A DNA stretch of 36,044 nucleotides from positions 1 to 36,044 of the IMG/VR virus record IMGVR_UViG_3300031227_000189; one strand, 5' to 3'. This stretch comes from a virus. Within the stretch, counting starts at the first letter, position 1; every line of letters starts with the position of its first letter. A program made the position numbers and the translations under genes. The notes under the pieces were generated by a model. The model was given only the letters and a program-made list of their open reading frames with translations. It was not told the origin of the DNA and made no database searches. Positions 1-36,044 of the stretch are shown here, piece after piece.

Positions 1-115
1 TCCAGATTATATGATAATTGATGTTGTATTTGCAGTGAGAACCTGTCCTCACAGTTGCTATCTTTACATCTAAATTGTACTTTGTTGGATTGAAATGTTT
101 GTATTCGTTTTTCAT
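1..115 (-). CDS. tnpA: TnpA transposase, N-terminal part (cut by window edge)
   Basis: The first 38 residues of an IS200/IS605-family HUH/Y1 transposase are visible, beginning MKNEYKHFNP at 115 and running off the left edge. It differs from the start of the complete copy at 35455-36012 at very few residues (for example T for K at residue 11 and Y for F at residue 30), while the DNA differs at many silent positions. It is therefore a related but diverged copy, not a terminal repeat of the same sequence. The catalytic HxH and tyrosine motifs lie outside the window, so integrity cannot be judged. The left-end hairpin precedes the start codon exactly as in the other copy. Confidence 0.85.
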   Translation of the reverse strand, partial: MKNEYKHFNPTKYNLDVKIATVRTGSHCKYNINYHIIW

Positions 116-263
116 AATTATCACCTACTACTAAGGGATAATTATTTTCTTTTGTAGGTTGCACGTTGAACGAACCACACATTAAACTTTTAGGTGTTTT
201 TACCGAACAGTTTAAGTTAAGGGGTTTGTGTGTGCTAACCTTCTTTTTTGTTTGATTATTCAT
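1..263 (-). CDS. Hypothetical gene running into the IS left end
   Basis: A reading frame starts at ATG 263, overlapping the end of the upstream gene, and stays open to the window edge. It crosses the IS left-end hairpin and then runs in a different frame from tnpA. The codons before the insertion (263 to about 146) give a short Lys/Ser-rich segment with two cysteines. I infer that a small viral gene was interrupted by the IS and now has an IS-derived C-terminus. No family is recognised, and the frame could be open by chance. Confidence 0.3.
   Translation of the reverse strand, partial: MNNQTKKKVSTHKPLNLNCSVKTPKSLMCGSFNVQPTKENNYPLVVGDNYEKRIQTFQSNKVQFRCKDSNCEDRFSLQIQHQLSYNL
114..145 (-). repeat. 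IS200/IS605 left-end hairpin, copy 1
   Basis: Perfect 9-bp inverted repeat, ATAATTATC at 114-122 and GATAATTAT at 137-145, with a 14-base loop. It sits immediately upstream of the tnpA start. The same arms and almost the same loop recur at 36011-36042. Subterminal hairpins are the recognition structures of TnpA in this family. Confidence 0.75.
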
Positions 264-444
264 CTTCTTGTTGATCTAAAATGTCTTCACTTTCTGTTAT
301 TGCTCCTTCAATTAAATGTCTTATATTATCATCTGGAATCATTGCCATTAATTGATTTATACAATCGACTAATATAGTTGTTGTAACATGATTTCCTAAT
401 GATTTGTCTTTCAACATTAAAATTTTAATTGTTTTTATATCCAT
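256..444 (-). CDS. Hypothetical protein, 62 aa
   Basis: Small acidic protein with no recognised family. The start is well supported: GAGGTAAAAA precedes the ATG, a strong Shine-Dalgarno-type site. It has a short hydrophobic patch (residues 20-35) followed by an acidic C-terminus ending QQEDE. It is the last complete gene of the leftward operon that begins near 3177, about 50 bases after the preceding gene. Confidence 0.6.
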   Translation of the reverse strand: MDIKTIKILMLKDKSLGNHVTTTILVDCINQLMAMIPDDNIRHLIEGAITESEDILDQQEDE

Positions 445-496
445 TTTTTACCTCGTTCTTGTTTTTACCATTTTCTTTCGTTTTTTTGGAAACTAC

Positions 497-916
497 CTAC
501 TTTAGTGGGTAGAGGGTTTCATTTTTGTCCTCTTTCTTTTTCATAGCAACCCAAACTCTTCGAGTAAGATCAACAACGTCACGCTGAGCTATCAGACCTG
601 CATCTCGCAAATTACCAAGAGCCAGTTCTACTATTTGCTGATCACGACTCCCCATTTGTTTTAATCGATTACTGTATTGGTTAGAATCGTTAACGAAGTT
701 TGCTATGTAACTTATAGCAGCGAGACTAGTGGAACAGATCTTTCCCATGCCAGCCCACTCTACGCAGTTTGTGCAGCTGCAGTTTATGTGAATGTCTACT
801 TCGTGTAGTTTTCCTACAGCGTTTTTTACTTGGAACAAATGTATTTTTTTTGTGCTTCCTAGTTCTTTTACTTCGCAGAACTCGCTGAGAGTTTTAACTT
901 CTTTAGAGATAATCAT
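497..916 (-). CDS. Hypothetical Cys-rich protein, SWIM-like motif
   Basis: 139 aa from ATG 916, which overlaps the upstream TGA stop (ATGA) and follows GTAGGTG. Residues near 45-65 hold CSCTNC, then a cysteine 10-12 residues later (GKICST) followed by a helix. That spacing recalls the SWIM zinc finger CxC...CxH, but the final histidine is replaced. The C-terminal half is predicted helical and ends in a lysine/glutamate-rich tail. A DNA- or protein-binding role is only inferred, and no family is certain. Confidence 0.6.
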   Translation of the reverse strand: MIISKEVKTLSEFCEVKELGSTKKIHLFQVKNAVGKLHEVDIHINCSCTNCVEWAGMGKICSTSLAAISYIANFVNDSNQYSNRLKQMGSRDQQIVELALGNLRDAGLIAQRDVVDLTRRVWVAMKKKEDKNETLYPLK

Positions 917-1071
917 TGACAGCACCTACAATACTTATCGTCACAAACATAGCTGTAATCTCCGCTAGCATGACTTCCTGGACAATCATCACAAAGTATG
1001 GCTTTTGTTATTCCTTCTTCTTTCATTTCAGTTAGACTTTCTTTATCACAATTCTTGCAGTAGGCGTTCAT
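913..1071 (-). CDS. Small zinc-binding protein, 52 aa
   Basis: Starts at ATG 1071, which overlaps the TAA of the upstream gene (TAATG). An upstream ATG at 1098 is possible but has no ribosome site of its own. It holds CKNC near the N-terminus, CDDC in the middle and a C-terminal run of four cysteines (CDDKYCRCC), enough ligands for one or two zinc sites. The function is unknown. It overlaps the next gene by 4 bases, implying translational coupling. Confidence 0.65.
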   Translation of the reverse strand: MNAYCKNCDKESLTEMKEEGITKAILCDDCPGSHASGDYSYVCDDKYCRCCQ

Positions 1072-1250
1072 TATTCTAATCTCTTCGTAGTAATCCATTT
1101 AGTTCCGAAGTAACCTTTCTTGGATATGTTTCCGGCTTTGAAACCAAACCATTTACCCAACCATACTTTGAATGGTGAGAATATATAAGTGTTTGATTGC
1201 CAAGGTTTACCTGCTTCTTTACTTTTATATGTTATTGTTTGTCCATTCAT
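1071..1250 (-). CDS. Hypothetical basic protein, 59 aa
   Basis: Start chosen at ATG 1250 because GGAGGAG lies 7-8 bases upstream. The protein is rich in Lys, Trp and Phe (for example the segment FKVWLGKWFGFKAG) and strongly basic. No family is recognised. It overlaps the end of the upstream gene by 4 bases and its stop overlaps the next start, placing it inside the tightly packed leftward operon. Confidence 0.6.
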   Translation of the reverse strand: MNGQTITYKSKEAGKPWQSNTYIFSPFKVWLGKWFGFKAGNISKKGYFGTKWITTKRLE

Positions 1251-1549
1251 ATTTCTACTCCTCCGTTCCAATTAATAGGAGTGTCGTATTTGATAGCCAT
1301 GTCTCCTAATAATTCATATAATCTTTCAAATTGTCTTTTAGTCATAGCGTCACCTGTTCCTTTGTATTCATTTATTATTGCTTCTTCTACTTTTTGCTTA
1401 TCAAGTAGTAAAGATATTAATGATTCGTAACTCATTTCTACAGTTATACCTGATTCGCTAATATTCTTATGCAGTCCTTTTGTATGTATTATACATACAT
1501 CAGGCAATTTTAATAAGCTAGGAAATTTTTCATTTAAAGTTTTAATCAT
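1247..1549 (-). CDS. Hypothetical protein, 100 aa
   Basis: Starts at ATG 1549, overlapping the previous gene by 4 bases. It looks like a mixed alpha/beta globular protein with a helical middle (residues 38-75) containing TKRQFERLYELLGDMA. It has no zinc motif, signal or membrane segment. No family is recognised. The downstream ribosome site GGAGGAG lies inside its last codons, consistent with coupled translation. Confidence 0.6.
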   Translation of the reverse strand: MIKTLNEKFPSLLKLPDVCIIHTKGLHKNISESGITVEMSYESLISLLLDKQKVEEAIINEYKGTGDAMTKRQFERLYELLGDMAIKYDTPINWNGGVEI

Positions 1550-1881
1550 TTTGGACCTCCTAGTTCTTCAGATGCAGTCATACCGACACAAGTAGCCCAA
1601 CGTAAGGCTCTTGCAATAGCTCTAGTTTCAGCCATTCGAACACGATGAGGAAGAATCATAGCCCCTACGTTTGTTTTATTTGCATCTCCATAACCTTCGA
1701 AAACTTTATCTCCGCTCATTGTTACTCTTGCTTTGAAAATAGTAATTTCTTCATCGTGCTGTTTCATACTAGTTTCTATTTTTACAAGCCCTGTATCGTG
1801 AGCTATAGCTAGCAAACCAGCGAATGTAATAAAATCTTTTCCTTTTAAGTTAACTACATATTTTTTGTATTTTTCATCCAT
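1546..1881 (-). CDS. Probable Rad52/ERF-like annealing protein (short form)
   Basis: 111 aa. The C-terminal segment (about 80-108), AETRAIARALRWA then TASEEL, resembles the conserved RA-RAL helix of phage single-strand annealing proteins of the ERF/Rad52 group. The preceding beta segments (IFKARVTM, KVFEGYGD) fit the strand part of that fold. Such proteins anneal single strands during viral recombination. The protein is much shorter than typical ERF or Redβ (about 200 aa or more), so this is a tentative family assignment. The neighbouring 2059-2469 product resembles proteins often found beside phage recombination genes. Confidence 0.5.
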   Translation of the reverse strand: MDEKYKKYVVNLKGKDFITFAGLLAIAHDTGLVKIETSMKQHDEEITIFKARVTMSGDKVFEGYGDANKTNVGAMILPHRVRMAETRAIARALRWATCVGMTASEELGGPK

Positions 1882-1885
1882 TTTT

Positions 1886-2059
1886 CTATTCCTCTTTCCA
1901 TTTGTATTTACATTGAAAACACTCGAAAGTGTTTTTCTTGTTAATGTTAGTCCAGCAACCTACGTTTTTATCTTTGCAGATAGGACAAACCATTTCTTTT
2001 TCGTCTGCAGGGTCTCTGTGGATGCATTCCATTTGATCTTCTAAAGTCATACCGACCAT
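1886..2059 (-). CDS. Zinc-ribbon protein, 57 aa
   Basis: The start ATG 2059 overlaps the upstream TAA (TAATG) and follows AGGTAGGA. Two cysteine pairs, CPIC near residue 25 and CFQC near residue 47, are separated by about 20 residues. This is the classic four-cysteine zinc ribbon, and it ends KYKWKEE. Ribbons of this type usually bind nucleic acid or act as adaptor domains. The partner is unknown. Confidence 0.75.
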   Translation of the reverse strand: MVGMTLEDQMECIHRDPADEKEMVCPICKDKNVGCWTNINKKNTFECFQCKYKWKEE

Positions 2060-2469
2060 TATCCTACCTGTATATCTGTAGGAATTGTCGCAATAGTTTT
2101 TTCTTCTGTAGTTACAAAATCTATTTTTGAATTTTTAGCAATATTCTCAAAAGCTTTCTTATCAAGACTCAAAGCTAAGTTGTGATTTTTAGCCCAAGAT
2201 AAAGCTTCAACTCCATCATAAATTAATTGTTTTCTTATTTGTATTCCTACTCCCCACTCTTGCTTTTTAATTCCTGTTTCTTCATAAATTTCTAAAGCAA
2301 TGCTTTTTATTTCATTAGATAGTTCGTTTATTTTTTCTTCTACTTGCCCCATCTCATCAAACAAGTCTTCGTTCTGTTGTAAATAAACTTCGTAGCTTTC
2401 TTTTTTTCTTGATGTTAATTCTTCTTTTCTTTTTCTGAATTGGTTTAATAGAGTTAGTTCTTTTTTCAT
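2059..2469 (-). CDS. Phage coiled-coil protein (Gp157/Gam-like type)
   Basis: 136 aa. Residues 5-65 form a long charged coiled coil. The C-terminal part has EWGVGIQIRK, then ALSWAKNHNLALSLDKKAFENIAK and a final TIATIPTDI. That layout is one I associate with a widespread phage family of unknown function found near recombination genes, reminiscent of Gam-type host-nuclease inhibitors. The match is by pattern only. Its 3' end overlaps the next start, and its start overlaps the TGA of the 40-aa gene before it. Confidence 0.55.
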   Translation of the reverse strand: MKKELTLLNQFRKRKEELTSRKKESYEVYLQQNEDLFDEMGQVEEKINELSNEIKSIALEIYEETGIKKQEWGVGIQIRKQLIYDGVEALSWAKNHNLALSLDKKAFENIAKNSKIDFVTTEEKTIATIPTDIQVG

Positions 2470-2588
2470 TTTAATTGTTCCTCTGAGAAATAATTTTTCA
2501 TTATTGTTTCGAAAGTTTCAAAATCAATATCATCATCCTCTATGCTCATTGTTAAATCTTTATGTAGTTTACATAATTTTTTATTCAT
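2466..2588 (-). CDS. Hypothetical acidic protein, 40 aa
   Basis: A small frame starting at ATG 2588 with GGTGA 8 bases upstream. It overlaps the end of the preceding gene and stops in an ATGA overlap with the next. It contains an acidic patch (IEDDDIDFETFE). The tight overlaps at both ends and the ribosome site argue that it is real. No function is recognised. Confidence 0.6.
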   Translation of the reverse strand: MNKKLCKLHKDLTMSIEDDDIDFETFETIMKNYFSEEQLK

Positions 2589-2733
2589 AGTCTTTTTCAC
2601 CTTTGATCATGTGTTCCATTTCTAAACGCTGTTCTGTTTCTTTGTCGTTTTTAACCCATTTCTTTTCGCAATCTTTATTACAAAAAATTTCTAAAGATAT
2701 TGTTTTTTTTCCGCACCATTCGCAATCACTCAT
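2581..2733 (-). CDS. Small zinc-finger protein, 50 aa
   Basis: Start chosen at ATG 2733, preceded by GAGGATTTTGAAA; a longer frame upstream lacks such a site. CEWCGKK near the N-terminus and FCNKDCEKKW about 12 residues later give four cysteines in the CxxC...CxxxC arrangement of treble-clef/FCS-like fingers. The rest is charged and helical. A nucleic-acid or protein-binding role is inferred. Confidence 0.7.
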   Translation of the reverse strand: MSDCEWCGKKTISLEIFCNKDCEKKWVKNDKETEQRLEMEHMIKGEKDYE

Positions 2734-2911
2734 TTTCAAAATCCTCCTTAATAAAAAATCCGAAGTCGTTTTCAAACACAGATTCTATTTTCAAATAACT
2801 TCTAGCTTTTTGATTTTCTAGTTTTTCTTTTGCTTTTTTTCTAGCTTCAGTTTTATTTTTTGCACTGACAAACATCATTTTTTTAATTGTTAAATCTATT
2901 TGATATTTCAT
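2726..2911 (-). CDS. Hypothetical protein, 61 aa
   Basis: Begins MKYQIDLTIKKMMFVSAKNK and continues with a lysine-rich helix and two short strands. The pattern (strand, helix with A/K repeats, strand) recalls very small alpha/beta phage proteins, but I recognise no family. The start overlaps the end of the upstream gene and the stop overlaps the zinc-finger gene, as expected within one operon. Confidence 0.55.
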   Translation of the reverse strand: MKYQIDLTIKKMMFVSAKNKTEARKKAKEKLENQKARSYLKIESVFENDFGFFIKEDFENE

Positions 2912-3177
2912 TTTAGTGTTACCTTTTTTATTAGATCGAAAGTAGTTTCTTCTATTTTTGGATCGTAAACGCTTCCTGCAGTAACGTTTTCCTTTACTGT
3001 TTTGAAGTCTCTGTATTTTTTAGAAATTGCTTGGTCGTAGTTATCTACTATGATTATTTCTTCATTTCCTTTTTTGTAAGAAACTACGTCTCGTTCGTGA
3101 GAGTCTTGTCCTGCTCCATCTATTGAGAAGCCTTCGCTAATTAATAATTCGTGTAATTTTTCAGTTGTTTTTGTCAT
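2908..3177 (-). CDS. Hypothetical protein, first gene of left operon
   Basis: 89 aa. Start chosen at ATG 3177, after GAGGTAATACAA and about 35 bases downstream of the TATA box at 3212-3219. The frame is open further upstream, but those codons would overlap the promoter. The mixed alpha/beta protein has the segment GNEEIIIVDNYDQA. No family is recognised. It heads the leftward operon 3177-256, in which most junctions overlap by a few bases. Confidence 0.6.
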   Translation of the reverse strand: MTKTTEKLHELLISEGFSIDGAGQDSHERDVVSYKKGNEEIIIVDNYDQAISKKYRDFKTVKENVTAGSVYDPKIEETTFDLIKKVTLK

Positions 3178-3200
3178 TTGTATTACCTCGTCTAAAAGTA

Positions 3201-3236
3201 AACACTTGACATATATAAACCTTTCTATCACTGGAC
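3201..3236 (-). promoter_or_regulatory. Class A TATA promoter with CACTGGACA motif
   Basis: On the minus strand the gap reads TTTATATATGTCAAGTG, with the TATA core at 3212-3219 and the start codon at 3177. The same string recurs at 26249-26265 and 33181-33196. CTGTCCAGTG lies just upstream (about 3227-3236), and the same CACTGGACA motif lies beside the promoters at 29580 and 33165. Confidence 0.7.
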
Positions 3237-3325
3237 AGATAAGTTTGCTAGAAAAAGAAGAAAATACCCTCAGAAAGCCAATAAGGAAAACATTGGGGGA
3301 GAGTGGTTTGAGAACTAAGCATCCT

Positions 3326-3344
3326 AAAAAAGCCCTCTGAAGGC
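3326..3344 (-). terminator. Hairpin plus T-run terminator of the late operon
   Basis: On the minus strand GCCTTCAGAGGGC (a 4-bp stem with a 5-base loop) is followed by TTTTTT. It lies just after the 3352-3582 gene and before the class A promoter of the left operon, where a late transcript should end. T-runs alone terminate archaeal polymerase, so the hairpin may be incidental. Confidence 0.6.
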
Positions 3345-3351
3345 AAGAAAA

Positions 3352-3582
3352 TCAAAGCTTCTTAATGTAATTAAGATAAAACTTCTTATACTGATTGAAA
3401 TCATTAACCATCGTAGCATAGATAGGGATATCGCTTTCAACAACACCAACATTGATTAAAGCTCTAGAATCAAGCTCAGTCTTATAAAGATAAATCTGAT
3501 GCCGCAATTCAACCAAAGGCTTCTGAGTGCAGCGTTTGAACTTGAACTCGCTAACTATGTCCGATAAATAATTACTTTCCAT
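3352..3582 (-). CDS. Hypothetical protein, last gene of late block
   Basis: 76 aa, starting at ATG 3582 with AGGT close upstream and overlapping the EF-hand gene by 11 bases. It is basic and helical at both ends, with FNQYKKFYLNYIKKL at the C-terminus. No signal peptide or zinc motif is seen. Its place after the peptidase and the EF-hand membrane peptide suggests, without proof, a lysis or egress accessory. Confidence 0.55.
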   Translation of the reverse strand: MESNYLSDIVSEFKFKRCTQKPLVELRHQIYLYKTELDSRALINVGVVESDIPIYATMVNDFNQYKKFYLNYIKKL

Positions 3583-3757
3583 TGACCTGATTTCTATTCT
3601 TTACTTTGTTAAGTAATTTCTTAACGTCTGCAACGAAGGTATCAATCTCATCTCGATCAATCTTTCCATCGTTATTTTTATCGATGTATCTGAATAAAGC
3701 AGTAAGTCCGAATTTAACAAGCCACTTAAATAAATTCTTTAATATTTTTTTTAACAT
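3572..3757 (-). CDS. EF-hand membrane-active peptide, possible holin-like
   Basis: 61 aa with GGAGGAC upstream of ATG 3757. Residues 1-23 form a basic amphipathic or membrane helix (LKKILKNLFKWLVKFGLTAL). It is followed by a complete EF-hand loop, DKNNDGKIDRDE, with ligands at positions 1, 3, 5, 9 and 12, Gly at 6 and Ile at 8, then a lysine-rich helix. EF-hand loops bind calcium. It sits two genes after a transglutaminase-like peptidase, so a calcium-responsive lysis or membrane role is an inference. Confidence 0.7.
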   Translation of the reverse strand: MLKKILKNLFKWLVKFGLTALFRYIDKNNDGKIDRDEIDTFVADVKKLLNKVKNRNQVNGK

Positions 3758-3760
3758 TTT

Positions 3761-3931
3761 TTAGTCCTCCAATAGTGTAGTTATCTGTGCATTAAGAGAT
3801 TTCAAAGATTCTCTGTTAACTCTGATCTCTAAATTATTATGTTCGTCAGAACCACTAATTATGAATCGATCCTTAACTTCTTTGTCAATGTAACAAAAAA
3901 TGGTTTCTGAATAATAAATTATGTCAGCCAT
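3761..3931 (-). CDS. Hypothetical protein, 56 aa
   Basis: ATG 3931 directly follows the TAG of the peptidase gene, with GAGGACCG as ribosome site. The protein looks like a compact set of strands followed by a helix (ESLKSLNAQITTLLED) and is mildly acidic. The GGAGGAC that serves the next gene lies in its last codons, so 3931-3572 are translated in sequence. No family is recognised. Confidence 0.6.
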   Translation of the reverse strand: MADIIYYSETIFCYIDKEVKDRFIISGSDEHNNLEIRVNRESLKSLNAQITTLLED

Positions 3932-4759
3932 CTAACGGTCCTCATCCATAATGTTTCTTAAACTAGAAATGCTCCCTCTCCAACTCTTTTGATTTGTTGC
4001 GAAGGCGTACATTTTCTCGTACATGTTATTGTAAATCATAGGTGTTTTAAGCCAAGTTCTTCTAAGAGATCCAGGTAAATCGTAAGTGCTTTCTACAACG
4101 AACCAGTGTCCGATATCTCCAAGCCAACGATTAAAACAATGACCTCCTTCTCCTAAGATTTTAGCAGTTACTAATTCTAATCTCCAAACGTGTTCTTCGT
4201 AGCCTAGGGTTCGTAGCGAATAATCGCCAAGAGCGTACATAAGAATAGCGAGATCATCACAATCACCTTTACGAGTTGTTGCAGAAATCTCTGCGAGTTG
4301 CCAGAACTCGATCTTTCCGAATTGGTCTTTATCATAAACGTACCTCCAATTACTTCTATCAGCGAAATACTTCATAATAACTTCTATAACGTCGCTAGAA
4401 GACCTTAAATGTTTACCTTTGAATATTTCCTCGCTAAGAATCTTAATCGTTTCTAGGCCTGTTGTAGTCACTTCTAAAGCTTCCTTTATATCTAATCTTT
4501 GTCCGTTTCTTTTGTAATCGTAAAGATAAGGACTAGTTTCGTGAGCTGCAATGTATTGTTCTTTGTAATCGAGAACGTTTCTTTCCAACTTTTTAGTCAT
4601 TGTCAAGATGGTAAATTCTAGATTTTGAATAGTTTCATCCATATCGTCAACTAAAAGTTTTAGATCATCTCTTTCTTTCTCTGTAGAAATTAAAAGTTCT
4701 TCAACCTCATCTTTCTTCGAAGAGAAAAGAGTGTTTAATAAATCGTTAAGCCAAGACAT
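3932..4759 (-). CDS. Transglutaminase-like cysteine peptidase
   Basis: 275 aa. Residues 15-65 are a coiled coil. The C-terminal domain has the transglutaminase/BTLCP signature: catalytic Cys in RKGDCDDLAILMYAL (about 166-180), His in GGHCFNRW (about 207), and an acidic residue in VVESTYDLPG (about 225). Archaeal virus endolysins such as PeiW/PeiP use a Cys-His-Asp fold of this general kind to cut pseudomurein cross-links. Here no binding repeats are seen. It lies after the tail genes, so it may be the endolysin or a tail-tip peptidase. Confidence 0.75.
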   Translation of the reverse strand: MSWLNDLLNTLFSSKKDEVEELLISTEKERDDLKLLVDDMDETIQNLEFTILTMTKKLERNVLDYKEQYIAAHETSPYLYDYKRNGQRLDIKEALEVTTTGLETIKILSEEIFKGKHLRSSSDVIEVIMKYFADRSNWRYVYDKDQFGKIEFWQLAEISATTRKGDCDDLAILMYALGDYSLRTLGYEEHVWRLELVTAKILGEGGHCFNRWLGDIGHWFVVESTYDLPGSLRRTWLKTPMIYNNMYEKMYAFATNQKSWRGSISSLRNIMDEDR

Positions 4760-5979
4760 TATGTTGCCCTCATAGCCACTCCTCGAAGAGAAGGGTATCC
4801 TGCTGTTGGACTTGTTGTTTTTGGAATAAGTTTAACTATTAGCGTGTCTGGTTCTGCAGTGAAAGCAGTAAAAGTAGATAACTCATCAGCCTCTAACCAA
4901 CCAGTATCCTCAGCACCTGCAGTACCAGTAAGCTTATATTGAACATTAACTCCTGTCTCCCAATCCTCAAAGATTTGAGTACCAAAAGAAGTGCTTATTG
5001 TTGCTGAGAATGTTCCTGTTGGAATAGTGTGATAAATCAAAGAAACAATATCTAACCTTCCATCAGTAAAAACAGGAATACTATTGTCTGTTAAGAAATC
5101 AGTATTACTGTAAGTAAAATCTGAACCAGACTCAGCCCAACTAATATCTCCTTTACAAATAATAATAGCTTGAGCAATACCATATTGAGTTGCGCCAACA
5201 CCTGTATCATCATCAATTAATAATTTACAATCAGCAGGGTTATCATCTTCATCAGCAGTTGTATCAGTTCCTATTTCATTAGTAGTAGCATCTCCAGGGT
5301 TAGCAATTATTGCTGTTCCATCAGGGAAAAAAGTATCTACATCTACAAACACAGAATTAGAAAATGTATTGGACCAAAAACTAGAATCAGTATTAGTGCT
5401 TGTATCTGCAAAAGTTCCTAAATAATTTTCTTCGTCAGCAACACCAACAGCTGATATACTACTTATAGATGCGTAGTGAGCTTGTTTCCCTATGTCCCTA
5501 GCAATAGTTGTTCCTAATTTAGTTATGCTTGTAATGTATGTATTTGAAGCTCTAGCATCAGTTCCGTCTGTACCGAAGAATAATGTTTTATATAACTGGG
5601 CTCTTTTTACTTCATCAGTTCCCGTATCACAAGTTAATACCCATTTTCCAGTATCAACATTAATTATTGAACAGTCATTTATAGCAAAATCTGCTACTGC
5701 ACTTATACTACTTGCTTCTATAATTATAGCAATATCAGGTATTTTATATTTATTAGTATCAAATTCTGCTGAGATTAAATTAGCATCAACACTAGCTTCT
5801 CTTCCGCCAGCACTAACATATGCTTCTCCCCACCAATCATCCTGACCAGCAGACCAAACACCTGCTCTATCTATTAAACTTCTTATTAAATTCTTACCTG
5901 CTATTGAGAACATTTCCCAATCATTATTATTATGTCGTGTAGGACCTAGATTTGTATTTCCCCATCTTTCTAATGTCAT
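4759..5979 (-). CDS. Tail or baseplate structural protein, 406 aa
   Basis: Rich in Thr, Ser, Asp and Ala with alternating strand patterns, as in tail fibre or baseplate proteins, and with no hydrophobic segment. The start follows GAGGTATAAAAA. The stop TAA shares a base with the start of the peptidase gene. The position after the hub and a small baseplate gene suggests a tail-tip or fibre component. A C-terminal beta-domain (VQYKLTG, FTAEPDTLIVKLIPKTT) resembles a small sandwich module. The exact family is not recognised. Confidence 0.7.
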   Translation of the reverse strand: MTLERWGNTNLGPTRHNNNDWEMFSIAGKNLIRSLIDRAGVWSAGQDDWWGEAYVSAGGREASVDANLISAEFDTNKYKIPDIAIIIEASSISAVADFAINDCSIINVDTGKWVLTCDTGTDEVKRAQLYKTLFFGTDGTDARASNTYITSITKLGTTIARDIGKQAHYASISSISAVGVADEENYLGTFADTSTNTDSSFWSNTFSNSVFVDVDTFFPDGTAIIANPGDATTNEIGTDTTADEDDNPADCKLLIDDDTGVGATQYGIAQAIIICKGDISWAESGSDFTYSNTDFLTDNSIPVFTDGRLDIVSLIYHTIPTGTFSATISTSFGTQIFEDWETGVNVQYKLTGTAGAEDTGWLEADELSTFTAFTAEPDTLIVKLIPKTTSPTAGYPSLRGVAMRAT

Positions 5980-5982
5980 TTT

Positions 5983-6396
5983 TTATACCTCGTTTTGTCT
6001 TTTTATTGCAAGACTCATACGCCACTTTTGACGAACTGTATTATCTTTAGTTTGAGCAACATTCAACTTAGCACCAATGCCAAGAGTGTCGCCTTCGTTT
6101 TTAGAACTCATCAAACCAACTTCACCAATATTAATAGGTTGATTTACTGGTTCTCCTGGTTCAAGAATAAACAACATACTCATGTTACGACCTGATAAAC
6201 TTCCGCTAACAACAGGTGTGCTGTCTTTTAATTTATTGTAACTTGATATATCTACGGAGGTCCCATTTGTTAAATTAACTGCATCGTCAGCTATGAGAGC
6301 TGTCCCCACTCCTACGCTCATCCATTGATATTTATCATAAACAAACTCGGCTATTTCTTCCATTATTTGATTTACTTCATTACTTTGAGTTGACAT
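5983..6396 (-). CDS. Tail/baseplate protein, 137 aa
   Basis: N-terminal helix (residues 5-25), then a beta-rich body with ESGV-like turns (INIGEVGLMSSKNEGDTLGIGAKL), a pattern common in phage baseplate accessory or receptor-linked proteins. It lies between the hub and a large structural protein and is separated by only a few bases from each, so it belongs to the tail-tip operon. No named family. Confidence 0.6.
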   Translation of the reverse strand: MSTQSNEVNQIMEEIAEFVYDKYQWMSVGVGTALIADDAVNLTNGTSVDISSYNKLKDSTPVVSGSLSGRNMSMLFILEPGEPVNQPINIGEVGLMSSKNEGDTLGIGAKLNVAQTKDNTVRQKWRMSLAIKRQNEV

Positions 6397-6397
6397 T

Positions 6398-8266
6398 TTA
6401 GTTATACTCCACCCTTACAAAGGTTATATTTATATTAGAGACTCCAGTGTTTACGAGTCGGTATTTTAATTCATCGCCAGAAGTTACAAAATTAAATAAC
6501 TCTTCATTTGTTCCTCCTGCGAATCCAGAATTTTCGTTTGCTAATTCTATTGAGAAACTTGTTCCGCTAGCTTCAACATAAGGAATTGCTGTTAAGTAAG
6601 TACGGTCTCCTTTAACGAAAGGTCTAGAAGTTAATGTTCCTCCTGGAGCTAATGTATAATAATTATTATCTAAATCTAATGTTCCGAAACTATTATTTTC
6701 ATCAACGAAAAAACTATCAGTCCATCGTTCTCGGAATTTGTTTCTTGAATTGTAACTATATTTTATTTCTTTAGTTGCTAGAGCTGTTCCTGTGTACTCA
6801 TCTCTCATGATTGCAGTTCCACCCATAAGACTTCTATAATCAGGAGGTACGTGAGGATCTTGCATTTGGAAAGTATCATCTGTGTCGTGTCCATCGTAAC
6901 TTATGTTTTCGAAATCAACAACAATATTTCCACCGAAATAAAAAGTCTTTATGATCCCATCAGTACTTATCTTTTCGAAATCATCACGCTCACTTCTAAG
7001 CTTAAGAAAATCAGCTAATTTGTCTGCCAGAGGTTCAGGAGTATGGTTAAGAGTTAAAGTGATCACCAAGAATCCTTCAGGACTCAAACGAGTACTCTTC
7101 TCTAAAATATCTACATCTCCAGTGAACTTATCGCTAACTAATGGAACTTTGTTTCCTGGATTCCAATCAATAACTTGTTGCTGAGTAGTAGGAATAACTT
7201 TAACTGTGTAAATATTACTTACTAAATTGTGATTGTCTAAATAATTCCGACAATAAATGTAAGCATCTTCTACACTAACAATTGCATCATCGTCTATGTG
7301 TTTTACTTTTTCTAAATTGTATAGTGAAATACTTGCAGCATCAGATAAGTCTTCATAGACCTTACTGAATCCATTATAAAGAATCGTAAGAGTTTCTCCA
7401 ACCACAGTGTTTACATTGAAAGTTAATTTTCTAATATCAGGTTTGAAATAAGCATCGTAACTAGTTCCTACATCATAATTCTGAACTCCTTCCAGGGCTA
7501 CCGTTAATTCTGTTCCTGAACTATACTTTACGTTGGTTGCTCCATTAGGAAAATTACTTAGTTCGAACTCTTGAGCTGTTCCACCGCATACGAATTTGTC
7601 TTCTGTAGTTACAGGGAATCTAGCACCTAAAACTTTTACTATGTTTGCGAAACGACTATCATCCATTTTTCTACGGAATCTACCTACAGTATTTACTCCT
7701 TGACTTATAGTGCTAGTGATTAATGCAAAATCTCTTTCTACTAACCAGAACTTTTTATTCTGATCAACAAACCAAACACGGTTAGCTCTCAATGCATAAG
7801 TATCAAAAATACTACTTACCTGTCTGTCCTGGAACAACTGGCTTAAGTAATCTATATCTATGTCTGGAATGCTAGTATCGTCGTAGGTCCAATCAGGAAA
7901 CTTCTCATCGATAATAGCGTGAAGAATATCTTTCATGTTTCCATTACCTGCGTCTTCTCTGAATCGACCAGTGTATTCTGCTTTCTTTGCTTTGAAAGCG
8001 TGACCTTTAGCTCTGAATTTAATTGAGAAACTTTCTTCTTCGTCTTCTTTTTCTATAATAAAACCAGAGAACTCTTTGAAGTAACTATCTACTTTGATAT
8101 ACCATGCTACTTCTGTTCCATAATCATAATCTACAGGAATACTTTCATCTAAACGAAAGTTTATTTGAGGGATCGATCCATCAGAATTAGTTTTAACTAC
8201 AGGAGTTCCGACTATAAAACTAGTTACGTCTACGCCGTTAAGTTCTAATTTCCAACTAAGAGTCAA
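6398..8266 (-). CDS. Tail hub / baseplate protein (Tal-like)
   Basis: 622 aa. Start chosen at TTG 8266, which overlaps the TGA stop of the distal tail gene (TTGA) with GGGAGG ten bases upstream; another TTG at 8284 is possible. The N-terminal 400 residues have the strand-rich pattern of phage tail hub proteins (LELNGVDVTSFI, then FSGFIIEKED, then RFANIVKVLG). Its order after tape measure and distal tail protein is standard for long-tailed phages. The C-terminal third looks like a separate beta domain. It would cap the tail tube and contact the cell. Confidence 0.75.
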   Translation of the reverse strand: MTLSWKLELNGVDVTSFIVGTPVVKTNSDGSIPQINFRLDESIPVDYDYGTEVAWYIKVDSYFKEFSGFIIEKEDEEESFSIKFRAKGHAFKAKKAEYTGRFREDAGNGNMKDILHAIIDEKFPDWTYDDTSIPDIDIDYLSQLFQDRQVSSIFDTYALRANRVWFVDQNKKFWLVERDFALITSTISQGVNTVGRFRRKMDDSRFANIVKVLGARFPVTTEDKFVCGGTAQEFELSNFPNGATNVKYSSGTELTVALEGVQNYDVGTSYDAYFKPDIRKLTFNVNTVVGETLTILYNGFSKVYEDLSDAASISLYNLEKVKHIDDDAIVSVEDAYIYCRNYLDNHNLVSNIYTVKVIPTTQQQVIDWNPGNKVPLVSDKFTGDVDILEKSTRLSPEGFLVITLTLNHTPEPLADKLADFLKLRSERDDFEKISTDGIIKTFYFGGNIVVDFENISYDGHDTDDTFQMQDPHVPPDYRSLMGGTAIMRDEYTGTALATKEIKYSYNSRNKFRERWTDSFFVDENNSFGTLDLDNNYYTLAPGGTLTSRPFVKGDRTYLTAIPYVEASGTSFSIELANENSGFAGGTNEELFNFVTSGDELKYRLVNTGVSNINITFVRVEYN

Positions 8267-8679
8267 TTGTTGTACGCCTCCCAAGTCATGTCAACAATAA
8301 TAAGATTCTTTTTTTCTTGATATGCATATTTGAAAGTTCCATTCTTTACAACATATTTACCAGTTAAATTACTATCTATGTCTGTTGCATCTAAATAGAA
8401 TTGTAAACTTTCTATAGTTCGAACAATAGCCAAATTAGTGAAACGATTATCACCATAGAGATAAAGAGTTGCTTTCATGTCAGCATCATCGCTTCCGTTG
8501 TAGTGTTTGAAATTTCCTTCTCTTCCTGGACTTCTGTTCGTAGTCCAAATAGGTTTCTCGTTTCTATCGAAGCTTCCTTTTACAAAGAATATTTCTGGAG
8601 CTGTGTTATTAATTATTGGCGTTGTTGTTTGGAAGATAATACTTCCGCTTGAATCTGTTTGTTTTATTGTGAATACCAT
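8263..8679 (-). CDS. Distal tail protein (Dit-like)
   Basis: 138 aa from ATG 8679, preceded by GAGGATTCATAAA. It is beta-rich with one helix, and its order (tape measure, this gene, hub) is that of phage distal tail proteins, which form the hexameric ring joining tube and tip. RSPGREGNFKHYNG and a C-terminal strand VDMTWEAYNN fit. Sequence similarity to characterised Dit proteins is weak by eye, so the call leans on synteny. Confidence 0.65.
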   Translation of the reverse strand: MVFTIKQTDSSGSIIFQTTTPIINNTAPEIFFVKGSFDRNEKPIWTTNRSPGREGNFKHYNGSDDADMKATLYLYGDNRFTNLAIVRTIESLQFYLDATDIDSNLTGKYVVKNGTFKYAYQEKKNLIIVDMTWEAYNN

Positions 8680-8680
8680 T

Positions 8681-10228
8681 TTATGAATCCTCGAAAGCGT
8701 CTCCGCCATCTCCTCCGCCAAAATTATCAGATATGAAGCCGAAAGCTCCCTTTTCTCCGAACTCGAAAACTTTAGCTAAGGTTCTTCTCTTTTCTATCTC
8801 CTCATCGAGACTTACAACGATTGCTTCTTGATCTTTTTTTATAGCGCTCATTCTTTCAGCTTGAGTATCTAGAGATGTTAATAGAACTTCTCGTTCTTTA
8901 ATATCTTCTTTAGTTCCTGCAACTATGTCTTGAATTTTACTTCCAATATCAGCTACAGTTTTTAATTCTGCTTCTCGAATAATACCTTCGTCTTCTCCTT
9001 GAGAAATAGCAGTGTCTACATCGACTTGTTTAGTTAATCTTGCTTCATCTAAGAAAAGTTTTTGTTCTTGTAATTGAGTATTTGTATCTGTGACTATTTG
9101 TTTAGCTTCGTTTAATCGAACTATATCTTCTGCAGTAACTGATCCTCCATCTCGAAGAGCTTTTTCTGCGCCTGCTAATTCATTAAGAGTTCTTTGAGCA
9201 GTAATTTTTTCTAATTGCAATCTATTTATTTCTCTTTGTGCTTCAACTTCTTCTTGAGATTGAACGCCAACTAATCCTTGCAATTCATTACTTAAGTTAT
9301 TAATATTATCTGATAAGCTTTTCACTGATTGTTCCGTTTCTACAAAACCTGCTTGTAATTTAATGAGTTCATCTTGCCCTGTTTGGAACGCAGCATTAGT
9401 TGAAGTTATAGCTGTTTCTGCGTCTGCTTGAGTAGATATGAATGATACAAAAGCCGTGACTACTCCTCCTACATCTGCTTTGAAATTCTGCCAAGATGCA
9501 CTTCCTCTTTCTATTTTTTCGTTAGCTGTTTCTTGAATAAGACTGAAAGCTTCTACAATGTGTGCGCTGTTTTCAATAGTGCTTGTTGATAATGCTACAG
9601 CTCTTTCTTGTTTAGTAAGTTCCTCTGCGCTTTTTCCTATGGAATCAGCGTATTCTCCATAAACAATTTCACTGTCAATAACAATACCTAGGTTATCTAG
9701 AATCAAAGGAGAGGCTCTTCCAATACCTGTAACTATATCATTAGCTGCAGACTCAGTACTTACTCCTAGAATCTTAGCTCTAGCAGCTGCAACTTCCAAT
9801 AGTCCAGGAAGATCATCGGATCGAAGTCCTAAAGCTAATGCTTTGTTTTTTACTTGTAGTAAAGTTAGATCGCTTACTAGACCTTTCGTTGCGTTACGCA
9901 TCTGTCCTAAGTCTTCTTCAATTTCATCAGCTGTCTTTCCTGTTTGTAAACGTAATGACTGGAACTGTTGTTCGAACTTTAATCCTGCCTTAACACTTTC
10001 TATAGCGAACTGTTTCAAGCCATCGACAACTTTAGTAATTGCACCTGCAGCAGTAAAACCTAGAGCTGTATTTGCAACATCACCCATTTTTAAGAACGAA
10101 CCTTGAGATTTATTGCTAGTATTTTTGATATTTTTTTCTAGATCAGTGATAGATCTCTCTATATTCTTAACTCCCTTAGTTACATTATCTTGTATTAAAA
10201 ATTTAATTCTAGCTTCGTTACCAGCCAT
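8681..10228 (-). CDS. Tail tape measure protein
   Basis: 515 aa, mostly helical, with Ala/Ser-rich central segments (TAAGAITKVVDGL, TGIGRASPLILDNLGI) and C-terminal coiled coils. This composition and the position directly after the frameshifted chaperone identify it as the tape measure, which sets tail length and is threaded inside the tube. At roughly 0.15 nm per residue the tail would be near 75-80 nm, short for the type. A glycine-rich end (FGGGDGGDAFEDS) precedes the distal tail gene. One hydrophobic stretch near 50-65 could insert in a membrane. Confidence 0.85.
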   Translation of the reverse strand: MAGNEARIKFLIQDNVTKGVKNIERSITDLEKNIKNTSNKSQGSFLKMGDVANTALGFTAAGAITKVVDGLKQFAIESVKAGLKFEQQFQSLRLQTGKTADEIEEDLGQMRNATKGLVSDLTLLQVKNKALALGLRSDDLPGLLEVAAARAKILGVSTESAANDIVTGIGRASPLILDNLGIVIDSEIVYGEYADSIGKSAEELTKQERAVALSTSTIENSAHIVEAFSLIQETANEKIERGSASWQNFKADVGGVVTAFVSFISTQADAETAITSTNAAFQTGQDELIKLQAGFVETEQSVKSLSDNINNLSNELQGLVGVQSQEEVEAQREINRLQLEKITAQRTLNELAGAEKALRDGGSVTAEDIVRLNEAKQIVTDTNTQLQEQKLFLDEARLTKQVDVDTAISQGEDEGIIREAELKTVADIGSKIQDIVAGTKEDIKEREVLLTSLDTQAERMSAIKKDQEAIVVSLDEEIEKRRTLAKVFEFGEKGAFGFISDNFGGGDGGDAFEDS

Positions 10229-10438
10229 TTATTTTTCCTCATAATTAAGTTTGTATAGTTCATCCATTTGTTCTTCTTTCCATTCTTCTTTTAGATCTTC
10301 GTAAGTTTTATTCTTTGCAATGTAATCATCCAATAAAGCGAACTTTTCGAAAAGACTCAAGTTTCCTATATCAAAGAAATTGTAACCATACTCATGAATT
10401 ATACAGTCTACTTTCCTGATAACACTAAAGCCGTCGCT
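10229..10438 (-). CDS. Tail assembly chaperone, T part, read by -1 frameshift
   Basis: A 69-codon frame with no start codon, ending at TAA 10231-10229 right against the tape measure ATG. It joins the upstream chaperone gene in the -1 frame exactly at the A-AAA-AAA heptamer 10444-10438. The product would continue SDGFSVIRKV... to ...LYKLNYEEK. This is the G/G-T arrangement of lambda-like phages, in which a small fraction of ribosomes slip to make the longer chaperone needed for tail assembly. The frame is compact and acidic, and no alternative start or ribosome site is visible. Confidence 0.75.
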   Translation of the reverse strand, partial: SDGFSVIRKVDCIIHEYGYNFFDIGNLSLFEKFALLDDYIAKNKTYEDLKEEWKEEQMDELYKLNYEEK

Positions 10439-10926
10439 TTTTTTATTTTTTTTTTTAACTCTTCAGATTTTTCCTTCTCTTCTTTAGTTAAAGTTGGCGA
10501 GCTATTCATTGCTATGTGATTTGCTATAAGGAATTTCTCTCGAGGATTTTTAATATCTCTCCATTCCTCATAAGTTTTTACTGGTTTAAAGCATTTTTTA
10601 GCGCAAATGTGAGCATCCAAATCATCAACTAATGTTCCATCGAAACTAAATTTCTTTCCTTGGAATCGTTCTCTTTTAATGTTCTCGAACTCGAAGCTGA
10701 TAAGTGGTATGAATGATATTTCTATTGTTTGTTTCTCTTCTTCTTTTATTTTTTGAAGCTCTTTAACAGTTCCTTCGTAAACTAATTTCTTTTCTTCATC
10801 AGTTTCTTTGGCTGCTAGTTCTTTGTAAAGATCTATTTGTTCATCGAAATTATTAATCCAATATTCTATAGCTGCTGGTTGAGGAATTAGATTTCCTTCT
10901 TTGTTTCTTATCCATGCATCACTCAT
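10408..10926 (-). CDS. Tail assembly chaperone (G protein)
   Basis: 172 aa in the zero frame. Start chosen at ATG 10926 with GGTGA five bases upstream, overlapping the previous gene by 8 bases; a GTG at 10935 is possible. It is helical and charged, with coiled-coil potential near 40-70 and a lysine-rich C-terminus (LTKEEKEKSEELKKKIKK) encoded by the A-rich slippery region. Unshifted ribosomes finish ATALVLSGK. Position between tail tube and tape measure and the -1 extension identify the role: folding or holding the tape measure during tail assembly. Confidence 0.8.
   Translation of the reverse strand: MSDAWIRNKEGNLIPQPAAIEYWINNFDEQIDLYKELAAKETDEEKKLVYEGTVKELQKIKEEEKQTIEISFIPLISFEFENIKRERFQGKKFSFDGTLVDDLDAHICAKKCFKPVKTYEEWRDIKNPREKFLIANHIAMNSSPTLTKEEKEKSEELKKKIKKATALVLSGK
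10438..10444 (-). promoter_or_regulatory. Slippery heptamer for programmed -1 frameshift
   Basis: In the zero frame the codons are ATA AAA AAA GCG, so the heptamer A AAA AAA fits the X XXY YYZ rule perfectly. After slipping, reading resumes at AGC and continues for 69 codons. An 11-A run lies a few bases upstream, which could stimulate slippage or complicate sequencing. Confidence 0.75.
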
Positions 10927-11188
10927 CTTCGTCACCTTTTTTAGTCAGGTCCTCGAATAAGTGTTTGTTAGCCGGATCTCTCATGTAAGATTGTACGCAG
11001 GCAGTGAATGCTGCTCCTTCGCTGTTGGCATATACTCGACTTATTTTTTTAAAGTCTCTCCATATAGCTACGTTAACGTTGTGTATTCTATCGACTGTTC
11101 CTAGGGCGTGTCCGTCCTCGAACTCTTTGTATAGTTTAATTCTTGCTAAGTCCTTTTCTTCTAGACTTTTACTTTCTGGTTCTACCAT
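10919..11188 (-). CDS. Small tail-module protein, 89 aa
   Basis: Starts at ATG 11188 after GAGGACAAACAA and ends in TGA overlapping the chaperone start. It is helical and charged with the central segment SRVYANSEGAAFTACVQSYM. It lies between the tail tube and chaperone genes. It may be an additional chaperone or tail completion factor. No family is recognised. Confidence 0.6.
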   Translation of the reverse strand: MVEPESKSLEEKDLARIKLYKEFEDGHALGTVDRIHNVNVAIWRDFKKISRVYANSEGAAFTACVQSYMRDPANKHLFEDLTKKGDEDE

Positions 11189-11208
11189 TTGTTTGTCCTC
11201 TGATAATT

Positions 11209-11232
11209 AAAAAGAAAAAAAAATAAAAATTA
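11209..11232 (-). terminator. T-rich terminator after tail-tube gene
   Basis: Just after the tail-tube stop the minus strand has T-runs (5, 9 and 5 T) with no strong hairpin. Archaeal RNA polymerase stops at such runs. This would give a tube transcript in excess over the chaperone and tape measure genes beyond it. Confidence 0.55.
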
Positions 11233-11238
11233 AATTAC

Positions 11239-11727
11239 TTACAGTGTGACTGTTCTAGTCGCAATCCAGTAATCTAAAGTAAACTTCAATGTTGCTTCGA
11301 AACCTTTGTTAAGTACGAAACTTGGTTTCATAAACAAACCTTTAGCATTGTAACTAGTGTATTTTAGAGATGAACCTGTTGCAGTAACTGGACTAGTAAT
11401 TTCTACAGTTCCACCTGCAGCACCGGCATTTTTCATACTCCAAGATGTTCCACTTGAAACAGTTCCACCTGAAACAGTTCCACCTGCGCCATAAATGCTA
11501 GTCATCATAGCATCGTGAGTATCATCTGTTAAGATAACTTTAATCTCTACACTACTTGCTGTGTCTTCGCCAATGAACGTGTACTGTGTTCCGTCGCTTC
11601 CACTAACTAGTTCTTCGCCAGGTTCCCCTACCGCAATGTCAAAATCCTCGATAACAACAGCTTTGATATCATCTGCTGCTGTTCCGATAGTAATTGTACT
11701 TCCTTTTGTAATGTGTGCATTTCCCAT
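11239..11727 (-). CDS. Major tail tube protein
   Basis: 162 aa from ATG 11727 (GGAG upstream). It is beta-rich with a glycine/serine loop in which GGTVS is repeated (near residues 80-95), and ends FTLDYWIATRTVTL. Size, strand pattern and order (tail terminator, this gene, chaperone, tape measure) are those of phage tail tube proteins, which stack as hexameric rings. A T-rich terminator right behind it agrees with high expression. Confidence 0.75.
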   Translation of the reverse strand: MGNAHITKGSTITIGTAADDIKAVVIEDFDIAVGEPGEELVSGSDGTQYTFIGEDTASSVEIKVILTDDTHDAMMTSIYGAGGTVSGGTVSSGTSWSMKNAGAAGGTVEITSPVTATGSSLKYTSYNAKGLFMKPSFVLNKGFEATLKFTLDYWIATRTVTL

Positions 11728-11734
11728 TTTCGTT

Positions 11735-12217
11735 TTACTCCGTTGCAATTAAATTGTCTATTTTTAAAATTACTCTTCCCTGAATAGTATTTTCTTTATC
11801 AGGATCTCTTTCTGCAGTTCCTTCAGATACTTTGAAAGTTCCAGCTCCACCACTTGATAAACTAAAATCTTGTTTATTAAGTAAAATTCTTATTCTATCC
11901 ACAGCGTCTGTTGCTGTACTCCAAGGATTATCATCTACCCATGCAGCTATTTGTATTGATAATTCGTCTACTTGAATATTGCAGTCAGGATTATCACCGT
12001 AAATTAATGGAGCGTGAAGAACATCATCTAGAACTATTCTTGGATTAACAAAACCTTTTCTTTGATCAACTGGCCTGTTTGCGAAAACATAGTTGTTTGC
12101 ATTAGCAGTACCTCCAGCGATATCTAGAATTGTAGAAATAAGTGTATTGTCGGCTCTAAGAATATCTCTTACGTGAACCTTTATGTCTTTTAAAAGTGAA
12201 GCATAATTTATAGCCAT
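11735..12217 (-). CDS. Tail terminator protein
   Basis: 160 aa. Start chosen at ATG 12217 with GGAGAAATAACT upstream; the frame is open further up but without a ribosome site. An N-terminal helix, then a strand-rich body with RIVLDDV, VDELSIQIAAWV and a final GRVILKIDNLIATE, resembles the DUF3168-type tail completion fold. It caps the tail tube where it meets the head. Transcription probably begins at the class B promoter at 12295-12314. Confidence 0.65.
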   Translation of the reverse strand: MAINYASLLKDIKVHVRDILRADNTLISTILDIAGGTANANNYVFANRPVDQRKGFVNPRIVLDDVLHAPLIYGDNPDCNIQVDELSIQIAAWVDDNPWSTATDAVDRIRILLNKQDFSLSSGGAGTFKVSEGTAERDPDKENTIQGRVILKIDNLIATE

Positions 12218-12294
12218 AGTTATTTCTCCAACGAGGAATTTAATATCTAAATGTTCACAACTGAACACCCATACTTAATTTATAGAAATACTTA

Positions 12295-12314
12295 TTTATA
12301 TAGTATTGACTCAA
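12295..12314 (-). promoter_or_regulatory. Class B late promoter, tail module
   Basis: Minus strand TTGAGTCAATACTATATAAA, identical to the sequences at 22104-22123 and 24297-24316. The TATA box is at 12295-12302 and the palindrome TTGAGTCAA at 12306-12314. It overlaps the stop codon of the upstream gene and lies about 80 bases before the tail terminator start. Confidence 0.75.
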
Positions 12315-12703
12315 AAACCAGCATTATTTAACCAGCTGTCCAATATTTTTCTACTAAGACTATCTGTTTGCGATAAAGCAAATGCTGCGCTTCTTTCCAT
12401 AAAAAACCTTGGATAGATCCGGCTTGTTCCTCGGTTAACAAAATTAGCGTAATTAACGAATCCTCCTTTGGAACCTTGTATTCCTCCAGTAACGAAGTCA
12501 ACGTTCTTTCCATCATCTGATTTCTCTACTCGAGCAGTGCTTGCCAGATCACCTGTAACTTTAGGAATAAATCTTGATTTACCTACAACTACCGCTTCTG
12601 CTGCAACTTCTGTTAGAACCGCTTTAGCTGCATTAGGGAATCTAGAATTAAGCTTTCTCAAGTCAGAGAGTGTTTTTTTTGCATCTAAGATTGCTTGAAC
12701 CAT
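12311..12703 (-). CDS. HK97 gp10-like head-tail connector/tail completion protein
   Basis: 130 aa. An N-terminal helix (LDAKKTLSDLRKL...AVLTEVAAEAV) is followed by strands and the typical motif NYANFVNRGTSRIYPRFFMERSA near 83-105, which marks the HK97 gp10-like family (the form YaxxvEfGTsr..arPFlrpA). These proteins join the finished tail to the head. It ends at the TGA that overlaps the class B promoter and starts next to the upstream connector gene. Confidence 0.75.
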   Translation of the reverse strand: MVQAILDAKKTLSDLRKLNSRFPNAAKAVLTEVAAEAVVVGKSRFIPKVTGDLASTARVEKSDDGKNVDFVTGGIQGSKGGFVNYANFVNRGTSRIYPRFFMERSAAFALSQTDSLSRKILDSWLNNAGF

Positions 12704-13056
12704 TATGGTTTATTTTCTGTAGCGAAAGCAACGGTCCGATTATTATAACTCAACAACTCATCGATCTCGAAATCATTAGAAATACCTGCGATAGTTATTT
12801 TATAGCCTTCCTTTACAGTAACTCCTTTTTTGAAAATGAATTTTTTAGAATTAATAGTTACTTTCCCACCGCTGTTCTTGATCTCTGTTTCTGTAGGATC
12901 TTCGATTACTGTTAACTCGCTGCTTGTTCCTCCGCCCCAATCAGGAACTTCAGTTACTGCGTTGTAAGTTGGAGTGTCTGCACGAGTCGTTAAGATTATT
13001 GTTTCTCCAAGCATATCAGTGGCCGCTCTTGCAGCGCTAGTATTATGCAATACCAT
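12703..13056 (-). CDS. Head-tail joining (stopper-like) protein
   Basis: 117 aa. Beta-barrel pattern (ETIILTTRAD, KFIFKKGVTVKEGYKITIAGI, then DFEIDELLSYNNRTVAF) like phage head completion/stopper proteins that plug the portal after packaging. The position between connector and gp10-like genes agrees. The start overlaps the preceding TAA (TAATG). Assignment rests on size, pattern and synteny. Confidence 0.6.
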   Translation of the reverse strand: MVLHNTSAARAATDMLGETIILTTRADTPTYNAVTEVPDWGGGTSSELTVIEDPTETEIKNSGGKVTINSKKFIFKKGVTVKEGYKITIAGISNDFEIDELLSYNNRTVAFATENKP

Positions 13057-13430
13057 TATTGCACCCTGTTCTCCAGGACACCATCAGAATCGTATTGGTA
13101 TCTTTTATCTAGGCTTTGCTTAACCATTCCGGCAGTATTATTTCCTGCGGCAACATTAATATCTTTGATTCTTTTATTGTATTTATCTAAGAAGTGATCA
13201 GGATCTGGTTTAACGAGAGTTGTTCCGTCCATTCTAGTTACAAAACCTAAGCTTTGCCAACTGCTAGCTATGAGGTAACACGTGTACCAACGCACAGCTA
13301 CGGCGTCTGTGCTTGTTTGTTGAGCTGCAGCATCCGCTAACATTAGTTCTATGTAATCGTTCGTCAGAAGAGTTGTATTGTCTTCTGCTATGAGACTGTA
13401 TCTTACTTTTTGATTTTGTGTTAATACCAT
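13056..13430 (-). CDS. Head-tail connector/adaptor protein
   Basis: 124 aa, mainly helical (NDYIELMLADAAAQQT, VRWYTCYLIASSWQSLG, HFLDKYNKRIKDINVAAG). Helical adaptors of this size (gp6/gp15-like) form the ring beneath the portal. It is the first of the connector run 13430-11735. Its separation from the capsid genes by adhesin genes is unusual. Confidence 0.6.
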   Translation of the reverse strand: MVLTQNQKVRYSLIAEDNTTLLTNDYIELMLADAAAQQTSTDAVAVRWYTCYLIASSWQSLGFVTRMDGTTLVKPDPDHFLDKYNKRIKDINVAAGNNTAGMVKQSLDKRYQYDSDGVLENRVQ

Positions 13431-13436
13431 TTTCTT

Positions 13437-13658
13437 TTATCTCCCTTGAAAGTATTGAACAAGAAGAACTAATCCTCCACCTATAAATGTGCATAGAGTG
13501 CTTATGGTTGCTATTACTGCTGTTGCTTTTTGTCTGAACTTAGTGTTCTTTCCTATTTTTGTATCTTGAGCGACCATTCTTAATTCGAAAGCATTGATTC
13601 GTTTATCTATGTGATCAGTTATTTTGTCAACGTATTTCTCCATAGAAACGCCTGCCAT
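13437..13658 (-). CDS. Small membrane protein with N-terminal coiled coil
   Basis: 73 aa. Start at ATG 13658 (GAGGG upstream, overlapping the adhesin stop). Residues 5-45 form a charged helix and 45-68 one membrane segment (ATAVIATISTLCTFIGGGLVLLVQYF). The layout resembles XhlA/holin-associated phage proteins and may anchor a complex at the host membrane. The function is inferred from topology only. Confidence 0.6.
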   Translation of the reverse strand: MAGVSMEKYVDKITDHIDKRINAFELRMVAQDTKIGKNTKFRQKATAVIATISTLCTFIGGGLVLLVQYFQGR

Positions 13659-15784
13659 TATTCAATCCCTCTTTTGTGAATGATTTTTGTTATTTTATCA
13701 CCAATAGCAAAATTAACTACACAATATTTAGATGTTGTATAAGTAGTATCAGTTGCTGGGTTTGCACCAGTTCCAGCTGGAATTAAAACCCAATCATTAC
13801 CGTGTTGAGCACCTCTAACATAAGTATTCCATACTCCTGCATATGTTCTAGTAACTTTTAAATCATACCAAGTGTCAATTAAAACATAATTAATAGCACT
13901 TGAAAATAAAGAAGCTGAACCATCTCTTAATACATCTATAGCTTCAGAAGTTCTAAAATTCAACCAATAAGAACCTGCATTGGAAGTTGTACTATTGCTT
14001 ATGAATCTCACAAACAATTCTACTGCTGTTGACAATTTATTATAACTCATATACCAAGTTCCGTAAGCTTTATCGCTAGGTAATATTACAGTTCCTGCGC
14101 TTGTGCATTCTAAGTATTTTGTTCCGTTAGGATTAAGGAAAACTTCTTCTATTGATATGTTATCTATTGAGAATGCACCACTTCGAGCATAAAGTCTCAA
14201 TATAGCACTTGCACCAACAGTAGTAATATATTCCACATGATGACCATTTGAATAAGCAGTATAAGTTGTTAAAAGATTTATGTCTCCATCAGCAATTATC
14301 AGTTGGCCGCCTCCACTCTGATTAGATATATCAAATGTTACTTTATAATTTTTATTATTAGCGAAACCTACACTTTGTTCTAATTTCTTAGCATTTAACA
14401 CAGCATCATAATGGGCTTTACCACCACTTATTGTCCAATTAGCATCATAAGTCCAATCAGTATCTGTATCAAAATCTCCATTGGTAACTATATCACTTGT
14501 GTCTTGTCCACTAATCTCTTCAACTTTGAAACTTCCTGTTCCTGGAATCCAATCAATCGGGTTTTTTACTTGACCGTCAGCAGGGTTTCCTTCGAAAGTT
14601 TCATTAATAAAAACTAAACTATTAAACTCATTAGTTTTTTTAGTTATCCAAGAACTATCCTTTTCATCACTATAAAATTTAATAAAACCTAATTCTAAAT
14701 CACCATAAATAGCATTATTAAGAGCCAGAGTAACTGCACTCATATCAACATCTGTAGAACTGGTAATAATAATATCATTCCAAACTCCTGCTGTTAAAGT
14801 ATTTGTATCTACTCCATCAATATAAGCATTATCAAACTCAGTGTAAGTAAGTGTTCCTGCATTAGCTAAAATAAGTTTATCATTAGCAGCCCCTTCAAGA
14901 ATAACTTCTGTAGTGCTTCCTAATTTTAATCTCATGTGAATAGTCTTTGTATTACCTATATTTCCAGCTGCAGCTTTCTCACTATTAGCTTGTATAAATT
15001 TTATTCCCTCGTTATTTAATTGAGGAACTCCTGTAATTGTAAGATTGTTTATTCCTTTTACGTCTTGAGTAAGGTTAGCGTTTATCCCTCCGAATTGGTA
15101 ACCAGCAATAAGTCCTGTTTCGTCACCATCAACTTCTAAACTCATGTCTCTAAAATTTCTTTTAGGAGGAAAAATTAAAGTTCTTTGTTCGAACTCTTGA
15201 AATTTATCAGCAACTTGTATTGTTGTGAAACTGTTATCGTGAACTTCCCAGTTAAGAATATCTCCTGTGAATTTGTGAACTAATGATTCTCTAGTTCCAA
15301 TATAAAGATTACTATTACTAAGTAAATTAGCACCTCCTGAAAGATGATAAGTTGTTTTCATATCACCATTAAGCCAAACATCATAAGTAGAACCATTCCA
15401 TATTAATTGTATTTGATTATAACCAGCAGGGATATTATCTTTAATATAAGTAGCTACAGCACTGGTTCCAAATAAAGTAAATGTTTCATCATCGAAAATC
15501 CCAGAGGTCGTGCCTAATGAAACTAAACCTAAAGAAGAATGAAAACTACCTAACATATTCTGTGTCGAAGCAGATGTTACTTCATCAGCTAACCAAAACT
15601 CCATAATGATTGTTTTGAAATCTCCAGCTACTGTTCCTGAATAAACATAATTTGAATTAAGACATTCTAAAGAATGACCTTTTCCTAAGTTATGCATAGC
15701 GTTAGTTCCTACTTTAGTAATAGTGCTTCCTTGAGTATCCAAAAATGTGCCCTTATAGAAGGGGATTGAAAATAAAAGTGACAT
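13658..15784 (-). CDS. Large LamG/ConA-like adhesin (receptor-binding candidate)
   Basis: 708 aa, almost entirely beta. At least three sandwich modules can be traced: an N-terminal LamG-like domain (about 30-190, with TIIMEFWLADE, YNQIQLIWNGSTYDVWLNG and LYIGTRE), a second (about 225-400), and C-terminal carbohydrate-binding-like modules (about 430-560 and 560-700, with FDTDTDWTYDANWTISGGKA and YMSYNKLSTAVELFVRF). LamG/ConA folds bind glycans or surface proteins, so this is the best candidate for host recognition. It is separated from a second LamG gene by an HNH nuclease gene. Confidence 0.75.
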   Translation of the reverse strand: MSLLFSIPFYKGTFLDTQGSTITKVGTNAMHNLGKGHSLECLNSNYVYSGTVAGDFKTIIMEFWLADEVTSASTQNMLGSFHSSLGLVSLGTTSGIFDDETFTLFGTSAVATYIKDNIPAGYNQIQLIWNGSTYDVWLNGDMKTTYHLSGGANLLSNSNLYIGTRESLVHKFTGDILNWEVHDNSFTTIQVADKFQEFEQRTLIFPPKRNFRDMSLEVDGDETGLIAGYQFGGINANLTQDVKGINNLTITGVPQLNNEGIKFIQANSEKAAAGNIGNTKTIHMRLKLGSTTEVILEGAANDKLILANAGTLTYTEFDNAYIDGVDTNTLTAGVWNDIIITSSTDVDMSAVTLALNNAIYGDLELGFIKFYSDEKDSSWITKKTNEFNSLVFINETFEGNPADGQVKNPIDWIPGTGSFKVEEISGQDTSDIVTNGDFDTDTDWTYDANWTISGGKAHYDAVLNAKKLEQSVGFANNKNYKVTFDISNQSGGGQLIIADGDINLLTTYTAYSNGHHVEYITTVGASAILRLYARSGAFSIDNISIEEVFLNPNGTKYLECTSAGTVILPSDKAYGTWYMSYNKLSTAVELFVRFISNSTTSNAGSYWLNFRTSEAIDVLRDGSASLFSSAINYVLIDTWYDLKVTRTYAGVWNTYVRGAQHGNDWVLIPAGTGANPATDTTYTTSKYCVVNFAIGDKITKIIHKRGIE

Positions 15785-16566
15785 TATAATTTACCTCGTT
15801 TATGTGTTATGTTGTGACAGTCTTTACATAAAACTTGCCCATTATCTTCATCCCATAATTCTATACAATTAATAGCTTTATCTAATGAATCAATATTGTT
15901 TTCTTGTAAAATTAAACTTAAAAGTTTTATATGATGAACTTCTAAATATCCACCTCTAGTGTTACATAGTTCGCAAGTATAATCTTCTCGTTCAAAACAA
16001 AATTTTCTCCAAACTCTATACTCTCTTAGTGTTCTTACTGCTTGATATATTTTTGTGATTCCTCCTTTCCAAGAACCACATTTATCTCCTCTAATATTTT
16101 CGCTACGCCAATTACCTTCACATTCTTTTGAACAAAAATGATGTTTACCTTCAGGATTATAATTTGAACTTACTTGAAAACATTCTTCTTCACAATAATC
16201 ACAATTAAAAGATGTTCCTCCACCTTTCCAATTATGGTGACGTTCTCCTAAATACATACAATTTTTACAATAGGTTCCTCTTCCTCTAGATAATTCTTTT
16301 CCACAATCTTCGCAGTAACTTGGTTCTATACGCCAACCATTATCTGCACAAAGTCTACAACAATATTTAGAGTTTTCAGCTATACTTTTTTGTTTAAGAT
16401 ATTCTTCTCCACAAGAATGACAAATTAATGCAACAGTATTAAATTTAGTTTTTCCTTGACTAGCACATTCTCTACAACAATAATGTTTTTTAAAATAACT
16501 AACTTGAGATTTAGTACGTTCAAACTCTTTTCCGCAATTATCACATTGTAAAAATAATTTAGTCAT
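15784..16566 (-). CDS. HNH homing endonuclease with zinc-finger array
   Basis: 260 aa. Residues 1-165 hold repeated cysteine pairs (CDNCGKEF, CCRECA, CHSCGEEY, CCRLCA, CEDCGKEL, CKNC, CDYCEEEC, FCSKEC), probably a DNA-recognition zinc array. The C-terminal HNH domain has CELCNTRGGYLEVHHI and GQVLCKDCHNITH. It is free-standing, between two adhesin genes, with 4-base overlap at its start and TAATG at its end. Such genes spread by cutting genomes lacking them. Confidence 0.85.
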   Translation of the reverse strand: MTKLFLQCDNCGKEFERTKSQVSYFKKHYCCRECASQGKTKFNTVALICHSCGEEYLKQKSIAENSKYCCRLCADNGWRIEPSYCEDCGKELSRGRGTYCKNCMYLGERHHNWKGGGTSFNCDYCEEECFQVSSNYNPEGKHHFCSKECEGNWRSENIRGDKCGSWKGGITKIYQAVRTLREYRVWRKFCFEREDYTCELCNTRGGYLEVHHIKLLSLILQENNIDSLDKAINCIELWDEDNGQVLCKDCHNITHKRGKL

Positions 16567-17705
16567 TGGTTGTACCTCTGTTTGCTACTATTAAAATCTC
16601 TTGCTACTTCTTCAGCACTCCAAGCTCTATTGTTAATATTTACATTTCCTAAAAGTCCTAAATAATCAGAAGTATCATTAGCTCTTACACCAATAGTTAG
16701 ATTTACAGTGTCGTTATCAATAACTCCTCCGTTACCAGAACCACCTGTACTAGGCTCTAACTTACCATCTACATATACTAATAAATCAGTACCATTATTT
16801 ATACCAATAATTCTATGCCACCGATTATCATTGAAAGTAGTAGCAGTTGTATGTGCTTGTTTGGCAGCACCAGAAATAAAAATTAACATATAAATACTTC
16901 CGTTTGAAGTATATAAACCATAATTTCTATTTGTATTATCATCTTTAGCTATTATAAATTGTGTTCCAGAACCATTAAATTTAACCCAAGCAGATAATGT
17001 TATGCTTCCTGTAATTTGTAAAGAAGTGGGATTTCCACAATCTAATTTACTCGTGCCCCCATCGAAACTCATAACTTTTTGTGCGTCTTGAACAACAGTA
17101 ACTCCAGTATTTACAATTGCATTTCCTTGTTCATCAACGATTACTCCTCGGTTAGCATTAACATTAATGACTTCACCTTCTTTACTTGGTTCAGTATATA
17201 AAATGTTTTCGTGCATTACTTTAACTTCTGCTGCAGATAAAGTTCCTTCATAAATCTCTAATAACTCAAAAGAACCAGTAGTACTATTAGAACCAGTATT
17301 CTTCTCAAACACGTGCATTTGACCTAAAGAAGTAGTCACTCCAGAAATAATAATTTCAACCCATTGGTCATAAGCAGGTAACTTAGTAGCTACCTGACCA
17401 TCAATATAAATAGTTCCAGTGGATACATTTATTGCTGTAGTATTTATTATGCAATAAGCTCCATCTGTTAATGGTCTGAAATCATAAAAAAATGTAACTG
17501 CATCACATTTGATTCTTGCTCTGAAACTATAAGTGCTTGTAGGAGTGTTTTCTAGCTCGAAACTTCCACCACCAACACCAGTAAAAATGCCATCAGCTAC
17601 TGTATAAGATGTAAATCCTGCTGGTAGTAATTTATTAACATCAGCGTAGCTATTGAATGTTTCTCTGAAATATGCGTTTGGATTGTTAGTGCTTTCCTTA
17701 GTCAT
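16563..17705 (-). CDS. LamG-domain adhesin / tail fibre protein
   Basis: 380 aa. The N-terminal half is a jelly-roll-like domain (TYSFRARIKCDAVTFFYDF, TGTIYIDGQVAT). Residues 205-375 form a clear LamG/ConA-like domain (SFDGGTSKLDCG, ITLSAWVKFNG, RWHRIIGINNGTDLLVYVDGK, YLGLLGNVNINNRAWSAEEV). These are extracellular carbohydrate or protein binding folds, fitting a virion adhesin. The stop forms an ATGA overlap with the HNH gene. Confidence 0.75.
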   Translation of the reverse strand: MTKESTNNPNAYFRETFNSYADVNKLLPAGFTSYTVADGIFTGVGGGSFELENTPTSTYSFRARIKCDAVTFFYDFRPLTDGAYCIINTTAINVSTGTIYIDGQVATKLPAYDQWVEIIISGVTTSLGQMHVFEKNTGSNSTTGSFELLEIYEGTLSAAEVKVMHENILYTEPSKEGEVINVNANRGVIVDEQGNAIVNTGVTVVQDAQKVMSFDGGTSKLDCGNPTSLQITGSITLSAWVKFNGSGTQFIIAKDDNTNRNYGLYTSNGSIYMLIFISGAAKQAHTTATTFNDNRWHRIIGINNGTDLLVYVDGKLEPSTGGSGNGGVIDNDTVNLTIGVRANDTSDYLGLLGNVNINNRAWSAEEVARDFNSSKQRYNQ

Positions 17706-17707
17706 CT

Positions 17708-18151
17708 TTATTCTTCTTTAAAACAATCTTTGAATGCAGTCCATGTTAATTTACTATCTTCGGTGTGCCATGCTCTCACATCAGCAACTAAGGTTTCCAC
17801 TTTCAATAAATCGCTTTTCAGACTTTCCTTCAAAGCAACTTCTGTAGATAATTTATAATAAGTAGGAGATACATAAGGTTTAGTTTCAACTTGATTTCCT
17901 TCTTCGTCAACTTCGTACTCTGCTAGAACTCTAGGAGTAATAACGAATGTTCCATTCATCTTACTAAGGATTTCAGATTCTAATCTTTTTATCTCACTAG
18001 TAACAGTTCCACTATCTTCGAAACTAATCCCTTCTTTGAATAATTGATTTTCATTCTTACCAGCTTTCAAAGCTTCGTAAATCTTTTGAGCCTGTTCAGC
18101 AGATAATTCGCTAACTTCAACTTCTTCTTTTTTATTAATAAATAATGTCAT
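17708..18151 (-). CDS. Hypothetical structural-module protein, 147 aa
   Basis: Start after GAGGTATAAAAA. A helix (QAQKIYEALKAGKNENQLF), a helical middle and an acidic C-terminus with conserved-looking WHTEDSKLTWTAFKDCF. It lies between a capsid-region gene and the first adhesin. It may be a fibre-assembly protein or fibre chaperone. No family is recognised. Confidence 0.55.
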   Translation of the reverse strand: MTLFINKKEEVEVSELSAEQAQKIYEALKAGKNENQLFKEGISFEDSGTVTSEIKRLESEILSKMNGTFVITPRVLAEYEVDEEGNQVETKPYVSPTYYKLSTEVALKESLKSDLLKVETLVADVRAWHTEDSKLTWTAFKDCFKEE

Positions 18152-18162
18152 TTTTTATACCT

Positions 18163-18243
18163 CTAAATTTCTGGATAGTTATGATAATAAACTTTAATAT
18201 CAGCACTTGGCACTGAAGGATATTGTTTTATTAGCTGTCCCAT
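18163..18243 (-). CDS. Possible 26-aa peptide
   Basis: A short frame from ATG 18243 to TAG 18163 fills the 97-base gap between two genes on the same strand. Spacing fits a packed operon, but only a distant GGTG is seen upstream of the start. The GAGGT of the next gene lies right after its stop. It may be an unassigned tiny protein or chance. Confidence 0.35.
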   Translation of the reverse strand: MGQLIKQYPSVPSADIKVYYHNYPEI

Positions 18244-18248
18244 TTTAT

Positions 18249-19277
18249 TTATCTTGGCACCTTAGTTATGAACGGAGTCCATACACTGTCTGTACCTGTA
18301 TCTGCAACTTTTGCTAGGTCAAATCTCATAAAGTTAGCTCCATTAGTTGGAATCACTATGCATTCTACTAATGCTGCTTTATCTCTTTCATAAACATGTG
18401 GACTAATAACAGATACACCAGTTGTTGTGTCTGTAGTTGTAGTTTGATAATCAACAGCTCCTGCTGCACTTGTTAAAGTAACAACTTTCAAATAAGAATT
18501 ATCTGCATCACTTGCTGTTTTAGAATAATGAAATAAGATATCACTATAAGCTCTTGTATCAATTACTGCTCCTTCAACATAAGCAACAGTTGTTGCTGTT
18601 AATACTGTATAAGCTTGTGGGCTTGTTGCTAATTTCGGTGCGTTAGCTTGAGGGAAGTTTTTGTCTCCGCCTAAAGTATCATCGTAAGCAGCTCCTTTAA
18701 GATTACCTTTAATGTTACTTTGTAAATTAGTAGAATTACCGTCACCGACTTCTACTTGATTTTGATTGTACACAGCTCCTGCTAAAATATTATTGCTAGG
18801 TGCAGCGCTACCGTGAGTACCAACAGTATCAGCTAAAGATTCTACTGCAGTTTCTGATTCTGCTCTAGGAACATTAGTATAAATTACGAAACTATCGGAA
18901 GCTACGAATGCAGCGCCGACAACAGTAAGAACATTAGCTGCTAAAGTAAATGCTGCGTCGTTTCTAGTATAAGTTTTAGTTACTGATCCGTCAGTCGCTA
19001 TTTGAACAACGCTCACTATATCGTCTGCTGTGAATGCAGCAACGCTCGTAGGGAAACCACTAAGAGTGATTGTTATTGCCGAAGCATAAGCTGTTGTGAA
19101 GTCAGCGTTTGTTCCACTGTCTTTACCTAAATAACCGCTTGTATCGACATTGTTATTGGTAACGTCTAAGTTATCGAAAGAAGCACCTACTAATTTGGTA
19201 CGAACAACTGGACGTCCATCAGAAGCCACATCGAATTTATCATATTCTTTTCTACTGTAATCATCGTTTAATCCCAT
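18249..19277 (-). CDS. Head/virion structural protein, 342 aa
   Basis: Beta-rich, Ala/Thr/Ser/Asp-rich with few lysines, like virion surface proteins. After an N-terminal arm, a domain of strands (about 40-150, YASAITITLSGF, DSFVIYTNVPR) is followed by a helical linker and a C-terminal beta domain (about 210-340, AYSDILFHYSKT, MRFDLAKVADTG). It follows the capsid genes. It could be a head fibre or a neck/whisker protein. The start ATG overlaps the previous TAA. Confidence 0.6.
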   Translation of the reverse strand: MGLNDDYSRKEYDKFDVASDGRPVVRTKLVGASFDNLDVTNNNVDTSGYLGKDSGTNADFTTAYASAITITLSGFPTSVAAFTADDIVSVVQIATDGSVTKTYTRNDAAFTLAANVLTVVGAAFVASDSFVIYTNVPRAESETAVESLADTVGTHGSAAPSNNILAGAVYNQNQVEVGDGNSTNLQSNIKGNLKGAAYDDTLGGDKNFPQANAPKLATSPQAYTVLTATTVAYVEGAVIDTRAYSDILFHYSKTASDADNSYLKVVTLTSAAGAVDYQTTTTDTTTGVSVISPHVYERDKAALVECIVIPTNGANFMRFDLAKVADTGTDSVWTPFITKVPR

Positions 19278-19537
19278 TATTCATCACCTTTAGGTTTTTT
19301 CTTAAAAAAAGATCTTCTCTTAGTTTGTTTCTTAGCGCCTTTCTTAGTTGCTTTTTTCTTTGTTTGTGTTTCAACAACGGTTTCTTTTTTAACAGGCATA
19401 ATTATTTCTTCAACATATTTGTTATCAAATAATTGTTTCTCAATACCTTTGATTTGTTCTTCTGTTAATATCTCGTCGTAAGTATGAATGTGACCGTTAA
19501 TAGCTAATCTCTCTATAAGTACTTTGTATTTTTTCAA
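19277..19537 (-). CDS. Small protein with basic tail, 86 aa
   Basis: TTG start at 19537 with AGGTGAT six bases upstream and no nearby ATG. Residues 1-50 look like a compact strand-helix domain (YKVLIERLAI, DEILTEEQIKGIEKQLF). Residues 50-86 are very lysine/arginine-rich (TKKKATKKGAKKQTKRRSFF), suggesting contact with packaged DNA or RNA. A head-internal or joining role is inferred from its place after the capsid gene. Confidence 0.6.
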   Translation of the reverse strand: MKKYKVLIERLAINGHIHTYDEILTEEQIKGIEKQLFDNKYVEEIIMPVKKETVVETQTKKKATKKGAKKQTKRRSFFKKKPKGDE

Positions 19538-19650
19538 ATTGCATCACCTGAAATATATTTAATCTAGCGGTCTTGATCCTTTTTCAGGAGATCACTAGGG
19601 ATTATTTTTAGCCTTACGTTACAAATTATTCATAATGCAAGGGAGTTAAT

Positions 19651-19676
19651 TAAATAAAAAAAATAAAAAAAAAGTT
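19651..19676 (-). terminator. T-rich terminator after major capsid gene
   Basis: About ten bases after the capsid stop the minus strand has runs of 9 T and 8 T. This is the strongest T-run of the window and fits archaeal termination. The remaining 110 bases to the next gene hold an AAATATATTT TATA-like stretch near 19556 that could restart transcription. Confidence 0.65.
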
Positions 19677-19688
19677 AAAGATTCAATC

Positions 19689-20591
19689 TTAGCTATCAAG
19701 ACCAGTTATCTTTCCAATACTTGTAGGGAAAATAACTTCTACAGGACCACCACGAGCATTAGCGACACCTTTGATGGTTTCGTAAGCTGTATTAGTCTGC
19801 ATGGTCGTATTAGGAGATTTCGCAATTGGAACTCTCACTAAGCCTTTATCTTTAGGAATAAACATAGCCACACCGTTAGCAACTGTACCACCTGCACTTA
19901 AAACTGTACCTGCGGTAAATGTAGTTTCTGAAACGATTTCTATAAGATTAGGTATTGCATCCAAGATTTGGTTGATAATACTCTTATCATTATAGGTGTT
20001 TCCGAACTTAGTTAACTTAACATATTCCTTATCAGCCATAACTAAACTGTATGGTTTCTTTCGGAAAACAGCAGGTAAACTATTGAAGTAAGCAACAAAG
20101 TTACTCGCAACTGTAGTCATACCGTCAATGTCAGTTCCAGTAATTGCTGTTACACCTGTAGCTTCTAAGATTCCTGTAACTCCAAACTCTGCGTCACCTT
20201 TATATGCAACGTCGTTAAGTTTTTGATTAACAGCTTGTGTAGCTCGTTCAATAACTTCAGTATCTAAAGGCTTTCCCCAAGTTCTGGAATTAGCGATGTC
20301 ACTAAATTTAAGTTCCCAACTAACTCCTTCTAGGAAGAGGTTGTAAGCAACTCTTTGTTTAGTAACCATTAGACCAGGTGCTTCACTTAAATTACGTAGT
20401 AATTTAGCTGATCCTTCGTCTGTGTCCGCAACGTCATAACTATCTGTTTCAGCGTTAGGATTTGCTATTGTTCTAAATTCAAATACACGGAAAGCTGTTA
20501 AGTCTGAATCTGGGATTCGGTAAGTAACTTCTTCGATGTTTTTTACTTCTTCTTCTGAAAGAAACGTCTGTACTGTATCATTGTTCATCAT
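19689..20591 (-). CDS. Major capsid protein (HK97 fold)
   Basis: 300 aa. An N-terminal region (1-90) with a TYRIPDSD/RVFEF pattern is followed by a helix and the motif NDVAYKGDAEFGVTGILEATG (about 128-148), characteristic of the DUF2184/encapsulin-like branch of HK97-fold proteins. The C-terminal half has YSLVMADKEYVKLTK and strand-rich A-domain segments. It builds the shell. The gene lies after protease/scaffold and decoration genes, is preceded by GAGGT, and is followed by a T-rich terminator consistent with high output. Confidence 0.85.
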   Translation of the reverse strand: MMNNDTVQTFLSEEEVKNIEEVTYRIPDSDLTAFRVFEFRTIANPNAETDSYDVADTDEGSAKLLRNLSEAPGLMVTKQRVAYNLFLEGVSWELKFSDIANSRTWGKPLDTEVIERATQAVNQKLNDVAYKGDAEFGVTGILEATGVTAITGTDIDGMTTVASNFVAYFNSLPAVFRKKPYSLVMADKEYVKLTKFGNTYNDKSIINQILDAIPNLIEIVSETTFTAGTVLSAGGTVANGVAMFIPKDKGLVRVPIAKSPNTTMQTNTAYETIKGVANARGGPVEVIFPTSIGKITGLDS

Positions 20592-20603
20592 TTTTGCATA
20601 CCT

Positions 20604-21005
20604 CTATAGTGGAAGAATTGTAATCTCCGCATCTGTACCTGCAGCAGTCAATGCAATACCAATGGTATTCAGTGTTTTTGTTCCTGCAGTTGATTCTACT
20701 GCGATTTGTCCGCTAGTAGCCATGATTACAAAATTACCGATTGCGATTACGCTTGAAGCGACACCACGGATTGGTTGAGATCGTAATTTAACTGGTACGT
20801 TTGCAGCAGCAATGTAATTGTCTGTTCCGTTTGCAGCGAAATACTGTTCTTCTCGAAGAACGATTCCGATGTATTCGTCGTCAACAGCTCCACCTGCAGC
20901 AATACCGCTAGATGAAACAGTTACTAGATCTCCTGGAGTAACTGCACTTGCAGCTTTGAAATTCATTCGATCTGTTGGTTGTGGTAAGGGTCTTTTAACT
21001 GCCAT
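20604..21005 (-). CDS. Capsid decoration/cement protein (DUF2190-like)
   Basis: 133 aa, small and beta-rich, with the alternating Gly/Ala/Val pattern GDLVTVSSSGIAAGGA, YIGIVLREEQ and IAIGNFVIMATSGQIAV. This is the look of phage cement proteins (DUF2190-like) that sit on the capsid surface or its vertices. It is located between scaffold and capsid genes, as usual. The ATG is separated by a single base from the end of the scaffold gene. Confidence 0.75.
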   Translation of the reverse strand: MAVKRPLPQPTDRMNFKAASAVTPGDLVTVSSSGIAAGGAVDDEYIGIVLREEQYFAANGTDNYIAAANVPVKLRSQPIRGVASSVIAIGNFVIMATSGQIAVESTAGTKTLNTIGIALTAAGTDAEITILPL

Positions 21006-22078
21006 TATTTTTCAGCCTCTTCTGTTTTTTTTAATTTATTAACCCAGTTTGTAGTAGGGTCTTTAGTTACAGCATCATTTTTCTTAGCAGCAGGAGTTCC
21101 TGCCATGTCTGCTGAGATATGCTTTGCATCTTTCTTGCCGTTCTTTTCAATAAGTTTAGCATGGTAACTCTTGATTAGATCGTCTGAAGCTTCATTTAGT
21201 AAATCTTTGAAATCAGGATTTGCTTTCACAAGTTCATCTTTCATAGTATCTAAAGCTACTTTTTCTGCATCTTTGAATTGTTTTAACTCATCTTCAGAAA
21301 CTTTGAATTTCGCATCTAATTCAGCTTTCGCTGTGGTTAGACTTGCATTTTCAGCTTTTAAAGAATCCATTTGTTCAACAACGTCGTCAGATTTAGCTTT
21401 TACTAATTCAGATTTTAAACTATCTCTTTCCGAGGTTAAACTTTTTACTTGCTCGATAAGAGCATCATTTGTTTTTTCTACCATAGATTGTTCACCTATT
21501 TTTTTGTTAATAGAGTCTGCGCCTATTCCTCCCACTGGGGCAGGCATTCGGCCAGTTCCAATATTACCGTGAGCATCCATTAATATACTGTTGTGATCCA
21601 GTACAATGTTTGTTTGGACGTAATCGTATTTTACACCATCGTGCATTCCTTCTGCTTTTACTTGATCGTAATTGAAACCAATACTTGTATCGATTATGAT
21701 TCCGTCTTTGTAATCATCAATTACTTTTTGAGTTAGATCTGTTTTGTAAAGAATGTAATCAGCATAACGTTTTCTACCATCTAATGTTTTCTTTCTAGAT
21801 GGTTCGCTCAAGAAACCAACTGTATTAAGAGCTTTGAAATCAGAACTTTGTCCAGCCAGATGAGTATCTGGATGTCCAGGGAAATCACTACGCATAGTGA
21901 TAGGAACATTATCGACTCGTACTTTCTGGATTTCTTCTTGAGGTTTGAAAGCAAAACCGTCGCTGTATGGCTGGACTAGCTCCGCCATTATAGGGACATC
22001 GTATATAACAATTTTATCCTCTGTTTCCTTAAAATGGAGACCTTCTATTTTTACATTATCGTTAGCTTGATTTACCAT
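21005..22078 (-). CDS. Prohead protease fused to scaffold (DUF2213-like)
   Basis: 357 aa. Start chosen at ATG 22078; the frame continues upstream but crosses the promoter. Residues 1-185 match the DUF2213-type protease layout (PGHPDTHLAGQS, GRKRYADYILYKTD, IIDTSIGFNYD, VLDHNSILMDAHGN). Residues 195-300 are a coiled coil typical of scaffolds, then a basic tail. The protease trims scaffold and capsid during head maturation. The TATA box at 22104 puts the transcript start within a few bases of the ATG, so the message is nearly leaderless. Confidence 0.8.
   Translation of the reverse strand: MVNQANDNVKIEGLHFKETEDKIVIYDVPIMAELVQPYSDGFAFKPQEEIQKVRVDNVPITMRSDFPGHPDTHLAGQSSDFKALNTVGFLSEPSRKKTLDGRKRYADYILYKTDLTQKVIDDYKDGIIIDTSIGFNYDQVKAEGMHDGVKYDYVQTNIVLDHNSILMDAHGNIGTGRMPAPVGGIGADSINKKIGEQSMVEKTNDALIEQVKSLTSERDSLKSELVKAKSDDVVEQMDSLKAENASLTTAKAELDAKFKVSEDELKQFKDAEKVALDTMKDELVKANPDFKDLLNEASDDLIKSYHAKLIEKNGKKDAKHISADMAGTPAAKKNDAVTKDPTTNWVNKLKKTEEAEK
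21484..21497 (-). promoter_or_regulatory. Internal ribosome site for a scaffold-only product
   Basis: Within the protease-scaffold gene AGGTGA (21492-21497) lies seven bases before an in-frame ATG at 21484 (MVEKTNDALIEQ). The resulting 159-aa product would be exactly the coiled-coil scaffold without the protease, as lambda Nu3 is within gene C. Confidence 0.55.
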
Positions 22079-22103
22079 AGTAATAATTCTATAGGTAAAC
22101 TTC

Positions 22104-22123
22104 TTTATATAGTATTGACTCAA
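22104..22123 (-). promoter_or_regulatory. Class B late promoter, protease/capsid genes
   Basis: Minus strand TTGAGTCAATACTATATAAA, identical to the copies at 12295 and 24297. TATA is at 22104-22111 and the palindrome TTGAGTCAA at 22115-22123. It is 26 bases upstream of ATG 22078, the distance of TATA to transcript start in archaea. Confidence 0.8.
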
Positions 22124-22161
22124 TATTAAGAAATAGATATGTAATAAGATATAATTATGTC

Positions 22162-22845
22162 TTAAGATATAACTATATCTAAGTCGCCATCTAAGAAATA
22201 TTTAGACTCTCCTTTAGAAAGACTATCTATTTGAGAAACAGTCAAGCCAACGATCCGGCTTCTGCAATTAATGTGAAATGGTGCTTGGTAATCTCCTGTA
22301 CTAAACGGTTCTCCGATCTCTCTGATTTCTCCGTTACCTTGCAAACAAATGTTGGTTGTTTTTCCGTCTATGACTGCGACCCATTGTTTGTGAGTAATTA
22401 CTCCGCTTTCTTTATATCCGAAACTGAAACTTTGGTTTGCTGTACGGTCCGTCTCGGTGATCACTTGGCTTACTAGACGGCTTTGTTTACTTTCGAAAAT
22501 ACTCTTAACTTCTTTTTTTAATTCTGCATTAGTAAAACTCACACCGTTAAGATCAGCATTTGTAAGAAATAAACTTATCTCTTTTCCAATAGTATCCATG
22601 AGATCGAAAGTAATTATTCTAGCGTTATTTTTCAGAACTAATTTAACGCCATTAGCTTTGTTCAAATCAGTAAGGCTGTTTGCTTGAAGGCTTAATTCTT
22701 TTTCTACACTTCTGAGTCCTTGGTCGAATACTTCATCTAAGTATTTATCAATGACTAGGCCGAAGTTTTCTTTTTGAGAAGTAAGTACTTGGTCTACTTG
22801 GCGAATAATTTGGTTGTAATTGCCTTCGACAGCGTCTTTAGACAT
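22162..22845 (-). CDS. Head morphogenesis protein (SPP1 gp7 / Mu F-like)
   Basis: 227 aa. The helical N-terminal half (1-125) is followed by the family signature: ITETDRTANQSFSFGYKESG, QWVAVIDGKTTNICLQGNGE and the closing PFHINCRSRIVGL. In SPP1 and Mu relatives this minor head protein binds the portal and affects DNA ejection. It directly follows the portal gene, the standard order. Confidence 0.85.
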   Translation of the reverse strand: MSKDAVEGNYNQIIRQVDQVLTSQKENFGLVIDKYLDEVFDQGLRSVEKELSLQANSLTDLNKANGVKLVLKNNARIITFDLMDTIGKEISLFLTNADLNGVSFTNAELKKEVKSIFESKQSRLVSQVITETDRTANQSFSFGYKESGVITHKQWVAVIDGKTTNICLQGNGEIREIGEPFSTGDYQAPFHINCRSRIVGLTVSQIDSLSKGESKYFLDGDLDIVIS

Positions 22846-24264
22846 TTAATCATCCTCAGAATCTGTATTGAATGCCTCGAAAACATTAGCAATTAATTTA
22901 CCAGTGTTAGCGTATTGTTTCGCCATGTCTCGTAAATATTTCTTCTCAGTTACTTGTATAGGTTTAGGAAGAGTGCTTCCTTCTTTGATCGCAACATCTA
23001 AAGATTTCTTTACATCTTCATCGCTTACGTTATGTTGAGAACAAACGTGTTTAGAATCTAAGTTTTTATCAGGATTAATTTCTACAGGTTCATCTTCTAG
23101 TTTGAGCCAGGGGTGTCTGTTAGATAAATTATTACTTGCGTCTGATTGGCTAATCAAACCGCTTCTTGTAGCTATATCGAATGCTTCAACGTCTAGTTTG
23201 AAAGTCTCTGATTGTTCCTTACGGTTCTCTTCGAATGTAGGCAGCCAATCGAAATCTTCATCAGTTAGATCTAATCCGAATCGAGCAGCTAAAGCCTCAT
23301 AAATAGGTTGTACTTCTTCGACTTGTTTGGATCGAACGCTAGCGGATAAATCTCTCTCGTTAACTTCACTTCCAGTAACTGCGCCTGCACTCACTCCTCG
23401 TAATATATCTTTAGGGATACCTGAACCTGCACTTATATTATCTAAACATAACTCCCAGTATTCAGTTGGTTTTAGGGCCTTTCCTTCAGCTCCTTTGAAA
23501 TCGAAAGTGTAACGATCATCGCTTATGAATCCTGTCTGACTGTTGATGTCTCTAAGAATACCATTGTCTATTAATTCAGATATCTCACTTATAGGATTAC
23601 CAGCCCCATCTATAGTGTCTTGAGGATTGTTTACTGTAATTACAGGGAAACCTTGTCCTGCACGGAACATAGCTTGACCGCTACTCCATAACATATTATC
23701 AGCAACTTGTAATGAGTTGTATATTGGTTCGTAGAAACTAGATTCTTCGTCGTTGATTCTTACTCTGATAATTCTTGATTCGTGAACAGGAAATTTAGAT
23801 CCAGAAGCAGTATAAATTTTGTAAAGTTCTTTATCTTCGTCTTCGTAATTTTGTTTAATATCAGTCTCTACCCAAGATTCAGGAATGACATAAAAGTAAT
23901 CAACCACGCCGTTAGTAGGTGCAGGTGTTGCCCTATCAGCAACTGTATTAACGTCAGAATAACCAACATATACTAGTGCATAACCGCTTATGCTCGAACA
24001 CTTCCAAGAAGTGCTAGTAATAGCATCCATGTTGAACTCTTCTCGTAATCGAGTGAACTCATCGTTGTTAGATACGAATCCTTTTTTGAAAATCTCTCCT
24101 TGATATTTATTGAGTATTTTTCTGCCCATTCCTTGTCTGGAATAGATCTCTAAGAAATCAGTATTAGAAAGAACTTTCTTCCAATAATTAGCATTAACAA
24201 CTGTCAAGGATTTTGCGCCAGGACTTTTTTTAGCCTTATCAACAGGTAGAGTATCATTAGTCAT
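22846..24264 (-). CDS. Portal protein (DUF1073-like)
   Basis: 472 aa. Start chosen at ATG 24264; a TTG at 24276 is possible. The TATA box at 24297-24304 predicts a transcript start near 24273, so the leader is very short. Recognisable portal segments: YSRQGMGRKILNKY, SSISGYALVYVGYSD, SGQAMFRAGQGFPVI and ISAGSGIPKDILRGVSAGAVTGSEVNERD before the long helix. The portal is the dodecameric DNA gate that docks the terminase. It starts the structural block, after the terminase region. Confidence 0.85.
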   Translation of the reverse strand: MTNDTLPVDKAKKSPGAKSLTVVNANYWKKVLSNTDFLEIYSRQGMGRKILNKYQGEIFKKGFVSNNDEFTRLREEFNMDAITSTSWKCSSISGYALVYVGYSDVNTVADRATPAPTNGVVDYFYVIPESWVETDIKQNYEDEDKELYKIYTASGSKFPVHESRIIRVRINDEESSFYEPIYNSLQVADNMLWSSGQAMFRAGQGFPVITVNNPQDTIDGAGNPISEISELIDNGILRDINSQTGFISDDRYTFDFKGAEGKALKPTEYWELCLDNISAGSGIPKDILRGVSAGAVTGSEVNERDLSASVRSKQVEEVQPIYEALAARFGLDLTDEDFDWLPTFEENRKEQSETFKLDVEAFDIATRSGLISQSDASNNLSNRHPWLKLEDEPVEINPDKNLDSKHVCSQHNVSDEDVKKSLDVAIKEGSTLPKPIQVTEKKYLRDMAKQYANTGKLIANVFEAFNTDSEDD

Positions 24265-24296
24265 TTTAGTATCCAATTAATTTTAGCCTTTACTTC

Positions 24297-24316
24297 TTTA
24301 TATAGTATTGACTCAA
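24297..24316 (-). promoter_or_regulatory. Class B late promoter, portal gene
   Basis: Third identical copy of TTGAGTCAATACTATATAAA on the minus strand. TATA is at 24297-24304 and TTGAGTCAA at 24308-24316. It fills the short gap between the 24321-24533 gene and the portal. Confidence 0.8.
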
Positions 24317-24320
24317 AAGA

Positions 24321-24533
24321 TTATTCTTTCTTAAATTCGTAATAGCAAACTAAGAAAGGTCTGTTGCCTCTCATTTCAGGCTCGTAAGATTTGTCTAAAC
24401 AGTTGAATTTGTATAATGCTTTTAGATTGTTCCATGCAGTAGGATATTTTAATCCGAACTCTTCCATAACATCGAAAGTATTCACTCTCCCTTTTTTTCT
24501 TATGAACTTTTCTAATTCTTTGAAATAAACCAC
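24321..24533 (-). CDS. Winged-helix DNA-binding protein, 70 aa
   Basis: Compact helix-turn-helix pattern: ELEKFIRKKGRVNTFDVMEEFGLKYPTAWNNLKALY followed by a wing ending VCYYEF. Length and layout fit a single winged helix. It lies immediately before the class B promoter of the portal gene and could be a local regulator. A link with the TTGAGTCAA palindrome is only a guess. Confidence 0.65.
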   Translation of the reverse strand: MVYFKELEKFIRKKGRVNTFDVMEEFGLKYPTAWNNLKALYKFNCLDKSYEPEMRGNRPFLVCYYEFKKE

Positions 24534-25067
24534 TTATAGTTCCTCACCGTTTCCTCGATCTACATCTGGGAAGTATCCGAATGCGAAGTTGTAGCTCCAT
24601 CCTTCTACGAATCTTTCAATTTTCTTATCACTATGAGGAATAGGTTTTAGATTAATTATAGCTGTTATTCCTAGTTTGTTAGCCCATTTGAAAAGGAGAC
24701 GTATGATCAATAATCCTCTTCCTAATGTAGCGTCTACGTTGAAGCCTTGCATTCTGCTTTTCTTTTTCTTATTGTAATATTTGTAGAAGATGATTTTCCA
24801 AAGAGTAACATCGTTTTTCTCAGGGTTAAGAACAACACATCCCATGTCTTTTACGAAGTCTCCTATGATTTCTTTCTTGACTCTGTATTCCATAATGTTC
24901 CATTGGCTTGCGTGAGGAATGTTATATCCTTCTCTTGATAATTTTAAAGGGTATTTTCTTTTGTTGATGGCTTCTTCCATTCTTTCGTGCTGACCGTAAA
25001 AAGCTGCATCTGCATCTTTTAGTTGTACGAAGCTAGGACTGCTTCTTTTGATTAGCACGTGAGCCAT
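24534..25067 (-). CDS. Hypothetical protein, possible acetyltransferase-like
   Basis: 177 aa from ATG 25067 (GAGGAAAAGTTA upstream). Central strands (DVTLWKIIFYKYY) lead to GFNVDATLGRGLLIIRLLFKWANKLGITA, which superficially resembles the strand-loop-helix A motif of GNAT acetyltransferases, then FVEGWSYNFAFGYFPD. I do not recognise a family with certainty. It is cotranscribed with the winged-helix gene that starts next to its stop. Confidence 0.5.
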   Translation of the reverse strand: MAHVLIKRSSPSFVQLKDADAAFYGQHERMEEAINKRKYPLKLSREGYNIPHASQWNIMEYRVKKEIIGDFVKDMGCVVLNPEKNDVTLWKIIFYKYYNKKKKSRMQGFNVDATLGRGLLIIRLLFKWANKLGITAIINLKPIPHSDKKIERFVEGWSYNFAFGYFPDVDRGNGEEL

Positions 25068-25324
25068 TAACTTTTCCTCGTAAAGGATCTTCCAGGGCAT
25101 GATGGTTTTTTAGTTGATGATTTTGGTTTCTCTTCAGCTCCTAAAAGGATTTTATCAACTGCTTTTTTTCTTAGATTAAGTCTAACTTCTTCAGTAGTTA
25201 GTAATTCAATAGGCTCTTCATCTTCCATTCCAGGAAGACCATCAACAGAAGTTAAACTAGGTTCATGTTCAGTTGTGGCTAATTGTTCACTCTTCTTTTT
25301 TCTCTTCGTTGTTTTTTTCGACAT
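25067..25324 (-). CDS. Low-complexity basic/acidic protein, 85 aa
   Basis: ATG 25324 preceded by GAGGTGTATCC. The N-terminus is lysine-rich (MSKKTTKRKKKSE), the middle acidic (GMEDEEPIELLTTEEV), the end basic with PSCPGRSFTRKS. It is probably largely disordered and nucleic-acid-associated. It overlaps the upstream gene by 38 bases and abuts the next start. No family is recognised. Confidence 0.5.
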   Translation of the reverse strand: MSKKTTKRKKKSEQLATTEHEPSLTSVDGLPGMEDEEPIELLTTEEVRLNLRKKAVDKILLGAEEKPKSSTKKPSCPGRSFTRKS

Positions 25325-25574
25325 TTGGATACACCTCGTGGTAAAATCTATTAGCAGTTAAATTATAAAAATCATCCATCTCTTTGAAAGTAGAACAGGA
25401 CTTAGTAAGAATTTTAACTGGTAAATCATAATAACTATTCATAAAAACTCTCTCTACAAGAACCAAGCCTTTACTTCTGTCTCTATCGAAAGTAGCGCAA
25501 ACAATAATAGCGTACTCACTATGGTTTTTCGGAAAAACCCAAGTCTTTTTCTTAACGAAATTTAAACCTCTCAA
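25287..25574 (-). CDS. Hypothetical protein, TTG start
   Basis: 95 aa. The only suitable start is TTG 25574, which overlaps the upstream TGA as TTGA, implying reinitiation. Alpha/beta pattern with EYAIIVCATFDRDRSKGLVLVERVFMN, then helices and a charged tail NNEEKKEE. No catalytic motif is seen. It is part of the same operon as the genes on both sides. Confidence 0.5.
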   Translation of the reverse strand: MRGLNFVKKKTWVFPKNHSEYAIIVCATFDRDRSKGLVLVERVFMNSYYDLPVKILTKSCSTFKEMDDFYNLTANRFYHEVYPNVEKNNEEKKEE

Positions 25575-25960
25575 CGGTTCACTCTCCGTAACGGTCTAGT
25601 AAATTTAATGAAAACTCCTTCTTCAGGATATTCTGGTTTAAGACATTTAACTGTGAAAGGAGAAAGACTTACTATTTCTGCACACACCATTCTGAATCTA
25701 GTGCTATAATAACCTAGGCTAACTACGACGTTTGCATGCGCAGGTGTTGGATCGTTCGTGTTCATTAAATAAACTGCACCTAATTTATCGCCTACTTTTA
25801 ATCCATCAGCTTCTATAGAAACATTCATTTGCCAGAAAGTAAATCCTGATCCTTCATCTTCGTTGATGTTTAATACAGGGATTGTATCTACGATTATAGT
25901 TTGAACTGAACCGTCTAAGAATTGCAATGTCAATAAGCTTGTTGTTTCTGCCTCACACAT
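25571..25960 (-). CDS. Beta-rich hypothetical protein, 129 aa
   Basis: Start chosen at ATG 25960 (AGGTG eight bases upstream). Strand-rich, with LTLQFLDGSVQTIIVDTIPVL, GDKLGAVYLMNTNDPTPAHANVVVSLGYY and FTVKCLKPEYPEEGVFIKFTRPL. It could be a capsid- or DNA-associated beta domain. The function is not recognised. The TGA stop overlaps the TTG start of the next gene. Confidence 0.5.
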   Translation of the reverse strand: MCEAETTSLLTLQFLDGSVQTIIVDTIPVLNINEDEGSGFTFWQMNVSIEADGLKVGDKLGAVYLMNTNDPTPAHANVVVSLGYYSTRFRMVCAEIVSLSPFTVKCLKPEYPEEGVFIKFTRPLRRVNR

Positions 25961-25978
25961 AAAATCTACACCTATAAT

Positions 25979-26020
25979 AAAAAGCAAGAGGGAAAGGAAA
26001 CTGCGATAACCTCACCCTCT
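25979..26020 (-). terminator. Possible terminator hairpin
   Basis: On the minus strand AGAGGG (26015-26020) can pair with CCCTCT (25987-25992) across a 22-base loop, followed by TTGCTTTTTATT. The long loop makes it a weak candidate for ending the short transcript of the 49-aa membrane gene. Confidence 0.35.
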
Positions 26021-26060
26021 CTACAACATCAACTACGAATAGTCCATCTTGCGAAGATAA

Positions 26061-26210
26061 TTATTTCTTGAGATAGCCGATTAAAAGCAATGTAGCTCCG
26101 AGTATTGCGAAGTATTCTGTACTGCTAGAAAGAGCGTAGTCTAAAAATCCTACACTTAATGCTATCCATCCTGGTATTTTGTATCCTAAGTTTTTCATTT
26201 TGTTTTTCAT
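26061..26210 (-). CDS. Small membrane protein, 49 aa
   Basis: ATG 26210 with GGTGA six bases upstream. The peptide begins MKNKMKNLGYKIPGW and has two hydrophobic stretches (IALSVGFLDYAL and YFAILGATLLLIGYL) with a LysLys end, consistent with a two-pass inner-membrane peptide. It has its own class A promoter about 50 bases upstream. Possible roles are superinfection exclusion, holin or membrane remodelling; none is shown by the sequence. Confidence 0.65.
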   Translation of the reverse strand: MKNKMKNLGYKIPGWIALSVGFLDYALSSSTEYFAILGATLLLIGYLKK

Positions 26211-26222
26211 ATTTGTTCACCA

Positions 26223-26339
26223 TTAGTAATTGTATATACTTAAATAATCACTTGACATATATAAATGTTCCCCTTCAACACCCCAATGGTTAAGAGGGAT
26301 CATCTTTTCTCTGTTAATCTTATCATGTTTTCTAACCAT
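26223..26339 (-). CDS. Possible 38-aa protein overlapping a promoter
   Basis: ATG 26339 follows AGAGGTAAAA, an excellent ribosome site that spans the terminase stop codon. The 38-codon frame runs through the class A TATA box at 26258-26265 and stops 13 bases before the membrane gene. Basic N-terminus and aromatic end (LSIYNY). The ribosome site argues for a real gene; the composition is uninformative. Confidence 0.45.
   Translation of the reverse strand: MVRKHDKINREKMIPLNHWGVEGEHLYMSSDYLSIYNY
26249..26265 (-). promoter_or_regulatory. Class A TATA promoter for the 49-aa membrane gene
   Basis: Minus strand TTTATATATGTCAAGTG, with TATA at 26258-26265. The predicted transcript start near 26235 leaves a 25-base leader that includes the GGTGA ribosome site of ATG 26210. 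It is the same string as at 3201 and 33181. Confidence 0.7.
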
Positions 26340-26341
26340 TT

Positions 26342-27634
26342 TTACCTCTTCAAGAATCCACCTTTGACATAAGACGCAGGTGCAACCTCACTATAAATCG
26401 CATAACGCAAAGCATCCATCAAATGATCATCTTCCTTGACAGGACGCTCACCTTCTTTTCCCTTAAGCCAACGATAAGAATTAAGCTCTTTGAGAGTATG
26501 AACACAGTGATCACCAATCAATAATTGATTCTTAGTAATCAAACCACTTACAGCACTTATTCCAGGAACTACAGGATTCTTAGCCTTCAAACAAGTAAGG
26601 TATTTGGATCGACTCAACTTATCTATACTCTGAGGATCTGATGGATCGTGATAAACAATAATTCTTTTATGTATTTTTATTGACAAAGCTTCTAGCCAAT
26701 CTCTAAGATCTTCAACTGATGCTGATTTTTTGTAGAACTCTGCGAACAACTCTCTATGACCATCACCGCATACTCCTAGAACCACACATGACCTAGGTAA
26801 TGGAAAGTTACTGTCTGCTCCAGCAACAATGCTCCTATAAAATTTAGGATCTAAAAAAGTACTCTTAGGAACAATGTTCTTACTATCTAAGTCTTTGTAA
26901 ATTACTCCTTCAGCCTGAACCCACTTACCAAGAAGAAGCCTGTCTCTGAATAAACCAGTAAGGTTTTCTTCCAAGCCCTCGATGTATCCCTTAGGTAAAT
27001 TCTTTCTATTATCGTAAGGAGTTCCTAAGAAAACATCTCTTTCTTTTTTTAGAGAAGGATTTAATTCAGGATCAACAAAGAAGAATTTGTAAAGATGATG
27101 GTGCGGTCCGTCAGGGTTAGTTGCTCCGAACATCTGCCTAGGTATTAAATCGTTTTGTTCTTCTGTTAAGAAATCAATCTTCCATCTCAAACGAGTCCCA
27201 AGCATGTCGAAATCTCCCTTATCTATTTCAGTGATCTCATCTACAAATATCCAGCCGTATTCTGTACTCCCAATCTTTGTAGGGTATTCTCCGTTAGCTT
27301 TTTTATCCAAACCGCTGAATTGAATAGTGCTTGTTATTCCTGGTATTCTTGTTTTGTGAATTAGAACACCGTCTGATTTGTTGAAACTGATTATTAATTC
27401 TTCAGGTATTATTGATAGAAGAGTTTGTAGTGTACTTCCTTTGATTGTGCTTGCTTCTTTTCTGCAAATCAAACCTCTGTTGCCTGGGTACATGTATCCC
27501 ATTAAGAATCCCTTCATGCAACCACAGAAACTTTTACCTGCAGCTACAGCTCCGCTGAATAAAATGAATCTCTTTGTGCTTTTTATGAAGTCGTCTTGTT
27601 GTTTGCTTGCCGGTGTGAAGTTTACGTCTTTCAT
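26342..27634 (-). CDS. terL: Terminase large subunit
   Basis: 430 aa packaging motor. The ATPase domain has Walker A SGAVAAGKS (about 27-35), Walker B YGWIFVDEITEI (about 124-135) and coupling motif GATNPDGPHHH (about 167). The nuclease domain has acidic sites at AGADSNFPLP, IVYHDPSDP and DDHLMDALRY (about 404-414). It moves viral DNA into the prohead and cuts it. The ATG overlaps the upstream stop as ATGA. It is complete and of normal length. Confidence 0.92.
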   Translation of the reverse strand: MKDVNFTPASKQQDDFIKSTKRFILFSGAVAAGKSFCGCMKGFLMGYMYPGNRGLICRKEASTIKGSTLQTLLSIIPEELIISFNKSDGVLIHKTRIPGITSTIQFSGLDKKANGEYPTKIGSTEYGWIFVDEITEIDKGDFDMLGTRLRWKIDFLTEEQNDLIPRQMFGATNPDGPHHHLYKFFFVDPELNPSLKKERDVFLGTPYDNRKNLPKGYIEGLEENLTGLFRDRLLLGKWVQAEGVIYKDLDSKNIVPKSTFLDPKFYRSIVAGADSNFPLPRSCVVLGVCGDGHRELFAEFYKKSASVEDLRDWLEALSIKIHKRIIVYHDPSDPQSIDKLSRSKYLTCLKAKNPVVPGISAVSGLITKNQLLIGDHCVHTLKELNSYRWLKGKEGERPVKEDDHLMDALRYAIYSEVAPASYVKGGFLKR

Positions 27635-27813
27635 ATTCTTAGTTTCTTGTATCTAGAGTTGTTTTTTATTTTTGGAAATAAATGTTTAATACACGTCTTG
27701 CATATATAATCAATGTGTTTTTTGTTTATATCTATTGCGTTCTTTAATCCTGATCGGTGATAGCTGTTACATAAAGACCAAGGATGAGATACTGTTTTAG
27801 ACCAGATGTGCAT
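27631..27813 (-). CDS. Hypothetical Cys/His protein, 60 aa
   Basis: ATG 27813 with a weak AGGA upstream; ends in ATGA overlap with terL. Contains HPWSLCNSYH and ICKTCIKH, giving three cysteines and several histidines that could hold one zinc. The same frame stays open upstream of the ATG, and an overlapping frame from 27886 begins MWICTCGKANNF, so a frameshifted zinc-finger ancestor is possible. No family is assigned. Confidence 0.45.
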   Translation of the reverse strand: MHIWSKTVSHPWSLCNSYHRSGLKNAIDINKKHIDYICKTCIKHLFPKIKNNSRYKKLRI

Positions 27814-27902
27814 TACTGTTCCTGTTGGGTGTTTGCTGAATGCGAATCCAAAAGTTATTAGCTTTTCCGCACGTGCAAATCCACATAGTTAATTGAGCCA
27901 TA

Positions 27903-28127
27903 TTAATTGTTTAGTTGAGTTTCTAATTGAGCTTTCATTTTCTGAAGACCGTACCATTCTTCTTGAGTTTCCATGCTCCAATCGTGAACCATTGATTCAA
28001 CAGCAGTGTTCTTTGCTTTGTAGACTCTTTCTACGTCTCGACTTATCGCCATGCTTTGGATCGTGTTTATTGCTGTTATTAGAAGTACTATGTCTTTTTT
28101 GTTTTCTATGTTTATTTTTAGTTCCAT
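27903..28127 (-). CDS. Small helical protein, 74 aa
   Basis: Start chosen at ATG 28127 with GAGGAATATAAA upstream; a longer frame would read through the tRNA gene. The N-terminal segment MELKINIENKKDIVLLITAIN is followed by two helices rich in Glu, Gln and Lys (QEEWYGLQKMKAQLETQL). No family is recognised. It is probably on the same transcript as the tRNA, which ends 26 bases upstream. Confidence 0.55.
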   Translation of the reverse strand: MELKINIENKKDIVLLITAINTIQSMAISRDVERVYKAKNTAVESMVHDWSMETQEEWYGLQKMKAQLETQLNN

Positions 28128-28152
28128 TTTATATTCCTCTTTTATTATAAAG

Positions 28153-28239
28153 CGAGGAGAGCAGGATTCGAACCTGCATCGTAGGAGTTGTATTTTATTG
28201 AAGGCCTTCCCTACATCATAGCCATTAAACCATCTCCTC
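28153..28239 (-). tRNA. tRNA-like gene with oversized anticodon loop
   Basis: 87 bases. Acceptor GAGGAGA pairs with TCTCCTC, the D-loop is TTTAATGGCTAT, and the T-arm is GCAGG TTCGAAT CCTGC. No CCA is encoded. The anticodon stem TAGGG/TCCTA (or GTAGG/CCTAC) closes a loop of 22-24 bases where 7 are normal, and the extra arm is short. An intron of about 15-17 bases would restore a normal size, but I cannot place a standard bulge-helix-bulge or an anticodon with U33. The isotype is left open. Confidence 0.7.
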
Positions 28240-28252
28240 ATAAAAATAAAAT

Positions 28253-28381
28253 GCTATCCTTTTTGGTGGTCTGAGAAGGAATTTAACCCTTAATTGCAGG
28301 CGATAGCTTTCCCTCAACTTCGTTCAGACATGATAGGTCCTTATCGGCTCTCGAGCGGACCAGACTCTCAATGAAGGAGAG
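28253..28381 (-). ncRNA. Structured non-coding RNA region, possible pseudoknot
   Basis: Between the zinc-ribbon gene and the tRNA lie several inverted repeats: CTCTC/GAGAG (28365-28369 with 28377-28381), GGTCC/GGACC (28336-28340 with 28357-28361), and a 10-bp stem with a 2-base bulge (28269-28278 with 28318-28329). A further pair, 28253-28258 with 28302-28307 (GCTATC/GATAGC), crosses that stem, so a pseudoknot or switch is possible. No protein frame is convincing here. It could be a 3' regulatory structure, a processed small RNA or a degenerate tRNA cluster. Confidence 0.5.
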
Positions 28382-28428
28382 AAAAATTAAACTCCTCGGC
28401 CAAGACTAAATAATTAAAGGGGTGATAA

Positions 28429-28629
28429 TCATACCACAGGAACTGTAATCTGCTTCTTGTGTTTATTAAGCTTTGTAACAAAACCTTTATTTTCTTTTCC
28501 GCACCGGCTGCAAATCTTAGGCTTATCTTCGTGTGCCTTTGTGTGTCAGCAATGAGGGCAGTTTCTTTTTACTGTGCAACTGTGGTTTCCTGTTCTGTTG
28601 TGATCTCTAGTTCTTCTTATTGTTTTCAT
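28429..28629 (-). CDS. Zinc-ribbon protein with an in-frame TGA
   Basis: ATG 28629 has GAGG eight bases upstream and overlaps the previous stop (ATGA). After 27 residues ending NCPHC, a TGA occurs at 28548-28546. The same frame then continues 38 residues, HTKAHEDKPKICSRCGKEN and onward, to a TGA at 28429. The two halves together make a full CPHC...CSRC zinc ribbon of the common form CPxCGHx...PKxCPxCG, where the residue after the first pair is usually Gly (GGA to TGA is one change) or aromatic. Nonsense mutation, sequencing error or UGA recoding remain possible. Confidence 0.6.
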
Positions 28630-28745
28630 TTCTTTTTCCTCGTTAAGCTGCAGTTCTTAGCCTGAGCAATAACTTTTCTTTTGTAAGGATCCGTTCCATT
28701 AACAAATTCCCATTCATAAATATCTTGATCGTAATCGTAGTCCAT
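28626..28745 (-). CDS. Small protein, 39 aa
   Basis: ATG 28745 follows GAGGTGTAAAT, a strong site spanning the stop of the upstream gene. Acidic, tyrosine-rich start (MDYDYDQDIYEW) and basic end (LTRKKK), helical in the middle. Its TGA overlaps the start of the zinc-ribbon gene, so the two are translationally coupled. No family is recognised. Confidence 0.65.
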   Translation of the reverse strand: MDYDYDQDIYEWEFVNGTDPYKRKVIAQAKNCSLTRKKK

Positions 28746-28747
28746 AT

Positions 28748-28966
28748 TTACACCTCATTATCGTAATGAACATCTAAGATATAAATTACTTTTTTGAAAT
28801 CTTCTTTCAGCAAACAAGTGCTTTCAGAATTATAGCTAGGATTATTCTGCATGAAATCATTAGCTATTTTTATATATTGTATCTGCGCTTGACCAGGAGT
28901 TACTTCATGGTCTTTTACTATTTCATCTATGTTCGATTGTTCTTCTTTTCCGTATGTAAAACTCAT
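28748..28966 (-). CDS. Hypothetical acidic protein, 72 aa
   Basis: ATG 28966 with GAGGAG upstream. Helical, with GKEEQSNIDEIVKDHEVTPGQAQIQYIKIANDF at the start and VIYILDVHYDNEV at the end. No motif is recognised. It is followed after two bases by the 39-aa gene; the run 29556-28429 looks like one operon. Confidence 0.55.
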   Translation of the reverse strand: MSFTYGKEEQSNIDEIVKDHEVTPGQAQIQYIKIANDFMQNNPSYNSESTCLLKEDFKKVIYILDVHYDNEV

Positions 28967-28967
28967 T

Positions 28968-29063
28968 TTAGCTCTCCTCTTTTTCTAATTTCTTGATGAT
29001 TCCTAATATAACACTACGAGCAGTCTTCAATTTATCAGCCTGATGTTTTAATTCATTTATCAT
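28968..29063 (-). CDS. Possible 31-aa helical peptide
   Basis: A frame from ATG 29063 encodes a single amphipathic helix (MINELKHQADKLKTARSVILG and a Lys/Glu end). It fills the gap between two genes and its last codons carry the GAGGAG used by the next one. There is no clear ribosome site of its own, so it is only a candidate. Confidence 0.4.
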   Translation of the reverse strand: MINELKHQADKLKTARSVILGIIKKLEKEES

Positions 29064-29096
29064 GTCTTGTTTTTAGCATAAAATCCTTTTCTTTAT

Positions 29097-29258
29097 TCAT
29101 TCTTCTCCACCGAGAGCTTGTTTTATTAGTTCTGGATTCTCACTCATACTGATAGAATCATCAACCAAAGCCTCTAGATCAATAACTCCAGGGTTAACCT
29201 GATAGTTTTTCCTCATAAGGTTCTTTATGCCGGCAATCTTGAAAGCTTTATTCTCCAT
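29097..29258 (-). CDS. Hypothetical protein, 53 aa
   Basis: Start at ATG 29258, eleven bases inside the end of the upstream gene. A basic helix (KAFKIAGIKNLMRKN) is followed by an acidic helical half (PGVIDLEALVDDSISMSENPELIKQALGGEE). It might be a small DNA-binding or ribbon-helix protein, but no family is recognised. Confidence 0.5.
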   Translation of the reverse strand: MENKAFKIAGIKNLMRKNYQVNPGVIDLEALVDDSISMSENPELIKQALGGEE

Positions 29259-29556
29259 TTTCCAAACGAACCAAAACCACTTCCTGATTGCAATTTCTTC
29301 TCTTAGCAAAAATAGGAAACCTTTTGTTCTTAGTGACCTTGTTCTTATTCTTTCCTCGAGTAAAGCTAGATAATTCACTAACAATATGCAGTCCTTGTTC
29401 TTGGAAAAACTTCTTCAGAGCAGTCTCGAATTTAGAATTTAGTCCGTTCTTAGATACTAAATGTATCTTTGTTCTTTTCATAGGTCTGCCTTCTTGTTCT
29501 AATTCTAGGCTTCCTTGGTTCTCTCCTTTTTTATTACATAGTAAGTATTTAGTCAT
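29248..29556 (-). CDS. Hypothetical basic protein, 102 aa
   Basis: ATG 29556 lies about 33 bases downstream of the TATA box at 29589-29596. Very basic, with RPMKRTKIHLVSKNGLNSKFETALKKFFQEQG and KNKNKVTKNKRFPIFAKRRN. Probably nucleic-acid binding. The family is unknown. First gene of the 29556-28429 operon. Confidence 0.55.
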   Translation of the reverse strand: MTKYLLCNKKGENQGSLELEQEGRPMKRTKIHLVSKNGLNSKFETALKKFFQEQGLHIVSELSSFTRGKNKNKVTKNKRFPIFAKRRNCNQEVVLVRLENGE

Positions 29557-29576
29557 TTTCTTTTCACACTATTTGT

Positions 29577-29596
29577 TGTCCAGTGATATATATAAA
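29577..29596 (-). promoter_or_regulatory. TATA promoter with CACTGGACA motif
   Basis: Minus strand TTTATATATATCACTGGAC, with TATA at 29589-29596. It is a relative of class A: the same core, with CACTGGACA directly downstream of the TATA box, whereas at 3227 the motif lies upstream. It drives the 29556 gene. Confidence 0.65.
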
Positions 29597-29599
29597 TCT

Positions 29600-29917
29600 T
29601 TACAACACCTGAACAGGGACTAAAACTTTATCCTCTTCGTCCTTGATAGATTTGAACTCTTCAGCAGCTAAAGTTATTTGTCGTTGGAACTTAGCCATGG
29701 CAAAATCTCTTTCTTCTTCTAGTTTATGTATCTTCATTAGAGCGTACTGTTTTTTGTTCACACCGAACTCTTCAATGATTTTATTGCTTACCCATGCAGA
29801 TAGATCGAACTTAGGAAATTCCTCTCGGTGATCACTTAGTGCAATGTATGCTAATGGTTTTAGAATTACTCCTTTTTTTCTTTTCTTTCTGTTATCACAA
29901 TCTTTCATCCTTGACAT
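29600..29917 (-). CDS. Possible regulator downstream of the operator array
   Basis: 105 aa, ATG 29917 with GAGGTAAACAAA. Basic N-terminus (MSRMKDCDNRKKRKKG), then YIALSDHREEFPKFDLSAWVSNKIIEEFGV and a long charged helix with coiled-coil potential (KIHKLEEERDFAMAKFQRQI). It could be a DNA-binding dimer. Because TGTATAGAC repeats abut its ribosome site, autoregulation is plausible but inferred. Confidence 0.5.
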   Translation of the reverse strand: MSRMKDCDNRKKRKKGVILKPLAYIALSDHREEFPKFDLSAWVSNKIIEEFGVNKKQYALMKIHKLEEERDFAMAKFQRQITLAAEEFKSIKDEEDKVLVPVQVL

Positions 29918-29930
29918 TTTGTTTACCTCT

Positions 29931-29952
29931 GTCTATACAGCCTGTCTATACA
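29931..29952. repeat. Operator-like repeat pair GTCTATACA
   Basis: Two direct copies of GTCTATACA at 29931-29939 and 29944-29952, 13 bases apart, immediately upstream of the ribosome site of the 29917 gene. The reverse complement, TGTATAGAC, occurs twice with the same 13-base period at 30127-30148. Confidence 0.65.
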
Positions 29953-30056
29953 AAACCAAAAACGTTGTGTGTGTCTTCCTTAAAGCTTACAGAAGCTCTA
30001 AAAGGTTTCTAAAAAAGGTTTCTTAAAAAGCGTTCAAAATAGGTCAAATCGACAGC

Positions 30057-30082
30057 TTTATATAGAAAAGATACTCAATGTT
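30057..30082 (-). promoter_or_regulatory. TATA promoter, class B-like
   Basis: Minus strand TTGAGTATCTTTTCTATATAAAG, with TATA at 30057-30064. It shares TTGAGT and CTATATAAA with class B, but the spacer is longer and the palindrome is incomplete. The predicted start near 30035 would give a leader of about 115 bases for the 29917 gene. Confidence 0.5.
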
Positions 30083-30126
30083 TATTAATTGATTTTTTAG
30101 TACCCTTCCTTCATAGGAAATGTTTT

Positions 30127-30155
30127 TGTATAGACGGTGTGTATAGACACACCGT
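30127..30155. repeat. Operator-like inverted repeat with TGTATAGAC pair
   Basis: TGTATAGAC at 30127-30135 and 30140-30148. A perfect 8-bp inverted repeat overlaps the second copy: ACGGTGTG at 30134-30141 and CACACCGT at 30148-30155, with a 6-base loop. It ends at the transcript start predicted from the TATA box at 30178-30185, an ideal place for a repressor. The whole gap 29918-30226 has no gene. Confidence 0.65.
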
Positions 30156-30177
30156 ACCTTTTTCTAAAGTTATTTAA

Positions 30178-30185
30178 TATATAAA
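30178..30185 (-). promoter_or_regulatory. TATA promoter of the 300-bp control region
   Basis: Minus strand GATTTATATATTAAA. About 25 bases downstream lies the edge of the inverted repeat 30134-30155. The leader to ATG 29917 would be about 240 bases. Two AAAGGTTTCT copies (about 30001-30023) lie in this leader. Confidence 0.55.
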
Positions 30186-30226
30186 TCTTGCTCACTACAT
30201 ATAAGTTACTAAAAGAATAATTATTG

Positions 30227-30514
30227 TTAAATATTTAAAAACAAACTAGCTTTTTCAAAGAACTGATCTTCATAATAATTTCCATTTTTTCTTTTTTCGT
30301 TTATTTCATCTTGAGAATGAACTTTTCCATGACATTTCCTGCATAAAACTAAACAATCTTCTAATTTAGGAGGGTAACAGTATTTTTTATGATGTATAAT
30401 TAAGTTATTTTCAAAAACACCACACAATTCACATCTTCTAGGTAAATGTTTTTTTAATTTGTATCTAGTATAACTTCTTATTTGATCTTTAGTTTTGTGA
30501 TTTTCTTCACTCAT
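30227..30514 (-). CDS. HNH endonuclease, small
   Basis: 95 aa; start chosen at ATG 30514 (GAGGAATAA upstream) and not the hydrophobic upstream extension. The HNH/zinc motif is clear: RRCELCGVFENNLIIHHKKY and LEDCLVLCRKCHGKVH. Such nucleases often sit beside terminase genes in phages and assist packaging cleavage, or act as homing enzymes. It follows the possible small terminase gene with one base between them, favouring the first role. Confidence 0.8.
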   Translation of the reverse strand: MSEENHKTKDQIRSYTRYKLKKHLPRRCELCGVFENNLIIHHKKYCYPPKLEDCLVLCRKCHGKVHSQDEINEKRKNGNYYEDQFFEKASLFLNI

Positions 30515-30515
30515 T

Positions 30516-31052
30516 TTATTCCTCTGTAATCTCAGCCTTAGGATAATCAATAATAGGATACTCAGAAATGTCACTATTAACAACTAAGTTGAATACGCCC
30601 TGATCGTGAGACTGAGTGGGAGCCTTGAAACCAAACCTTTCGATAATGCTAACGTAACGCTCAGAACAGTCCATAAAGGCCTTGGAACCTAATAAACTTA
30701 TCTTAGGGTTAGCGTTCATCGAGAGGGCTGCTAAGCGCTTAAGAACAGCGTATCCTTGGCTTGCTATCTCGTTACCTAGGGTTTTGACGTCTAGACCGTA
30801 GTCTTCTATGTACCATTGTCGCCACTCAGCTATTCTTTGGTAAGGTATGTCCGCTTTGTCTGCGTAGTCTCTTGTGTTGATGTTTATTGCTCCTACTTGG
30901 TCTGCGTATGCTATGAATATGTCGTATGGTTTCTTGTATTTGTTGCAGAGTTTTCTTTTGGTTGATCTTCTGTCTATGCTTTCTGCTGTTTTTTTTGCTT
31001 TCGCTAGGGCCTTCTTGTTTGTTTTTGTTTTTACTCTAGCTTGTTTAACCAT
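30516..31052 (-). CDS. HTH protein, possible terminase small subunit
   Basis: 178 aa. Basic N-terminus, then KYKKPYDIFIAYADQVGAININTRDYADKADIPYQRIAEWRQWY, a helix-turn-helix of the phage terminase small-subunit kind, and a helical body (VLKRLAALSMNANPKISLLGSKAFMDCSERYVS) like terS oligomerisation domains. The final 30 residues are acidic. The large subunit gene lies 2.9 kb downstream, a greater distance than usual, which lowers confidence. A transcription regulator is the alternative. Confidence 0.55.
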   Translation of the reverse strand: MVKQARVKTKTNKKALAKAKKTAESIDRRSTKRKLCNKYKKPYDIFIAYADQVGAININTRDYADKADIPYQRIAEWRQWYIEDYGLDVKTLGNEIASQGYAVLKRLAALSMNANPKISLLGSKAFMDCSERYVSIIERFGFKAPTQSHDQGVFNLVVNSDISEYPIIDYPKAEITEE

Positions 31053-31226
31053 TCAATCCTCTTCTCTGAAACAGAAGTCCATGTAATCAGTAAAAGTGTA
31101 CCAATACATATCATGCATAACTCCCTCTCTTCCTGGAATAGAATCTTGATATTTCTTATAGGCTTCCCAGCTTTCCCTAGTGAAAGGTATTTTCTCTCTA
31201 GGTGTAAACTCTCCTTTAAGTGTCAT
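31053..31226 (-). CDS. Hypothetical protein, 57 aa
   Basis: ATG 31226 overlaps the TGA of the J-domain gene (ATGA). Charged and rich in Tyr/Trp/Met (ESWEAYKKYQDS, HDMYWYTFTDYMDF). No family is recognised. It might be a J-domain partner because the two are translationally coupled. Confidence 0.55.
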   Translation of the reverse strand: MTLKGEFTPREKIPFTRESWEAYKKYQDSIPGREGVMHDMYWYTFTDYMDFCFREED

Positions 31227-31744
31227 GTTCTCAGTCCCTCTTCGTAAGCAACGCATAGCCTTTGGAAAGCTTCCTTAGATCCTCCGTTGTCAGGATGATA
31301 AATCTTACAAAGACCTCTATAGGCGTTCTTGACTTCCTTAGGAGTAGCCTGAGGCCTTACGTTCAATATCTCATACCACTGGTCACCTGCGGTTAGTTTA
31401 AGAACACTATCATCAGGGGTAGCCTCGAAACCTAATAAGAAGTTATCGAAGATATCATTAGATAATCCTTCTTCTGAACTCTCTACGCCGTAAGCTTCTA
31501 ATGCTCTGTATAAATAGCTGATTGTTAATTGGGCTGCTCGTAGGTTATCGAGTTTGTTCTTGTAATTAGAACACTTGAAAATATATCTCTTGCCGTTACG
31601 ATCGAAAGTGATTTTAACCTCTACGTCTTGATCGTCCAATAAATCTCCTTGGTCTATTTTCAAACTGGTAGCGTCCATCTTACGCATGATGCTTGTTAAG
31701 TCTCTGATAACGGTTGTTTGTTGTGCTGTGAATTTTCTAGCCAT
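31223..31744 (-). CDS. J-domain (DnaJ-like) co-chaperone
   Basis: 173 aa. Residues 1-115 form an unrecognised alpha/beta domain (VEVKITFDRNGKRYIFKCSNYKNKL). The C-terminal J domain (about 120-170) is clear: WYEILNVRPQATPKEVKNAYR, KIYHPDNGG with the essential HPD, and FQRLCVAYEE. J domains stimulate Hsp70 ATPase, so the virus may recruit host DnaK, as large T antigen does. Full-length DnaJ Gly/Phe and zinc domains are absent, and the domain order is reversed compared with DnaJ. Confidence 0.85.
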   Translation of the reverse strand: MARKFTAQQTTVIRDLTSIMRKMDATSLKIDQGDLLDDQDVEVKITFDRNGKRYIFKCSNYKNKLDNLRAAQLTISYLYRALEAYGVESSEEGLSNDIFDNFLLGFEATPDDSVLKLTAGDQWYEILNVRPQATPKEVKNAYRGLCKIYHPDNGGSKEAFQRLCVAYEEGLRT

Positions 31745-31745
31745 A

Positions 31746-31979
31746 TTATTTTACCTGTATTAAACGTGTAGCTCCATTGCGGCCCTTAGCGACCTTCTCA
31801 ACAGAAACTAAACCCTCACTCTCTAAAATATTTACTTCTCGGAATAAAGTCCTTGAACTATGAGCATATCCTTTAGAAAGCATTTTATTATATAGCTCGC
31901 CAGAAGTATAAGTTTTAGCCTTAATTAAGGACAAAATAATATCTCTATCCTTCTCGGCTTGAACTCTGGTTCTCTTCAT
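31746..31979 (-). CDS. Winged-helix transcription regulator, 77 aa
   Basis: Start chosen at ATG 31979, overlapping the TGA of the ParB-like gene. Winged helix: RDIILSLIKAKTYTSGELYNKMLSKGYAHSSRTLFREVNILESEGLVSVEKV, then a wing ending TRLIQVK. Probably an ArsR/MarR-like fold that binds DNA as dimer. Candidate regulator of viral promoters. Confidence 0.75.
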   Translation of the reverse strand: MKRTRVQAEKDRDIILSLIKAKTYTSGELYNKMLSKGYAHSSRTLFREVNILESEGLVSVEKVAKGRNGATRLIQVK

Positions 31980-32530
31980 TCCTTTCCCCTTTTGAACTCG
32001 TGACTGCACTTAGGGCAAGTAATAACTATGCTTCCTAATTGCTTTACTTCCTCAGGTCCAGCATCAGATAAATCACTTAGAGGTTCAACATGTAATGCGA
32101 CGGGTTCTAGATCAATTGTAATGTTCTGAACAAGATCGATAGTATTTAGCTCGAAGTAATGAAGATACTCAGTTAATCCTTTTTTGTTAATCTTAGCATA
32201 CTCTGAAGAATAACTTAGAACATACTCTGCAGCTTTCTTTTCGTCTTCTGCAATTATCTCTACATAAGGAATTTGTTGATCAACTTGTTTTTCTTGACCA
32301 GAGAACATATATCCTTCGTTGAGTAATTCTTTGAAAACTTTAACTCTGTGGTGTCCGTCGATAATATTGTCCTTCCAAGTAAAGATTGGCATTATTATTC
32401 CGTTTTTTATAATGTTGTTCTTTAGCTTTGTTAGTTTATCGTCGCTGATAGTTTTTAGTTTCTGTTGGAAGTGCCTGAAATCATTAATTGGTTTCATTGG
32501 CAATCCTTTAATTTTTATATCGATAATCAT
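31976..32530 (-). CDS. ParB/Srx-fold protein with C-terminal zinc site
   Basis: 184 aa. ParB N-terminal-like domain: FQQKLKTISDDKLTKLKNNI, NGIIMPIFTWKDNIIDGHHRVKVFKEL, with the DGHHR motif that in ParB relatives binds nucleotide. The end has CPKCSHEFKRGKE. Stand-alone ParB-fold proteins in phages bind DNA or act as nucleases. The ATG at 32497, with AAAGGA upstream, is an alternative start that would drop the first 11 residues. Confidence 0.75.
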   Translation of the reverse strand: MIIDIKIKGLPMKPINDFRHFQQKLKTISDDKLTKLKNNIIKNGIIMPIFTWKDNIIDGHHRVKVFKELLNEGYMFSGQEKQVDQQIPYVEIIAEDEKKAAEYVLSYSSEYAKINKKGLTEYLHYFELNTIDLVQNITIDLEPVALHVEPLSDLSDAGPEEVKQLGSIVITCPKCSHEFKRGKE

Positions 32531-32531
32531 T

Positions 32532-32801
32532 TTACTTAACAGGTTGTTTAGATATTCTGCTCATTACTTCGTGACCTATCTGACCGCTCATTAAACCAGT
32601 TTGCATTTCTTGGCAAACAATTGTAGCTTCTAAGCTAGTGAGGTTTCTTGATTGGAAGTGTTTGAATAAAGCATTTACTTCTGCCTTCATTGCTTTTTCA
32701 TTAATGAAACTTTTTCTTTGATCTTTAGCTTCTACATTATCTTTTTCAACTGCTGGTTCACTAGGAACAGCTTTATTTTCCATTGTTTTATCTTCTACCA
32801 T
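32532..32801 (-). CDS. Hypothetical protein, 89 aa
   Basis: N-terminal 30 residues are low complexity and acidic/basic mixed. The rest is helical (EKAMKAEVNALFKHFQSRNLTSLEATIVCQEMQTGLMSG). The stop abuts the ParB-like start. No family is recognised. It may be a partner of the neighbouring ParB or nuclease proteins. Confidence 0.55.
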   Translation of the reverse strand: MVEDKTMENKAVPSEPAVEKDNVEAKDQRKSFINEKAMKAEVNALFKHFQSRNLTSLEATIVCQEMQTGLMSGQIGHEVMSRISKQPVK

Positions 32802-32810
32802 TTTAGTTAC

Positions 32811-33164
32811 CTATAAAATTTTATTTAATTGAGAAATAATATCTCCACTTGTATGAACGGGATAAACCTTAAAACCGTATGAAGCATTTTTCTTACTGAA
32901 CTGTTCCTCGCTTTCTGTGTGCAAGACTTCAATAGCAAAAACATCACCACTTCCTAAGACTAAGATATCAGGTCTGCAGCCGTTCTTTAATTCAGCTTCA
33001 GATAAAAAATTGTATCCCTTAGTTCTTAAGTAATAGCCTACTTCTAATTTAGCTCTTTCATGCTCTAGCGTATTTTGATGATGCACTGCAACATGGTTGA
33101 AAGCTTTCTTACTTAGAGGCTTACAGTGTTCGTTTATCTGTGCGTTGATTAGTTTTCTGTTCAC
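32811..33164 (-). CDS. PD-(D/E)xK-like nuclease, CoiA-like
   Basis: 117 aa. Start chosen at GTG 33164, which lies at the transcript start predicted from the TATA box at 33188-33195, so the message is probably leaderless. The upstream ATG at 33188 would lie inside the TATA box. Core: HERAKLEVGYYLRTKGYNFLSEAELKNG, RPDILVLGSGDVFAIEVLHTES, the E...PD...ExE/Q-type layout of restriction-like nucleases. The usual ExK lysine is replaced (EVL), as in some CoiA-like proteins. Confidence 0.65.
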   Translation of the reverse strand: MNRKLINAQINEHCKPLSKKAFNHVAVHHQNTLEHERAKLEVGYYLRTKGYNFLSEAELKNGCRPDILVLGSGDVFAIEVLHTESEEQFSKKNASYGFKVYPVHTSGDIISQLNKIL

Positions 33165-33200
33165 TGGACAAAAAATAACACTTGACATATATAAATGTTC
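33165..33200 (-). promoter_or_regulatory. Class A TATA promoter for the leaderless nuclease gene
   Basis: Minus strand TTTATATATGTCAAGTG, with TATA at 33188-33195. The motif GTCCAGTG overlaps the GTG at 33164. An 8-T run (about 33203-33210) just upstream may end the previous transcript. Confidence 0.7.
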
Positions 33201-33289
33201 TTAAAAAAAATAGTAGGAAGGAACAGCAGCAGAAAACAAATATTGAGGTAAATGACTAACGTACCACCGTCCTTCCAGTAAAAAGAAAA

Positions 33290-33553
33290 TTATCTATAAA
33301 TTCCGAAACCAACTTCTTTGTTGAAACCATTAAGCTCCCTACAAACAACACTTGCTTGTATTCCATTGAAAGGACCTTGTCTTTCGAACATTAGTCCTGC
33401 GAACTTCTGATGTATATAATGTGCCTTTCTTGATCTGTTGCAGCTTTCTCTTTTGCATTTGAAAACCATATCTTTGAAAGACTTGTAAATATTAAGCTGT
33501 TGAACTACCCATGTGCCGCAGTAAGGACATTTGATAACCCAGTGTTCAAACAT
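33290..33553 (-). CDS. Zinc-ribbon protein, 87 aa
   Basis: ATG 33553 overlaps the TGA of the truncated methylase. CPYCGTW near residue 10 and CKRESCNRS near residue 33 form a four-cysteine ribbon, followed by an arginine/lysine-rich helix (RKAHYIHQKFAGLMFE). Probably nucleic-acid binding. The remaining C-terminal half is not recognised. Confidence 0.7.
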   Translation of the reverse strand: MFEHWVIKCPYCGTWVVQQLNIYKSFKDMVFKCKRESCNRSRKAHYIHQKFAGLMFERQGPFNGIQASVVCRELNGFNKEVGFGIYR

Positions 33554-33779
33554 CTTTACCCCATTGTTCTGCCATTGCTTTTGCTTTGCTGAAAGGTGGA
33601 TTCATCCAACAAGTTCTAAAAGATATATCTTCTTTTTTTACTCCTTCGAATTGAGAAGCATAGTAATAAGTTTTAGTATTGTCTATTGATGCGCAACAAT
33701 CAAAATTAAACTCATATTGTTTGTTAAGTTCTTGAAATAAATCTTTTGGTGTTCTCCAAGTGTCTCTATCTTCTTCCAT
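33546..33779 (-). pseudogene. Truncated Dam-type (phage) adenine methylase
   Basis: 77 aa beginning MEEDRDTWRTPKDLFQELNK. It has the first half of the phage Dam family (PF05869 type): WRTPxxLF, FDCCAS, and the catalytic NPPF in CWMNPPFSKAKAMAE. Family members are usually about twice this length. The protein stops soon after NPPF, at AEQWGKDV, and the missing half is not found in another frame. Start near an AGGT. Either a degenerate gene or a fragment retained for other reasons. Confidence 0.75.
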
Positions 33780-33780
33780 T

Positions 33781-34143
33781 TTAGAAACCTGTCTCCGATT
33801 GATTGACTTTACCAGTTCCCTTACACAAAGGACAACACACGACTTTTTCTCGAACAAACTTATCTCTAGTTGTTTCGTTAGATACAACCCAGACAATACA
33901 GCTTCTTCCAGTTATAGAGCAAGGTCTTTTTTCTTTCTCAATGACTAAGCCATAATCGAATAGTTCTTTTCTTCTAGGGCGAACAATGTTTGGATCAGCG
34001 TATCCTAGGAATGTCATTATTTCTGAATCGGTTAATCCGTTCAGGCTGTGTAGTAATGCTTCGTAGACTTTCCTTTGTCCATCGCTAATGAGACCTTCTT
34101 GGTTTATTTCTCTGTAAGTTATCTTGCTAGTTTCTTGAACCAC
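33781..34143 (-). CDS. Winged-helix protein with C-terminal zinc knuckle
   Basis: 120 aa. Start chosen at GTG 34143 because GGAGGATTAAA precedes it and the longer frame runs into the YopX-like gene. HTH: VYEALLHSLNGLTDSEIMTFLGYADPNIVRPRRKELFDYGLVIE. The end has CCPLCKGTGKVN, plus cysteines at CSITGRSC. Likely a DNA-binding regulator of the accessory block. Confidence 0.7.
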   Translation of the reverse strand: MVQETSKITYREINQEGLISDGQRKVYEALLHSLNGLTDSEIMTFLGYADPNIVRPRRKELFDYGLVIEKEKRPCSITGRSCIVWVVSNETTRDKFVREKVVCCPLCKGTGKVNQSETGF

Positions 34144-34144
34144 T

Positions 34145-34543
34145 TTAATCCTCCAGTAAGTGTTTGTCTTTGTGAATGTTACCAACAATAGTTATATCCC
34201 AATCACCATGCAATTCTATAAATGTCATGTAACTGTCTTCAACTTCATCGCACGCAAATATGAAAGCAGCTGATTCAAATTTAACATAACCAACTTTTTG
34301 TATATCTACTTTATTGTAACGTGTTGAACATTTCAGAATATCTCCTTCGTAGATTTCTTTACCGTTCTTATCTAATAATCCTGTGAACTGCATAATTTCA
34401 AGTTCAGTAAAATCAGGAGTATTAACAGATACTACTAATTTTCCATAACTAAGAAATGAGTTTATTCCTTCTTCTTCAATAGATGTTTCATCATACATGG
34501 TTTCTGTTTGTTCATCCCATGCTCTAAATTTAATTTGTCTCAT
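34145..34543 (-). CDS. YopX family protein
   Basis: 132 aa. Matches YopX (PF09643 type): starts RQIKFRAWDEQTETMYD, then LEIMQFTGLLDKNGKEIYEGDILKC, and a terminal GNIHKDKHLLED. Found in many phages and prophages. The molecular role is unknown, and strand-rich modules suggest a small binding protein. It lies directly left of the transposon right end. Its start is only a few bases from the IS end, so it may have lost its own promoter. Confidence 0.85.
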   Translation of the reverse strand: MRQIKFRAWDEQTETMYDETSIEEEGINSFLSYGKLVVSVNTPDFTELEIMQFTGLLDKNGKEIYEGDILKCSTRYNKVDIQKVGYVKFESAAFIFACDEVEDSYMTFIELHGDWDITIVGNIHKDKHLLED

Positions 34544-34549
34544 ATTATT

Positions 34550-35467
34550 TTAGGCAGGATACCCAGTCACTTCAGTGCTGGGAGGAATGCCGTCCTCCTT
34601 TAAGTTGTTCTGCGAGAGGTCACATTGGTTAACCTCTGGTTTGTGTAGTTTATATTCTAACATCAAATGTGGAATCGGTAAAAACTGAACTAATCTCGTT
34701 TGTGATTTAAATTTATCTTTTAACTTCCTTAGTTGTTTTTTTCTATTAGCTAATAAACACCAAGGAGTTTTACAGGAAGAATCTGTAAATCTTGAATTAT
34801 TTTCTTCAAGAATCATAGCTTTATCGTAATTATGAGGTTCGTTTTTATGGAGTTCTTTGAAACCTTCTTCTTTCATAAATGGGCAAATATAACATCTTGA
34901 TTTTTCAGGAACTCTTAGACCAAGTGCCTTAATGAGTTCTTTACATCGTTCTCTTCCTATGTTGTATTGTAAAAGAGGGTAAACTGGAATATATGGAAGT
35001 CGTTTAAAATTATCCCTTCCTGTCTTTTTGTTTTTTTCTTTCCAATCAAGAAGTTTTTTTGCTCTTATTGGTTCATCAGCATCAAAACCAATATACATAA
35101 AACATAAATCATCAGGATAAGTTTTTTTAATATATTTCATGATTGGTGTAATTTTGAATTTATCTGTGCATTCTCTTCTTGATGCAGGAGGTATAATTTT
35201 TCTATCCATACAGAAACCATAAAGACTCCCTTTTCCTTCTGAAGTTTCCATTTGGGCAGTAACAATAGTAAATTTTATACCTTCTTTTTCAAGGTAAGGT
35301 TTTGCTTCGTTTTTAATCCATTTATATTCAGAATCCCAGTTTGTTTTAGTATCTGCATAAATACATTCATCAATAGGAATCTTTTTTAATCGTAATATTG
35401 TAAGCATAGCACCTGTATTTACTCCTGCACCAAATGAAACAATGTGGCGAATCTTTAAGCAGACCAC
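34550..35467 (-). CDS. PP-loop ATPase, PAPS reductase-like
   Basis: 305 aa. PP-loop SFGAGVNTGAML (about 11-22, the phage variant of SGGKDS), then ECIYADTKTNWDSEY, a cysteine in SRRECTDKFKI and a C-terminal metal-type site RCYICPFMKEEGFKEL. The family activates substrates by adenylation; phage members are linked to sulfur or base modification, but the substrate is unknown. GTG 35467 overlaps tnpA. The last 25 residues (DGIPPSTEVTGYPA) are encoded by the transposon right end and are not part of the normal family. Confidence 0.8.
   Translation of the reverse strand: MVCLKIRHIVSFGAGVNTGAMLTILRLKKIPIDECIYADTKTNWDSEYKWIKNEAKPYLEKEGIKFTIVTAQMETSEGKGSLYGFCMDRKIIPPASRRECTDKFKITPIMKYIKKTYPDDLCFMYIGFDADEPIRAKKLLDWKEKNKKTGRDNFKRLPYIPVYPLLQYNIGRERCKELIKALGLRVPEKSRCYICPFMKEEGFKELHKNEPHNYDKAMILEENNSRFTDSSCKTPWCLLANRKKQLRKLKDKFKSQTRLVQFLPIPHLMLEYKLHKPEVNQCDLSQNNLKEDGIPPSTEVTGYPA
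34562..34637 (-). repeat. Transposon right-end hairpins
   Basis: Three adjacent inverted repeats: CCCAG/CTGGG (34562-34582, with inner CACT/AGTG), GGAGGA/TCCTCC (34581-34586 with 34593-34598) and AGAGGT/ACCTCT (34615-34620 with 34632-34637). Clusters like this mark the right end, and in tnpB-bearing relatives the guide-RNA scaffold, of IS605 elements. The PP-loop gene reads through all of it and stops at its edge. Confidence 0.6.
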
Positions 35468-36012
35468 CTCTCAAGTTTTAACTGACTTGTAAAGTTCCCT
35501 ATCTTCTGATTAGGACTTCCAAAGACACTATACTCAAACACATCCTTACCTTCTTGCTCTTGAATATATCTCTTAACTGCTTCTTGTGAAACGTGACCTG
35601 CACTTCCACAATAGTAACCTTTAGCCCATAAGTTAGGAAACCGTTTTCCATAACTCCAGAGTAAATAAGGTAAGTGTTTGAAACATCTTCTTAGCTGAAT
35701 ACTTGTATTTCCTTTCAACTGTTTAACAATCTTAAAAGGAGTGTGCTTAGGCTTCGCACCAACAAATAAATGTATGTGGTCAGGCATTACTTCCACAGCT
35801 AACATATCCAAATCAAGGTCTTCACACTGTCCCTGAATAATATCTTTAAGCACAGATACCACCTTTCCAGTTAAGACTTTTCTCCGATACTTTGGAATCC
35901 AAATTATATGGTAATTTATATTGAACTTGCAATGACTTCCAGTTCTTACTGTTGCTATTTTTACATCTAAGTTGTACTTCTTTGGATTGAAGTGTTTGTA
36001 TTCGTTTTTCAT
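35455..36012 (-). CDS. tnpA: IS200/IS605 HUH/Y1 transposase
   Basis: 185 aa. Start ATG 36012 with GGTG upstream. N-terminal SHCKFNINYHIIWIPKYRRK, HUH motif MPDHIHLFVG (about 80-89) and catalytic Tyr in SQEAVKRYIQEQE (about 158) are all intact. It cuts and joins single-stranded DNA at the hairpin ends. The C-terminal 30 residues extend past the usual end of the family. It overlaps the PP-loop gene by 13 bases, so both come from one message. Confidence 0.92.
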   Translation of the reverse strand: MKNEYKHFNPKKYNLDVKIATVRTGSHCKFNINYHIIWIPKYRRKVLTGKVVSVLKDIIQGQCEDLDLDMLAVEVMPDHIHLFVGAKPKHTPFKIVKQLKGNTSIQLRRCFKHLPYLLWSYGKRFPNLWAKGYYCGSAGHVSQEAVKRYIQEQEGKDVFEYSVFGSPNQKIGNFTSQLKLERWSA

Positions 36013-36042
36013 AATTATCACCTACTACTAAGAGATAATTAT
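36011..36042 (-). repeat. IS200/IS605 left-end hairpin, copy 2
   Basis: ATAATTATC (36011-36019) and GATAATTAT (36034-36042) with a 14-base loop, overlapping the tnpA start codon. The arms are identical to those at 114-145, and the loop differs at only one base. Confidence 0.75.
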
Positions 36043-36044
36043 TT

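Follow-up and report, generated by a model that had tools for sequence, protein, structure and literature searches.

Interest in IS200/IS605 transposons centres on TnpB and IscB, which are related to the CRISPR nucleases. Members such as IS605, IS608 and ISDra2 combine tnpA, with or without tnpB or iscB, with subterminal hairpins and a short target motif on the 5' side of the left end (LE). IS605 elements normally carry tnpB between tnpA and the right end (RE), and in IS200 a hairpin lies over the ribosome-binding site of tnpA. In integrons, the mobile units are cassettes of one gene each, with cargo that can be exchanged and recombination sites that fold as single strands. The palindrome-associated transposable elements (PATEs) of Haloquadratum are transposase-free, possess IS605-type palindromic ends and are presumed to be moved in trans; they are described as lacking the length to encode a transposase, and the one studied closely is described as non-coding (PMC3119063).

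The window analysed here is the whole IMG/VR record IMGVR_UViG_3300031227_000189 (36,044 bp, designated 'linear'), which has the terminase, portal, head-protease and tape-measure matches of a tailed virus. It contains an element that shares the Y1/HUH TnpA and the subterminal RE hairpin of the IS200/IS605 family, together with a hairpin like that of IS200 at the tnpA ribosome-binding site; the LE hairpin and the target motif are seen in a second copy and in relatives. The element differs from the described family in the absence of tnpB, in the PP-loop gene that occupies this slot, replaced by many other genes in its relatives, and in the RE tip, which restores a start codon in viruses. From sequence comparison, we read it with a probability of roughly 0.8 as an IS200/IS605-type single-strand transposon with PP-loop cargo, located where a YopX-family gene has its start codon and belonging to a variable-cargo, tnpB-less branch in DPANN-type archaea and environmental viruses. 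A preliminary description of this DNA had named an IS200/IS605-like element with a PP-loop gene in the place of tnpB, which was right but understated the case; the branch also includes single-gene cassettes without tnpA. The literature searched, with preprints and most subscription journals outside its scope, contained no description of such cargo cassettes, only PATEs as the nearest case and ordinary IS605 elements. The novelty of the variable-cargo branch is accordingly provisional.

Architecture of the window element

The main copy of the element and the gene that flanks it comprise the following features.

36011-36042, minus strand: hairpin around the tnpA ribosome-binding site (RNA fold z -4.0)
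35455-36012, minus strand: tnpA, intact Y1/HUH transposase of 185 aa (Y1_Tnp and transpos_IS200 profiles, translation)
34550-35467, minus strand: PP-loop (PAPS-reductase-like) cargo gene, 305 aa (PHROG 424, translation, conserved residues)
34553-34591, minus strand: RE hairpin (sequence, covariation, pattern search)
34540-34543, minus strand: ATGA tip of the RE (position occupied by ATGA in 42 of 43 viral REs)
34145-34543, minus strand: YopX-family gene, flanking and outside the element (Pfam YopX, 1e-19)

The transposase matches Pfam Y1_Tnp (4e-36) and NCBIfam transpos_IS200 (1e-40), and its alignment with relatives reveals the PDHIH motif and the region of the conserved Tyr, in agreement with the intact HUH/Y1 tnpA reported previously. 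The hairpin at 36011-36042 had been mistaken for the left end. Its 3' arm holds the Shine-Dalgarno sequence of tnpA, and comparable hairpins of different sequence are found at the same place upstream of tnpA in L007, L048, L053 and L066. In the relatives, the true LE forms a hairpin of its own, about 45-410 nt upstream of tnpA, a position that falls past the contig end for the main copy, and hence its left boundary lies outside the window.

The PP-loop gene overlaps tnpA by exactly 13 bases, as the ORF coordinates confirm for an overlap noticed earlier, and starts with a GTG inside tnpA, where the usual place of an ATG reads TTA; its stop codon lies within the RE. The encoded protein matches PHROG 424, 'phosphoadenosine phosphosulfate reductase', at 3e-28, which upholds its PAPS-reductase-like identity, and a Pfam search of the protein returned no family at E 0.01. 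A profile search of the whole window record for TnpB (PF07282) gave no match and, with the PP-loop gene in the slot, agrees with the view that tnpB has been replaced.

The RE hairpin consists of an outer stem (GGCA/TGCC), the internal strands TTCCTCCC and GGGTATCC, and an inner hairpin. Among 40 relatives, the REs share two nested helices around near-invariant internal strands, with 90.6% of helix cells paired as compared with 62.1% in shuffles, and a covariation score of 0.606 against 0.128 for shuffles and at most 0.125 for slid versions. The helices thus covary far above chance, and the right-end hairpin recognised in the preliminary description is real. This conservation supports the assignment of the RE as a single-strand fold of the type bound by TnpA. 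The hairpin also codes for the C-terminus of the PP-loop protein as proposed, although the tail amounts to 15 residues (EDGIPPSTEVTGYPA) and not 25.

The ATG of the ATGA at 34543-34540 is the start codon of the downstream YopX-family gene. We fetched 80 YopX relatives from other viral contigs, and nearly all align from residue 1 or 2; therefore, the ATG at 34543 is the native YopX start. The predicted empty yopX site would consist of the upstream flank up to ATGA followed directly by GACAAATT, without the RE. Searches via YopX, a neighbour in G019 and a neighbour in G016 found no empty sites.

A second, truncated copy (1-522, minus strand) occupies the start of the contig, so that both contig ends lie inside copies of the transposon.

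1-115, minus strand: second tnpA copy, of which the contig start leaves only the first 38 codons (alignment)
256-444, minus strand: 62-aa ORF between LE and tnpA of the second copy (ORF list, alignment)
about 487-522, minus strand: LE of the second copy, ATGA followed by a hairpin with the loop CTAAAG (same sequence as the LE of L003)

The element copies at the two ends probably caused the assembly break. The two copies may form a tandem across a circular genome, although their match falls short of identity, the second tnpA copy being 86% identical to the main copy over 1-147. For the main copy, the subterminal LE hairpin is off the contig; the second copy and 30 relatives have it. Compared with the otherwise matching element of L003, the second copy contains an extra stretch (about 254-455) that holds the 62-aa ORF and has no counterpart in L003; this ORF suggests that genes may enter upstream of tnpA, too.

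A variable cargo slot in tnpA-bearing relatives

The closest relative of the window tnpA, in L003 (95% by tblastn, 93% over the alignment), belongs to an element with the order LE, tnpA, a 213-aa methylase-like gene and RE. The DNA of the two elements is 87.5% identical over tnpA and 85% over the RE, whereas the gene between them gives no match. In viruses and in MAGs of DPANN archaea, the slot contains DNA methyltransferases, MT-A70 among them, PP-loop enzymes, radical-SAM-like proteins and small ORFs, as the following loci illustrate.

L004: methylase-like protein
L034: protein with a radical-SAM-type cysteine motif
L035: N6/N4 methylase (6e-48)
L036: C5 methylase (2e-42)
L006 and L008: proteins of no known function
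L046 (Woesearchaeota MAG): methylase-like protein
G005 (L139/L140): a different PAPS-reductase-type protein (1e-37)

The strongest support for the earlier view that the PP-loop gene occupies the tnpB slot, bounded by tnpA on one side and the RE of the element on the other, comes from relatives in which almost the same tnpA and RE enclose other genes. Ten other tnpA-bearing virus records (G001-G010) gave no match to PF07282 either. The record G005, also designated 'linear', has ends overlapping by 127 bases and is a closed circle cut inside tnpA.

Cultured phages had no RE match, and their TnpA matches were all distant (below 60%). The LE query produced one weak LE-like match among them, adjoining a transposase accessory (tnpB-type) gene in Klebsiella phage FBKp34, which we set aside as an ordinary IS605 case.

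Two further arrangements were observed among the tnpA-bearing loci. In L055 (4552-6494, Woesearchaeota MAG), two genes lie between tnpA and the RE, one of which matches the BcrAD_BadFG ATPases (4e-37) and has its C-terminus coded by the RE. The product of the gene downstream of the L036 element, from 5388, has the N-terminus MKVLNLYV and resembles in this the C5 methylase carried as cargo in G011; a stack of methylase genes may be present there.

Single-gene cassettes without tnpA

Scanning viral contigs for the RE pattern identified 45 stretches, most of them real as judged by the outer stem and the ATGA tip; the matches L146, L178, L180 and L171, which have neither, were dropped as false. 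None of the 18 records with a cassette RE matched in a Y1 transposase profile search, in which five control genomes did match, and a control with the reversed pattern found nothing. All-against-all alignment uncovered an LE common to these stretches, just upstream of the cargo genes. This LE1 has the form ATGACATACTCCCA-hairpin-GGGTATCTTAA. A second LE class (L149, L152, L156, L170 and L186) follows TAA instead of ATGA, and its RE still ends in ATGA.

Many of the ORFs that end inside the viral REs are again cargo genes, for methylases of several classes, radical-SAM-like and IscB-like proteins, or small proteins. Like PATEs, these cassettes combine IS605-type palindromic ends with the lack of a transposase, but their cores carry an intact gene for a protein of 49 to 299 aa and not a short non-coding sequence. 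The likeness to integron cassettes, single-gene units with exchangeable cargo, is an analogy only, as we saw no integrase, attI or attC array, and the cassettes have IS605 hairpin ends at scattered start-codon sites.

In G011, a genome closed by a 70-base end overlap, two cassettes have different genes between LE and RE cores that are identical. Most telling are the methylase cassettes of G012a and G019, in different viruses, which are 68.7% identical over 232-848 and 1865-2457, respectively. With LE starts at 234 in G012a and 1867 in G019, and the right tip of the latter at 2455, the homology ends within about two bases of each tip, and the flanks are unrelated. This comparison of sites supports mobility of the elements, as far as it can be read from sequences.

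Several cargoes connect the cassettes with the tnpA-bearing elements. A radical-SAM-like cargo is common to tnpA-bearing L034 and cassette G013 (59% identity), and a methylase-like cargo to L046 and L147 (53% identity). L163, at its second RE, and L164 keep only a C-terminal piece of tnpA and look like intermediates between tnpA elements and cassettes. Cassettes were also found in genomes of the phylum to which L046 belongs (L287, L288 and L298), where RE matches number 17 in 14 of 371 genomes as against one for the reversed control.

In G011, one cassette protein (L190/L193 with L192) consists largely of KNKDKIAEYRR-like repeats and has no known function. The virus G012, which has two LE1 methylase cassettes, also has a solo RE-like hairpin at 65232-65258 (minus strand). 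In L151/L175, L166 and L185, IscB-like genes are associated with the same RE type ending in ATGA, and RNA-guided nuclease cargo hence shares the RE architecture.

Element ends at start codons

The LE follows ATGA at 30 of the 31 tnpA loci with a recognised LE, the second window copy included and L006 with ATGT being the exception, in a search whose pattern admitted only ATGA, ATGT or RTAA and could therefore miss other targets. On the other side, 42 of 43 distinct viral REs have ATGA 10-16 nt (mostly 13) after GGGTATCC, and the cellular RE tips read ATAA in seven of nine cases. Of the 40 sites scored, 31 have an ORF of at least 40 codons that opens at the RE ATG; for every ATGA on the same strand of these stretches, taken as background, the proportion is 36% (p about 1e-7). 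The viral REs of L004, L140, L164 and L177 open only short ORFs. In the left flanks of L003, G019 and G024, an upstream stop codon overlaps the target ATGA, and a Shine-Dalgarno sequence (CGGAGGTAAAAATGA) precedes it in the left flank of G013. The ORFs opened by the RE ATGs, together with the stops and the Shine-Dalgarno sequence on the left, therefore place the elements at gene junctions, where the RE gives the next gene its start codon.

All 11 LE1 cassettes without tnpA have a leader of 12-14 codons, typically MTYSHTLKGRVS, that begins at the target ATG, and the leader stop lies 1-8 nt before the cargo ATG in 10 of them. In L184, a short ORF with an ATG start lies ahead of the cargo, and the leader stop is 5 nt before this ORF. 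We slightly favour the view that leader, cargo and restored start together form a translational relay; the leader arrangement may in part be the inheritance of one LE.

The strongest competing explanation is that the placement at start codons does not reflect targeting at all. TnpA would insert after any ATGA, insertions that spare genes would survive, and the leader frame would be inherited rather than selected. ATGA indeed precedes the cellular LEs as well, whose RE tips are mostly ATAA, and an LE conserved by descent would bring its frame along. However, such indifference does not readily account for the ATGA at almost every viral RE tip, nor for L153 and L197, in which the LE sequence has changed and a different stop is used, yet the leader still ends 8 and 1 nt, respectively, before the cargo ATG. 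The tnpA-bearing locus L035, whose hairpin is that of L153, lacks this arrangement. We regard placement without targeting as a serious contender that falls a little short of an even chance.

Proposed mechanism and mobility

In the mechanism that we propose, TnpA, acting in cis for the window copy and in trans for the cassettes, would cut next to the ATGA that precedes the LE and, on the other side, at the ATGA that forms the RE tip. The element would be excised as a single-strand circle and then reinserted after another ATGA. Since viral operons have ATGA at start codons and where a stop overlaps a start, the left flank would keep the old start, and the RE would supply a new one in frame. In the cassettes, the old start would read the short leader, with its stop just before the cargo start, and the cargo stop inside the RE would fall shortly before the next start, completing the presumed relay. 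Exchange of cargo would most likely occur via recombination, or via misused ends, between co-oriented neighbouring copies.

The cassettes are probably moved in trans by TnpA. It is conceivable instead that cassettes and cargo elements are dead or domesticated remnants, their cargo being inherited viral genes flanked by fossil transposon ends. Consistent with immobility, tnpA is missing or truncated in many of them, and cassettes sit at the same place in several contigs of seemingly one virus (L164/L182/L187 and L163/L165). Fossil ends are nevertheless difficult to reconcile with the intact tnpA of the window, with LE and RE cores conserved through compensatory changes, and with the identical ends around different genes in G011 and the homologous cassettes at unrelated sites, which make this explanation unlikely.

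Less probable still is a plain tnpA element beside a resident viral PP-loop gene, the hairpin being a leftover RE of another element or chance: the missing LE of the main copy, the absence of a second PP-loop element copy from the window record and the viral contigs, and the cargo-free elements L062 and L063 (Thermoplasmata MAGs), with an RE only 42-48 nt after tnpA, would fit it, but in relatives tnpA and the same RE repeatedly enclose a gene, with no second RE seen directly after tnpA, G000-G007, G009 and G010 have one RE each in the RE pattern search, the PP-loop gene overlaps tnpA by 13 bases and stops within the RE, and homologous cassettes end exactly at LE and RE. A tnpA with its own RE directly behind it, which the preliminary description had named as evidence against cargo, therefore exists elsewhere, in L062 and L063, and does not undo the anatomy of the window.

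Returning to the cargo-bearing transposon as the preferred reading, we can formulate a broader proposal, to which we assign about even odds. DPANN archaea and their viruses would share a general single-strand gene-cassette system, in which single genes, chiefly for DNA-modification enzymes, are carried between IS200/IS605 hairpins, moved by TnpA in trans, inserted at ATGA start sites and expressed by translational relay. Such a system, if true, would offer viruses an integron-like gain of genes without breaking operons. The variable-cargo branch and the viral start-codon cassettes would help to explain how viruses of uncultured archaea gain methylases and related enzymes, and they provide a simple sequence rule for finding cargo, ATGA-LE ... 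RE-ATGA. The claim that transposon ends double as translation signals is open to direct test.

The hosts of the element branch are likely, though not proven, to be of the DPANN type. The best cellular relatives of tnpA are mostly in Woesearchaeota, Nanoarchaeota and Thermoplasmata MAGs, and it is from these and from the Woesearchaeota cassettes that we derive the host assignment.

The PP-loop cargo protein

Searches found no close PP-loop relatives in viral contigs and, by sequence, no relatives of solved structure at E 1; the AlphaFold single-sequence model has a mean pLDDT of 34. Assimilatory PAPS reductase CysH has a C-terminal catalytic ECGxH motif, which is absent from the translation of the PP-loop gene.

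The slot companions of this gene, namely methylases, a second PAPS-type protein and radical-SAM-like proteins, suggest that its product acts on DNA, RNA or nucleotides as a modifying enzyme, perhaps as a counter to host defence. As a tentative guess, the PP-loop cargo would shield viral DNA through a modification of nucleic acid or of a nucleotide, an end that the methylases so often carried as cargo would also serve.

The protein shares 24-31% identity with the phage PAPS-reductase-like PP-loop proteins of PHROG 424, and alignment of the homologues shows the common residues P93, C100, K105, P108, C192, C195 and the GFDADE segment. It differs from them in about 75 extra C-terminal residues, the last 15 of which come from the transposon end. 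The alignment with phage and plasmid homologues is limited to about residues 5-231, and that with distant homologues to about residues 9-231; the hairpin tail is therefore peculiar to the window copy.
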